Below, one piece after another: positions 1 to 64,000 of a DNA stretch of 64,000 bases (its first letter is position 1; each line of letters begins with the position of its first letter). The translations under genes were made by a program, and so were the position numbers. The DNA lies in the NCBI GenBank assembly GCA_037951105.1, contig JBAMJV010009728.1:20727-84726 (forward strand), read 5' to 3'. The notes below the pieces were generated by a model. It did no database searches. It saw only the letters and a program-made list of their open reading frames with translations, and had not been told where the DNA came from. This stretch comes from Echinarachnius parma. Its lineage: Eukaryota; Echinodermata; Echinoidea; Clypeasteroida; Echinarachniidae.

Positions 1-631
1 AAAGCATTGTAACGTCAGTTACCGTAACGTCAGGTACCAGCATGCTCACAATAAACTTTCCACATAATTAAAAGAAAATGGACAAAGTTCTCCTTTCATT
101 TGTGTATATGTTCTTGATGGACCAAGGTATTAATCCATACCCCAAAAATCATTCTAACAAGTTAAGGACATGAAATATTTCAAACTGATTCCAACACATG
201 ATTTTTCATGTGTTAAGCCTATGGGAAGTGTAACCGTAACGTCAGTTACCGACATGCCTTCAGTAAAGTTATCATAGCATAAAGGGAAATGGTGCTAATT
301 ATTCTATATTTTGGACATCTGTTCCTGGGTACCTAGGGAGGATGTCACATCAAACTCATCATTCTAGCAGGTCTGGGACATGAGATATTACACTTTGATT
401 CAAGACCATAATTTTGCATGTCTTTTTTGCGTAACGTCAGTTACCGACACACTTTTGCTCGCTGTTCGATAAAAAATGCAGTTTTGGTGAAAAAATTTAT
501 ACTTATTTCTTCACTCTTATCAACTATATACCGGTATCAAATTATAACCCCCAGGTATCTTTATTTACATAACTACAATGAAAACAAAGTTGTAAAAATC
601 CTACATTGTAACGTCAGTTACTGTGGAATTG
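1..631. repeat. degenerate ~200-bp tandem repeat with a conserved GTAACGTCAGTTAC core
   Basis: The 15-base string GTAACGTCAGTTACC, or a one- or two-base variant, occurs at about 9, 24, 236, 431 and 608. The intervals of 177-212 bases align loosely with each other (shared pieces such as catcattctarcaggt and ggacatgagatatt). The core is a near-palindrome: GTAAC and GTTAC arms around GTCA. No supported gene lies in it. It abuts, at about 632, the sequence that elsewhere lies directly downstream of exon 2, so exon 2 of this unit is absent or lies further left. Confidence 0.7.
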
Positions 632-1084
632 CCCATCTGGAGCTCTATAAGTCAGGCAGTTTTGAAAAATACAAAATTAGAAGACTAAAATAGGACAAAA
701 ATTTCCCAGCTAAGGTTCACTGCAGAATATAAATATCTTTAATCTAATACATCCACAACACATGAACTTGAGTTTCAGTCACCATCTGCTTGAATGAATT
801 AAATCATGAGTGAGATTGATCAGGCAGTGTAACAAATCTGAGGCTCTACTACATTGTGTTGTGCAAACCACATGAATGTGTTTTGAAGAGTCCTGCTTAT
901 AGCTAGGACACATACTCCAATGATCTGTGGGATTATTTGTTGCATGTAAGATAGACTTTGCATGTGTCATGTACAAAACTGAAGTATAATATCTTATGAT
1001 AATAAGTAAGATTATTACTCACTGAGTGAGATGTCTTGGGTCCATATTGATATCTTATTATCTTGTGTGGGTCTTTTTTTGCAG

Positions 1085-1465
1085 ATTGTGCTGAGCATAT
1101 GGATGATGAAAGCAATTTCTGGTTGAGCAGTGAGTCATCATTGGCTACCAGAGAGGCCAAGAGTGCATTTCCTATATTGAAGAAACCTAAGATTGTGCTA
1201 CAAAGACTGAACATCAGGAGAATGCCTGCTAGGTGTGATGATTGTCACAAGGCACTGCAAGGTAGCAGCTTTCAGTATTCCCTTGGTCGTACTGAGCAGT
1301 ACATTGTCATGAAATGTGAAATATGCAAGAAAGATGGGACTAAAAGAACTGAGCTCCAGAGACGAGCAACGGATACTGAAGAAGACGTCCTGCGGGAGAG
1401 TACCAATCATCCACCACTTCATGGAACGAGCAGGACGTTCCATAACGTTCAGTCAAGTGATTCAG
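1085..1465 (+). CDS. unit 1 exon 3: two-CxxC zinc-ribbon-like exon of the zinc-finger gene
   Basis: This is an internal coding exon of 381 nt (127 codons), entered and left in phase 1. The acceptor is a T-rich tract ending TTGCAG before ATTGTGCTGAG; the donor is TTCAG/GTAGGG. It begins with DCAEHMDDESNFWLSSES and contains ARCDDCHKAL, then MKCEICKK about 24 residues later: two CxxC pairs, the layout of a small zinc ribbon. The rest is charged and Ser/Thr rich. Two further copies lie at 36979 and 56637 with the same boundaries and phase, and substitutions leave the four cysteines intact. I do not recognise a named family. The zinc ribbon is inference from cysteine spacing. As the unit-1 copy of a duplicated gene, it lacks exons 1 and 2 inside the window. 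Confidence 0.72.
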
Positions 1466-1799
1466 GTAGGGAAGGCATTCAGGCAATAATTTCAATTTAT
1501 TAAATTCTTTCTTACAGCGCATTAGATGTGATATGCGCGTTATTATACAAAATAACGCATGGTTTGGAGTTGAATATATACCAGAATATTCACTGATACA
1601 TTTTGAATTTCTCAAGTGCATTTTAATTGATCGGAGATAAATCATTGAGGGGATACAGACCAACAAAAATGTGTTTTTTTATTCATTCAATACCGTCTTC
1701 TTTATGATATGAGTATATCTATCTATATATAACTGGCACTGTATATACACAACACCGGACCAGCCACAAGTACGAAAATACGCCAGATGGTGGACTGTA

Positions 1800-2190
1800 C
1801 TTTTACTTGAAGAAGAAGAAGAAGAAGATCTATCTAGAGCCTATGTCTTCTCTGATTTCGTCCATCCAATGTCTACTCTGTCTGTCTCTTTGTCTGGTTT
1901 ATGTTAGTTATATTATGTGTCCATCTGTTGTCTTTACGTCTTGCATGGTGGCCTGCCCATCTCCATTTCTTTGTTTTTATTTCCTGTGTGATATCCTGGC
2001 ATTTTTGTTTCTTCTTAAATCCTCATTTCTGACCTTGTCCCTTCTTGTAACTCTTACCAGAATCCTCTCTATAGCTCTTTCTGTGACTCTAAGCTTCTTT
2101 TCCAATTTCTTAGTTATTGCCCAAGTCTCTGCCCCATATAATAGTACCAGAATTATACACTAGTTGAAGATTTGAGCATAGAAAACACTA
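1800..2190 (-). mobile_element. old LINE 3'-end fragment in intron 3 (unit 1)
   Basis: Read on the minus strand, about 2020-2170 encodes a peptide with LYGAETWAITKKLEKKLRVT followed by an arginine-rich stretch. This is the typical C-terminal end of RTE/CR1-like LINE reverse transcriptases. It is followed (lower coordinates) by a CTT microsatellite at about 1810-1828. The same fragment lies in intron 3 of all three units, so the insertion predates the gene duplications. It is too short and decayed to be active. Confidence 0.6.
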
Positions 2191-2222
2191 ATAACCTCAT
2201 TGTTTGTCTCCTTCCCTTGCAG

Positions 2223-2330
2223 AAAATGTTGATCACCAGGAAGATGGTATGATTACTTACGGAAAGAAACATACCTCACCAGATCTAAGAGTGCCAGGAA
2301 AGGACGCCCTTCAACAGGAGGGTGAGACAG
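2223..2330 (+). CDS. unit 1 exon 4: short linker exon
   Basis: The acceptor is CCCTTGCAG before AAAATGTTGATC. Entered in phase 1, it reads E-N-V-D-H-Q-E-D-G-M-I-T-Y-G-K-K and continues to about GKDALQQEGET. Two donors are possible, both in phase 1: AGG/GTGAGA after 2321 and ACAG/GTACAT after 2330. Without splicing the frame closes about 100 bases later. Equivalent exons sit at 38129 and 57784. It probably links the N-terminal exons to a finger cassette; no domain is recognised. Confidence 0.62.
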
Positions 2331-2708
2331 GTACATGTAGCTCAGAGTTTCAATCAAGAATAAACACTGATGATCTTAAAGGATTCATGAAGTGCAAATA
2401 CAAGTTGACTTCAGTTAATCTGTATTAGGGTACATGTATATTTAATGTTTGTAAAAAGTTCGACCTAACTATGTTTTGTATATAAAACCCCACCTCTTAA
2501 CAAAGTCTCCTGAGTGAAAATCTGCTCACAATATCATCACATGTTTGAATACTACCAACTAACACACTTTCAATTTCAAAAGCAATTGCTATGTCAGAAA
2601 AGCTCAGCCATCATTAGGACAAGAAAGGCACTGATAAACTATTGTATGTGAGCATGCACAGCATGCTATTGTGGGCACGTTCTGTTTGTCCTTTTGTCTT
2701 TTGTTCAT

Positions 2709-4704
2709 GGACTTGATGTCATGGACTTATACATCCCTAGCAAAACAGTCACAAAAAAGTCCGGAGACAAGGCTTGGTTTAATGACAAATGCAGAAGGGC
2801 AGCAAAGAAGAAACGTAGAATTTTCCGAAGGCTCAAGAAGAACAACACTGCTTCACAGAAGGACATATTCTCCGAAGCTAGGAAATCCTACAACAAGGAA
2901 GAGAAAGAAGCAAAAAGAGACTACGACACAAAACTGAAAGAAGATCTCGCTGACAAAAATCTAAGCAGTAAGAAGTGGTGGAAAGTTGTCAACACACTAT
3001 CTGGCAAAGGGGCTCATTGCGATATTCCCATCATTGTTCATGATGACGTTGCCCATATCACAGCAGGAGAAAAGGCCACAACATTCTGCAAGATATTTGC
3101 AGAGAAATGTCACCTACCTGATGCAAATGACTCCGCTCCACACCTCGAGGAATGTACTGCAACTTCAATTCACAACATCATCTTCAAACCCAAGATTATC
3201 AACAGACTACTGAAGCAACTCTCTCCAGACAAAGCAACAGGCCCAGACCAAATTCCTGCAAGAATGCAGTGCAGAGCTTGCAGGTCCCCTGAGTCGCCTA
3301 TTCCATCTGTGCTTCTCACATGGTGTATTCCCAAGTCAATGGAAAATTGCCACAGTAACTCCTATTCACAAGAGGGACTCCAAAGCTGATCCGTCAAAGT
3401 ACCGACCCATCTCGCTACTCAGCATCATGAGCAAAGTTATGGAAGCAGCAGTCAACATGCAGCTACAAAGCTACATGCTCCAGAACCACCTGATCTCAAG
3501 CAGACAGTTTGGATTCAGACCAGGCCACAGCACTGCAGACCTTCTCACCATTCTTTCACAAAGTTGGAATAACATCCTAGACAAAGGAGGGGAGGTGTGT
3601 GTCGTAGCTTTGGACATCAAGGGAGCGTTCGACAAGGTGTGGCACAATGGTCTCCTAGCCAAACTTAGGTCCAAGGGTGTCCACGGTAAGCTGCTGACAT
3701 GGCTACAAAGCTACGTGACGGAAAGAACAATCAGAGTCGTCCTATCAGGCCAGACTTCAGATGCCTCACTCATCAACGCTTCTGTTCCCCAGGGATCAAT
3801 ACTTGGGCCTTTGCTTTTCTCAATCTACATCAACGATCTTGTAGACAGTTGTGAAAACGATCTCTACCTGTATGCAGACGACTCTACGCTATATGCTCCT
3901 ATACACTCACCAAGAGACACAGATGAAGTAGCTGCCAGCCTCAACAGGGATCTTGCTAGGATTAGATCATGGGCTGACAAATGGAAAGTTACGTTTGAGC
4001 CAAGTAAATGCAAGTCAATGACGTTATCAAGGAAGCGAATTCCGTCAAAACCAAACATCTACTTTGGAGAATGTCTACTTGCCACCAGGGATGAGCTTGA
4101 AATCCTGGGCGTCACCTTTGATAGTAAGCTGACATGGTCAAAACATATTACAGTAGTTGCCTCCAGAGCTGGTCAAAAACTAGGTGCTCTGAGGAGAGTC
4201 GCCAGGAAGCTGGACTACAAAGGCAGATCCACTGTTTACAAAGCACAAGTCCGCAGCATCATGGAGTACGCTTGTTTGTCCTGGATTAACGCATCCCCAA
4301 CCACTCTCAGCCAACTAGACAATATCCAGAAGAAGGCCCTAAAAATCATAGGTGTTGATGAGACTACTGCCCGTACTCAATTGTCCATTCCCAATCTGTC
4401 ACACAGAAGAAACATAGCAGCAGTATCAGCATTTTACAAAATGCACACCACAACCTGCCCTCAAGATATGGCCAACTTGCTCCCCCCTCCGTTGGAAAGA
4501 CGGCGCGTGACTCGGTTAAGTTCATCCATGCCCGACCACGCAGTCACTACCCCTGAAGCTAGGACATACTCCTTGGACAGAAGCTTTATCCACTGTGCTG
4601 TCCGAATATGGAATTCTCTCCCTGACCATGTTGTTGGCAATATTACGAATGTGGGTCTCCAATCCTTCAAAGGCCGTGCACATGAATACCTCTTGTCTAA
4701 CTAG
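2709..4704 (+). pseudogene. LINE ORF2 remnant: reverse transcriptase with one frameshift
   Basis: The frame open through about 3265 carries the pre-RT region (KAWFNDKCRR, then LSPDKATGPDQIPAR). The continuation of the RT is one frame away (LSRLFHLCFSHGVFPSQWK, IATVTPIHKRDS, KYRPISLLS), so a small deletion near 3263-3285 broke the frame. The open part from 3427 (425 codons) has RT motifs in order: QFGFRPGHSTADLL at about residues 27-40, ALDIKGAFDKVW (61-72), SVPQGSILGPLL (119-130) and the catalytic YADD (149-152). A C-terminal domain follows with AVRIWNSLPDHV, common in jockey/CR1-like elements. No endonuclease domain is present. The copy cannot encode a full ORF2. Confidence 0.88.
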
Positions 4705-4869
4705 ATTATATTTGTTATTCTATTTTAATTATTCTTTATAATTCTTTATTAAATATTCATTTCGTTTGAGCTGCTGTGAACCAATTGATTGGCCCTTAAG
4801 AGCTCTTAAGATGCTCTTGAGGGCTATTGTTCACTTATGCACTTTATATTTTAAAAAAAATAAAAAAAT
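2709..4869 (+). mobile_element. 5'-truncated LINE (jockey/CR1-like non-LTR retrotransposon)
   Basis: A clean 2161-bp insertion in the intron before the first finger exon. The sequence TTTTGTTCAT/CTAACGTTAAC is contiguous at 38.73 kb and 58.27 kb, whereas here the two halves are separated by this element. It ends in an A-rich tail (TTTTAAAAAAAATAAAAAAAT). The 5' end is truncated inside the region between endonuclease and reverse transcriptase. A target duplication of more than 2 bp (AT) is not visible. Its absence from the near-identical copy makes it the youngest dated insertion here. Confidence 0.92.
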
Positions 4870-5052
4870 CTAACGTTAACTGTCAAGTGATTGACAGACG
4901 ATGTCAATAGCTTTTCGGTGCCTTTCTTGTCCTAATGATGGTTGAGCCTTCTTTGTTTTTGTCCTGAAACATTTTCTGACAAATTGTTCTATGGAAAGGA
5001 AGATACTCAACTGATGATGAGTTCAATCTTGATATCAACATTCCATTTTCAG

Positions 5053-5945
5053 AAAATGCTGATCGTCCGCTGGGTGCCCCACATGCTTCAGGTAGGAAGA
5101 CAACTGCCTCTACTAATCTAGGAGGAGCAAGTTCTAGCCAGGTCCCTCCTGAAGTCTTTCCAGGTACAAGTAGCTTGAACATTCAGACAGGAAAACACAC
5201 AGATGAATGTCCTGATGATCATCAGAATGTAAGGGGTATTACAAGTCCCCAACACCATGATGGACGATGCGTATGCAACATGGATTCAAAGACTTTCTCT
5301 GACAAATGTGATCCCAAGACACATGAAAATGAACACACTTGTGTGAAATTGGTTTGCAAGTTTTGTTCAAAGGAATTCTCTCGCAAAGATAAACTATCAT
5401 TACACATGAAAAAACATTCTGGTGAACGACCTTTCACCTGCAAGGTATGTTCAATGGCCTTCACTAGAAAATGTCATCTAGCAGTACACATGCGAACACA
5501 TACTGGTAAACAACCTTTTACTTGCAAAGTATGTTCAAAGGCTTTCTCACAGAAAGGCGTTCTAACAAGACACATGAGGACACATACTGGTGATCGACCT
5601 TTCTCTTGCAAGGTATGTTCAAAGGCTTGCTCACAGAAAGGTGATCTAATGAGACACATGAGGACACATACTGGTGAACAACCTTTCACTTGCAAGGTAT
5701 GTTCAAAGACTTTCACTAAAAAATGTAATCTAGCATCACACATGCGGACACATACTGGTGATCGACCTTTCATTTGCAAAGTATGTTCAAAGGCTTGCTT
5801 ACAGAAAGGTGATCTAACAAGACACATGAGGACACATACTGGTGAACGGCCTTACACTTGCAAGGTATGTTCAAAGGCTTTCACTCAAAAAGGTAATCTT
5901 GCATCACACATAAGGACACATACTGGTCATCAACCTTTCACTTGA
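5053..5945 (+). CDS. unit 1 finger cassette 1: terminal exon with 7 C2H2 zinc fingers
   Basis: The acceptor CCATTTTCAG precedes AAAATGCTGATC; phase-1 entry gives E-N-A-D-R-P and an open frame through a linker (GKHTDECPDD and CNMDSKTFSDKC) into fingers. Seven C2H2 fingers follow at a 28-residue period with HTG[EDK][RQ]PF linkers. Helix segments include RKDKLSLH, RKCHLAVH, QKGVLTRH, QKGDLMRH, KKCNLASH, QKGDLTRH and QKGNLASH. The frame ends where a first-cysteine codon TGC reads TGA (5943-5945). Fingers of this type bind DNA in known families; the target is unknown. The near-identical copy at 58453 shares the stop, so it is not a sequencing slip in one copy. No ATG opens the exon, which supports its being a spliced 3' exon. 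Confidence 0.8.
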
Positions 5946-6605
5946 AAGGTATGTGCAAAGGCTTTCTTTCATAAAGGTGATTTAACAAGACACATGAGGA
6001 CACACACTTGTGAACGACCATTCAATTGCAAGGTATATTCAAAGACTTGCTCACAGAAAGGTGATCTAAAAAGACAAATGGGGAGACATACTGGTGAACA
6101 AACTTTCAATTGCAAAATATGTGCAAAGGCTTTCACTCAAAAATGTCATCTAGTATTACACATGAGAACACATACTGGTGAAAGACATTTTACATGCAAT
6201 GTATGTGCAAAGGCTTTCACTAAAAATTGTAATCTAGCATCACACATAAGGACACATACTGGTGATCGACCATTTAATTGCAAGGTATGTTCAAAGGCTT
6301 TTTCACAGAATCCTCACCTTACAAGTCACATGAGGACACATACTGGTGAACAGCCTTTCACTTGCAAGGTATGGTCAAAGACATTCACTCAAAAATGTCA
6401 TCTAGCATTACACATGAGAACACATACTGGTGAACAACCTTTCACTTGCAAGGTATGTTCAAAGGCTTTCACTCAAACAAGTCATCTAGCATTACACATG
6501 AGAACACATACTGGTGAACGACCTTTCACATGCAAGTTTTGTTCAAAAGCTTTCTCAAGGAAACCTCCCCTTACACAACATATGAGGACACACACTGTTG
6601 TATGA
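5946..6605 (+). pseudogene. eight further fingers in the same frame beyond the TGA
   Basis: After the TGA at 5943-5945 the same frame stays open for 219 codons, encoding eight more finger units at the 28-residue period. Several are damaged. The first has lost its Cys to the stop; the second has CKVYSK and a Gln for the first His; the sixth has CKVWSK here but CKVCSK in the copy at 59394. Others (KCHLVLH, NCNLASH, NPHLTSH, TSHLALH) look intact. It ends at CGA-to-TGA at 6603-6605. It could be translated only by readthrough or from a separate start. Confidence 0.7.
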
Positions 6606-7290
6606 CCTTCTATTAACAAGGTATGTTCTGTTATAAAGGTGATCAAACAAAACACATGAGGACACATACTGGTGATAAACTTTTCTCATGCAAAGTATGT
6701 TCAAAGGCTTTCTATCATAAAGGTGATCTAACAAAAAACATGAGCACACTGCTGAACAGCCTTTCACTTGAAAGGTATGTTCGAATGCTTTCTCACAGAA
6801 ATGTACACTAGTAAAGCTCATGAGGAGACACACTGGTGTTTGAAGCTTTCTCAAGGAAACCTCACCTTACAAAACACATGAGGACACATACTGGTGAATG
6901 ACCTTCTATTTACAAGGCATGTTCAAACTTCAGGCTTTCTGTTATAAAGGTGATCAAACAAAACACATGAGGACACATACTGGTGAGCAACCTTTCACTT
7001 GCAAGGTATGTTCAAAGGCTTTTTTCTGAGGGATGATCTAACAAGACACATGAGGACACACACTGGTGATAAACTTTTCACATGCAAAGTATGTTCAAAG
7101 GCTTTCTATCATTAAGGTGATCTAAAAAAAAATATGAGCACACTGCTGAACAGCCTTTCACTTGAAAGGTATGTTTGAATGCTTTCTCACAGAAATGTAC
7201 ACTAGTAAAGCTCATGAGGAGACACAATGGTGTTTGCCCTTTCAATTGCAACGTATGTTTAGAGGCTTTCTCTGTAAAAAGTGCTTAAGT
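6606..7290 (+). pseudogene. decayed zinc-finger array
   Basis: Finger-derived sequence (HTGE linkers, CKVCSK codons) continues with frameshifts and stops. A block of roughly 310-390 bases occurs twice: GTTATAAAGGTGATC at about 6631 and 6943, and GCACACTGCTGAACAGCC at about 6744 and 7138. Both copies share the same lesions, so the array was duplicated after it had decayed. Confidence 0.75.
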
Positions 7291-8140
7291 GCATAGTGCA
7301 CATGATGGCACCTATTGATGAATGCTCTATTACAACAACAACTGCGTGAAAGGTAACGCGTGCATTGCCCATTACAGTTCTGTAGCATATGCAGAGAAAC
7401 TTTATTCTTGCAGGATGGCCCATGGTCCTAATACCAAAAAGAAATGGGCTAGTAAATATTCATATATTACTACCCAATAAATGTGCAATTTTTGTACTAA
7501 CCACTAATTTTTTACGTGATCAAATTGAATTTTCTCCTTTTCTACCATTTTTGTTTTGTCACCTAGACCCTGGCTATGTACGACTGGAAGTGAAATTGTC
7601 ACTCGTGTGTATTCAATCGCTGTGATTTTTTGATGAAGACAATAATAAAAAGACATGACACACACGCACAATTATCCTTCTTCATGCTTATTTAATGATC
7701 TTACAATGAAACAAAGGGGAATGAAAAATAAAAAGTATTGCCTAGTACCCTGAAACTATCAATGGTTATTGTATTAATTTTTCTTTTGTTTTTCCTTATT
7801 TTTTTGGGCCAGTAGATTTTGGTTTCGGGCCACCAAATTTGGAAAAATACTAATTTTACTGGCCCGACCGGGCCACCAGCAAAAAAAAGTTAATTTCGAG
7901 CACTGCATTATAGATACAGAACCACACAAAACATTGTCCAAAGTTCATGGGGAAATATTTATCAATGATCATGGTAATATGTCATGATGACATTCCTTGC
8001 CTTGTTCATTTGTATCTGTTGATGAACCATTTTCTAACAAATTGTTCTATGGGAAGGAAGATACTCAACTGATGATGAATTCAATCTTAATATCAACAGT
8101 CCATTTCCATAAATTGTGGATCATCCGACGGGTGCCGCAG
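7291..8140 (+). other. spacer between cassettes 1 and 2, with a hAT-like fragment
   Basis: It contains a conserved 3'-flank segment (ttattcttgcaggatggccca) seen after other arrays. The stretch 7454-7948 differs from the counterpart 60893-61632. A repeat at about 7800-7905 is GGCC-rich and ends, on the minus strand, in CAGTGCTCGAAATTA, a hAT-like terminus; a related copy starts near 61262 in opposite orientation. From about 7925 the sequence is the intron upstream of cassette 2. No gene is seen. Confidence 0.5.
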
Positions 8141-9366
8141 ATGCTTCCTGTGGAAAGACAATTGCCTCTACTAATCTAGGAGAAGCAAGTTCTAGCCAGG
8201 TTCCTCCTGAAGTCTTTCCAGGTACAAGCAGCTTGAACATTCAGACAGGAAAACACACGGATGAATGTCCCGATGATCATCAGGATGCAAGGGGTATTAC
8301 AAGTCCCCAAGAATGTGATGGACCATGCATATGCAACATGGATTCAAAGACTTTCTCTGACAAATGTGATGCAAAGACACAGGCCAATGAAAACACTTGT
8401 GTTAAACTTGTTTGCAAGTTACGTTCAAAGGAATTATCAGACAAAGGTAGACTATCATTACATATGAGGACACATACTGGTGAACAACCTTTCACTTGCC
8501 ATGTATGTGCAAAGGCTTTCAATCAGGAAAGTCATTTTTCAAAACACATGCTGATGCATGCTAGTACACGTTTTTTCACTTGCAAGGTATGTTCAAAGGC
8601 TTTCACTGCAAAATGTTATCTAGCATTACACATGAGGACACATACTGATAAACAACCTTTTACTCGCAAGGTATGTACAAAGGCTTTCGCGCAGAAATCT
8701 CATCTAACAAGAAACATGAGGACACATACTGGTGATCAACCTTTCTCTTGCAAGGTATGTTCAAAGACTTGCTCACAGAAAGGTGATCTAATGAGACACT
8801 TGAGGACACATACTGGTGAAAGACCTTTTACTTGCAAGGTATGTTCAAAGACTTTCTCAGTGAAAGTTAATCTAACAAGACATATGAGGAAACATACTGG
8901 TGAACAACCTTTCACATGCAAGGTATGTTCAAAGCCTTTCTCACATAAAGGTGACATAACGAGACACATGAGAACACATACTGGTGAACAACCGTTCACT
9001 TGCAGGGAATGTTTAAAGGCTTTCTCACAAAAAGGTGATCTAACAAGACACATGAGGACACATACAGGTGAAAAACCTTTCACATGCAAGGTATGTTCAA
9101 AGGCTTTCACTCAAAAATGTCATCTGGCATTACACATGGGAACACATACTGGTGAACGACCTTTCACATGCAAGGTATGTTCAAAGGCTTTCTCACATCA
9201 AGGTGACCAAACGAGACACATGAGAACACATAATGGTGATCAACCTTTTACATGCAAGCTATGTTCAAAGGCTTTCTCACAGAAAGCTAATCTTACGAGA
9301 CACATAAGGAGATGTAACATCCATAAATCCAGACCCTATAATCATAGTCCCCTGATTATCATCTAG
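8141..9366 (+). CDS. unit 1 finger cassette 2: 11 C2H2 fingers, usual acceptor lost
   Basis: The exon resembles the other cassettes (DASCGKTIAS, SSSQVPPEVFPGTSSLNI, GKHTDECPDD), but the acceptor TTTTCAGAAAATG has become TTTCCATAAATTG. A downstream AG (GTGCCGCAG at 8132-8140) would enter the frame in the same phase 1; I start there. About eleven fingers follow. Three are degenerate: finger 1 has CKLRSK, finger 4 has TRKVC with Asn for His, and finger 11 ends HIRRC. The coding end is fused to foreign sequence from about 9310, giving about 19 non-finger residues before TAG. The copy at 61827 encodes the same protein, so the frame is preserved or recently copied. It is either a functional alternative exon or a very young pseudogene. 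Confidence 0.62.
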
Positions 9367-9503
9367 CCATTTCACTTCCTCCTCTTTAATCGACCACTTG
9401 TAACCAAACACTCTCATCACCAACCGACCTCTCGTTCCCACACATTCCTTGCCTAATTTACCATGCTGACCAACTATACTATTACTGTTATGCAATACCA
9501 TAT
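9310..9503. other. unidentified insert joining cassette 2 to the Penelope element
   Basis: The last finger is interrupted after GACACATAAGGAGATGTAAC, and 194 bases unrelated to fingers follow up to the Penelope-like repeat at 9504. On the minus strand it is open (WSIKEEEVKWLDDNQGTMII), but I recognise no domain. The same join is present at 62996-63189. Confidence 0.4.
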
Positions 9504-9705
9504 GTTCATAGAAACAAAAACTAAATCTGATCAACTGGACTTACTATTTTGGGAGTAGTACAGTTTCACAACCTATCCAGGTTGCTTCTTCAGCTAAACT
9601 GGCTTGGGAAGAGAAGATTACTGGTGAAAGCTGTTGGAATCACTGAAGTACGTAATCTTCTATTGTTCAAGATTGTTTAGGCGTCGAGGAATCTGGCGGA
9701 TTATC
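9504..9705 (-). repeat. Penelope LTR-like repeat, downstream copy
   Basis: 202 bp beginning GTTCATAGAAACAAAAAC and ending GGCGGATTATC. It pairs with 12140-12341 at an offset of 2636 and overlaps the last codons of the endonuclease frame. Confidence 0.9.
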
Positions 9706-9980
9706 GGATTGTATACCAGAGATAAGTTGTGACGAAGTCCCCCTCCCCTGTTAAGCGAGGGGTTTTCAGCTGCGACGTAAATGGCCTCTCTGACCCCTCT
9801 CTCAAACCATCTTGGTTCCTTGTCTAGTATTAAAACATCTTTGTCATTGAATTCGTGTCCTGAGGTACTCAAGTGAGAGAAGACAGCAGATTCATTGCCT
9901 GCAGAACCGGAGCGACGATGTTGGTAGAGTCGTTTGTGTAGAGGTTGTTTGGTTTCTCCTTGCAGTTTTCCCCTTGGCAT
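9660..9980 (-). pseudogene. Penelope GIY-YIG-type endonuclease region, YIG half missing
   Basis: The RT frame ends with NNLVYAVQCQGENCKE, matching the first (GIY-like) strand of the endonuclease. The rest (GETKQPLHKRLYQHRR, then FSHLSTSGHEFNDKDVLI and REAIYVAAENPSLNRG) is in another frame. Between CKE and ETKQ no Tyr-Ile-Gly tripeptide is present, so a short deletion both removed it and shifted the frame. The element could not make an intact RT-endonuclease. The copy at 63346 has the same defect. Confidence 0.82.
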
Positions 9981-12130
9981 TGGACTGCATACACTAAGTT
10001 GTTTTGTTTCTGTCTGGGAGTTTTGTCTTTGGGGTGAACAAGTCTTTGTTTAAGAGTGTTGGCCGGTTTGAAATAGACAGGAATGTTGTAGTTCCTAAAG
10101 ATGCGCTGTATCTTCTCGGACAAGTCCTTAACGTAAGGAACAGACACACCAGATCTCTTGGTTGTGTTTCTTGGGTGTGCGCTGGTCGGCTGTGTCCTGC
10201 GGTCACGGGGGTGAAGGGCTTTTTCTATGCTCCAGTTTTTGTAGCCGCAACAGTGTAGGGCTTCCCTAAGGTGTCTGTGTTCCTTCTCCTTTGCTTCCTC
10301 TGATGAAGGGATGAAGGAAGCTCGGTGGAACAAAGTCCTCACCACTCCCAGCTTGTGGATGAGAGGGTGGTGAGAATCAAACAGAAGGTACTGGTCAGTG
10401 TGAGTGGGTTTACGGTAGACTGTGGTGTGCAGAGTACCATCCTCTTCTAATCTTACAAGGCAGTCTAAGAAGGCTAGCTGCTGGTCTCTGACCTCCTCTA
10501 AGGTGAACTTGATGTGTTGGTCGCATGTATTGATGTGATTGAAAAAGGTGTTCAGTTCTGCGGTTTTGATCTTGACCCATGTGTCGTCAACATACCTATA
10601 CCAGTGGGTAGGAGGGGAACCTGTGTATGTGGTGAGTGCCAAGTTCTCAAAGTGTACCATATACAGGTTCGCTAGCACAGGGGAGATGGGAGACCCCATT
10701 GCACATCCATGCTTCTGTCTGTAGAACGAGCCATTGTAGACAAAGTATGTGGTCGATAGGCAAAGTTCTAGGAGCTGACATATATGGTCCACACTGAGTT
10801 TGGTTCTAGAGGCTAAGTTTGTGTCACTCTCTAGGCGTTGCCTCACTACCTCAATTGCCTTATTAGGTGGGACACTTGTGAACAGCGCTGATACATCAAA
10901 GGAGGCAATGGTTTCATCTTCCTCAACTTGGATGTTCTTCACTTTGTCAATGAAATCTTGTGAGTTTTGAATGTGGTGTTTGGATAGTCCCACTAATGGT
11001 CCGATGATTGACGTCAATAGCTTGGCAATATTGTAGGTGACGCTATTGATGCTGCTAACGATTGGTCTAAGTGGAACATCAGCCTTGTGAATCTTTGGCA
11101 GTCCGTAGAATGTTGGAACAGTTTCACCGGGGTAGAGTTTGTAGTATGTCTGTTTGTCTATATGACCTCCTCTCTCAAGCTGCTGGAGAACCTCAATCAC
11201 ACGCTTCTTGTAATTGGCTGACGGATCTCTCTTTAGGTGGTCATAAGTGTTTTGGTCATTTAGCAGACTGTTGACTTTCTCATCATACTCTCTCTTGTTA
11301 AGTACCACTGTGCATCGTCCTTTATCTGCTGGGAGAATGATGATATCTTTGTCTTTAGACAGTTTATCTGCAGCTTTGATTTCTTCTTTGGATAAATTTG
11401 AAGGAGGAAGTTTAGCATTACTAAGGCTAGCTGTAACTTTGCCCCTGATTTCCTCAGCTGTTGTTGCGTTTACTCTGTTGTTGCGGATAGCAGACTCTGT
11501 TGCCGTGATGTATTCCACGTAAGGTAATGATCTTGGAGTTACTGCAAAATTTAACCCCTTTGCTAACACTGAAGTTTCAGTCTCATCTAATGTTTTGTCA
11601 GATAAGTTTTTCACCCACACATCTTTCTTATCCTGAAAATCATCATTTGACTTCCTCTTACGCCAGTTTGTATCGGTGTCTGCTCTGGATTGGTCTTGTT
11701 TTGGGGTTTGAAGTCTTGCAAACTTCCCCTGCTGGCGCAGTTTTGAGCAGGAATGTTGCGTTAACTGGCCTTTCTCCACAAACTTGAACACCTCATCAAA
11801 CAAATCCTGTGGTAGTTTATCCTTCAATTGAGAGTGAAAATTATCGATTTTGTTGCGTAAGATGTCAATTGTAAAGTTAGTTTGCCTTACTCTTTCATTT
11901 AGAAGTTCCCTTTGGGCTTTATGTATAATTGTATGAGCACGGAATCCCTTCACCTTTGGTTTAATCCATAAACTGCGAGGTGTAATGTCAGAATGAAGAC
12001 AGCGCAAATTAAATCTCAGATGGTTCCGAAAATCCGCCAATTTCCTCGAAGCTTTCTCATATTCGCGAACCAGTAGAAGGCAATCTTTGCCAAATTGAGT
12101 TCCAATACGATAGTGAAGATTATTAATCAT
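9869..12130 (-). CDS. Penelope-like reverse transcriptase (753 codons, endonuclease frameshifted)
   Basis: It opens at MINNLHYRIGTQFGKD just inside the upstream repeat. The N-terminal 300 residues are basic and coiled-coil-like. RT motifs follow: FYGLPKIHKADVPLRPIVSS (about 341-360), ASFDVSALFTSVPPNK (409-424), GCAMGSPISPVLANLY (475-490) and the catalytic YRYVDD (511-516). These are characteristic of Penelope-like RTs, which are related to telomerase RT. The normal C-terminal endonuclease is lost to a frameshift near 9950. The element's role is self-mobilisation; it has no link to the zinc-finger gene except insertion next to its cassette 2. Confidence 0.92.
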   Translation of the reverse strand: MINNLHYRIGTQFGKDCLLLVREYEKASRKLADFRNHLRFNLRCLHSDITPRSLWIKPKVKGFRAHTIIHKAQRELLNERVRQTNFTIDILRNKIDNFHSQLKDKLPQDLFDEVFKFVEKGQLTQHSCSKLRQQGKFARLQTPKQDQSRADTDTNWRKRKSNDDFQDKKDVWVKNLSDKTLDETETSVLAKGLNFAVTPRSLPYVEYITATESAIRNNRVNATTAEEIRGKVTASLSNAKLPPSNLSKEEIKAADKLSKDKDIIILPADKGRCTVVLNKREYDEKVNSLLNDQNTYDHLKRDPSANYKKRVIEVLQQLERGGHIDKQTYYKLYPGETVPTFYGLPKIHKADVPLRPIVSSINSVTYNIAKLLTSIIGPLVGLSKHHIQNSQDFIDKVKNIQVEEDETIASFDVSALFTSVPPNKAIEVVRQRLESDTNLASRTKLSVDHICQLLELCLSTTYFVYNGSFYRQKHGCAMGSPISPVLANLYMVHFENLALTTYTGSPPTHWYRYVDDTWVKIKTAELNTFFNHINTCDQHIKFTLEEVRDQQLAFLDCLVRLEEDGTLHTTVYRKPTHTDQYLLFDSHHPLIHKLGVVRTLFHRASFIPSSEEAKEKEHRHLREALHCCGYKNWSIEKALHPRDRRTQPTSAHPRNTTKRSGVSVPYVKDLSEKIQRIFRNYNIPVYFKPANTLKQRLVHPKDKTPRQKQNNLVYAVQCQGENCKEKPNNLYTNDSTNIVAPVLQAMNLLSSLT

Positions 12131-12139
12131 CCAGGAAAG

Positions 12140-12341
12140 AGTTCATAGAAACAAAAACTAAATCTGATCAACTGGACTTACTATTTTGGGAGTAGTACAG
12201 TTTCACAACCTATTCAGGTTGCTTCTTCAGCTAAACTGGCTTGGGAAGAGAAGATTACTGGTGAAAGCTGTTGGAATCACTGAAGTACGTAATCTTCTAT
12301 TGTTCGAGATTGTTTAGGCGTCAAGGAATCTGGCGGATTAT
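12140..12341 (-). repeat. Penelope LTR-like repeat, upstream copy
   Basis: 202 bp with three substitutions from 9504-9705 (for example TATTCAGG against TATCCAGG). It lies immediately upstream of the RT start at 12130. Confidence 0.9.
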
Positions 12342-13084
12342 CCGCCTTATACACAGGTTGTATAGCAAAAAAAAAAAAAAAAAAAAAAAAGAATTTTTTG
12401 GGACACCCTGTAGTCATGTTCAATGCATATTACACTGGTATAGGGCATGACAAGAGCTTACTCTTTGTTGTAGCATTCAGCAACATATACCTATTTCTCA
12501 CACAAAAAATATTGGTTACAGATTTAAAAATTGCAAGTTTATTGAGCAAACACTGCTGCTAATGAATATATGCATACATTCGTGAGCAGCAGTACTCATA
12601 TTATATATGCAATTATCTAACCAGTGGTTATAAATTTTGCTCATAATTGAAAATATATGTTTAAAATTGCATTATATTTAATGAGTATCAGTGCTAATGA
12701 ATATTCATGATATGAATATGAATATTTATGAGCACCAGTGTTAATGCTCAATGTGTGCAATTTTTGTACTAACCACTATTTTGTATGTGAAAAAATGTAT
12801 ATGATGAAAGCTACAATTGACATTAAGCCCTTGATATGTCCTAGACCAGCGATGTAAGTATTCCAACAGCACTACAGGGTGTCTAAAAAAAAATACAGGG
12901 TGTCCTAAAAAAAAATAATAATACAAAAAAAAGAATTAAACAAAATAAAAATAATAAATTGTTTTTTTTTAGAAAGTTGGGGGGTGCGCCTTATACACGG
13001 GTGCGCCTTATACACGGAGTTTTACGGTAGTATAAATAATATAATATAGCAACTGTTACATTCGCATTTAAATGAATTGGAACA
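12342..13084. other. AT-rich transposon remnants, no gene
   Basis: It starts with a 24-base poly-A run at about 12369. The segment 12410-12790 resembles 61384-61600 (tagggcatgacaagagctt, cagcaacatatac), a dispersed repeat. A terminal fragment at about 12990-13028 (GCGCCTTATACACGG twice, then GTTTTACGGTA) looks like the end of another TA-target element. Confidence 0.4.
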
Positions 13085-13416
13085 TTAACCCTAAAAAGAC
13101 TGGGCTATTTTGAACCTTTAAAAAAATGGGTGGGGGGGGGGGGGGGGGGTGCTAAAAGGGCCCCCCCCCCCCCCTAAGATCTCGGCAACCAAAACTCTGA
13201 TCGACTCCAAATTTGACATCGTGATAGATGTCCATAAGGTCTACAATATTACGTAGTAAAAAAAAAATAATAATTAGAATATGCTAATTAGAGCTAATTA
13301 ATTATGCAAAAATTGTATTTGTTTGTATTTTTCATAGTTTTCTCGGCAATCGGAACTCCAATCAACTACAAATTTGGCATGGTGATAGATGTCCATGAGC
13401 CATTCAATATTGCATA

Positions 13417-15094
13417 CCGTAAATACCGGCGTAATCGCCGCATACTTTTTCCTCGAAAAAACCCTGCAAACTCGGGGTGCGGCGTGTACGTGGAGACAGT
13501 CAAAATGTCACTCTTGACCGGCCTCAAAACAACACATTTCAGCAGGTGTGGGACTATTGGTTGTATTGCACTGTATTGTATTGCGTGATAACACATTATA
13601 TAGCCAAATTGTCTAGTACGTTTACCCTGGCCTAGAATGGTTTCTCACCTTTTTTTTGCTGATATTTGCGAAATCTGATACGTTTTTAACTTCAAAGTTA
13701 CGAAACAAATGCACACTGCCAGCGCCGCGCTCGCCTAGCTGTCATCGATCTAGCTACGTGCGTTATGAATGCATTGCATTTGCACGTACGTACATCACAG
13801 TACATGGTTCTCTGTAGTACCGATTTCATGCTAAAATTTGGCACATTTTCCAGCCGATTTTCTTGTTTCCCGTCGTTATTCCCGCCTTTTTTGTCGCCAG
13901 TTTTCCTAGCGCACTTTTCTCCCACATTTTTTATGCCTCCGCCAACGAAGTGGCCGGAGGCATTATGTTTTCGGGTTGTCCGTCCGTCCGTACGTCCGTC
14001 CGTCCGTCCGTGCGTCCCGTTTTCGTTCTCGCGATATCTCAAGAACCGGTTGACGGATCAATTTCAAACTTGGTATGAGTGTACATATTGGGGTGACAAT
14101 GATCTGATTAGATTTTAGGGGTCATGAGGTCAAAGGTCAAGGTCACATGACTCAATATATATGCAAAAATGCCTCGTTCTCGCGATATCTCAAGAACCGG
14201 TTGACGGATTAATTTCAAACTTGGTATGAGTGTACATATTGGGGTGACAATGATCTGATTAGATTTTGGGGTTCATGAGGTCAAAGGTCAAGGTCACAGG
14301 ACTCAATATATGTGCAAAATTGCCTCGTTCTCGCGTTATCTCAAGAACCGGTTGACGGATCAATTTCAAACTTGGTGTGACTGTACATATTGGGGTGGCA
14401 ATGATCGGATTAGATTTGGGGGGTCATGAGGTCAAAGGTCAAGGTCACAGGACTCAATATATATGCAAAAATGGCTTGTAATGGCAAAATTTCAAGAACT
14501 GAATGTCAGATTTCAATCAAACTTGGTACCTGAATGTATCATAAAGAATCAACGTAGCCATAACATATTGGGATCATGAGGTTGAGGTCAAGGTCATAGG
14601 ACTCATACATGCAAAAAAAGGTTTGTAATGGCAAAATCTCAAGAACTAAATGTCAGATTTCAATCAAACTTGGTACCTGAATGTTTCTTAGGGAGCCAAT
14701 GTAGCCATCAAATTTTAGGGTCATATGGTCAAGGTCACAGGACTCGAAATATGAAGAAATTTTTTTTTATTCAGTGCATGTTAATTTGGGCTTGATATTA
14801 AAGGGCATCAAGCGTGGGGATGCTAAATAGAGGGTCGCCATTTTGAACTGGGTTAGTTTGCGCGCACCGCATGACACTGAGCTAACGTGCATTACGCACC
14901 GTGCGCAACGCGTATGCAAGATGGCGCCGCGCATCTCATTTGACGAATCTGAACTACCTTTAAAATCGCGTGATAGCGGAGGCATAATTTTCGACTGCGC
15001 GCAGTCGAAGATCCATCTATTTTTTTTCAATTTCAATGCCCAAAGTCGGGGTGCGGCGTTTACGCGGGTGCGGCGATTACGCCGGTATTTACGG
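13417..15094. mobile_element. non-autonomous TA-target (Tc1/mariner-like) element nested in the MITE
   Basis: The ends CCGTAAATACCGGCGTAATC and GATTACGCCGGTATTTACGG are inverted repeats flanked by TA on each side. Copies of the host MITE read GCATAGTTAAAT without it, which fixes the insertion site. It is 1678 bp with no transposase, but carries a tandem array of AGGTCA-type repeats. A shorter relative (263 bp) is at 36426. Confidence 0.85.
13935..14760. repeat. hairpin + GTCCGTCC + 151-bp tandem repeats with AGGTCA direct repeats
   Basis: A hairpin at 13935-13961 (GCCTCCG ... CGGAGGC) is followed by a CGTC tetranucleotide run. About five tandem units come next: CTCGCG anchors at 14028, 14179 and 14330 give a period of 151, and two more diverged units follow. 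The first three units contain AGGTCAAAGGTCAAGGTCA, which holds both DR1 and DR0 spacings of the nuclear-receptor half site. Confidence 0.8.
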
Positions 15095-15575
15095 TAGTTA
15101 AATTGTTCTAATTATAATATGCTAATTAGAGCTAATTAATTATGCGAAAATTGCATTTCTTATGTATTTCTTTGTTTTTTCGACTCATGTTTTTATTGTT
15201 TTTTTCAATGGAAATAATTATGGACCATTATTCAACCATTTTTAGCCCCAAATTAAATGATTGCAGTGATTAGAATGAAAAATAATGAAGATTTTGTCTT
15301 TTCTAAGAAAAAAACAATTTCCATAGGATTTGTACACAAATCACAAAATTTAGCGATTTTCAGGCGACGCTCACTTACAAAAGGTCACGTGACTTTAGAA
15401 CCGTATACCCGGTCGTCGCAAATTTGGTCTCAAAAGTTGCGCAAGACTTCAATGAAAAAACTCATAAAGTCCCGCGGCAATACCTGCGCGCGTTGCGGAA
15501 TTATCGCGAAAATAGAGGAGGGGGGGGCTAAATCAGCCCCCCCCCCAGTCTTTTTAGGGTTAAAGGGGAAGGAAC

Positions 15576-15659
15576 TAGAGCTGAGTCAAATCGAATGGCT
15601 ATTCGATATCCGATCGTGAAAGTCGGATACCGAATACAAATTTTCGGATACGAATATCC

Positions 15660-15691
<32 letters not shown>

Positions 15692-16091
15692 CATTCGAGA
15701 GATTCGATCAGAAAATGGCACATTGAACCCTGCTTTATCTTTTGCTAAAGTTAAAAGTTAAGGTATTTTACATAAATTACAAATAAACAAAACAAATAAT
15801 AAACCAAAGGTAAGAGGATTAATATACAAGTGGTATAGTGAGTGCCAAATTTAGAAGGATTATTTATCAAAGTATTTCATCTTGACAGCAGTTTGTACAC
15901 TAACATCACACTGTACTGCCGATTCTAATTGAAAAAACGGACAGAATATTTATTTAAAAATTAAAAATAAAAAAATTAAAATAAATTAAAATAAATTTTT
16001 TTTTTTTTTTTTTTTTTCGGATATTCGATATCCGACCGTTTTTACACGACTCATATTCGAAATGCAAAATATCCGGTTTGACTCAGCTCTA
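15576..16091. mobile_element. hAT-like MITE nested in the foldback element
   Basis: 516 bp, ends TAGAGCTGAGTCAAA and TTTGACTCAGCTCTA, flanked by the perfect 8-bp duplication GAAGGAAC (15568-15575 and 16092-16099). An 8-bp duplication is typical of hAT. The relative at 40234 has GAAGGAAC uninterrupted. It has poly-A and poly-T runs and no transposase. Confidence 0.9.
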
Positions 16092-16382
16092 GAAGGAACC
16101 CCTAGCCTTTCGACTCACCGGATGCGACGAGAGCACAACCCCTGTCATCTCCAGTCACCCACCTCCTCATGAACACTCCCAATAATGAAAACAATCGATA
16201 TTCTACGGCCCACCGTCGTCCGCCTCCAATGCCAACAGGAGGCGGCCACCCCTTCAACCTCCCGCGGCGAAACGACGTGTCAGGCGGAGAACACAATAGC
16301 GGGTTACAATAATGCTATTGTGTTCTCCGCCCGCCACGCCACTTCACCGCGAGCAGCCGAAGAAATGGCTGCCCCCTATGGG
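16092..16382. repeat. foldback element, T-to-C hypermutated copy
   Basis: Its first bases lie at about 15564-15575, split off by the hAT-like insertion. It contains two inverted arms of 68 bp (16232-16300 and 16314-16381) around GGGTTACAATAAT. It aligns over about 283 bases with 40246-40528. I count 39 sites with C here and T there, one T/C the other way, and six others. The arms show which base is older: left-arm C residues face A in the right arm, where the other copy has T facing A. Confidence 0.85.
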
Positions 16383-17598
16383 CACTGAAAGCAGACGACT
16401 CAATAAAATACCACTCACTTATCCTCCCAACGATCGTTGTATCAGCATCACTTATTCATGTCTCCCGACAAATAGCAAATATTACAGGAGACAAACTGAA
16501 GAACCATGTTTCACCTAAAATGTATGTCCAAAGGCTTTCTCGCAGAAAGGTACACTAGCAATGCACTTGAGGACATATACTGGTAAACAGCCTTTCACTT
16601 GCAAGGTATGTTCGAAGGCTTTTTGACAGAAAGGTACACTAGTAAAGCAAATGATGACACCTATTCATGAATGAACTTCTTACAACAACCACTACATGAA
16701 AGGTCACAAAAGGCTACATGTGTTCAAATATTATAGCTTGCATTGCATATTTCAGTTCTATAGCATATGCAAGGCCAATTTCACACACTTGCAGGATGGC
16801 CCGTGGCCCATTGAACAAAACAGAAATGTTTTGTTTTGTTGCTAGTAATGGGCTAGTAAAACTTGTTGCTAGTAATGGGCTAGTAAAACTTGAGAAAAGT
16901 TAAAATTTAGTTGCCAGATCATGCGAATTGCTCTTTTTAAGCTAAAAATTCTGAATGGTTGTATATTGAATTTTTTCATGCCAAACTTCAATAATAATTA
17001 GCTGTTATCAATAGAATTGACCAAGATCTTGAAGAGCAGACAATACTTTTTAAAAATTCAACCAAATTATGAGGCCATTTAATTTCTGGTCATCTAAATT
17101 AAGCTAAAAATAGTTATACTTTCCTGACTGGGCCATTATACTAGCATTAAGGTTAAAGTGGAGCCTTGTTTATTAAATGATATATTTTGGACATGTTTTT
17201 GGGAAAATAATACAGAAACAGTAAATAAAATAAAGCATCTCACAGCACTACTTCCAAAGTGATTGGAGTTTTAGGTAGATCTTTGTCCTGCCCAAAACAT
17301 CTCCAGGGCAATATGAATTGTCAATCAGGCTGGTAATAACAACAATATAGTTTGTATGAGCTACATGTAATACAGGTTCCATCATTAAAAAAAACAGAAC
17401 CACATACAACATTGTCCAAAATTCATGGTGAAATATTTCTCGATGATCATGGAAATCTGACATGACAATATTACTTGCCTTGTTTGTTTGTTTTTGGTAA
17501 CTTTTTGTCATGAAACATTTTCCGACAATTTGTTCTATGGAAAGGAAGAGACTCAACTGATGATGAATTTGATCTTAATATCAACATTCCATTTTCAG
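16383..17598 (+). pseudogene. decayed finger tail, 3'-flank and upstream intron of cassette 3
   Basis: 16510-16660 holds two decayed finger units (AAGGCTTTCTCGCAGAAAGG, and GGCTTTTTGACAGAAAGG with a stop). Then come the common 3'-flank (about 16665-16900, including a doubled AGTAATGGGCTAGTAAAACT) and the conserved intron upstream of a cassette (17390-17598, ending CCATTTTCAG). No intact gene. Confidence 0.6.
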
Positions 17599-19358
17599 AA
17601 AATGATGATCGTCTGATGGGTGCCCCAGATGCTTCCTGTGGGAAGACAATTGCCTCTACTAATCCAGGAGAAGCAAGTTCTAGACAGGTTCCTCCTGAAG
17701 TCTTTCCAGGTACAAGTAGCTTGAACATTCAGACAGGAAAACACACAGATGAATGTCCTTGTGATCATCAGGATGTAAGGGGTATTACAAGTCCCCAAAA
17801 ATGTGATGGACCATGCAAATGCAACGTGGATTTAAAGACTTTCACTGACGAATGTGATGCAAAGACACATGACAATGAAAACACTTGTGTTAAACTTGTT
17901 TGCAAGTTACGTTCAAAGGAATTATCAGACAAAGGTAGACTATCATTACATATGAGGACACATACTGGTGAACGACCTTTCACTTGCCGGGTATGTGCAA
18001 AAGCTTTCAATCAGGAAAGTAATTTTTCAAAACACATGCTAATGCATGCTAGTACACGTTCTTTCACTTGCAAGGTATGTTCAAAGGCTTTCACTGCAAA
18101 ATGTAATCTAGCATTACACATGAGAACACATACTGATAAACAACATTTTACTCGCAAGGTAGGCCTATGTACAAAGGCTTTCGCTCAGAAATCTCATCTA
18201 ACAAGAAACATGAGGACACATACTGGTGATCAACCTTTCACTTGCAAGGTATGTTCAAAGGTTTTCTCACAGAATCCTCACCTTACAAGACATATGAGGA
18301 CACATACTGGTGAACAACCTATTACATGCAAGGTATGTTCAAAGGCTTTTTCACAGAAAGGTTATCTAAAGAGACACTTGAGGACACATACTGGTGAACG
18401 ACATTATACTTGCAGTGTATGTTCAAAGGCTTTCTCTCTGAAAAGTGATCTGACGAGACACATGAGGACACATACTGGTGATCGACCTTTCACTTGCAAG
18501 GTATGTTCAAAGGATTTCCAACTGAAAGGCGCTCTAACAAGACACATGAGGACACATACTGGTGAACAACCTTTCACTTGCAAGGTATGTTCTAAGGCTT
18601 TCTCACAGAAATGTGATCTAACGAGACACATGAGGACACATACTGGTGAAAAACATTTCACTTGCAAGGTATGTTCAAAGGCTTTCTCACAGAAAAGCAA
18701 TTTAACAAGACACATGATGACACATACTGGTGATCAACCTTTCACATGCAAGGTATGTTCAAAGGCTTTCTCACATAAAGGTGATCTAACAAGACACATG
18801 AGGACACATACTGGTGAAAAACCTTTCACTTGCAAGGTATGTGCAAAGGCTTTCACCAGAAAATGTATTCTTGCATCACACATAAGGACTCATACTGGTG
18901 AACAACCTTTTACATGCAAGGTGTGTTCAAAGGCTTTCTCACAGAAAGGTGATCTAACAAGACACATGTGGACACATACTGGTGGAAAACATTTCACTTG
19001 CAAGGTATGTTCAAAGGCTTTCTCACAGAAAAGCGGTCTAACAAGACACATGTGGACACATTCTGGTGAACGACCTTTCACCTGCAAGGTATGTTCAATG
19101 GCCTTCACTAGAAAATGTCATCTAGCAGTACACATGCGAACTCATACTGGTGAACAACCTTTTACATGCAAGGTGTGTTCAAAGGCTTTCTCACAGAAAG
19201 GTGATCTAACAAGACACATGTGGACACATACTGGTGAAAAACCTTTCACTTGCAAGGTATGTGCAAAGGCTTTCACTAAAAAATGTAATCTAGCATCACA
19301 CATAAGGACTCATACTGGTGAACAACCTTTTACATGCAAGGTGAATACTGGTGAATGA
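17599..19358 (+). CDS. unit 1 finger cassette 3: terminal exon with about 17 C2H2 fingers
   Basis: The acceptor CCATTTTCAG is intact; phase-1 entry reads E-N-D-D-R-L-M-G-A-P-D-A-S and stays open to the stop. An ATG lies at 17616, but an upstream constant region is more likely to supply the start. The linker (GKHTDECPCD, CNVDLKTFTDEC) leads to a degenerate first finger and about 16 more at a 28-residue period. Helices include [64 protein letters not shown] and QKSGLTRH. One unit has a two-residue insertion (RKVGLCTK). The array ends in FTCKVNTGE-stop, a finger cut after its first cysteine. It is the longest array here. Confidence 0.82.
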
Positions 19359-20320
19359 CTGGTGAATGCCTGTTCACTTGCAATGTTTGATCTTAGGCTT
19401 ACTTACAGAATGATCACTTAGAGGTAAAGGCCAGTTTTGGAAATGCCGTCCTCTCAAAAAAATGAAATTGAAGCTCTTATTACCAATAATGGGAAAGAAT
19501 ATAATTGTACTAATATAGGATTATCCAAATTTGGCCAAGAAACCGCCTACTAGTTGATATATTTGCAAAATTATAAATTGATCTAGGGCTGGATAGATAT
19601 CGCCAACGCGGAATTGCCCATACGCTACGTGTATTACGACCACGAGGTGTACACGAGGTGTTCGCTATATGGGCTTGTCCCTAGCATGTCAATATCTCCG
19701 CCAGCGCTAGCGGCGCTGACATGTCTGAACGGGTGGTGGATTTATGAATTACACAGGCGGATATTGGATTTCTTCCGATATTTCTGTATTTAACGATGCT
19801 TAGGTTCGGATTTTACCACACAAGCCCTATTTCAATACATATTCAACAATATTGATTAATATAGATGTATTCGGCTACTTTCCCGAAACTGGACTTGGGC
19901 TTTAACAACACACATATTACACATACTGGTGAACAACCTTTCACATGCAAGCTATGTTCAAAAGCTTTCTCAACGAAAGTTGATCTAACTAGACATTTGA
20001 GGACACATACTGGTCGATGACCTTTCGCTAGCAAGGTATGTTCAAATGCTTTCTCTCTGAAGAGTAATCTACTACGACACTTGAAGACTAATACTGGTAA
20101 AAGACCATGCAGGCACAATGTACATGATGTTCAAAGGCTTTATCACAGAAAGCTAACCTAATGTTGACGCATGAGGACACATTACTGGTGATTTATCTCA
20201 ACCAGTGATCTCGGGCAATAATTGGTCTTATTGACCCCACCCCCTCCCCCCTCCCTTGCCTAAACAACTAAACTTCCTTGGGAAATCCTGGCTACGGGCC
20301 TGCAAGGTATGTTCAAGAGA
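19359..20320 (+). pseudogene. decayed fingers after cassette 3
   Basis: Finger-derived sequence with stops and frame breaks continues on both sides of a TTAA element (19422-19901). Recognisable pieces are at 19904-20180 (AAAGCTTTCTCAACGAAAG and AATCTACTACGACACTTGAA) and a last fragment TGCAAGGTATGTTCAAGAGA at about 20301. 20190-20290 is unrelated C-rich spacer. Confidence 0.7.
19422..19901. mobile_element. TTAA-target MITE, imperfect inverted ends
   Basis: The left end AGGTAAAGGCCAGTTTTGG follows TTAG (TTAA in the copy at 41661). The right end CCGAAACTGGACTTGGGCT precedes TTAA. It sits inside a decayed finger. 480 bp, no ORF. Confidence 0.75.
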
Positions 20321-20325
20321 CTTAA

Positions 20326-21124
20326 CCCTAAAAAGACTGGGCTATTTTGAACCTTAAAAAAACTGGGGGGGGGGGGGGGGGGGGGGGCGGGGCTAAAAGG
20401 ACCCCCCCCCCCCTAAGATCTCGGCAGCCGAAACTCCAATCGACTCCAAATTTGGCATCGTGATAGATGTCCATAAGGTCTATAATATTGCGTAGTTTTA
20501 AAAAAAAATTAATTAGAATATGCTAATTAGAGCTAATTAATTATGCAAAAATGGTATTTTTCTGTATTTTTTGTAGTTTTCTCGGCAATCAAAACTCCAA
20601 TCGACTCCAAATTTGGCATGGTGATAGATGTCCATGAGCCATACAATATTGCATAGTTAAATTTTTTTGTTTTAATTATAATATGCTAATTAGAGCTAAT
20701 TAATTATGCGAAAATTGCATTTTTTTCGTATTTTTTGCATTTTAAAAATATTTGTTATATATTTTTTCGATGGAATAAAATATTAACCATTATTCAACCA
20801 TTTGTAGCCCAAAATTAAATAATTGCAGTGATCAGAATGAAAAATAATGAAGATTTTGTCTATTCTAGGAAAAAGTCAATTTCCATAGGATTTGTACACA
20901 AATCACAAAATTTAGCGATTTTCGGGCCGACGCTCACTTACAAAAGGTCACGTAACTTTAGAACGGTACACCCGGTTGTCGCAAATTTGGTATCAAAAGT
21001 TGCGCAAGACTCAAAGGAAAAAAGTCGTGAAGTGGCACCGTAAAATATTTAAGCGTTGCGAAGTAATCGCGAAAATAGAGGAGGGGGGCTAAATCAGCCC
21101 CCCCCCCCCCCAGTCTTTTTAGGG
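20326..21124. mobile_element. piggyBac-like TTAA MITE, copy 2
   Basis: TTAA/CCCTAAAAAGACTGGG at 20322-20341 and CCAGTCTTTTTAGGG/TTAA at 21110-21128. 799 bp, without the TA insertion of copy 1. It sits in a decayed finger. The poly-G and poly-C runs next to the ends are complementary. Confidence 0.9.
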
Positions 21125-21263
21125 TTAAGCTGTCCAAGACACCTGCATGGTCCTGACAACATCCCAATCCTAAAATCTTCCAAAGTCTGCGCCCCCTGGA
21201 CCCCCATTATTCCCTTATTCATGATTTCTCGATATGCCCACTAAAATTGAGCTAACTATATAT

Positions 21264-21405
21264 CAGTGCTGTAGTCCACAAGTTCCGAGTCCGAGTCCCC
21301 AACGAAATAGCATGTTCCCATATGTTTTACATAGGGACTCGGCTCCGAGTCCGAGTCACGAGACCATCAAAAGCGAGTCCGAGTCCGGACTGGACTACAG
21401 CACTG
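21264..21405. mobile_element. 142-bp hAT-like MITE
   Basis: CAGTGCTGTAGTC ... GACTACAGCACTG inverted ends with the 8-bp duplication CTATATAT (21256-21263 and 21406-21413). Internal CGAGTCCGAGTCC repeats. Same locus and duplication at 43339. Confidence 0.92.
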
Positions 21406-21413
21406 CTATATAT

Positions 21414-22136
21414 AAATTACTATTTAAAAGCTTATTATTTTACCTATTTACATCATTATGAACAACAGCTTAAGTGGACCCAATTGAGATTCTTCCAAAT
21501 GTGGGTATCCCTTAACTAATTCCATGCAGAGTTACATCAAGGTGCTAGCAATGTGCCCCTTGGGCCCTGTCAGCTTAGAGCTAAACAGCGAGCCCCTACT
21601 CCGCAACCTTCTAAGGGTTTCTGGCCAAAGTGCTCACCAAGTGCACTACGTGTCCGTTGACTAGGTGTTATTTGGTTAAAAAGTATTTTGTGTCCCCACC
21701 CCTGTCATCAAATCCTGGAGACGATACATGTATTTTTAAATACATTTACATGATGGAATTCTGAATTCAGTTTCTTCAGAAATATGTGACCCAACTATGA
21801 CAGAATCTTGAATTCAGGATTTATTTTTAAAATTGTTGAAACAGTTCTTTGTATTAAAAGGGCGTACATTTTGATAACAGATCAGTCAGCTTTGTTATTA
21901 GGAAGGAGTATCACAGTTATTAATACAAATTTGTAGTGAAAGTCACAAAATACTTGCATATGTTGGCTTTTGAGTGTCTTATTCCAAGGCTGTAAATGGC
22001 CTACCATCCTTTTTAAGTTCAACTAATAACTTAAGTTGCACTTGGTATCTTTGTGAAACATTCCCTGGGCCTTGTTTCGTAAAAATTTGTCCAATTATTG
22101 TCATTATTATAGCCACAGCCAATTAGCATCCAGCAC
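21414..22136. other. low-complexity-free spacer, nothing recognised
   Basis: Moderately AT-rich sequence duplicated at 43490-44212 with few changes. I see no ORF with support, no RNA gene and no element ends. Confidence 0.4.
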
Positions 22137-22140
22137 TTAA

Positions 22141-22679
22141 AGGTAACGTTGAGTATTGGTAATTTCCAAAGTGCCCCCCCCCCCCCCCCCAAATTAATTG
22201 TAACGGATTTGGTTGATTTCAATTCCATATGAAAGATAATCCAAAAAAACATGGGAAATAATAATAATTCCCATTCAAATGCTCTAATTGTTGTGAAATT
22301 TGCTTTCAAAATATTTATAAAAGTTATTGACGTCCGGCCATCACTTTTTAGAGAACGCTAGCGCGAGGCGCAAGCGTTCTAGGTCCTCCGATGCGAAAGG
22401 CGAACGGCGCTTGCGATACACATGAATATGCGCGGTAACTATTACCGCGCATTACAGTCTCGTATCAGGAGTACCTAGAACGCTAGCGCTTCTCTCTAAA
22501 GTTAATAATATGACACTTGAGTTGTAACGGCCCTTTTTGAATGATAACAGGGGTTTTACTTTGTCGTTTGTAATTGTGTATACTTTTCGAGCATGGTGAA
22601 GTTATAACTATTAGTTTGTACCGTAATCGTGCAGGTTTTGGTTACTAAAGTTAAGTTTGACCAATACTCAACGTTACCT
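22141..22679. mobile_element. TTAA-target MITE (Kolobok-like), family M1
   Basis: AGGTAACGTTGAGTATTGGT and its exact reverse complement end the element, with TTAA on both sides (22137-22140, 22680-22683). A second inverted-repeat pair (AGAACGCTAGCGC near 22352 and CTAGAACGCTAGCGC near 22480) frames an inner 150-bp palindromic insert. No transposase. Confidence 0.9.
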
Positions 22680-22683
22680 TTAA

Positions 22684-24777
22684 GCTGTTGCTATGGTTGT
22701 TATAATTATTGGGCATGCACTTTCAACAATAATAATTGAAAAAGTTGTATGAAATAGGGCCCTGGACTGGTGAAAGGCATTTCACTACAGGGGTATGCGG
22801 TGCGATGAGTTTCACTCTTTCACATGTTTATTCATTGCTTGATTTCAAGCCACTGTAAGTTTGTTGCACTGTTTGGGGCTGATCAGTGTTATTTTCTTGA
22901 TGAATATATCCATATCTTTCATTTTAAAAAAGGTGGAATATTATAGTGAAATTATGTGTCACAAGATTGAAATCTGTATTATATATTGTTTGTTTTCAGG
23001 AGAAATATGTTACTGTAGATAGGCCAATAGAGTTGTGTATATTAACGGAGGCAAGTGATTTCCAGAAGTTTGTAGCAAATCTTTATATAAAGCCCAATGC
23101 TATGCATTATCAATATGCAATCTTCAGTACCATGTTGTGTTCTCACAAACTGCTGACTTCATGTTATTTTTCTGCAAATGAATACCATACTTACCAGGAG
23201 TTTTATGTACATAAAAGAGTGTTGGTGCATGTGACTTTCACACTTTATTCTGCGCTTGACATCAAGTCACTCTCTTGTTGATATACTGTATATTTTTTGT
23301 TTTCTTTTGAGCATGCATATATATTATTCTTTTCAGTAAAGATCATGCTGTTGAGGTGTTCGGTAAAGATGTTTGGGTAAAATATGACGATATAATCTAG
23401 ATTTGCATGATGAACAATCGGCAGTTATTAAACCAGCTGTTAACCCGCTCTATATACGTTCAATGACGCATCCAGGAATTTTGCAAGGGGTCGGGTCTTA
23501 ACCTGCATTTTTTTGTTGATATAGATGTTAGCTATTCAAAGCTCCAAAATATAAACTACCGGCGATAACAACTATATTTTAAAAAAAGCACCTGAGCCGC
23601 CCCCACCCCCCTCGCTCGCTATGCAGATAACTAAAAGCATGCAGCATCAGAATCAACGTTGATCCACAAGTATGTAGGAAGAAACTTCAGACGAAGACAA
23701 ATAGCAGTAAAGGATCCTAAACATTATGTTATGTTCTTGTTGAAGGGAAACAAAACGCTTGAATTTGTGCTTATATACTGTTACTGATATTTAGTGCATA
23801 ATTCCTGTCACTTCTAGTCGTATAGTTCATCTTGTGTGTCACTTTTAGTGTTCTTGAAACTACTGTGAACTGTTTTGACTGACCACTGGAGGCTGCAATG
23901 TTTTCCAACGGTACCGCATGAAACGTCATCTGACTGCATCAATCTGAACATGCACTAAAAAAAAACATGGGTTATGTAACCGTTGTTATTGAACCTACGA
24001 CTATGTCAGTGGATATGTAGCACGCTTTTGTTAATGCAAGGTCAGATGACGTTTCATATGGTTCTTTTGGATAACATGGCAGCCTCCAGTGGTTGGTCAG
24101 AACGGTTCATAGTGGTTTTAAAAACGTTAATTTTTCCATCATTATTGATTCCCAAGAAAAGATGCCAGCGTTATCGCTCCCCTTTTAAATTTTATTTTCA
24201 AGATGATCATTCTAGATGGACGTTGTTTACCTTTACTGTATTGTGTTTGTTATGGACATAGGTGGAGCATGGTCAGATTGATTGGGGGCGCACTTTGTGT
24301 ATTTTGTGTTCTTCCCAAAGGTTCCCCTTTTGTACTTACCAAAATTTCCCCTTTTGTATTTTATTAGGATTTTATGAATTATTGGGGCACAGAGCCCCCC
24401 CCCCCCCCCCCCCCCCCACCGAGTAGCTACGTACGCCACTGGTTATGGGGTTATGATCATGTTAGATACATGTACCATTTTTTGTTGTAATTCAACTCAT
24501 AATTAGACATGTGATAAACGTTTTACATTTTAGCTAGTTAACATTTATGTGCAAGTGCAAGTCTTTTTCCAAAATATATATTCAGAATGATATATATGAC
24601 AACTTTTGTTACAAAATACCTGTTTTTTACAAACAAAGATATAAACCAAAATTATTTTCGTTCTAGAGTTGTCATTAATTGTGATGTGTGTGGGTGTGTT
24701 GGTATGTGCATGCAAGCAGCTGTGCGTGCGTGTTTGTGTGCGTCTGTTTGTGTATGTGTGCAAATCAGTGTGTATAC
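22684..24777. other. spacer, partly shared with 44725-45890
   Basis: About 22684-23100 and 24140-24777 match the unit-2 copy; 23110-24140 is private to this copy. It contains a foldback (23850-24126), a poly-C run (about 24396) with a degraded hAT-like end (TACGCCACTGG), and a GT-rich tract (24685-24780). No gene supported. Confidence 0.4.
23850..24126. repeat. foldback element with ~80-bp inverted arms
   Basis: TGACCACTGGAGGCTGC ... CATGAAACGTCATCTGAC (23880-23943) is answered by GTCAGATGACGTTTCAT ... GGCAGCCTCCAGTGG (24040-24092). The arms extend imperfectly to about 23850 and 24126. Confidence 0.75.
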
Positions 24778-24781
24778 TTAA

Positions 24782-25353
24782 AGGGATAGTTGAGTTCTGG
24801 TATAATAAAAGAGAGTACAGTTTTAATCAAACTGAATTTTCGTAACCAAAACCTGCATCGTTACATTACAAACTGATAGTTATAACTCCACCATGCTCAA
24901 AAGCAATACAACATTACTAATGACTAAGTAAAAAACCTGTTATTCAAAAAGAGCCATTAAAACTCAAGAGAGCGCTTTCTAATTAAATCCTCTCGATTTC
25001 AACCATTTTAAATAAAATATTGTGCATATGAAGTTTTGATGAAAATAATAGAGATTAGATAGAGAGATAATCAACAACGATTTAAAAACCTCTTTTGTCA
25101 TTTTTTGGAAAGAGGAAGCATTAAAAACAAAATTAACGGCTGGTTTAAAATTATCGAATAATTGTGGGGCCCCACAATTATTACAAACGATTATGTTTAT
25201 GGATATTTCGGCCATTTCTGAACCGATTTTGATCAAATAAAGTGTATTCTGTCATTAAAATTGCATGCTCTTTCGAATTTGACACTCATTTTTCATCATC
25301 TCACAAACAAATATGTTGTGTAGCGCCCTTTATAACAAAACTCAACTATACCT
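24782..25353. mobile_element. TTAA-target MITE, diverged M1 relative
   Basis: AGGGATAGTTGAGTTCTGG at the left and CAAAACTCAACTATACCT-like right end (25336-25353), TTAA on both sides. 572 bp. The homologous copy at 45895 has lost its right end. Confidence 0.8.
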
Positions 25354-25357
25354 TTAA

Positions 25358-26436
25358 AGGGTACTAGCTACCACCCGAGAATTATATTTCTTATAACTGT
25401 CTATACCTATATTTTATTTTGTTAATTTTTTAACGGGAAAAAAATCAACCGTCGATCAATCGATGATGTCCGGGAATGAGATACGTGAGAACGGTCCACC
25501 AGAGATCTAGGAAAGTTTTGTCGGATATTGACAATGTTACTACTTACTACATTATAGGCACCATTGCAGAAAGAGATGCAATCGATGTCAAGTTGCAATA
25601 AATTGTAAGTACGATCATGTGACCAAATGCGCACATGGCACAATTAATTACAACTTTGCAATCAATTGCATCTTTTTTTACAACGGGACCCGTCACCCTA
25701 GTAATGCTGTCAAAATCAACAAAACCTACCACATTGCTTTCAAAATATCAAGGAGCGTCAATTGAAAGCACCTTGATTATACATAATTGTAGCCTACATG
25801 TGTATCTCGGAAGTACACAAAGTGACCATCTTTCCCCCCTGCATGGCTCTTTTAATTTTTAACCGACGTCTGTACAGGACGTCTTTAGCCATATATTATT
25901 TCGCGAGTTTGCTACCGAAAATGATAATTATCAAAATTGCTTCTCTTGCGAGGAACGAAGTCTTTTTTTAGTCGCAAGCTTTTATTATAATGTTCTTTTA
26001 ATTAAATGCTTATAATATGTATCAGATAATAAATTTTGAGCATCCCTTAAATCTCAAAGACGCTACAATTCAAAGACATTATTAATTTAGACAACAAAAA
26101 TGGTAATGAGCTAGCTATTGGGATCTATATTATGATGATCTTTTTTCTTTTTCTTTTTTTATAAACAATGACTCGATTTCTTTTTAGAATTGATTCCCCC
26201 TTTTCATGCATAGGAAATGACACTGATATCTAAATGCCACTGGTATCATGCTGACAATGAACAATAAAATGTCAAGAAAATGTCTGCATATTTCAAACGA
26301 ATAAGCTATTCTATCGCATGTATTCGATCGTCTTAGTGAAAAATATAATTCTGATCGCTTGAATTGTAATTACATTTTAAGAGCACTCTATACATTTTGT
26401 TTAAATATATATATTTTTCTTTATTGAATGAGCAAA
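25358..26436. other. AT-rich spacer with M2 MITE end
   Basis: 25358-25430 resembles the left end of the M2 family (AGGGTACTAGCTACCACC). 25551-25566 is the empty site (CATTATAGGCACCATTGC) of the hAT element at 46589. 25556-25690 is a small inverted-repeat element (TTGCAGAAAGAGATGCAATC ... GATTGC). No gene. Confidence 0.45.
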
Positions 26437-26625
26437 GAAAAGGCTTCGCCGGGAATCGAACCCGAGACATCCGGATTGAAAGACGGGTGCTCAACCCATG
26501 GGCGTCGATACTTACGTAATACCCATTCATCAGGGGGGGATGGATGAATGGATCATCCCCCCCCCCCCCCCTGATCAATGGGTATCAATGACAGATCGAC
26601 GCCCCGTGCCTCAACCATCGAGCCA
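26437..26625 (-). repeat. tRNA-derived SINE head interrupted by a small hAT-like insertion
   Basis: On the minus strand the sequence reads GTGGCTCGATGGTTGAGC, then CCCGTCTTTCAATCC, then GGGTTCGATTCCCGGC: polymerase III A and B boxes and an anticodon-loop-like TTTCAA. It is interrupted at 26497-26608. The intact version is at 50791. The following body (TTTCTTTGCTCATT on the minus strand) is shared with SINEs at 33054 and 52980, so it is a SINE and not a working tRNA gene. Confidence 0.7.
26497..26608. mobile_element. 112-bp hAT-like insertion
   Basis: The ends CATGGGCGTCGAT and ATCGACGCCCCGTG are flanked by GCTCAACC and CCTCAACC (8 bp, one mismatch). The copy at 50840 reads GTGCTCAACCATCGAGCC without it. 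Same end sequence as the 3.1-kb element at 28791. Confidence 0.88.
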
Positions 26626-27440
26626 CAAATGGGGGACTTTACCTTGAAACCCTTTGCTTTGCTCAAATATTCAGAAGCTATATAAACCGGGCTCTAACCC
26701 CAAAATATTTAAATCGATTTTTCGAAAGAAAGTACGTGGATCACGCGACGTGATGCAGCTTTGTAAATTCAAACGTAGGAAACTGAATATAAATATTTAA
26801 GATGGTTGAAATTGAAAAAAAGAACAACTAAGGCTTCCCCGGGAGGGCCCCGGGAATCGAACCAAGACCCGGATTGCTAGACCCCTTGAATGGGGGACGC
26901 CCCCAACCCCCGTTGATGGGGGGGGGGGGGGGGGTTAACCCCCCTTCCCCCTTTCCAAATTTAAATCGGTCTCGAGGTCACTTTTGATGGATCCCGGTCT
27001 CGGCTTCGAACATTTTTGACGGACTATTAATACATTATACATGGACGTTAGTACGATCAATTGTAATTCTCTCTGTAAGAAACCGATCCCTCTGTTGTTA
27101 CAGGAACAATAAATAAATCGCTCCCAACCCAAACATCATGTCTGTGTATATCGCCTACCAGCAATGCAACATTATTATATAGGAGGCGGGGAGGGGTGGT
27201 ACCGTCCTCCCCCCCCCCCCCCCCCCTCCCCCGCCCGAGTTGAAAACGGACAAGTTCCATCAAAACGCACATAAAATTCGGGCAATCATAATAATTAAGT
27301 TCAGGCAAATCCCCCGCAAATCCATGTGATATGCGGGCAAAATATGTGAAAATTCAAACATTCAGGCAAACAACCTTAGCCCGCGCGCCTGGCCGGGAAT
27401 ACGATGTCCCCCGATGTGCATGTGATGTCCATGTAAAACG
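26626..27440. other. spacer with a second tRNA-like block and G/C homopolymers
   Basis: 26830-26896 on the minus strand contains GGTTCGATTCCCGGGG (B-box-like) and a CTAGCAATCC loop, matching 51071-51136. 26917-27440 has G and C runs of 16-25 bases and is absent from the unit-3 copy. No gene. Confidence 0.45.
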
Positions 27441-27737
27441 AGCTAGCTGAGCGCGCTGATGCGGCGCGCCGCCATGTTAATATACAATTATAATTATGTG
27501 TGGAAGCTGAAGCATGTGCATCATTATTGTACGTAGTCCCAGACGTTACTATGCTGAACTTTATCCGGTAAAATATTGTCTTCTACATACATGCTGTAAG
27601 TCATTCATCGCTTATAGGGCAACGATTTACTCCTGAGAAATAGAGTCATTACCATGTAGAGGAAATCGTCGACTTTGTGGACTTTTCGGGACTATGAAAA
27701 TCAGCGAGCTGTCTTAGCGGAACACGAGCGAAGAATA
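27441..27737 (+). promoter_or_regulatory. conserved region upstream of unit 2 exon 1 (candidate promoter/5'UTR)
   Basis: This is nearly identical to 51150-51441 (GAGCTAGCTGAGCGCGC, ACTTTATCCGGTAAAAT, GCTTATAGGGCAACGA), whereas sequence further upstream differs by large insertions. I see no clear TATA box. Its position just before the conserved ATG suggests a promoter and 5' untranslated region. Confidence 0.35.
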
Positions 27738-28344
27738 ATGGAAAGTGCGCCCATAACTCCGGGGGTGACGGCCGATGGTGGTGGTGTATCTGCTGTGCGA
27801 CCAGCTAATGGACCCACATGCGAATCTTCCACTGATAAACTTTCGAGTTGTACGAGTTGTATTAATCTGAATATTGGGGCCATTTCCCACCTGTGGGAGC
27901 ATCAAAAGGGCGACTTTCTGAAAGGTCACTGCGATGAATACTCTTGTACTGCAGACGAAGTTTTTGTATTTCATGTACTCAAAATTCATGCAAAGTTTTG
28001 TGCAGAATCCTCTTGCAACATGTACAGATGCAGATCTTCTTCACACATGATTGAGGAGACTGAACATGCTCTTGGGAAGCTGAAGGTGAACTCTAACTTC
28101 AAGTTGGAGCCAAACTTTACAGAGACAGAGACGATGCAACTAGCGTCATCCAACCTGGACATGTCACATCAGTCTGGCCAAATAATGTCCAGATCAGGGT
28201 CAGATTACAATTCCTTCCAATATGCATCAGATTTTACGGAGCCTGAAAATTCTCATTGTGTTCCAGTGTCTAGACGATTAGGCACGACTGATGGACTCAC
28301 GACACTCGATCAACCGGCGACACTTGCTGCATCTGATTTGACAG
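27738..28344 (+). CDS. unit 2 exon 1: N-terminal exon with a TAZ-like His-Cys motif
   Basis: The ATG at 27738 starts MESAPITPGVTADGGGVS. The copy at 51442 has the same start but a 1-base insertion just upstream, so only this ATG is conserved. Residues of about 53-100 include SHLWEHQKGD, KGHCDEYSC and HAKFCAESSCNMYRC: H-x3-C-x4-C-x4-C, the spacing of a TAZ zinc site as in CBP/p300. The other copy keeps it (HTKFCAEPSCNLYSC). Only one canonical site is seen, so it may be a reduced TAZ or a convergent motif. The exon ends at TTGACAG/GTGCAG in phase 1 (607 nt); an alternative phase-1 donor follows 28395. A Ser/Thr-rich tail precedes it. Phase fits exon 2. Function is inferred: a protein-contact module of a zinc-finger factor. 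Confidence 0.66.
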
Positions 28345-28519
28345 GTGCAGATCGTGAGAAACTTTGTTTGACTTTGACCAACAACAACAACAACAGTAGG
28401 CCTATGGCTAGAAGGGAGTCTCATCAAGCTTCAAAAGCCTCGTCTAATCATCATACTGTTCCTGCTAAAAGTGAGTGCAGACTTCAGACTGGTTATTACT
28501 TATTAGAGAATCATTAAAA

Positions 28520-28700
28520 AAGGGAACCAACATCTAAAAAATAATATATTTATAAATAAAAGGTAAAAGTTTTAGTCCATATTCCACCAACAAGATCAGA
28601 AAAATACGTTTCCATGCAGACAAATCATATCATTGAAAAGGTCATCACCATACTAAAATATGTGGTCTGCAGAAGAAGACAATGATTTATTGTTCAACAC
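28520..28700. repeat. degraded M2 MITE fragment
   Basis: Similar to 52440-52590 (ATATTCCACCAACAAG, AATACGTTTCCA, GGTCATCACCATACTAAA) but diverged and without ends. Confidence 0.5.
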
Positions 28701-28790
28701 TTACACATCTTCCGTGGTTCTAAGATTGGCATTCTCTACCAAGATGTGCCCAAATTGGCATGCATGACTAAAAGAACCGATGCTCTATAG

Positions 28791-31700
28791 CATGGGCGTC
28801 GATCACAGAGGGGTCATTCCATGTCAAATCACCCAATGGATTTCATCGTACCCCCTTCAAATTTGTTCATATTTGGTATGATATTTCAACCTTTCAAAGC
28901 GCAAATATTTAAGTTTTATCCCAATCCGCCCAACGGTTTTGGCGCTATGGGCGATTCTTTGGGGGTAGTTTTGTCAAAAATGGGCGTGGGCACCGTTTTT
29001 CAAATCGCCATTGTCCGTTAACCGTTGGGTCAATTTATTTTTAATGGTGTCATTGGACTGGAGATGTTAAATGCAATCCATTTATGCCATTTGTTTTCAT
29101 GCATGAGCGAGTTTGGATACGATAACCTTTGACCTTAGGCTTCAACCTTCCGTTTTACCTCGTGGATCAAATAATTTTGAGAATTTTGTTGGCTTAAATC
29201 TTGGCTTGATATAATATCTACAACATATGAAAGAATTGGAGATGTATTATTTCTTGTTTTTTCTACAGCCTTGTTTTAAGTTTTCAAATCTCATGTAAAA
29301 TTGAATTATTTTAGACCTACACCCATGTCCAAGAATTCTATAGGGGTGTATTGTATGAAAAAGACCTTTTCAAAGTCAGGATTAGAGCCTATTCACACTC
29401 TGGCTCACCACTGTTAAATAGACCTGCTAATCCCCATACAATAGCAATCCAGACAAATGACATTCTAATGATACCACATGTTTCCAACCTGACAATGGCC
29501 CTGTTGCAGAAAGAGATAAATCAATTGTGAGTCAGATCAAATGTTCTAAATGCACAAATCTGATTGGTTGAAATGCAGAAAATGTCTCTCTCTGAAACAG
29601 GGCCTAGGTGGAGATCTTTTCTTGAATAAAATCTTTCAAGTTCAAGTTCAAATTGCAAACTTGTACATCAATTATGAAAGCAAATATCTACAGGTATCCC
29701 GGCTTTTCAATTAATTTAATGTTTCTATGCAACAGAAATTCATGCAATAGTAACATGATTTGCAATTGTAAACATTCAACCCTGATTATTTCCAACTAAA
29801 CCAAACACAAAACAATGCTGTTTGATATTCCACTCATTTTGATTTTTAATGGCACTTGTTTTTAAATGCATTAATTGCAATAAAAAAAACAGTGCAATTT
29901 GAAATTTCACAAACCATAAATAATGCATTAAGCAAATGTGATGATTCACAAAAATGGACAGGCATGCGCAAGTTCTTGTGACTTTTGAAATTAGGTCATT
30001 TGTCTTTAATCTAAGCTCTTTCATAGCATGAAGAGATAAGTATCTCTGATTTTCACACATAGTGTACGAAACAACTGTAGAAATATTGTGGTAAGATCAA
30101 ATCTTAAACAATCATTGGTTATAAAATTATGAGCAGTTGTCTAGAGGGTAGTTACTGTTTGTGTTTGGTATATTTGGAAAGAATCAGGTTTGAATTTGTA
30201 CAGCTTGCAAATCATGTTAATATTGCATGAATTTCTGATGCATAGAAACATTAAATTCATTGAAAAGGGATACCTGTAGATATTTGCTTTCATAATTGAT
30301 GTACAAGTTTGCAATTTGAACTTGAACTTGAAAGATTTTATTCAAGAAAAGATCTCCACCTAGGCCCTGTTTCAGAGAGAGACATTTTCTGCATTTCAAC
30401 CAATCAGATTTGTGCATTTAGAACATTTGATCTGACTCACAATTGATTTATCTCTTTCTGCAACAGGGCCATTGTCAGGTTGGAAACATGTGGTATCATT
30501 AGAATGTCATTTGTCTGGATTGCTATTGTATGGGGATTAGCAGGTCTATTTAACAGTGGTGAGCCAGAGTGTGAATAGGCTCTAATCCTGACTTTGAAAA
30601 GGTCTTTTTCATACAATACACCCCTATAGAATTCTTGGACATGGGTGTAGGTCTAAAATAATTCAATTTTACATGAAATTTGAAAACTTAAAACAAGGCT
30701 GTAGAAAAAACAAGAAATAATACATCTCCAATTCTTTCATATGTTGTAGATATTATATCAAGCCAAGATTTAAGCCAAAACAATTCACAAGATTATTTGA
30801 TCCACGAGGTGAAACGGAAGGTCGAAGCCTAAGGCCAAAGGTTATCGTATCCAAACTCGCTCATGCATGAAAACAAATGGCATAAATGGATTGCATATAC
30901 ATCCCCAGTCCAATGACACCATTAAAAAAAAATTGACCCAACGGTTAACGGACAATGGCGATTTTAAAAACGGTGCCCACGCCCATTTTTGACAAAACTA
31001 CCCCCGAAGAATCGACCATAGCGCCAAAACCGTTGGGCGGATTGGGCTAAAACTTAAATCTTTGCGCTTTGAAAGGTTGAAATATCATACATACCAAATA
31101 TTAGCAAATTTGAAGGGGGTACGATGAAAATTTTCACTTTTTTGGGGTGATTTGACATGGAATGACCCAGAGGTGATATCCCCGCCCCCCCTAAATATTT
31201 CAGGAGGGGGGATGGCCTGTATTATTATCCCCCCAATATTTGGGGTTCAAAAATATTTATACATTGAAATAAAGGAGCACTGCCCCCTCTCATTCATAAT
31301 GTGAAAGTTGTTACTAGTATACAGAGCGTATTAAAAAAAAAGCGTTACACTTTTGAAAAATCTGACAAAATTACATTTCAAAATATTTAGAAGATTTGTT
31401 CATGTCGATAGATGCCCAATAGTCTCATCTATCAAGTGCTACTAACAAAACAAATTTTTGTTCACGCTTGGGCGAACACTGACTGTTTTTGTGCAGAGTG
31501 TGAAAAATGACTTGCGCCAAATTGAAAGAGGGAAAATGTAACCAGCAATCTGAATAAGTACTCCCATTCAAACAAATTGCTCTTTGCCAGACTATCATAA
31601 CCAGGATTTTTTTTAAAAGGGGAGGAGGGGGGGGGGGGGGGTTTCTTCAGAAAATTTTCTGTCAGCTGGGGGGGGGGGGGGGGAGGGAGGGGAGGGAGTC

Positions 31701-31912
31701 GTAGATAATTTTCGAAGCCGAGAACGCAAATTTTCTACATTTTCGAGACCGAGGGGGTAATGTCCCTTCATTTTAATGTTATTTTATATTTCTGAACCCC
31801 AAATATTGGGGGGGGGGGGGGGGGGGGGGGGGGTGATAATACAGGCCATCCCCCGCACCTCAAATATTGGGGGGGGGGGATATATCCATCCCCCCCGTGA
31901 TCGACGCCCATG
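28791..31912. mobile_element. 3.1-kb hAT-like element carrying a nested palindromic element
   Basis: CATGGGCGTCGATCAC at the left, GTGATCGACGCCCATG at the right, a perfect 16-base inverted pair. The flanks CTCTATAG and TTCTGTAA agree at 5 of 8 positions, as expected for an old 8-bp duplication. Outside the nested 2356-bp element it holds GGGG-rich tracts and ATATTTGGGG repeats. No transposase is recognised. Confidence 0.75.
28812..31167. mobile_element. 2.36-kb palindromic element with ~960-bp inverted arms
   Basis: GGTCATTCCATGTCAAATCA begins the left arm and its reverse complement ends the right arm. The arms (about 28812-29770 and 30198-31167) match over their whole length with scattered substitutions and small indels, around an AT-rich centre of about 427 bp. 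The flanks carry a perfect 6-bp duplication CAGAGG (28806-28811 and 31168-31173). No ORF of note. As RNA it would form a very long hairpin. Confidence 0.9.
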
Positions 31913-32360
31913 TTCTGTAACATAAGCCTGCAGGTGTTGTTCCCTGAACTTTACAATTGTGCATTTTTTTCTTTACATTTTAAACATGTAAAACTTCCAA
32001 TTACAAACAAATGATGTACATGCCAGCAAATAAAACTTTTTGTGTGAATCTAATATGCCAGCACCACATCAACAATTGTAGTCGTACTGATGTACAGTAC
32101 TTCATGTAGGTAGTGAATAATTAACACTATATCTTCATAATTTACTTTATGCCTGAAGCCGAAGGTCAAAGAGCCACTGTTTAGCAGTGAAGTTGAATTA
32201 ACTCAGGGCTAGAAACTAGAAAGCTAACTAACAGGGTTGGTTAATGGTACTACACAAACCCAAAGGATAATAAATCAACTCTGGGATATGTGTGAGGGAT
32301 CACCAAAGGGATGCAGCTTTTTGTGTACATTATTTCAATTATTTTATACAAATCAATGAT
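31913..32360. other. AT-rich spacer, nothing recognised
   Basis: No supported ORF, RNA gene or element end. Confidence 0.4.
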
Positions 32361-32370
32361 TTTTGTCGAG

Positions 32371-32930
32371 CCCACCGTAGGTGGAGGGAGACTACTTTTC
32401 CAAATTGCGTCCGTCCTCTGTCCGTCCTCCATGACCTTGCAAAAATTTAAATAACTTTCCAACCCTGCATCTGTTTGTAACCAAACTTGATTGGTAGATC
32501 TATGCCCTATATTGGCCTCCATGATATTCTGGGGTCAAAGGTCACATAAGTAGGTCAAAGGTCAAATGAGGTCCAATGTGAAATTTTACCTGCAAGAGTC
32601 TATTAAGGTTGATAACTTCCCAATCCTGCATCTGTTTGTAACCATACTGTACTTGATTGGCAGGTGCCCTATATTGGCCTTTATGATATTCTGGGGTCAA
32701 AGGTCACATAAGTAGGTCAAAGGTCAAATGAGGTCCAATGTGAAAATTTACCTGCAAGAGTCTATTAAGGTTGATAACTTCCCAACCCTGCATCTGTTTG
32801 TAACCATACTGTACTTGATTGGCAGGTGCCCTATATTGGCCTCCATGATATTCTGAGGTCACAGGTCACATATGTAGGTCAAAGGTCAAATGAGGTCCAA
32901 CGTTGCATGAATGTGTGCAAGTGGGCGAGA
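32371..32930. repeat. second hairpin + GTCCGTCC + tandem AGGTCA repeat element
   Basis: A hairpin at 32371-32388 (CCCACC GTA GGTGG) and a GTCCGTC stretch precede three units of about 162 bp (anchor CCTGCATCTGTTTGTAACC at about 32464, 32624 and 32787). Each unit ends with two DR1-type sites, such as GGGTCAAAGGTCA at 32533 and AGGTCAAAGGTCA at 32552. The layout is as at 13935, but the unit sequence is different. Confidence 0.8.
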
Positions 32931-33053
32931 CAATTAACGGCTATCGCCTTGTTTATCCTTCTGGTTTGTGTCAGGTTTATAAAATTAGCTTCTGACCAAC
33001 ACGAGCACTGAAAACTAAGGGGTTTCAGGGACGAACAAACCATCACAGGAACT

Positions 33054-33190
33054 TTCTAGCTCAGTAGGTAAGAGCACTAGTCTAGCAATCTGGAGGTCCT
33101 TGATTCCAATTGCATTTGCAAGGAAGCCTTAATTTCTTTGCTCATTTACCATTTATATACTTCTGGGCAGTTTCCCTATGTTTGAAATAA
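33054..33190 (+). repeat. tRNA-derived SINE (also at 34868-35004)
   Basis: TAGCTCAGTAGGTAAGAGCA (A box), CTAGCAATCTGG (anticodon-loop-like, AGC) and GGTCCTTGATTCCAA (decayed B box). Then a body TTTCTTTGCTCATTTACC and CAGTTTCCCTATGTTTGAA shared with 52980-53070. The second copy belongs to the tandem duplication. Confidence 0.7.
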
Positions 33191-33482
33191 TTTTTATCTA
33201 ACACTTAACATTGGTATGACTGAGCATTGGTTTGGGAATTAAAGAAATTTAACATTTTGTCTAATTGTTATTTCTTGGTAGGCAGTCACTTCAGATTAGA
33301 GTCCAATTTAATTCCAGTCTACCTGTTCACAGACCTGTGCAGAATTATAAAAGACCAGTCAATTATTTGCCAACTTGATGTTTTTCCTAAAATAAGAAGG
33401 TTGCATAATTGGTCACTTAATTTTCTACTTATTGTTCCAATTTCTATCTATTTATTCCTTTTATTTGTATTAGTACAACTAG

Positions 33483-34421
33483 GAGTTGAACCTGACAAGG
33501 ACAGCGGCCTTCATACAGCTGAGGAATTAAAAGATGTTGAGATGTCTGCTAGACTCCAGATCAAACCACATGATCCAATGTCCCATCATCGTGTAGCTGA
33601 GCCTGACAAGGACAGTTGCCTGCATACGTCTCAGGATGTCAGTGTTGGCAAGATCACTGGAGTGAAGATCGAACCACCTGATCCAGTGTCACATGATCAA
33701 GTAGCAGAGCCCAATGAGCAGAGTTGCCTGCATATGTCTGAGGTTGCCAGAGATGTTGAGATGTCTGCTGGAGTGAAGAATGACACACCTGATGCAATGT
33801 CACATGATCAAGTAGCTGAGCCCAATAAAGACAGTTGTCAGGATACCTCTGAGGATGCCAGAGGTTCTGAGATGTCTGCCAGAGTGAAGATAGAACCACA
33901 TGATCCAATGTCACATGGTCAAGTAGCTGAGCCAAGCAAGGATGGTTGCCTTGATACAGCTGAGGATGCCAGAGATGTTGCGTTGTCTGCTATAGTGCAG
34001 ATGGAACGACCTTATCCAATGTCACATGATCAGGTAGCTGAGCCTTACAACAACAGTGGCCTTCATACAGCTGAGGATGCCAGTGTTGCCAATATCACTA
34101 GTGTGATGAAAGAACCACCTCATCCGGTGTCACATGATCAAGTAGCTGAGCCCAATGCGCACAGTTGTCAGCATACCTCTGCGGATGCCAGAGATGTTGA
34201 GATGTCTGCTGGAGTGAAGAATGAACCACCTGATGCAGTGTCACATGATCAAGTAGCTGAGCCCAATAAGGACGGTTGTCAGCATACCTCGGAGGATGCC
34301 AGAGGTTCTGAGATATCTGCCAGAGTGAAGACAGAGCCTTCTGATCCTCTGTCACAGGATCAAGTGACTTACGACACTCTGGCACCGGGGATCAAACTGA
34401 AGATAGATGGTGTGGGAGGAG
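33483..34421 (+). CDS. unit 2 exon 2, first copy: eight repeats with SUMO-acceptor-like motifs
   Basis: The acceptor is TACAACTAG before GAGTTGAACC (the unit-3 copy has TATATATTTAG); the donor is GGAG/GTATGT. 939 nt, phase 1 on both sides, so it can be skipped or doubled without shifting frame. It encodes eight repeats of 36-37 residues, for example AEPNKDSCQDTSEDARGSEM followed by SARVKIEPHDPMSHGQV. Four repeats keep a PsiKxE sequence (VKIE twice, VKNE, VKTE); others have MKEPP or VKND. PsiKxE is the known consensus for SUMO attachment. The sequence is acidic, low in hydrophobics and probably disordered. I recognise no named domain. A SUMO-scaffold role is inference. Confidence 0.7.
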
Positions 34422-34611
34422 GTATGTAAACAATCACGTTCACCATCTGGAGCTCTATGTAGTTTTGAAAATTCAAAATTAGAAGACTAAAATATGACAC
34501 AAATTTCCCAGCTATACAACTGCAGAACATCCACAACGTATTAACTTGAGTTTCAGTCACTACATCCCCTTCAAAATATAATAAATCGTGATTGAGATTG
34601 ATCAGGCAGTA

Positions 34612-34770
34612 CCGTACTGACCGGCGTAATCGCCGCATACTTTTTCCTTGAAAAAACCCGCAAAGTTGGGGTGCAGCGCGTACGCGGCGATAGTCAAATT
34701 TACATTGTAACTCGTATACGTAGCTTGCATACAGTGTGCATGGCAGTTAAATAGCGCGATTGCGAGAAAT
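34612..34770. mobile_element. truncated TA element at the tandem-duplication junction
   Basis: It begins TA/CCGTACTGACCGGCGTAATC like the full element at 36426 and stops at GCGAGAAAT, where the second duplication copy starts. Confidence 0.85.
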
Positions 34771-35296
34771 CCTTCTGGTTTGTGTCAGGTTTATAAAATT
34801 AGCTTCTGACCAACACGAGCACTGAAAACTAAGGGGTTTCAGGGACGAACAAACCATCACAGGAACTTTCTAGCTCAGTAGGTAAGAGCACTAGTCTAGC
34901 AATCTGGAGGTCCTTGATTCCAATTGCATTTGCAAGGAAGCCTTAATTTCTTTGCTCATTTACCATTTATATACTTCTGGGCAGTTTCCCTATGTTTGAA
35001 ATAATTTTTATCTAACACTTAACATTGGTATGACTGAGCATTGGTTTGGGAATTAAAGAAATTTAACATTTTGTCTAATTGTTATTTCTTGGTAGGCAGT
35101 CACTTCAGATTAGAGTCCAATTTAATTCCAGTCTACCTGTTCACAGACCTGTGCAGAATTATAAAAGACCAGTCAATTATTTGCCAACTTGATGTTTTTC
35201 CTAAAATAAGAAGGTTGCATAATTGGTCACTTAATTTTCTACTTATTGTTCCAATTTCTATCTATTTATTCCTTTTATTTGTATTAGTACAACTAG

Positions 35297-36235
35297 GAGT
35301 TGAACCTGACAAGGACAGCGGCCTTCATACAGCTGAGGAATTAAAAGATGTTGAGATGTCTGCTAGACTCCAGATCAAACCACATGATCCAATGTCCCAT
35401 CATCGTGTAGCTGAGCCTGACAAGGACAGTTGCCTGCATACGTCTCAGGATGTCAGTGTTGGCAAGATCACTGGAGTGAAGATCGAACCACCTGATCCAG
35501 TGTCACATGATCAAGTAGCAGAGCCCAATGAGCAGAGTTGCCTGCATATGTCTGAGGTTGCCAGAGATGTTGAGATGTCTGCCGGAGTGAAGAATGACAC
35601 ACCTGATGCAATGTCACATGATCAAGTAGCTGAGCCCAATAAAGACAGTTGTCAGGATACCTCTGAGGATGCCAGAGGTTCTGAGATGTCTGCCAGAGTG
35701 AAGATAGAACCACATGATCCAATGTCACATGGTCAAGTAGCTGAGCCAAGCAAGGATGGTTGCCTTGATACAGCTGAGGATGCCAGAGATGTTGCGTTGT
35801 CTGCTATAGTGCAGATGGAACGACCTTATCCAATGTCACATGATCAGGTAGCTGAGCCTTACAACAACAGTGGCCTTCATACAGCTGAGGATGCCAGTGT
35901 TGCCAATATCACTAGTGTGATGAAAGAACCACCTCATCCGGTGTCACATGATCAAGTAGCTGAGCCCAATGCGCACAGTTGTCAGCATACCTCTGCGGAT
36001 GCCAGAGATGTTGAGATGTCTGCTGGAGTGAAGAATGAACCACCTGATGCAGTGTCACATGATCAAGTAGCTGAGCCCAATAAGGACGGTTGTCAGCATA
36101 CCTCGGAGGATGCCAGAGGTTCTGAGATGTCTGCCAGAGTGAAGACAGAGCCTTCTGATCCTCTGTCACAGGATCAAGTGACTTACGACACTCTGGCACC
36201 GGGGATCAAACTGAAGATAGATGGTGTGGGAGGAG
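35297..36235 (+). CDS. unit 2 exon 2, second copy
   Basis: Same acceptor, donor, length and phase as the first copy. Two substitutions are visible: CTGGAG to CCGGAG, silent, and ATATCT to ATGTCT, giving Ile to Met. If both copies are spliced in, the protein gains 313 residues and eight more repeats, doubling the PsiKxE sites. Confidence 0.7.
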
Positions 36236-36425
36236 GTATGTAAACAATCACGTTCACCATCTGGAGCTCTATGTAGTTTTGAAAATTCAAAATTAGAAGA
36301 CTAAAATATGACACAAATTTCCCAGCTATACAACTGCAGAACATCCACAACGTATTAACTTGAGTTTCAGTCACTACATCCCCTTCAAAATATAATAAAT
36401 CGTGATTGAGATTGATCAGGCAGTA

Positions 36426-36688
36426 CCGTACTGACCGGCGTAATCGCCGCATACTTTTTCCTTGAAAAAACCCGCAAAGTTGGGGTGCAGCGCGTACGCG
36501 GCGATAGTCAAATTTACATTGTAACTCGTATACGTAGCTTGCATACAGTGTGCATGGCAGTTAAATAGCGCGATTGCGAGAAATTTTCCGCCCCGCCGAT
36601 TCCCTGCTTAAATTTGGCAAATTTTCCCCGCCGATTTTCTGGTTTTCGGCCGTTTACGCGGCTGCGGTGATTCCGCCGGTCAGTACGG
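36426..36688. mobile_element. complete 263-bp TA-target element
   Basis: CCGTACTGACCGGCGTAATC and its inverted counterpart GATTCCGCCGGTCAGTACGG, with TA on both sides. Units 1 and 3 lack it (GATTGATCAGGCAGTGTAAC continues directly). Confidence 0.88.
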
Positions 36689-36978
36689 TATACAAAATAT
36701 GAGGCTCTACTAAATTGTGTTGTGCAAACTACATGGACATTGAAGAGTCCTGCTTAGGACACATATTCCCTTTATGATGATCTGTTTGTCTTTTGGGCAT
36801 GTAAAATAGACTTTTAATTTGAGGGGTGTATGTTTGCTAAAAACAACACTTTGCATTGTCATTGTGCAAAACTGAAGTATAATATCTTATGATAATAGGT
36901 AAGATTATTACTCAAAGAGTTGGATGTCTTGGGTCCATATTGATATCTTATTATCTTGTGTGGGCCTTTTTTTTGCAG

Positions 36979-37365
36979 ATTGTGCTGAGCATATGGATGA
37001 GGAAAACAATTTCTGGTTGAGCAGTGTGTCATCATTGGCTACCAGAGAGACCAAGAGTTCATTTATTCCTATAATGAAGAAAGCTAAGATCGTGCTACAA
37101 AGACTTAACATCAGGAGAACGCCCGCTAGGTGTGAGGACTGTCACAAGGCACTGCAAGGTAGCAGCTTTCGGTATTCCCTTGGTCGTACGGCGCAGTACA
37201 TTGTCATGAAATGTGAAATATGCAAGAAAGATGAGACCAGAGCAAGTTCTGAGCTTCAGAGACGAGCAACGGATACTGAAGAAGACGTCCTGCAGGAGAG
37301 TACCAATCATCCACCTCTTCATGGCACAAGGAGGACGTTCCATAACGTTCAGTCAAGTGATTCAG
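36979..37365 (+). CDS. unit 2 exon 3: two-CxxC exon
   Basis: 387 nt, phase 1 to phase 1, acceptor TTTTGCAG, donor TTCAG/GTAGGG. It encodes DCAEHMDEENNFWLSS, ARCEDCHKAL and MKCEICKKDE; the four cysteines are kept. It has two extra codons relative to units 1 and 3. Many substitutions but no frame break, consistent with selection on a coding exon. Confidence 0.72.
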
Positions 37366-37717
37366 GTAGGGAAGGCATTCAGGCAATTTCAATTGACTTT
37401 TCTTTCTTACAGCGCATTAGATGTGATATGGGCATTATTATGCAAAATAACGCATGGTTTGGAGTTTAATAATATATATATACAAGAATATTCACTGATA
37501 CATTTTGAATTTCTCAAGTGCATTTTAATTGCATCGGAGATAAATCATTGAGGGGATACAGACCAACAAAAAAAAAATTGGTTTTTTATTCAATATAGTC
37601 TTCTTTATGATATGAGCATATCTATCTATATATAATTGGCACTGGTGTATATTATACACAACACCGGACCAGCCACAAGTATGAAAATATGCCAAATGGT
37701 GGACTGTACTTTTACTT

Positions 37718-38090
37718 GAAGAAGAAGAAGAAGATCTAGCCTATGTCTTCTCTAATCTCGCCCACCCAATGTCTATCTCTTTGTCTGGTTTGTGTTAGTT
37801 ATATTATGTGTCCATCTGTTGTCTTTACGTCTTGCATGGTGGCCTGCTTATCTCCATTTCTGTTTTTTTAAATTTCTTGTGTGATATCCTGGCATTTTTG
37901 TTTCTTCTTTATAGAATAGTTAAATCCTCATTTCTGACCTTGTCCCTTCTTGTAACTCCTACCAGAATCCTCTCCATAGCTCTTTCTGTGACTCTAAGCT
38001 TCTTTTCCAATTTCTTAGTTATTGCCCAAGTCTCTGCCCCATAGGATAGTGCCGGAATTATACAATAGTTGAAGATCTGAGCATAGAAAA
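37718..38090 (-). mobile_element. old LINE 3'-end fragment in intron 3 (unit 2)
   Basis: The minus strand encodes IPALSYGAETWAITKKLEKK followed by LRVTERAMERILVGVTRRD, the C-terminal tail of a LINE reverse transcriptase. This is the best preserved of the three copies. The CTT microsatellite is at about 37721-37734. Confidence 0.65.
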
Positions 38091-38128
38091 CACTATATAA
38101 CCGCATTGTTTGCCTCGTTCCCTTGCAG

Positions 38129-38236
38129 AAATTGCTGATCACCAGGAAGATGGTACGATTACTTACGGAAAGAAACATACCTCACCAGATCTAGGAGTGC
38201 CAGGAAAGGATGCCCTTCATCTGGAGGGTGAGACAG
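38129..38236 (+). CDS. unit 2 exon 4: linker exon
   Basis: Acceptor CCCTTGCAG; phase-1 reading E-I-A-D-H-Q-E-D-G-T-I-T-Y-G-K-K. Donor AGG/GTGAGA after 38227 or ACAG/GTACAT after 38236, both phase 1. Homologous to 2223 and 57784. Confidence 0.62.
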
Positions 38237-38914
38237 GTACATGTACATGTAGCTCAGGGTTTCAATAAAGAATAAACACTGATGATCTTAAAGGATTCAT
38301 GAAGTGCAAAAACAAGTTGACTTCAGTTTATCTGTATTAGGGTACATGTATAATTCATGTTTGTAAAAAGTTTGACCTAACTATGTTTTGTATATTTTTA
38401 ATAAGTTAAGCTCCTATTTTCTTTTGCTAAGCCCCACCTCTTAAAAAAACTCTCCTGAGTGAAATTCTTCTTGTGACATAATCAGTCAATCACTACCCAG
38501 ATACTGATAAGATTAACAATGCCCCTTCGCCCAAGCTGAGCGCCTGCTCACAATAGCATCACATACTTGAATACTACCAACTTACACACTTTCAATTTCA
38601 AAAGCAATTGCTATGTCAGAAAAGCTCAGCCATCATTAGGACAAGAAAGGCACTGATAAACTATTGTATGTAAGCATGCATGGTATGCTATTGTGGGCAT
38701 GTTCTGTTTTTCCTTTTGTCTTTTGTTCATCTAACGTTAACTGTCAAGTGATTGACAGATGATGTCAATAGCTTTTCGGTGCCTTTCTTGTCCTAATTGA
38801 TGGTTGAACCTTATTTGTTTTTGTCATGAAACCTTTTCTGACAAATTGTTTTATCGAAAGGAAGAGACTCAACTGATGATGAATTCAATCTCAATATCAA
38901 CATTCCATTTTCAG

Positions 38915-39780
38915 AAAATGCTGATCGTCCGATGGGTGCCCCAGATGCTTCCTGTGGGAAGACAATTGCCTCTACTAATCCAGGAGAAGCAAGTTCTAGC
39001 CAGGTTCCTCCTGAGGTCTTTCCAGGTACAAGTAGCTTGAACATTCAGACAGGAAAACACACAGATGAATGTCTTGATGACACTTGTGTTAAACTTGTTT
39101 GCAAGTTATGTTCAAAGGAATTATCAGACAAAGGTAGACTATCATTACACATGAAGAAACATTCTGGTGAACGACATTTCACTTGCAAGGTATGTTTTAA
39201 GGCTTTCTCACAGAAAGTTAGTCTAACAAGACACATGAGGACACATACTGGTGAACGACCTTATACTTGCAGTGTATGTTCAAAGGCTTTCTATCTGAAA
39301 GGTGATCTGACGAGACACATGAGGACACATACTGGTGATCGACCTTTCTCTTGCAACGTATGTTCAAAGGCTTGCTCAGAGAAATCTCATCTTACAAGAC
39401 ACATGAGGACACATAGAGGTGAACGACCTTTCACTTGCAAGGTATGTTCAAAGGCTTTCAGTCGAAAATGTCATCTAGCATTACACATGAGGACACATAC
39501 AGGTGAAAAACCTTTCACTTATACTTGCAGTGTATGTTCAAAGGCTTTCTCACAGAAAGGTGATCTAACAAAACACATGAGGACACATACAGGTGAAAAA
39601 CCTTTCACTTGCAAGCTATGTTCAAAGGCTTTCTCACAGAAAGGTGATCTAACAAGACACATGAGGACACATACTGGTGATAAACCTTTTACATGCAATC
39701 TATGTTCAAAGGCTTGCTCATTGAAAGCTAATCTTACGAGACACATGAGGAGACATACTGGAGAACATTGTTTCACCTAA
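38915..39780 (+). CDS. unit 2 finger cassette 1: eight C2H2 fingers
   Basis: Acceptor CCATTTTCAG, phase-1 entry E-N-A-D-R-P-M-G-A-P-D-A-S. The linker is shorter than in other cassettes: about 38 codons between TDECLDD and TCVKLVCK are missing. Eight fingers follow (helices DKGRLSLH, QKVSLTRH, LKGDLTRH, EKSHLTRH, RKCHLALH, QKGDLTKH, QKGDLTRH, LKANLTRH). One linker has a two-residue insertion (FTYTCSVC). The frame closes with TAA at the first-cysteine position of the next finger, the same site as the TGA in cassette 1 of units 1 and 3. It is the best-preserved constant-plus-cassette arrangement, with all upstream exons present. Confidence 0.82.
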
Positions 39781-40233
39781 AAGGTATGTTTTCAGGCTTT
39801 CTTGCAGAAAGGGAAACTAGCAACGCACACGAGGACACATACTGGTAAACAGCCATTCACTTGCAAGGTATGTTCAAAGGCTTTCTCGCAGAAAGATACA
39901 CTAGCAATGCACTTGAGGACACAGTGGTAAACAGCCTTTCACTTGCAAGGTATGTTCGAAGGCTTTTTGACAGAAAGGTACACTAGTAAAGCTAATGATG
40001 ACACCTATTCATGAATGCGCTGATTACAACTATCACTGCATGAAAGGTCACAAAAGGCTACATGTGTATATAGCTTGCATTGCCTATTTCAGTTCTATAG
40101 CATATGCAGGGCCAATTTCACACACTTGCAGGATGGCCCATGGCCCATTAAAAAAACATAAATCGGCTAGTAAAACTAAATAAAAGTAAAAATTTAGTTG
40201 CCAGATCATGCAAATTGTTCTTTCTTTTTTTTT
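39781..40233 (+). pseudogene. decayed fingers and common 3' flank
   Basis: Three decayed finger units to about 39990 (GGCTTTCTTGCAGAAAGG, GCTTTCTCGCAGAAAG, GGCTTTTTGACAGAAAGG), then the shared 3' flank (ATGACACCTATTCATGAATG, TTGCAGGATGGCCCATGG). Confidence 0.65.
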
Positions 40234-40528
40234 AAGGGGAAGGAACTCCTAGCCTTTTGACTTACTGGATGTGATGAGAGCATAACTCCTGTCATTTCTA
40301 GTCACTTATTTCCTCATGAATATTCCCAATAATGAAAATAATCAATATTTGATGGACCATTGTCGTCTGCTTTCAATGCCCACAGGAGGCGGCCATTTCT
40401 TCAATTTCTCGCGGTGAAATGATGTGTCAGGCGGAGAACACAATAGCGGGTTACGATAATGCTATTGTGTTCTCCGCCTGCCACGTCATTTCACCGCGAG
40501 AAGTTGAAGAAATGGCCGCCTCCTATGG
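40234..40528. repeat. foldback element, unmutated reference copy
   Basis: Inverted arms 40380-40447 and 40461-40528 (68 bp, about four mismatches) around GGGTTACGATAAT. It begins AAGGGGAAGGAACTCC. It inserted into finger-array sequence: coding resumes at TTACACATGAGG immediately after. See the copy at 16092. Confidence 0.85.
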
Positions 40529-41601
40529 CATTACACATGAGGACACATACTGGGGAACGACTGTTCACCTGCAAGGTATGTTCAATGGCTTTCACTAAAA
40601 AATGTCATCCAGCATCACACATGGGAACACATACTAGTGAACAACCTTTTACATGCAATGTATGTTCAAAGGCTTTTTCACAGAACGGCGTTCTAACAAG
40701 ACACATGAGGGCACATACAGGTGAAAAACTTTTCACATGCAAGGTATGTTCAAAGGCTTTCACTCAAAAATGTCATCTAGCATTACACATGGGAACACAT
40801 ACTGGTGAGCAACCTTTCTCTTGCAAGGTATGTTCGAAGACTTTCTCTCTGAAAGTTAATCTAACAAGACAAATGAGGACACATACAGGTGAAAAACCTT
40901 TCACATGCAAGGTATGTTCAAAGACTTTCACTCAAAAATGTAATCTAGCATCACACATGAGGACACATACTGGTGAACAACCTTTCACTTGCAAGATATG
41001 TTCAAAGACTTTCACTCAAAAATATCAACTAGCATTTCACATGGCAACACATACTGGTAAACAACCTTTTACTTGCAAGGTATGTTCAAAGGCTTTCTCA
41101 CAGAAAGTTTATTTAACAAGACACATGAGGACACATACAGGTGAAAAACCTTTCACATGCAAGGTATGTTCAAAGGCTTTCTCACAGAAAGGTGTTCTAA
41201 CAAGGCACATGAGGACACATACTGGTGAAAAACCTTTCACTTGCAAAATATGTTCAAAGGCTTTCACTCAAAATTGTAATCTAGCATTACACATGGGAAC
41301 ACATACTAGTGAGCAACCTTTCTCTTGCAAGGTATGTTCGAAGACTTTCTCTCTGAAAGTTTATCTAACAAGACACATGAGGACACATACAGGTGAAAAA
41401 CCTTTCACATGCAAGGTATGTTCAAAGGCTTTCTCACAGAAAGGTGTTCTAACAAGGCACATGAGGACACATACTGGTGAAAAACCTTTCACTTGCAAGG
41501 TATGTGCAAAGGCTTTCACCAGAAAATGTAATCTTGCATCACACATAAGGACTCATACTGGTGAACAACCTTTTACATGCAAGGTGAATACTGGTGAATG
41601 A
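40459..41601 (+). CDS. orphan 12-finger array opening inside the foldback element
   Basis: The array has no cassette linker or acceptor upstream. The open frame starts at an ATG in the foldback loop/right arm (MLLCSPPATSFHREKLKK) and runs into finger 1 at about residue 25. About twelve fingers follow (helices [96 protein letters not shown]). One has Gln for the first zinc His. The array ends FTCKVNTGE-stop exactly as cassette 3 of unit 1, so it is the 3' part of the equivalent cassette. It is either a truncated relic or a chimeric gene using a transposon-supplied start. Confidence 0.6.
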   Translation: MLLCSPPATSFHREKLKKWPPPMALHMRTHTGERLFTCKVCSMAFTKKCHPASHMGTHTSEQPFTCNVCSKAFSQNGVLTRHMRAHTGEKLFTCKVCSKAFTQKCHLALHMGTHTGEQPFSCKVCSKTFSLKVNLTRQMRTHTGEKPFTCKVCSKTFTQKCNLASHMRTHTGEQPFTCKICSKTFTQKYQLAFHMATHTGKQPFTCKVCSKAFSQKVYLTRHMRTHTGEKPFTCKVCSKAFSQKGVLTRHMRTHTGEKPFTCKICSKAFTQNCNLALHMGTHTSEQPFSCKVCSKTFSLKVYLTRHMRTHTGEKPFTCKVCSKAFSQKGVLTRHMRTHTGEKPFTCKVCAKAFTRKCNLASHIRTHTGEQPFTCKVNTGE

Positions 41602-42565
41602 CTGGTGAATGACCGTTCACTTGCAATGTATGATCTTAGGCTTACTTACAGAATGATCACTTAAAGGTAAAGGCCAGTTTTGGAAACGCGGTCCTCTCAA
41701 AAAAATGAAATGGAAGCTCTTATTACCAATAATGTGAAAGAATATAATTGTACTAATATAGGATTATCCAAATTTGGCCAAGAAACCGCCTACTAGTTGA
41801 TATATTTGCAAAATTATAAATTGATCTAGGGCCGGATAGATATCGCCAACGCGGAATTGCCCATACGCTACGTGTATTACGACCACGAGGTGTACACGAG
41901 GTGTTCGCTATATGGGCTTGTCCCTAGCATGTCAATATCTCCGGCAGCGCTAGCGGCGCTGGCGGGTCTGAACTGGCGGTGGATTTATGAATTACACAGG
42001 CGGATATTGGATTTCTTCCGATATTTCTGTATTTAACGATGCTTAGGTTCGGATTTTACCACACAAGCCCTATTTCAATACATATTCAACAATATTGATT
42101 AATATAGATGTATTCGGCTACTTTCCGAAACTGGACTTGGGCTTTAACAACACACATAAGAACACATACTGGTAAACAACCTTTCACATGCAAGCTATGT
42201 TCAAAAGCTTTCTCACCGAAAGTTGATCTAACTAGACATTTGAGGACACATACTGGTCGATGACCTTTCGCTAGCAAGGTATGTTCAAATGCTTTCTCTC
42301 TGAAGAGTAATCTACTACGACACTTGAAGACTAATACTGGTAAAAAGACCATGCAGGTGCAATGTACATGTATGTTCAAAGGCTTTATCACAGAAAGCTA
42401 ACCTAATGTGACGCATGAGGACACATTACTGGTGATTTATCTCAACCAGTGATCTCAAGCAATAATTGGTCTTATTGACCCCACCCCCTCCCCCCTCCCT
42501 TGCCTAAACAACTAAACTTCCTTGGGAAATCCTGGCTACGGGCCTGCAAGGTATGTTCAAGAGAC
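41602..42565 (+). pseudogene. decayed fingers after the orphan array
   Basis: Equivalent to 19359-20320: damaged finger units on both sides of a TTAA element (41665-42143), recognisable at 42150-42420, then C-rich spacer and a last fragment TGCAAGGTATGTTCAAGAGA. Confidence 0.68.
41665..42143. mobile_element. TTAA-target MITE, unit 2 copy
   Basis: TTAA/AGGTAAAGGCCAGTTTTGG ... CCGAAACTGGACTTGGGCT/TTAA. 479 bp. Orthologous to 19422-19901: same position in the same decayed finger, so it predates the duplication. Confidence 0.82.
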
Positions 42566-42569
42566 TTGA

Positions 42570-43199
42570 CCCTAAAAAGACTGGGCTATTTGCCTATTTT
42601 GAACCTTTAAAAAAATGGTGGGGGGGGGGGCGCTAAAAGGAACCCCCCCTAAGATCTCGGCAACCGAAACTCCAATCGACTCCAAATTTGGCATGGTGAT
42701 AGATGTCCATGAGCCATACAATATTGCATAGTTAAATTTTTTGTTTTAATTATAATATGCTAATTAGAGCTAATTAATTATGCGAAAATTGCATTTTTTT
42801 CGTATTTTTTGCATTTTAAAAATATTTGTTATATATTTTTTCGATGGAATAAAATATTAACCATTATTCAACCATTTGTAGCCCAAAATTAAATAATTGC
42901 AGTGATCAGAATGAAAAATAATGAAGATTTTGTCTATTCTAGGAAAATGTCAATTTCCATAGGATTTGTACACAAATCACAAAATTTAGCGATTTTCGGG
43001 CCGATGCTCACTTACAAAAGGTCACGTAACTTTAGAATGGTACACCTGATTGTCGCAAATTTGGTATCAAAAGTTGCCCAAGACTCAATGGAAAAAAGTC
43101 GTGAATTGGCACCGTAAAATATTTAAGCGTTGCGAAGTACTGTAATCGCGAAAATAGAGGAGGGGGGGGCTAAATCAGCCCCCCCCAGTCTTTTTAGGG
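42570..43199. mobile_element. piggyBac-like TTAA MITE, copy 3
   Basis: CCCTAAAAAGACTGGG after TTGA (mutated TTAA) and CCAGTCTTTTTAGGG before TTAA. Orthologous to 20326-21124 with internal deletions. Confidence 0.88.
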
Positions 43200-43338
43200 T
43201 TAAGCTGTCCAAGACACCTGCATGGTCCTGACAACATCCCAATCCTAAAATCTTCCAAAGTCTGCGCCCCCTGGACCCCCATTATTCCCTTATTCATGAT
43301 TTCTCGATATGCCCACTAAAATTGAGCTAACTATATAT

Positions 43339-43481
43339 CAGTGCTGTAGTCGAGTCCACAAGTTCCGAGTCCGAGTCCCCAACGAAATAGCATGTTCCCA
43401 TATGTTTTACATAGGGACTCGGCTCGGAGTCGGAGTCACGAGACCATCAAAAGCCCGAGTCCGGACTCGACTACAGCACTG
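43339..43481. mobile_element. 143-bp hAT-like MITE, unit 2 copy
   Basis: CAGTGCTGTAGTCGAGTCC ... GACTACAGCACTG-type ends with CTATATAT on both sides (43331-43338, 43482-43489). Orthologous to 21264-21405. Confidence 0.92.
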
Positions 43482-43489
43482 CTATATAT

Positions 43490-44212
43490 AAATTACTATT
43501 TAAAAGCTTATTATTTTACCTATTTACATCATTATGAACAACAGCTTAAGTGGACCCAATTGAGATTCTTCCAAATGTGGGTATCCCTTAACTAATTCCA
43601 TGCAGAGTTACATCAAGGTGCTAGCAATGTGCCCCTTGGGCCCTGTCAGCTTAGAGCTAAACAGCGAGCCCCTACTCCGCAACCTTCTAAGGGTTTCTGG
43701 CCAAAGTGCTCACCAAGTGCACTACGTGTCCGTTGACTAGGTGTTATTTGGTTAAAAAGTATTTTGTGTCCCCACCCCTGTCATCAAATCCTGGAGACGA
43801 TGCATGTATTTTTAAATACATTTACATGATGGAATTCTGAATTCAGTTTCTTCAGAAATATGTGACCCAACTATGACAGAATCTTGAATTCAGGATTTCT
43901 TTTTAAAATTGTTAAAACAGTTCTTTTTATTAAAAGGGCATACATTTTGATAACAGATCAGTCAGCTTTGTTATTAGGAAGGAGTATCACAGTTATTAAT
44001 ACAAATTTGTAGTGAAAGTCACAAAATACTTGCATGTGTTGGCTTTTGAGTGTCTTATTCCAAGGCTGCAAATGGCCTACCATCCTTTTTAAGTTCAACT
44101 AAGAACTTAAGTTGCACTTGGTATCTTTGTGAAACACTCCCTGGGCCTTGTTTCGTAAAAACTTGTCCAATTATTGTCATTATTATAGCCACAGCCAATT
44201 AGCATCCAGCAC
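43490..44212. other. spacer duplicated from/to 21414-22136, nothing recognised
   Basis: No gene, RNA or element ends seen. Confidence 0.4.
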
Positions 44213-44216
44213 TTAA

Positions 44217-44720
44217 AGGTAACGTTGAGTATTGGTAATTTCCAAAGTGCCCCCCCCCCCAAAAAAAAATAATTGTAACGGATTTGGTTCATTTCAATTC
44301 CATATGAAAGATCATCAAAAAAAACATGGGAAATAATAATAATTCCCATTCAAATGCTCTAATTGTTGTGAAATTTGCTTTCAAAATATTTATAAAAGTT
44401 ATTGACGTCCGGCCATCACTTTTTAGAGAACGCTAGCGCGAGGCGCAAGCGTTCTAGGTCATCCAAGGCGAACGGCGCTTGCGATACACATGAATATGCG
44501 CGGTAACTATTACCGCGCATTACAGTCTCGTATTAGGAGGACCTAGAACGCTATGACACTTGAGTTGTAACGGCTCTTTTTGAATGATAACAGGTTTTAC
44601 TTTGTCGTTTGTAATTGTGTATACTTTTCGAGCATGGTGAAGATATAACTATTAGTTTGTACCGTAATCGTGCAGGTTTTGATTACTAAAGTTAAGTTTG
44701 ACCAATACTCAACGTTACCT
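44217..44720. mobile_element. TTAA-target MITE family M1, unit 2 copy
   Basis: AGGTAACGTTGAGTATTGGT inverted ends, TTAA both sides. The inner palindromic insert has lost its right end (CTAGAACGCTATGACAC). Orthologous to 22141-22679. Confidence 0.9.
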
Positions 44721-44724
44721 TTAA

Positions 44725-45890
44725 GCTGTTGCTATGGTTGTTATAATTATTGGGCATGCATGCACTTTCAGCAATAATAATTGAAAAAGTTGTATGAAAT
44801 AGGGCCCTGGACTGGTGAAAGGCATTTCACTACAGGGGTATGCGGTGCGATGAGTTTCACACTTTCACATGTTTATTCATTGCTCGATTTCAAGCCACTG
44901 TAAGTTTGTTGCACTGCTTGGGGCTGATCAGTGTTATTTTCTTGATGAATATATCCATATCTTTCATTTAAAAAAAGGTGGAATATTATAGTGAAATTAT
45001 GTGTCACAAGATTGAAATCTGTATTATATATTGTTTGTTTTCAGGAGAAATATGTTACTGTAGGTAAGCCAATAGAGTTGTGTATACAACGGAGGCAAGT
45101 GATTTCCAGAAGTTTGTAGCAAATCGTTATATAAAGCCAAATCCCTTGCATTATGTGTTTAGACAATATTAATTATGCAATCTTCAGTAATTATGTGACC
45201 TAGAGTGACAACATTTTAACAACATTTATTATTTCCATCATTATAGTAATTCCCAAGAGAGGTGATGGGAAATGTGCACTTATCATTAATAGTAAGAAAA
45301 GATGCCAGCGTTTTCGCTCCCTTTTAAAATTTTTACTTTCAAGATGATCATTCTAGATGGACGTTGTTTACCTTTACTGTATTGTGTTTGTTATGTACAT
45401 AGGCGTAGCATGGTCAGATTGCTTGGGGGCCCACTTTGTGTATTTTGTGTTCTTCCCAAAAGTTCCCCTTTTGTATTTTATTGGGATTTTTGGAATTATT
45501 GGGGCACAGAGCCCCCCCCCCCCCCCCCCCCCACCACCGAGTAGCTACGTACGCCATTGGTTAAGGGGTTATGATCGTGTTAGATACATGTACCATTTTA
45601 TGTTGTAATTCAACTCATAATTAGACATGTGATAAACGTCTTGCTAGTTAACATTTATATGCAAGTCTTTTTCCAAAATTTATATTCACAATGATATATA
45701 TGACAACTTTTGTTACAAAATACCTGGTTTTTACAAACAAAGATACTGTATAAACCAAAATTATTTTCGTTTTAGAGTTGTCATTAATTGTGATGTGTGT
45801 GGGTGTGTTAGTATGTGCATGCATGCAGCTGTGCGTGTTTGTGTGCGTCTGTTTGTGTATGTGTGCAAATCAGTGTGTACTTAAAGGGAT
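44725..45890. other. spacer with poly-C run and GT-rich tract
   Basis: It matches parts of 22684-24777. 45513-45538 is a C run beside a degraded hAT-like end; 45785-45890 is GT-rich. No gene. Confidence 0.4.
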
Positions 45891-45894
45891 AGTT

Positions 45895-46420
45895 GAGTTC
45901 TGGTAAAGAGAGTAGTTTTAATCAAACTGAATTTTCTTAACCAAAACCTTCATCGTTACATTACAAACTGATAGTTATAACTCCACCATGCTCAAAAGCA
46001 ATACAACATTACTAATGACCAAGTAAAAAACCGGTCATCATTCAAAAAAGCCATTCAAACTCAAGAGAGCACTTTCTAATTAAATCCTCATCGATTTCAA
46101 CAATTTAAAATAAAATATTGTGCATAATGATGTTTTGATGATGAAATAGTGATTAGATACTGAGATAATCAACAACTATTTAAAAACCTCCTTTGTCATT
46201 TTTTGGAAAGAGGAAGCATTAAAAACAAAATTAACGGCTGGTTTAAAATTATCAAATAATTGTGGGGCCCCACAATTATTACAAACGATTATGTTTATGG
46301 ATATTTCAGCCATTTCTGAACCGATTTTGATCAAATAAAGTTTATTCTGTCATTAGAATTGCATGCTCTTTCGAATTTGACACTCATGTTTTCATCATCT
46401 CACAAACAAATAAAATTATA
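45895..46420. mobile_element. TTAA-target MITE, right end lost
   Basis: AGGGATAGTTGAGTTCTGG after TTAA; the expected right end is missing near 46410. Orthologous to 24782-25353. Confidence 0.7.
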
Positions 46421-46588
46421 TTCTTATAACTGTTTATACATATATTTTAGTTGTTATATTTTTAAACGGGAAAACAACCGTCGATCAATCGATGATGTCC
46501 GGGAATGAGATACGTGAGAACGGTCCACTAGGGATCTAGGAAAGTTTTGTCGGATGTTGACAATGTTACTACTTACTACATATAGGCA

Positions 46589-48283
46589 CAGTGGCGTAGC
46601 TACGGGGGGCACGGGGGGGGGGGGGGGGCACGTGCCCCCCAATCGTTTGGCAAAAAAAAAAAAAAAAAAAAAAAAAAATGACGACCCGACATGAAGCCAA
46701 ATGTGTCTACAATGTATATCATTCATTATTATCACGTTTTATTTAATGTGTGATAATAATCATTATCAACGATAATAACCAATAACATAACAGTCGTTCC
46801 CTAGTACTAGCAATAGCGCACCTATATCAGTTTGAAGAATCCTTCCAATATAGCGCCTTATGCAAATTTTCAGTCCCGTGCGCGAGGATCGACGCTCACC
46901 GCATTTCAGAAGACATAGAGCGCGTATAGGCCTAACAAACTTCCTAGCATGGTAAATCGTGTATCATACCAAGGGCCCTTTTAGGATCTTGAATCTGCCT
47001 CCCGCTTTTATAGATAACTTTGACGCCTTCATGCAGGCTATAAAGGCGCATAGCTGCACTACGTAGTCCTAAATGTCTAGGTAAAGACAAACTTCTTTTA
47101 CTAATTTCTTCACTCCAAATGCACCCGTTCCATTAATTCATGATGCATAATCTAGGCATATTGTTGATGAGCATGATTGAAGGAGCACCAGTCATCTTCT
47201 CCAGAGTCGATATCTGCATCAGTTGAGCATAGGCCTACTGAAACTAATTCAAGGGACCCGAGCATAGCGGGTTTTTTTTAGTTTGAAAAGGACTGTAAAT
47301 CTTAATTTTTGCCGCGCGCTTCGCGCGCATATTCTGAAATACTGATATATACCAAATGTATTAGACCCTCATCTATCATGTCTAATAGCACACTATCATC
47401 GGAAAATAAAATAATTTGAGATAATATATCTTTTAGTAAATTCGGTCCATATGCGCTGAATGCAAATAAAATTGGAATATTATGTCCCCCACATTAGAAA
47501 GGGGAGGAGATTGTCCTCCTCCTTTGTCATTAAGTATGTTTGGTTCCATACTTAATATATATACTTTATATTACGTGAAATTTCTGTCTCAGGTGTGCAC
47601 CAAATCGCACAATTTTAGGCCCCAAAATACGAAAGCTCCCTACTGTGGGAGGGGGACACCCCCTCCCACACCCTTCCCCAATCGGTCGCTTCGCTTCCTC
47701 GCAATATCTCCCCTCCACTTTTGCTTAGTTCCATTGGAGCTCAATGCCCTAGACTATATCGATGGCTCTATAGTATACAGGATCACGTGGATCCATCTCA
47801 CGGGCTTAATCTTTCCTCGCTATTACCGTTTTAAAATACGTAACGAGTAGATTCACTATTATATACCATTTAACACCCATAATTAAGACAATGATAAAGA
47901 CAATAATGACCATACTTCTACAGTGATATTTTAAACACCAATTTCAAAAATTTCTAAAAAATTGGGAGGGGGTGAACCCCCTCCCACACCCTCCCGCAAA
48001 TAAATGTAGACAAGCATACGGCGTGAGAGTATTTGAGTCTGGTGTGTGTGTACACGTAGGTTTGATTGTGTGTGTATACTTTATCATGAGGGAAATGATT
48101 TCTTTAATTCAGTATTATCAAATTTCCTTCCAAATTGCATTATTTCAAGTACAAATTTGCAAAAGCTCCCACACCCTCCCCCCCCCCCCCCCCCCCCCCT
48201 CGGGCGCTACGCGCCCTCGGGCTTGGTCGATCCGCTCCCTCGCAGCTGTGCCCCCCAATCACTTGACCCTCGCTACGCCACTG
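46589..48283. mobile_element. 1695-bp hAT-like element private to unit 2
   Basis: CAGTGGCGTAGC ... GCTACGCCACTG inverted ends with a perfect 8-bp duplication TATAGGCA (46581-46588 and 48284-48291). The empty site is at about 25551-25566. These ends are common in animal hAT elements. It contains long G, A and C homopolymers and no recognisable transposase. Confidence 0.93.
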
Positions 48284-48378
48284 TATAGGCACCATTGCAG
48301 AAAGAGATGCAATCGATGTCAAGTTGCAATAAATTGTAAGTACGATCATGTGACCAAATGCGCACATGGCACAATTAA

Positions 48379-48799
48379 AGGAGACCACCAGTCAAAGAAC
48401 AAAACATTATTATATGTTTTGGTACCGTTTTGTGATATCAAATAGATACCAAACATTTTGCAAAGGGTTGTGTAATTCATAAACAAAGCAATTAATTTCC
48501 ACCACTTACGGAACCACTGCTATTTCCTGGTTCCATACGGGCCAACCATTTGCGAGTGCGCCAATGCTATTCACGCGTACGTTTGTAGACAATAGATTCC
48601 CGAGCGATTCACCGCACGCATCGCAGTCTTCGCATTCAGACCGCATGAACGCATGATTTAGAATGGTCATGATGCGTTTCCAATTATTTTTTTTTTCTTC
48701 TGGAAACATATTTTTTGAACTTGTTGATGGAATGGAATACTAAAGATGTTACCTTTCTTTAATAACTTAAAGAATATTATTTTTGGGTGGTGGTACCCT
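48379..48799. mobile_element. TTAA-target MITE family M2
   Basis: 421 bp; AGGAGACCACCAGTC at the left, GGGTGGTGGTACCCT at the right, TTAA both sides (48375-48378, 48800-48803). Same family as 52422-52843 in opposite orientation. Absent from the unit-1 copy. Confidence 0.9.
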
Positions 48800-48803
48800 T
48801 TAA

Positions 48804-49464
48804 AGGTAACCTTGAGTATTGGTAATTTTCCAAAGTGCCCCCCCCCCCCCCCACCCCCCACCCCCGAACGGATTTGGTTGATTTCAATTCCATATGAAAG
48901 ATCATCGAAAAAAACATGGGAAATAATAATAATTCCCATTCAAATGCTCTAATTGTTGTGAAATTTGCTTTCAAAATTTGTATAAAAGTGATTGACGTCC
49001 GGGTATTACTTTTTAGAGAACGCTAGCGCGAGGCGCAAGCGTTCTAGGTCCTCTAAATACGGGACTGAAAATTAATATTTGTAAGCACGCTAATTGTGCT
49101 TAAAACTATACATATGATACGGTACTTACCACCAATTCACTGTCCATTATGTGATCCAACTATCGGGTGGATTAAAATTATGATTTTTCCCTCCATTCCG
49201 CAAAAAATCAGTGATATATGCGCCTTCTCGACTTCTCTCCATGTGTAAGCGCGACTCCGAACAGACAGAATACATGAATATGCGCGGTAATTATTACCGC
49301 GTATGACAGTCCCGTATTAGGAGGACCTAGAACGCTAGCGCTTCTCTCTAGAGTTAATTTGACACTTGAATACTTTTCGAGCATGGTGAAGTTATAACTA
49401 TTAGTTTGTACCGTAATCGTGCAGGTTTTGGTTACTAAAGTTAAGTTTGACCAATACTCAACGT
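48804..49464. mobile_element. TTAA-target MITE family M1, with longer inner insert
   Basis: AGGTAACCTTGAGTATTGGT directly follows the TTAA that ends the M2 element; the right end ACCAATACTCAACG is followed by TCAACTTTGC, so its last bases and TTAA are lost. The inner palindromic insert is longer than at 22350. Confidence 0.78.
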
Positions 49465-49465
49465 C

Positions 49466-49892
49466 AACTTTGCAATCGATTGCATCTTTTTCTGGGACCC
49501 GTCACCCTATAGTAATGCTGTCAAAATCAACAAAACCTATACACATGGCTTTCAAAATATCAAAGAGCGTCAATTGAAAGCACCTTGATTATACATGTAG
49601 CCTACATGTGTACAAAAAGTGACCATCTTTCCCTCCCTGCATGGCTCTTTTAATTTTTAACCGACGTCTTCAGCCATATATTATTTCGCGAGTTTTGCTA
49701 TATATATACGTACTGAAAATGATTGACAGGTAATTATCAAAATTGCTTCTCTTGCGAGGAACGAGGACTTTTTTAGTCGCAAGCTTTTATTATAATGTTT
49801 CTTTAATGAAATGCTTGTAATACATGTATCAGATAATTCATTTTGAGCATCCCTTGAATCTTTTCTAGCCCAACGCTTACAATTCAAAGACA
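49466..49892. other. spacer, counterpart of 25650-26090
   Basis: AT-rich, no gene or element ends. Confidence 0.4.
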
Positions 49893-49896
49893 TTAA

Positions 49897-50449
49897 AGGT
49901 ACTGTTGAGTATTGGTATTTCCCGAAGTGCCCCCGATATTTTTTGTGAGATAATGAAAAACTGACTGTCACAAATTTGAAAGAACATGCAATTTTAATGA
50001 CAGAATAAACTTTATTTGATCAAAATCGGTTCAGAAACGGCTGAAATATCCATAAGTAGGCCTATATTTGTATTCAAATGATTCTCACCGGCAATCACTG
50101 GGGGATATTTTAGACTTTTTAGACAAAAAATTAAAAATGCTTAAACTTGGTAAAAAATCTGAATAGGTTTTTAAAAAGTCGTTGATGATATCTCTATTGA
50201 ATCATTATTTTAACAAAACATTAAATGCACAATTTTGTATGAAAAATGGCTAAAACCAGTGATTTTTTTTAAATAGCGCAATCTTGAGTTGTAACGGCTC
50301 TTTTGTTTTAATGATAACAGGGGTTTTACTTAGTCGTTTGTAATTGTGTATACTTTTCGAGCATGGTGAAATTATAACTATTACTTTGTACCGTGATGGT
50401 GCAGGTTTTGGTTACTAAAGTCAAGTTTGATCAATACTCAACTATCCCT
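49897..50449. mobile_element. TTAA-target MITE family M1, private to unit 2
   Basis: AGGTACTGTTGAGTATTGGT left, ATCAATACTCAACTATCCCT right, TTAA on both sides. The unit-1 copy reads CAAAGACATTATTAATTTAG without it. Confidence 0.88.
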
Positions 50450-50790
50450 TTAATATTTTAGACAACGAAAATGGTATGAGCTAGCTATTGGGATATATTA
50501 TTCAATGATGATCTTTTTTTTTATTTTATAAACAATGAGATCCCCTTTTTCAAGCATAGGACATGTTACTGATATCTAAATGCCACATGGTACCATGCTG
50601 ACATTGAACGACAAGACAATTTCTGCATATTTCAAACGAATAAGCTATTCTAATCACATGTATTCGATCGTCTTAGTGAAAATATAATTCTGATTGCTTG
50701 AATTTTAATACAATTTTAAGAGCACTCTATACATTTTGTTTAAATATATATATATATTTTTTTTTTTTTTTATTGAATGAGCAAAGAAAA

Positions 50791-50858
50791 AAGGCTTCGC
50801 CGGGAATCGAACCCGAGACATCCGGATTGAAAGACGGGTGCTCAACCATCGAGCCACA
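50791..50858 (-). repeat. tRNA-derived SINE head, uninterrupted copy
   Basis: Minus strand GTGGCTCGATGGTTGAGC, CCCGTCTTTCAATCC, GGGTTCGATTCCCGGC: A and B boxes with a Glu-like TTC loop. Followed by the SINE body. A second tRNA-like block is at 51071-51136. Confidence 0.7.
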
Positions 50859-51149
50859 AATGGGGGACTTTCCCTTGAAACCCTTTGCATTGCTCAAATA
50901 TTCATGAGCTATATAAACCGGGCTCTAACCCAAAAATATTTAAATCGATTTTTCGAAAGAAAGTGCGTGGGATCACGCGAAGTGATGCAGCTTTGTATTA
51001 ATTAAATTCAAACATAAAGGAAACCGAATATAAATATTTAAGATGATTGAAAATTAAAAAAAGAACAACTAAGGCTTCCCCGGGAGGGCCCCGGGAATCA
51101 AACCAAGACCTCCAGATTGCTAGACCCCTTGAATGGGGGACGCCCCCAA

Positions 51150-51441
51150 CCCCCAAACGAGCTAGCTGAGCGCGCCGCCAGCGCCATAATACAAAATTAT
51201 AACTATGTGTGGAAGCATGTGCATCATTATTGTACGTAGTCTCAGACGTTACTATGCTGAACTTTATCCGGTAAAATAATGTCTTCTACGTACAAGCTGT
51301 AAGTCATTCATCGCTTATAGGGCAACGATTTACTCCTGAGAAATAGAGTCATTATCATGTAGAGGAAATCGTCGACTTTGTGGACTTTTCGGGACTACGA
51401 AAATCAGCGAGCTGTCTTAGCGGAACACGAGCCGAAGAATA
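51150..51441 (+). promoter_or_regulatory. conserved region upstream of unit 3 exon 1
   Basis: Near-identical to 27441-27737. A 1-base insertion (GAGCCGAAG against GAGCGAAG) just before the ATG shows this part is not translated in frame. Confidence 0.35.
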
Positions 51442-52042
51442 ATGGAAAGTGCGCCCATAACTCCGGGGGTGACGGCCGATGGTGGTGGTGTATCTGCTGT
51501 TCGACCAGCTAATGGACCCACATGCGAATCTTCCACTGTTAAACTTTCGAGTTGTATTAATCTGAATATTGGGGCCATTTCCCACCTGTGGGAGCATCAA
51601 AAGGGCGACTTTCTGAAAGGTCACTGCGATGAATACTCTTGTACTGCTGACGAAGTTTTTGTATTTCATGTACTCAAAATTCATACAAAGTTTTGTGCAG
51701 AACCCTCTTGCAACTTGTACAGCTGCAGATCTTCTTCACACATGATTGAGGAGACTGAACATGCTCTTGGGAAGCTGAAGGTGAACTCCAACTTCAAGTT
51801 GGAGCCAAATTTTGCAGAGACAATGAAAGTAGCGTCATCCAACCTGTACATGTCACATCAGTCTGGCCAAATAATGTCCAGATCAGGGTCAGATTACAAT
51901 TCCATCCAAAATGCATCAGAATGTACGGAGCCTGAAAATTCTCATTGTGTTCCAGTGTCGAGACGATTAAGCACGACTGATGGACTCGCGACACTCGACC
52001 AACTGGAGACACTCGCTGCATCAAGGCCCTTGAATTTGACAG
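51442..52042 (+). CDS. unit 3 exon 1: TAZ-like N-terminal exon
   Basis: MESAPITPGVTADGGGVS start; 601 nt ending at the strong donor TTGACAG/GTGAGA in phase 1 (alternative after 52084). The H-x3-C-x4-C-x4-C motif is kept (HTKFCAEPSCNLYSC), as is KGHCDEYSC. Relative to 27738 it has in-frame codon losses only (for example one CTSC repeat and parts of the tail), which argues for coding constraint. Confidence 0.68.
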
Positions 52043-52421
52043 GTGAGAGACTTTGTTTGACTTTGACCAACAACAACAACAACAGTATATGGCTTAAAAT
52101 TTGCATAATTTGCATATTTAATTGAGTAGTCAGCATCTAATATGCATATTTTAAATATTAACCTGATCATACGGGACATTGTATTTCTCTTTACTATTTA
52201 CCAAATTTGGAAGTGTCAAAATTAATTAAAAATGCTAATTAGGGAGTGTCCAAACTGCTATTTCCCGTACATCACAAAAATGAACACTTTTTTAATATTT
52301 CAGTATGAAAAACTTTCTTTCAGTTTCATATTTTTGTGAAGTTCTAATTCATCATACTCTTGACGACTATCTTATTTTTTTTATCAAAACAGCATTTTTT
52401 GTTATTTTATTAGCTAATTAA

Positions 52422-52843
52422 AGGGTACCACCACCCAAAAAATAATATTCTTATTAAAGAAAGGTAACATATTTAGTATTCCATTCCATCAACAAGTTCA
52501 CAAAAATATGTTTCCAGAAAAAGAAAAACAAATTGGAAAACGCATCACCATTCTAAAGCATGCGTTCATGCGGTCTGAATTGCGAAGACTAATGTGTGCG
52601 GAGCAAACGAGTCGCCCGGGAATCTATTGTCTACAAACGTACGCGTGAATAGCATTGGCGCACTCGCAAAATGGTTGGCCCGTATGGAACCAGGAAAGAG
52701 TAGTGGTTCCGTAAGTGGTGGAAATTAATTGCTTTGTTTATGAATTACACAACCCTTTGCAAAATGTTGGGTATCTATTTGATATCACAAAACGGTACCA
52801 AAACATATATAATAATGTGTTGTTCTTTGCCTGGTGGTCCCCT
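52422..52843. mobile_element. TTAA-target MITE family M2
   Basis: AGGGTACCACCACCC left, GGTGGTCCCCT right, TTAA on both sides. 422 bp, inverted relative to 48379. Confidence 0.9.
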
Positions 52844-52979
52844 TTAACACTGCACATGTGACGTACGGGACATTTTTACTGTTAAAGCAATGGCAAGCTA
52901 GGTCAAAATTATTTGTTTGTGTTTTACCACTGAATGATTATCATAATAATTCTTGCTTAGATACTCTCCAAAATTTGTT

Positions 52980-53070
52980 TAGGTCTCGGGTTCGAATCCC
53001 GTTGGAATCCCATTTTTCTTTGCTCACTTTTAATCACAATATATTCTTGGTCAGTTTCTCTATATGTTTG
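52980..53070 (+). repeat. SINE 3' part
   Basis: B box GGGTTCGAATCCCG at about 52988, then the body TTTCTTTGCTCACTTTTAAT and CAGTTTCTCTATATGTTTGA, as in the SINE at 33054. Confidence 0.6.
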
Positions 53071-55371
53071 AATTAAAAATTGAAAGTAATTCACAAGAGA
53101 TAAATATCCCACACCTTTTGAAGCCAAATAAAATATTAACTTCTTAATTCATAATTAGGAAATAATTAGCGTAATTAATGCAAATTAACGGCTCTCAATT
53201 CGTTAGTCTTAATTATTATAATTTGTTGCTGAAGCTTTTTTTATTTTTAAATCATCACAATATTAGATAAATCCAATAAGAACAATTTTATTGCAAAATA
53301 GACTTAAAAGATTTAAAAATAAAAGCAGAAAAATGACACATAAGAGATTTAGTGAGGGGCAAGTCCAAGGTATTTGTTCCCAAGGGGGTGAATTTTCATA
53401 TTCACCCAATTGAGTGAAACTTGATGTCATTTTAAAGCTAAGATATTGAATTTTAATAATTTGAAAACGAAAATTAAAAATGTGTCTCCAATAAAAAGTA
53501 ATAATCAAATATATTTGCAGAATATGTAAATCCTCGTAACACGCGGGACATCTGAATTAAAGACAAATTAAATCATATTTAAAATGCTTGCAATGATTCT
53601 TTACTTATTATTGGCTTGACCTGATGTCATTACCAGAAGGAAGTTGGATTATAATTTTCAGCTTGTTATCTCATTCAATATGCCTATTAGATGCGTTCCA
53701 AAATTAGCATGTCCCGCGCGTTACATTTTTACATCTTATTGTTTTGATTACTCGTTAATCAAAAGGTTTATTTTTCTGAAACTCTACAAAGTTCTAATTT
53801 ACCTTGGGGGACATCCATAACATATCAACAAAAAGTTATCACATTTACCTAATTTACATAAATCAATAATTAGATTTTGTAACGCGCGGGACAATCTATA
53901 CAGTAAAGCAATGGGTTTTTGAAAATCCTGTTTTGGCCTATTGGCTTATTTACGATCATTCCATAACACGTGAGGATATTTGCCTGCCACTTAACAAGTT
54001 TTTTCTATGAAGTCTTGCGCAACTTTTGAGACCAGATTCATGACAAACATTTGTACCCTTACAAAGGCACATGACTTTTTCGAAGTAGAAGTCAATCTAG
54101 AAATTGCATAATTTTGTGATTTATGTACAATTCCTATGGAAAAAGTGTTTTTTCATAGGATTGATAAAAACTCAATACTTTCTCATTTTAATCACTGCAA
54201 ATAATTGATTTTAGGATAAAAATTGTTTGACAGTGGTGAATAATTGATTTCTTTTTTAAAAAGATGTAAAAATGGAAGTTGAAAAACAAAGAAATACATA
54301 AGAATTTCCCAAAACAAAGAAATACATAAAGAATTTATTCGCTTTTGCAACTTTTGTTTTTAAATGTTGTTAGGAAATGTCATAAAGAACATTTATGCAT
54401 AAGATGAGCATTTTCAAAGCACAAATTCTTGATATATCTATAATAAGGGCAAATTGGGGGGTGGGCCTATGTAAAACGCATGGTAGAAAAATGTCCCGCG
54501 TGTTACATGTCCCGCGTGTTACATTACAATCTTTTTTCAAATTGACCCTGTGTGAAACTCTAAAGTTTTGAGATGATGAAATTTCATATTCTGGTAGAGC
54601 ACAAGATGCACATTAAGACCATACCAAGCATGTTTCGATATTGTATATAAATTCAGAGGAATTCACATTCAAAGTCAAAGTTTAAAAATACCAACTTTCT
54701 CTGGTCCCGCGCGTTACGCTAGCAAAAAGTCGCATAAATTATTAATGCATGGGGGATTTCATTTTTTTTTTTGGTGTTTGATAGAATTTGCTCTAAAGCA
54801 TCTAAAATGTAAAACAAATTGGTGTTTCAATATTTCTTATAAGAGTAAGCTCTCTTTTTCGCTCTGATGTCCCGCGTGTTACAGCTACAAAATAGCTTGG
54901 ACTTGCCCTGAGGTAAAAATGTCCTGTATGTCACATGTCCTGTACGTCACGCGGATACCTATTTTCTTTCAATTATCATGGGATAAAAAGTCATGAATTA
55001 ATTAATTTGTTTATAGTGTGTATTTTATGGCTAACAAAATGTATATCAGGAATAAGATCTATGTTATCTGCCATGTAGATTCAGAGTGTTTTCACGATAC
55101 AAAATTTTCTAAAAAAGAAATAATTTCTCTGGTCCTGTACGTCACGCTGCATATTAATTAGCATTATAATTGAATTTTAATGAGTGATTTTTATTTTGGA
55201 TTTTAGGAAGGGACAACAAGTAGCTTTCTAAAGCACTGAACAGATTTCAAAACATAGCTCCTTCCTCTGAATAATATTCAATTAAAAGCTATGAATTTCC
55301 CGTACATCACAAGTCAAATAGCTTGGACCTGCCCTTAAGATATTAATCAATTATGTTTCCTATATATTTAG

Positions 55372-56163
55372 GAGTTGAACCTGAGAAGGACAGCGGCCTT
55401 CATACAGCTAAGGACTTCAACGATGTTGAGATGTCTGCTAGACTTAAGATCGAACCACATGATCCAATGTCCCATGATCGTGTATCTGAGCCTGACAAGG
55501 ATAGTTGCCTGCATACGTCTCAGGGTGTCAGTGTTGGCAAGATAACTGTAGTGAACATAGAACCACCTGATCCAGTGTCATCTGAGGATACCAGAGATGT
55601 TGAGAAGTCTGCTAGACTGAAGATCGAATCACCTGATCCAATGTCCCAGGATCAAGATTCTGAGCCTGACAAGAGCAGTTACCTGCATACGTCTAGGGAT
55701 ACCAGAGATGTTGAGAAATCTGCTAAGCCGAGATTGAAGAATGAACCACCTGATCCAGTGTCACGTGATCAAGTAACAGAGCCCTATGAGGAAAGATACC
55801 TTTGTACGTCTCATGAGGATGTTGACGTTGCCGAAATCACTGGAGTGATGAAAGAACCACTTGATGCAATGTCACATGATCAAGTAACTGAGACTGACAA
55901 GGGTATTTGCCTGCATACGACCGAGGATGCCAGAGGTTTTGAGATGCCTGCTGGAGTGAAGATGGAGCCACCTGATCCAGTGTCACATGATCAAGTAGCT
56001 GAGCCCAATAAGGACAGTTGTCAGCATACCATTGAGGATGCCAGAGGATCCGAGATGTCTGCTGGAGTGAAGACGGAGCCTTCTGATCCTCTGTCACATG
56101 ATCAAGTGACTTACAACCCTCTGGCACCGGGGATCAAACTGGAGATAGATGATGAGGGAGGAG
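55372..56163 (+). CDS. unit 3 exon 2: about seven SUMO-motif repeats
   Basis: Acceptor TATATATTTAG before GAGTTGAACC; donor GGAG/GTATGT; 792 nt, phase 1 on both sides. The repeats of 36-37 residues are more diverged than in unit 2, and one is cut short. PsiKxE occurs as LKIE twice, LKNE, VKME, VKTE and, in the tail, IKLE. The repeat number differs from unit 2 (seven against eight), but the motif persists. Confidence 0.72.
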
Positions 56164-56636
56164 GTATGTAAACATTCACATTCACCATCTGGAGCTCTAT
56201 AAGTCAGGCAGTTTTGAAAAATACAAAATTAGAAGACTAAAATAGGACAAAAATTTCCCAGCTAAGGTTCACTGCAGAATATAAATATCTTTAATCTAAT
56301 ACATCCACAACACATGAACTTGAGTTTCAGTCAACATCTGCTTGAATGAATTAAATCATGAGTGAGATTGATCAGGCAGTGTAACAAATCTGAGGCTCTA
56401 CTACATTGTGTTGTGCAAACCACATGAATGTGTTTTGAAGAGTCCTGCTTATAGCTAGGACACATACTCCAATGATCTGTGGGATTATTTGGTGCATGTA
56501 AGATAGACTTTGCATGTGTCATGTACAAAACTGAAGTATAATATCTTATGATAATAAGTAAGATTATTACTCACTGAGTGAGATGTCTTGGGTCCATATT
56601 AATATCTTATTATCTTGTGTGGGTCTTTTTTTGCAG

Positions 56637-57017
56637 ATTGTGCTGAGCATATGGATGAGGAAAGCAATTTCTGGTTGAGCAGTGAGTCATCATTGGCTAC
56701 CAGAGAGGCCAAGAGTGCATTTCCTATATTGAAGAAACCTAAGATTGTGCTACAAAGACTGAACATCAGGAGAATGCCTGCTAGGTGTGATGATTGTCAC
56801 AAGGCACTGCAAGGTAGCAGCTTTCAGTATTCCCTTGGTCGTACTGAGCAGTACATTGTCATGAAATGTGAAATATGCAAGAAAGATGGGACTAAAAGAA
56901 CTGAGCTCCAGAGACGAGCAACGGATACTGAAGAAGACGTCCTGCGGGAGAGTACCAATCATCCACCACTTCATGGAACGAGCAGGACGTTCCATAACGT
57001 TCAGTCAAGTGATTCAG
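56637..57017 (+). CDS. unit 3 exon 3: two-CxxC exon
   Basis: Same boundaries as 1085-1465 and one visible amino-acid difference (MDEE for MDDE). Acceptor TTTTTTTGCAG, donor TTCAG/GTAGGG. CDDC and CEIC are kept. Confidence 0.74.
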
Positions 57018-57362
57018 GTAGGGAAGGCATTCAGGCAATAATTTAAATTTATTAAATTCTTTCTTACAGCGCATTAGATGTGATATGGGCGTTATTATAC
57101 AAAATAACGCATGGTTTGGAGTTGAATATATACCAGAATATTCACTGATACATTTTGAATTTCTCAAGTGCATTTTAATTGATTGGAGATAAATCATTGA
57201 GGGGATACAGACCAACAAAAATGTGTTTTTTTTATTCATTCAATACCGTCTTCTTTATGATACGAGTATATCTATCTATATATAACTGGCACTGGTGTAT
57301 ATTATACACAACACTGGACCAGCCACAAGTACGAAAATACGCCAGATGGTGGACTGTACTTT

Positions 57363-57735
57363 TACTTGAAGAAGAAGAAGAAGAAGATCTATCTAGAGCC
57401 TAGATGTCTTCTCTGATTTCGTCCATCCAATGTCTACTCTGTCTGTCTCTTTGTCTGGTTTGTGTTAGTTATATTATGTGTCCATCTGTTGTCTTTACGT
57501 CTTGCATGGTGGCCTGCCCATCTCCATTTCTTTGTTTTTATTTCCTGTGTGATATCCTGGCATTTTTGTTTCTTCTTAAATCCTCATTTCTGACCTTGTC
57601 CCTTCTTGTAACTCTTACCAGAATCCTCTCTATAGCTCTTTCTGTGACTCTAAGCTTCTTTTCCAATTTCTTAGTTATTGCCCAAGTCTCTGCCCCATAT
57701 AATAGTACCGGAATTATACACTAGTTGAAGATTTG
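57363..57735 (-). mobile_element. old LINE 3'-end fragment in intron 3 (unit 3)
   Basis: Minus-strand LINE RT tail as at 1800-2190, with the CTT run at about 57369-57387. Confidence 0.6.
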
Positions 57736-57783
57736 AGCATAGAAAACACTAATAACCTCATTGTTTGTCTCCTTCCCTTGCAG

Positions 57784-57891
57784 AAAATGTTGATCACCAG
57801 GAAGATGGTATGATTACTTACGGAAAGAAACATACCTCACCAGATCTAAGAGTGCCAGGAAAGGACGCCCTTCAACAGGAGGGTGAGACAG
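57784..57891 (+). CDS. unit 3 exon 4: linker exon
   Basis: Identical in reading to 2223-2330; donors after 57882 or 57891, both phase 1. The following intron has the empty site of the LINE at 58269/58270. Confidence 0.62.
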
Positions 57892-58452
57892 GTACATGTA
57901 GCTCAGAGTTTCAATCAAGAATAAACACTGATGATCTTAAAGGATTCATGAAGTGCAAATACAAGTTGACTTCAGTTAATCTGTATTAGGGTACATGTAT
58001 ATTTAATGTTTGTAAAAAGTTCGACCTAACTATGTTTTGTATATAAAACCCCACCTCTTAACAAAGTCTCCTGAGTGAAAATCTGCTCACAATATCATCA
58101 CATGTTTGAATACTACCAACTAACACACTTTCAATTTCAAAAGCAATTGCTATGTCAGAAAAGCTCAGCCATCATTAGGACAAGAAAGGCACTGATAAAC
58201 TATTGTATGTGAGCATGCACGGCATGCTATTGTGGGCACGTTCTGTTTGTCCTTTTGTCTTTTGTTCATCTAACGTTAACTGTCAAGTGATTGACAGACG
58301 ATGTCAATAGCTTTTCGGTGCCTTTCTTGTCCTAATGATGGTTGAGCCTTCTTTGTTTTTGTCCTGAAACATTTTCTGACAAATTGTTCTATGGAAAGGA
58401 AGATACTCAACTGATGATGAGTTCAATCTTGATATCAACATTCCATTTTCAG

Positions 58453-59345
58453 AAAATGCTGATCGTCTGCTGGGTGCCCCATATGCTTCAGGTAGGAAGA
58501 CAACTGCCTCTACTAATCTAGGAGGAGCAAGTTCTAGCCAGGTCCCTCCTGAAGTCTTTCCAGGTACAAGTAGCTTGAACATTCAGACAGGAAAACACAC
58601 GGATGAATGTCCTGATGATCATCAGAATGTAAGGGGTATTACAAGTCCCCAACACCATGATGGACGATGCGTATGCAACATGGATTCAAAGACTTTCTCT
58701 GACAAATGTGATCCCAAGACACATGAAAATGAACACACTTGTGTGAAATTGGTTTGCAAGTTTTGTTCAAAGGAATTCTCTCGCAAAGATAAACTATCAT
58801 TACACATGAAAAAACATTCTGGTGAACGACCTTTCACCTGCAAGGTATGTTCAATGGCCTTCACTAGAAAATGTCATCTAGCAGTACACATGCGAACACA
58901 TACTGGTAAACAACCTTTTACTTGCAAAGTATGTTCAAAGGCTTTCTCACAGAAAGGCGTTCTAACCAGACACATGAGGACACATACTGGTGATCGACCT
59001 TTCACTTGCAAGGTATGTTCAAAGGCTTGCTCACAGAAAGGTGATCTAATGAGACACATGAGGACACATACTGGTGAACAACCTTTCACTTGCAAGGTAT
59101 GTTCAAAGACTTTCACTAAAAAATGTAATCTAGCATCACACATGCGGACACATACTGGTGATCGACCTTTCATTTGCAAAGTATGTTCAAAGGCTTGCTT
59201 ACAGAAAGGTGATCTAACAAGACACATGAGGACACATACTGGTGAACGGCCTTACACTTGCAAGGTATGTTCAAAGGCTTTCACTCAAAAAGGTAATCTT
59301 GCATCACACATAAGGACACATACTGGTCATCGACCTTTCACTTGA
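58453..59345 (+). CDS. unit 3 finger cassette 1: seven C2H2 fingers
   Basis: Near-identical to 5053-5945: acceptor CCATTTTCAG, phase 1, same linker, same seven fingers, same terminal TGA at a cysteine codon. Differences are a few substitutions (for example FTCK for FSCK in finger 4 and HRPFT for HQPFT at the end). Confidence 0.8.
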
Positions 59346-60690
59346 AAGGTATGTGCAAAGGCTTTCTTTCATAAAGGTGATTTAACAAGACACATGAGGA
59401 CACACACTTGTGAACAACCATTCAATTGCAAGGTATATTCAAAGACTTGCTCACAGAAAGGTGATCTAAAAAGACAAATGGGGAGACATACTGGTGAACA
59501 AACTTTCAATTGCAAAATATGTGCAAAGGCTTTCACTCAAAAATGTCATCTATTATTACACATGAGAACACATACTGTTGAAAGACATTTTACATGCAAT
59601 GTATGTGCAAAGGCTTTCACTAAAAATTGTAATCTAGCATCACACATAAGGACACATACTGGTGATCGACCATTTAATTGCAAGGTATGTTCAAAGGCTT
59701 TTTCACAGAATCCTCACCTTACAAGTCACATGAGGACACATACTGGTGAACAGCCTTTCACTTGCAAGGTATGTTCAAAGACATTCACTCAAAAATGTCA
59801 TCTAGCATTACACATGAGAACAAATACTGGTGAACAACCTTTCACTTGCAAGGTATGTTCAAAGGCTTTCACTCAAACAAGTCATCTAGCATTACACATG
59901 AGAACACATACTGGTGAACGACCTTTCACATGCAAGTTTTGTTCAAAAGCTTTCTCAAGGAAACCTCCCCTTACAAAACATGTGAGGACACACACTGTTG
60001 TATGACCTTCTATTTACAAGGTATGTTCTGTTATAAAGGTGATCAAACAAAACACATGAGGACACATACTGGTGATAAACTTTTCACATGCAAAGTATGT
60101 TCAAAGGCTTTCTATCATAAAGGTGATCTAACAAAAAACATGAGCACACTGCTGAACAGCCTTTCACTTGAAAGGTATGTTCGAATGCTTTCTCACAGAA
60201 ATGTACACTAGTAAAGCTCATGAGGAGACACACTGGTGTTTGAAGCTTTCTCAAGGAAACTTCACCTTACAAAACACATGAGGACACATACTGGTGAATG
60301 ACCTTCTATTTACAAGGTATGTTCAAACTTCAGGCTTTCTGTTATAAAGGTGATCAAACAAAACACATGAGGACACATACTGGTGAGCAACCTTTCACTT
60401 GCAAGGTATGTTCAAAGGCTTTTTTCTGAGGGATGATCTAACAAGACACATGAGGACACACACTGGTGATAAACTTTTCACATGCAAAGTATGTTCAAAG
60501 GCTTTCTATCATTAAGGTGATCTAAAAAAAAATATGAGCACACTGCTGAACAGCCTTTCACTTGAAAGGTATGTTCGAATGCTTTCTCACAGAAATGTAC
60601 ACTAGTAAAGCTCATGAGGAGACACTGGTGTTTGCCCTTTCAATTGCAACTTATGTTTTATAGAGGCTTTCTCTGTTAAAAGTGCTTATG
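59346..60690 (+). pseudogene. in-frame fingers after the TGA, then decayed array
   Basis: 59346-60005 is eight further finger units in the same frame. Finger 6 is intact here, but one linker reads HTVERH and one finger ends MRTN in place of MRTH. 60006-60690 is the decayed, doubled block as at 6606-7290. Confidence 0.7.
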
Positions 60691-61826
60691 TGCATAGTGC
60701 ACATGATGGCACCTATTGATGAATGCTCTATTACAACAACAACTGCGTGAAAGGTAACAAGTAGCTTCATGTGTTTAAATATATAGCGTGCATTGCCCAT
60801 TACAGTTCTGTAGCATATGCAGAGAAACTTTATTCTTGCAGGATGGCCCATGGTCCTAATACCCAAAAGAAATGGGCTAGTAAAACTGAAGAAAAGTAAC
60901 ATTTCAGTTGTTAGATTTATGCGAATTGTTCCTTTTAAGCTGACGATTCTGAATGGTAGTATATTGCATTTTTTCTGCCAAGCTTCATTCATAATTGTTA
61001 TCAATGAATGAACCAAGATTTTGAAGAGAAGACAGTAATTATGTATTAATTTATATCTATTGGACATGTTCATTGGAAATCATACAGAAACTGTGAATAA
61101 AATACTGCATCTAATATCACTTCTTTCAAGATGATTGGAGTTTTAGGTAAGAGCATTACCCTGCCTAGAAACAAAACATCTCCAGAACAGTGAGAATTGT
61201 CAATCGGGCTGTTAATCATAGCCATACAGGTTTTTAAAGCTAATACAGGTTCCATTATACAACCCTCGAAATTAGCATAGGCCCGATGGCCCGGGGCCAC
61301 TAAAAATTGACGCCGGGCCAGTAAAAAATAATATTTGGTGGCCCGACTGGGCCAGCAAAAAAAAAAAAAAAATTTGCAGATACCCAGTAGTCATGTTTAG
61401 TCCTGTCTAGGGCATGTCAAGAGCTTGCTTTTAAATGTAGCATTCAGCAAGTTATACCCTTTCCTCACATACAAAATATTGGTTAGTTAAAAAGTTGCAA
61501 GTTAACTGAGCAAGTAATACTGCTGCCAATGAATATTCATACATTCTTGAGCAGCCGTACTCATATTCTAACCAGTTGTTATAAACAAAAATTTCATATT
61601 AAAACTCGTTATTAGTAATTTTAGTTATTTGCGTGGGGAAATATTTATCAATGATCATGGTAATATGTCATGATGACATTCCTTGCCTTGTTCATTTGTA
61701 TCTGTTGATGAACCATTTTCTAACAAATTGTTCTATGGGAAGGAAGATACTCAACTGATGATGAATTCAATCTTAATATCAACAGTCCATTTCCATAAAT
61801 TGTGGATCATCCGACGGGTGCCGCAG
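60691..61826 (+). other. spacer and upstream intron of cassette 2
   Basis: The common 3' flank (about 60780-61260) resembles 16740-17340. At 61262 the hAT-like terminus CAACCCTCGAAATTAG begins a GGCC-rich repeat. 61384-61600 resembles 12410-12790. From about 61633 it matches the first copy again. No gene. Confidence 0.45.
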
Positions 61827-63052
61827 ATGCTTCCTGTGGAAAGACAATTGCCTCTACTAATCTAGGAGAAGCAAGTTCTAGCCAGGTTCCTCCTGAAGTC
61901 TTTCCAGGTACAAGCAGCTTGAACATTCAGACAGGAAAACACACGGATGAATGTCCCGATGATCATCAGGATGCAAGGGGTATTACAAGTCCCCAAGAAT
62001 GTGATGGACCATGCATATGCAACATGGATTCAAAGACTTTCTCTGACAAATGTGATGCAAAGACACAGGCCAATGAAAACACTTGTGTTAAACTTGTTTG
62101 CAAGTTACGTTCAAAGGAATTATCAGACAAAGGTAGACTATCATTACATATGAGGACACATACTGGTGAACAACCTTTCACTTGCCATGTATGTGCAAAG
62201 GCTTTCAATCAGGAAAGTCATTTTTCAAAACACATGCTGATGCATGCTAGTACACGTTTTTTCACTTGCAAGGTATGTTCAAAGGCTTTCACTGCAAAAT
62301 GTTATCTAGCATTACACATGAGGACACATACTGATAAACAACCTTTTACTCGCAAGGTATGTACAAAGGCTTTCGCGCAGAAATCTCATCTAACAAGAAA
62401 CATGAGGACACATACTGGTGATCAACCTTTCTCTTGCAAGGTATGTTCAAAGACTTGCTCACAGAAAGGTGATCTAATGAGACACTTGAGGACACATACT
62501 GGTGAAAGACCTTTTACTTGCAAGGTATGTTCAAAGACTTTCTCAGTGAAAGTTAATCTAACAAGACATATGAGGAAACATACTGGTGAACAACCTTTCA
62601 CATGCAAGGTATGTTCAAAGCCTTTCTCACATAAAGGTGACATAACGAGACACATGAGAACACATACTGGTGAACAACCGTTCACTTGCAGGGAATGTTT
62701 AAAGGCTTTCTCACAAAAAGGTGATCTAACAAGACACATGAGGACACATACAGGTGAAAAACCTTTCACATGCAAGGTATGTTCAAAGGCTTTCACTCAA
62801 AAATGTCATCTGGCATTACACATGGGAACACATACTGGTGAACGACCTTTCACATGCAAGGTATGTTCAAAGGCTTTCTCACATCAAGGTGACCAAACGA
62901 GACACATGAGAACACATAATGGTGATCAACCTTTTACATGCAAGCTATGTTCAAAGGCTTTCTCACAGAAAGCTAATCTTACGAGACACATAAGGAGATG
63001 TAACATCCATAAATCCAGACCCTATAATCATAGTCCCCTGATTATCATCTAG
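61827..63052 (+). CDS. unit 3 finger cassette 2: 11 fingers, usual acceptor lost
   Basis: Encodes the same protein as 8141-9366, including the degenerate fingers and the foreign C-terminus. Has the same acceptor change and the same in-phase GCAG at 61823-61826. Confidence 0.62.
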
Positions 63053-63189
63053 CCATTTCACTTCCTCCTCTTTAATCGACCACTTGTAACCAAACACTCT
63101 CATCACCAACCGACCTCTCGTTCCCACACATTCCTTGCCTAATTTACCATGCTGACCAACTATACTATTACTGTTATGCAATACCATAT

Positions 63190-64000
63190 GTTCATAGAAA
63201 CAAAAACTAAATCTGATCAACTGGACTTACTATTTTGGGAGTAGTACAGTTTCACAACCTATCCAGGTTGCTTCTTCAGCTAAACTGGCTTGGGAAGAGA
63301 AGATTACTGGTGAAAGCTGTTGGAATCACTGAAGTACGTAATCTTCTATTGTTCAAGATTGTTTAGGCGTCGAGGAATCTGGCGGATTATCGGATTGTAT
63401 ACCAGAGATAAGTTGTGACGAAGTCCCCCTCCCCTGTTAAGCGAGGGGTTTTCAGCTGCGACGTAAATGGCCTCTCTGACCCCTCTCTCAAACCATCTTG
63501 GTTCCTTGTCTAGTATTAAAACATCTTTGTCATTGAATTCGTGTCCTGAGGTACTCAAGTGAGAGAAGACAGCAGATTCATTGCCTGCAGAACCGGAGCG
63601 ACGATGTTGGTAGAGTCGTTTGTGTAGAGGTTGTTTGGTTTCTCCTTGCAGTTTTCCCCTTGGCATTGGACTGCATACACTAAGTTGTTTTGTTTCTGTC
63701 TGGGAGTTTTGTCTTTGGGGTGAACAAGTCTTTGTTTAAGAGTGTTGGCCGGTTTGAAATAGACAGGAATGTTGTAGTTCCTAAAGATGCGCTGTATCTT
63801 CTCGGACAAGTCCTTAACGTAAGGAACAGACACACCAGATCTCTTGGTTGTGTTTCTTGGGTGTGCGCTGGTCGGCTGTGTCCTGCGGTCACGGGGGTGA
63901 AGGGCTTTTTCTATGCTCCAGTTTTTGTAGCCGCAACAGTGTAGGGCTTCCCTAAGGTGTCTGTGTTCCTTCTCCTTTGCTTCCTCTGATGAAGGGATGA
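63190..64000 (-). mobile_element. Penelope-like element, duplicated copy cut by the window end
   Basis: LTR-like repeat at 63190-63391, frameshifted endonuclease region at 63346-63666 and the C-terminal part of the RT frame from 63555, all at a constant offset of 53686 from the first copy. Confidence 0.9.

What the first reader, a model, noticed from the sequence alone, without database searches (positions are those of the whole stretch)
16092..16382. Foldback element hypermutated by T-to-C on one strand
Seen: against 40246-40528, 39 sites are C here and T there, one is the reverse, and only about six other differences exist. The hairpin gives polarity: in both arms of this copy, changed C residues face A, while the other copy has T facing A. 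So the change is T to C on + (A to G on -). Biased gene conversion would also give A to G on +, which is not seen. Known: ADAR enzymes edit A to I in long dsRNA, read as G after reverse transcription. Inference: a minus-strand hairpin RNA was edited and copied back, or an unknown strand-biased DNA process acted.
Basis: partly seen in the sequence, partly recalled or inferred. Interest (0 to 1): 0.75.

Follow-up and report, generated by a model that had tools for sequence, protein, structure and literature searches.

The report
RNA-editing-like hypermutation of foldback transposon
Two copies of a hairpin-forming transposon in an animal genome carry dense A-to-G changes on one DNA strand that look like RNA editing by ADAR enzymes, as if edited RNA had been written back into the genome.

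Summary
The element is a 447-bp, almost fully palindromic, TTAA-flanked MITE with hundreds of copies in this 1.2-Gb genome (508 matches to one pattern). The copy at 16092-16399 has 39 of 88 T changed to C but only 1 of 81 A changed to G; 49 ordinary copies have 43 of 6167 T>C, at most 3 each. A second, full-length copy on contig C9680, with TTAA at both ends, has 24 of 132. T is ancestral: ordinary copies have T, and C now faces A at 41 of 42 changed paired sites whose partner survives. Read on the minus strand as A>G, the changes follow ADAR neighbour rules (preset score p=0.00045; wrong-strand control p=0.53) and are absent from the hairpin centre (0 of 28, region chosen after seeing the data). 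The host has an ADAR2-like exon with intact catalytic motifs. Best reading: a minus-strand hairpin RNA was A-to-I edited and its sequence then entered DNA by RNA-templated repair or as cDNA. That last step is inferred. ADAR acting on DNA, or an error-prone polymerase, is not excluded.

The parts
15560..15575 (+). Left end of the hypermutated MITE: TTAA plus AGGGGAAGGAAC (positions 0-15 of 447)
   Evidence: Sequence identical to the family ends
15576..16091 (+). Nested hAT-like element inserted into the MITE; 8-bp duplication GAAGGAAC at 15568-15575 and 16092-16099. No T>C against six family copies (156 T)
   Evidence: the hAT label rests on the 8-bp duplication and end sequence and is recalled
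16092..16399 (+). Hypermutated body of the MITE (positions 8-315 of 447): 39 of 88 T read C
16268..16331 (+). Loop and loop-proximal stem; from MITE position 190 to 247 (about 16274-16331) none of the 14 T is changed, nor in the C9680 copy
16400..16486 (+). 3' part of an LTR joined to the truncated MITE; followed by GGAGA duplication (16487-16491)
   Evidence: Matches LTR copies at 88-94%; T>C 0 against four and 1-2 against the other four of eight copies compared
9313..9512 (+). 5' part of the same LTR, preceded by GGAGA (9308-9312); the segment 9513-16399 lies inside this LTR
15095..15563 (+). Unrelated TTAA-ending repeat directly left of the MITE; not hypermutated (5 differences from family majority, 1 of them T>C)
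40231..40528 (+). Ordinary, right-truncated copy of the same MITE (1 T>C, 3 C>T, 5 transversions against the family majority)

Best explanation
The element is a non-autonomous foldback DNA transposon (TTAA-type MITE). SHOWN: two copies carry dense, almost strand-exclusive A>G changes (minus strand); T/A is ancestral; the changes follow ADAR-type neighbour rules and are absent from the hairpin centre; the host has an ADAR2-like gene. INFERRED: a transcript of the minus strand folded into the roughly 215-bp hairpin, was A-to-I edited by ADAR, and the edited sequence became DNA, either because the RNA served as template in repairing a break in the palindrome or because a cDNA of it was put into the chromosome by the TTAA transposase or by recombination. 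The two copies represent at least two differently edited molecules.
For: Spectrum: 39/88 T>C with 1/81 A>G in the window copy, 24/132 with 2/130 in C9680, 43/6167 in 49 ordinary copies. Polarity: C opposite A at 19 of 19 and 22 of 23 changed paired sites with a surviving partner. Context on the minus strand: 5' G 8 seen, 15.4 expected, p=0.0055; 3' G 20 against 13.9, p=0.018; preset ADAR score p=0.00045, the same score on the plus strand p=0.53. Centre 190-247: 0 of 28, 8.8 expected. Minus strand folds as one hairpin, -345.8 kcal/mol. Neighbouring repeat, nested hAT-like element and LTR piece show no T>C excess. Host ADAR2-like exon with CHAE and PCG motifs, E=7.8e-90 to human ADAR2, Pfam A_deamin E=4.2e-59; it keeps the serine that PMC5625713 (passages) links to 3' G preference.
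Against: No RNA was seen and the write-back step is unobserved. The neighbour bias is clear in C9680 (5' G 1 of 31) but weak in the window copy (7 of 22). Unpaired T are changed less often but not significantly (5 seen, 8.6 expected, p=0.074). The centre was chosen after seeing the data; a longest-unchanged-run test gives p=0.0064 for the window copy but p=0.30 for C9680. The two copies share more sites than context predicts (14 against 9.7, p=0.011). Only two changed copies were found and both are changed on the same strand. The flanks of C9680 could not be tested for changes next to the element.
Confidence: 0.45

Rival explanations
1. Direct deamination of deoxyadenosine in the minus DNA strand, by ADAR on an RNA:DNA hybrid over the MITE or by an unknown DNA adenine deaminase. 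No reverse transcription is needed and TTAA ends stay intact.
For: Same spectrum and neighbour rules; C9680 keeps its TTAA ends. Editing of the DNA strand of hybrids is reported in vitro and discussed as possible in cells (PMC8448848 passages; PMC12925331 passages).
Against: A hybrid would have no reason to spare the hairpin centre (0 of 28). PMC12925331 says the DNA editing was seen at dA-C mismatches or with mutant enzymes.
Confidence: 0.22
2. An error-prone DNA polymerase that prefers G opposite template T (Pol iota type) copied the plus-strand hairpin, for example while repairing a stalled fork or broken palindrome.
For: Would give nearly pure T>C on one strand, confined to the palindrome (Pol iota preference is recalled; one paper search gave three listings that I did not read).
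Against: Does not predict the minus-strand neighbour rules (p=0.00045) that match ADAR, nor an unchanged centre.
Confidence: 0.14
3. The two copies descend from one changed element that transposed, later changed further; one founding event instead of two.
For: 14 of 17 C9680 changes in the shared span are also in the window copy; overlap exceeds the context expectation, p=0.011.
Against: 25 window-only and 3 C9680-only changes in that span are also T>C, so at least one more bout is needed; non-T>C differences are not shared. This rival concerns the number of events, not the chemistry.
Confidence: 0.25
4. C is ancestral: the window copy and C9680 belong to an old C-rich subfamily, and the common family arose by C>T change.
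For: Only the pairwise count, which has no direction by itself.
Against: C faces A at 41 of 42 changed paired sites with a surviving partner, so the C form breaks the hairpin; the 49 ordinary copies carry T apart from 43 scattered changes in 6167; no C-rich relative appeared among the 40 scored candidates.
Confidence: 0.02
5. Sequencing or assembly artefact, for example systematic miscalls at a palindrome.
For: No reads were available; palindromes are difficult for some platforms (recalled).
Against: 48 other loci with the same palindrome and the 40-kb copy are clean; the changes follow a biochemical neighbour rule and differ between the two copies.
Confidence: 0.05

Closest known systems
A-to-G hypermutated inverted-repeat region of Rous-associated and avian leukosis retroviruses
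   Same: Nearly half of the adenines in an inverted repeat became G and were ascribed to ADAR (PMC12925331, passages)
   Different: There the genome is RNA that is reverse-transcribed anyway; here the element is a DNA transposon, and the route into DNA is unexplained
Hoppel/Hok inverted repeat of Drosophila and the palindromic Harbinger repeat of the frog, hyper-edited in RNA
   Same: DNA-transposon hairpin transcripts edited by ADAR (PMC5974252, PMC5502491 and PMC5625713, passages)
   Different: There the passages describe editing of RNA; here the changes are in the chromosomal sequence
APOBEC DNA editing of retrotransposons
   Same: Strand-biased single-type clusters in genomic repeats (PMC2873906, passages)
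   Different: That is G>A; here it is A>G on one strand, of adenine-deaminase type, and the element is not a retrotransposon
RNA-templated double-strand break repair
   Same: A known route from transcript sequence to chromosome in human cells (PMC12065846, abstract and outline)
   Different: Not shown here; proposed as one possible write-back step

Membership tests
ADAR A-to-I hyper-editing | Dense A>G on one strand with few other changes | tested here: met
   39/88 and 24/132 on the minus strand against 1/81 and 2/130 on the plus strand
ADAR A-to-I hyper-editing | Long, nearly perfect double-stranded substrate | tested here: met
   One hairpin over 447 bases, minus strand -345.8 kcal/mol
ADAR A-to-I hyper-editing | G depleted 5' of the edited A | tested here: met
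   8 seen, 15.4 expected, p=0.0055 for both copies together; per copy 1 of 31 and 7 of 22
ADAR A-to-I hyper-editing | 3' G preferred where the enzyme has S486 | tested here: met
   20 against 13.9, p=0.018; host exon has S two residues before the E488 position, read from the alignment; the numbering is from PMC5625713 passages and recall
ADAR A-to-I hyper-editing | Edits in paired, not unpaired, A | tested here: inconclusive
   5 unpaired seen, 8.6 expected, p=0.074
ADAR A-to-I hyper-editing | Enzyme encoded by the host | tested here: met
   PF02137 matches on six contigs; catalytic motifs read in the C773 exon
ADAR A-to-I hyper-editing | Inosine in the RNA of the locus | not testable with these tools
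   No RNA data
TTAA-type (piggyBac-like) MITE | TTAA duplication and terminal inverted repeats | tested here: met
   TTAA at both ends in most of L003-L020 and in C9680
TTAA-type (piggyBac-like) MITE | Mobilised by a piggyBac-like transposase | not tested
   No transposase was sought
LINE-type retrocopy | Poly(A) tail and target duplication around a copied transcript | tested here: not met
   C9680 ends at TTAA on both sides with no tail; the T-run near the window copy belongs to the nested hAT-like element
APOBEC/AID editing or RIP | C>T or G>A clusters | tested here: not met
   1 G>A and 1 C>T in the window copy; 0 G>A and 1 C>T in C9680

The most novel reading that the evidence does not exclude
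ADAR edits of a hairpin RNA were written back into chromosomal DNA at a DNA transposon: a heritable RNA-to-DNA information flow outside any retroelement, through RNA-templated repair or capture of a cDNA by a cut-and-paste transposase.
Probability: 0.42. Interest if true: 0.88.

Novelty: new variant of a known kind. Interest (0 to 1): 0.7.

Why it matters
Whether edited RNA ever returns to the chromosome, and whether ADAR can deaminate DNA in living cells, are open questions (PMC12925331 and PMC8448848, passages). A foldback MITE with hundreds of near-identical copies is a natural recorder: each copy has a known starting sequence, direction and secondary structure, so edited copies can be recognised, and the write-back step can be tested by population sequencing and in ADAR mutants.

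Tried and rejected
Poly(T) at 15996-16017 as a retrocopy tail: rejected, it lies inside the nested hAT-like element, which has copies at up to 97% identity elsewhere. The MITE/LTR junction as a reverse-transcriptase template switch: dropped, because both parts of one LTR with the same GGAGA duplication lie 6.9 kb apart, so the junction is the edge of a later insertion with loss of some tens of bases of LTR. C9680 as part of a longer retrocopy: the first 718 bases of the one flank searched matched only themselves among 40 scored candidates; the other flank was not searched. Gene conversion from a C-rich relative: none appeared among 40 scored of 1315 candidates. Hypermutation as a general feature of repeats here: of 19,699 alignments within 326 kb, 390 passed the asymmetry filter and all 390 involve the window copy or the C9680 copy. 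This sample is small and was chosen around this MITE and its neighbours.

More changed copies were sought with patterns that force C at one or two T positions and allow C or T elsewhere. Searches gave only C9680 and the window copy; one search added C9714 and one search added C1179 and C11478, each with the forced C alone. The pattern fits the left arm only; the others fit both arms. Copies with other mismatches in the pattern, or changed only elsewhere, would be missed. The 49 ordinary copies are L003-L050 plus the 40-kb copy; L001 and L002 were set aside as the two tested copies, and L051 and L052 were left out as repeats of them. L003-L020 were the best matches to the window copy and L021-L050 the first pattern matches, so they are not a random sample.

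Full report
What was checked first. The pairwise count in the finding is exact: 39 C/T sites, one reverse, six other substitutions. The window lies in contig C9709 of a 1.2-Gb genome of 14,790 contigs. The feature is one copy of a repeated foldback element, so the polarity can be tested with other copies.

The element. The full-length copy used as reference is 447 bp with TTAA at both ends (TTAAAGGGGAAGGAAC...TTCCCCTTTAA) and a 13-base loop between the detected arms; the minus strand folds into a single hairpin of -345.8 kcal/mol. By its TTAA duplication and size I call it a TTAA-type (piggyBac-like) MITE; that label is recalled, and no transposase was sought. A 35-place pattern that allows C or T at the T positions matches 508 places, so the family is large.

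Polarity and uniqueness. Forty-nine ordinary copies carry 0-3 T>C each, 43 of 6167 T in all, beside 25 A>G, 36 G>A and 34 C>T. The window copy carries 39 of 88, with 1 of 81 A>G. A second copy, on C9680 (L002), carries 24 of 132, with 2 of 130 A>G; it is full length with TTAA on both sides. In C9680, 22 of 24 changed sites read C opposite A, 1 turned T:G into C:G, and 1 is unpaired; in the window copy 19 read C opposite A, 19 have lost their partner arm, and 1 is unpaired. T is therefore ancestral and the change is T>C on plus, A>G on minus. Pattern searches that force C at chosen sites found these two copies and three further places with the single forced change only.

Anatomy of the window locus. 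From left to right: an unrelated TTAA-ending repeat (15095-15563); the MITE's left end (15560-15575); a 516-bp hAT-like element nested in it with 8-bp duplication GAAGGAAC (15576-16091); the MITE body (16092-16399); the last 87 bp of an LTR (16400-16486); then C2H2 zinc-finger sequence, with an intact 580-aa zinc-finger reading frame at 17616-19358. The LTR's first part is at 9313-9512 and both parts are flanked by GGAGA, so a 6.9-kb segment, whose right edge cuts the MITE, sits inside an LTR. The neighbours show no T>C excess: 1 of 5 changes in the TTAA repeat; 0 among 156 T in the hAT-like element; none against four of the eight LTR copies compared and 1-2 against the other four. The zinc-finger flank differs from three paralogues in all directions (T>C 4, 12 and 9; A>G 4, 6 and 7; C>T 1, 9 and 9; unpolarised). 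The hAT-like element and the LTR junction may be younger than the change, so they test confinement only in part. Nineteen of the 39 changed sites lie opposite the arm that is now missing; if a hairpin was the substrate, the change is older than the truncation.

Signature. Read on the minus strand, the changed A avoids a 5' G (8 seen, 15.4 expected, p=0.0055) and favours a 3' G (20 against 13.9, p=0.018). A preset score (5' A/U +1, 5' G -1, 3' G +1) gives p=0.00045, while the same score read on the plus strand gives p=0.53. The score was written after the per-neighbour table had been seen, but uses the published rules. Among 16 single-neighbour features, 5' G and 3' G gave the two lowest p values, uncorrected for the number of tests; 3' A was also low, depleted at p=0.036. 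The bias is strong in C9680 (5' G 1 of 31) and weak in the heavily changed window copy (7 of 22). The loop and loop-proximal stem, positions 190-247, hold no change in either copy (0 of 28, 8.8 expected, p=5e-5). That region was picked after seeing the data; a longest-run test gives p=0.0064 for the window copy and 0.30 for C9680. Unpaired T are changed less often, not significantly (p=0.074). Porath et al. (PMC5625713, passages) report 5' G depletion in both of their species clusters and tie 3' G preference to residue S486, with A preferred instead in their invertebrate and amphibian cluster. The host's ADAR2-like exon has CHAE, PCG and the serine two residues before the E488 position, and matches human ADAR2 at E=7.8e-90. 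A Pfam search found further ADAR-domain matches on C4302 (same scores as C773), C1490, C2568, C1690 and C8035.

One event or two. Within the shared span C9680 has 17 changes, of which 14 are also in the window copy; the window copy has 25 more. The overlap exceeds what 5' base and centre predict (14 against 9.7, p=0.011). Either strong site preferences or partial common descent can account for this. Because the non-shared changes are also nearly all T>C, at least two differently changed molecules are needed.

How it probably works. The most likely course is A-to-I editing of a minus-strand hairpin RNA, followed by copying into DNA. Editing signature: shown. Transcription and write-back: inferred. 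An ordinary LINE retrocopy does not fit C9680, which has TTAA ends and no tail. RNA-templated break repair has been reported in human cells (PMC12065846, abstract and outline), and long palindromes are break-prone (recalled). A cDNA taken up by the TTAA transposase is an alternative. Direct deamination of deoxyadenosine in an RNA:DNA hybrid would give the same spectrum and is discussed as possible (PMC8448848 and PMC12925331, passages), but does not explain the clean loop region. Pol iota-like error (recalled) does not explain the neighbour rules.

Known and new. ADAR-type hypermutation of an inverted repeat is known for avian retroviruses (PMC12925331, passages), and editing of DNA-transposon hairpin RNA is known in fly and frog (passages). 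In the searches made here (listings, and passages where stated) I did not see a report of such changes fixed in the chromosomal DNA of a DNA transposon. Many subscription papers are not in that library.

Limits. Two changed copies only, both changed on the same strand; no reads, no RNA, no named organism; the ordinary copies are not a random sample. The p values come from permutations of few sites. Of C9680's flanks only one was searched, and its first 718 bases had no other copy to compare with.

Noticed in passing
4956-9310, 17394-19342, 38818-41586, 58356-62996: Tandem C2H2 zinc-finger arrays, partly duplicated about 53.4-53.7 kb apart in the window; the frame at 17616-19358 matches zf-C2H2 with 14 stretches
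   Followed up: partly
9313-9512 and 16400-16486; also 62999-63192: One LTR split by a 6.9-kb segment, with GGAGA on both outer sides; the 5' part, ending at the same LTR position in the BLAST match, recurs in the duplicated block at 62999-63192
   Followed up: partly
15095-15563, also 20654-21128 and 42729-43203: A second TTAA-ending repeat family with 4414 first-look candidates in the genome; the MITE sits exactly at its TTAA end
   Followed up: partly
G000 contigs C773 and C4302; C2474 and C9709: Equal-scoring ADAR-domain matches on two contigs, and parts of the window matched with equal scores on C2474, suggest that both haplotypes may be in the assembly; no second copy of the hypermutated MITE locus appeared among the scored candidates
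   Followed up: no
16874-16936, 60870-60934 and 40161-40223: A short 63-base stretch next to the 40-kb MITE copy recurs at two other places in the window (82-89%)
   Followed up: no
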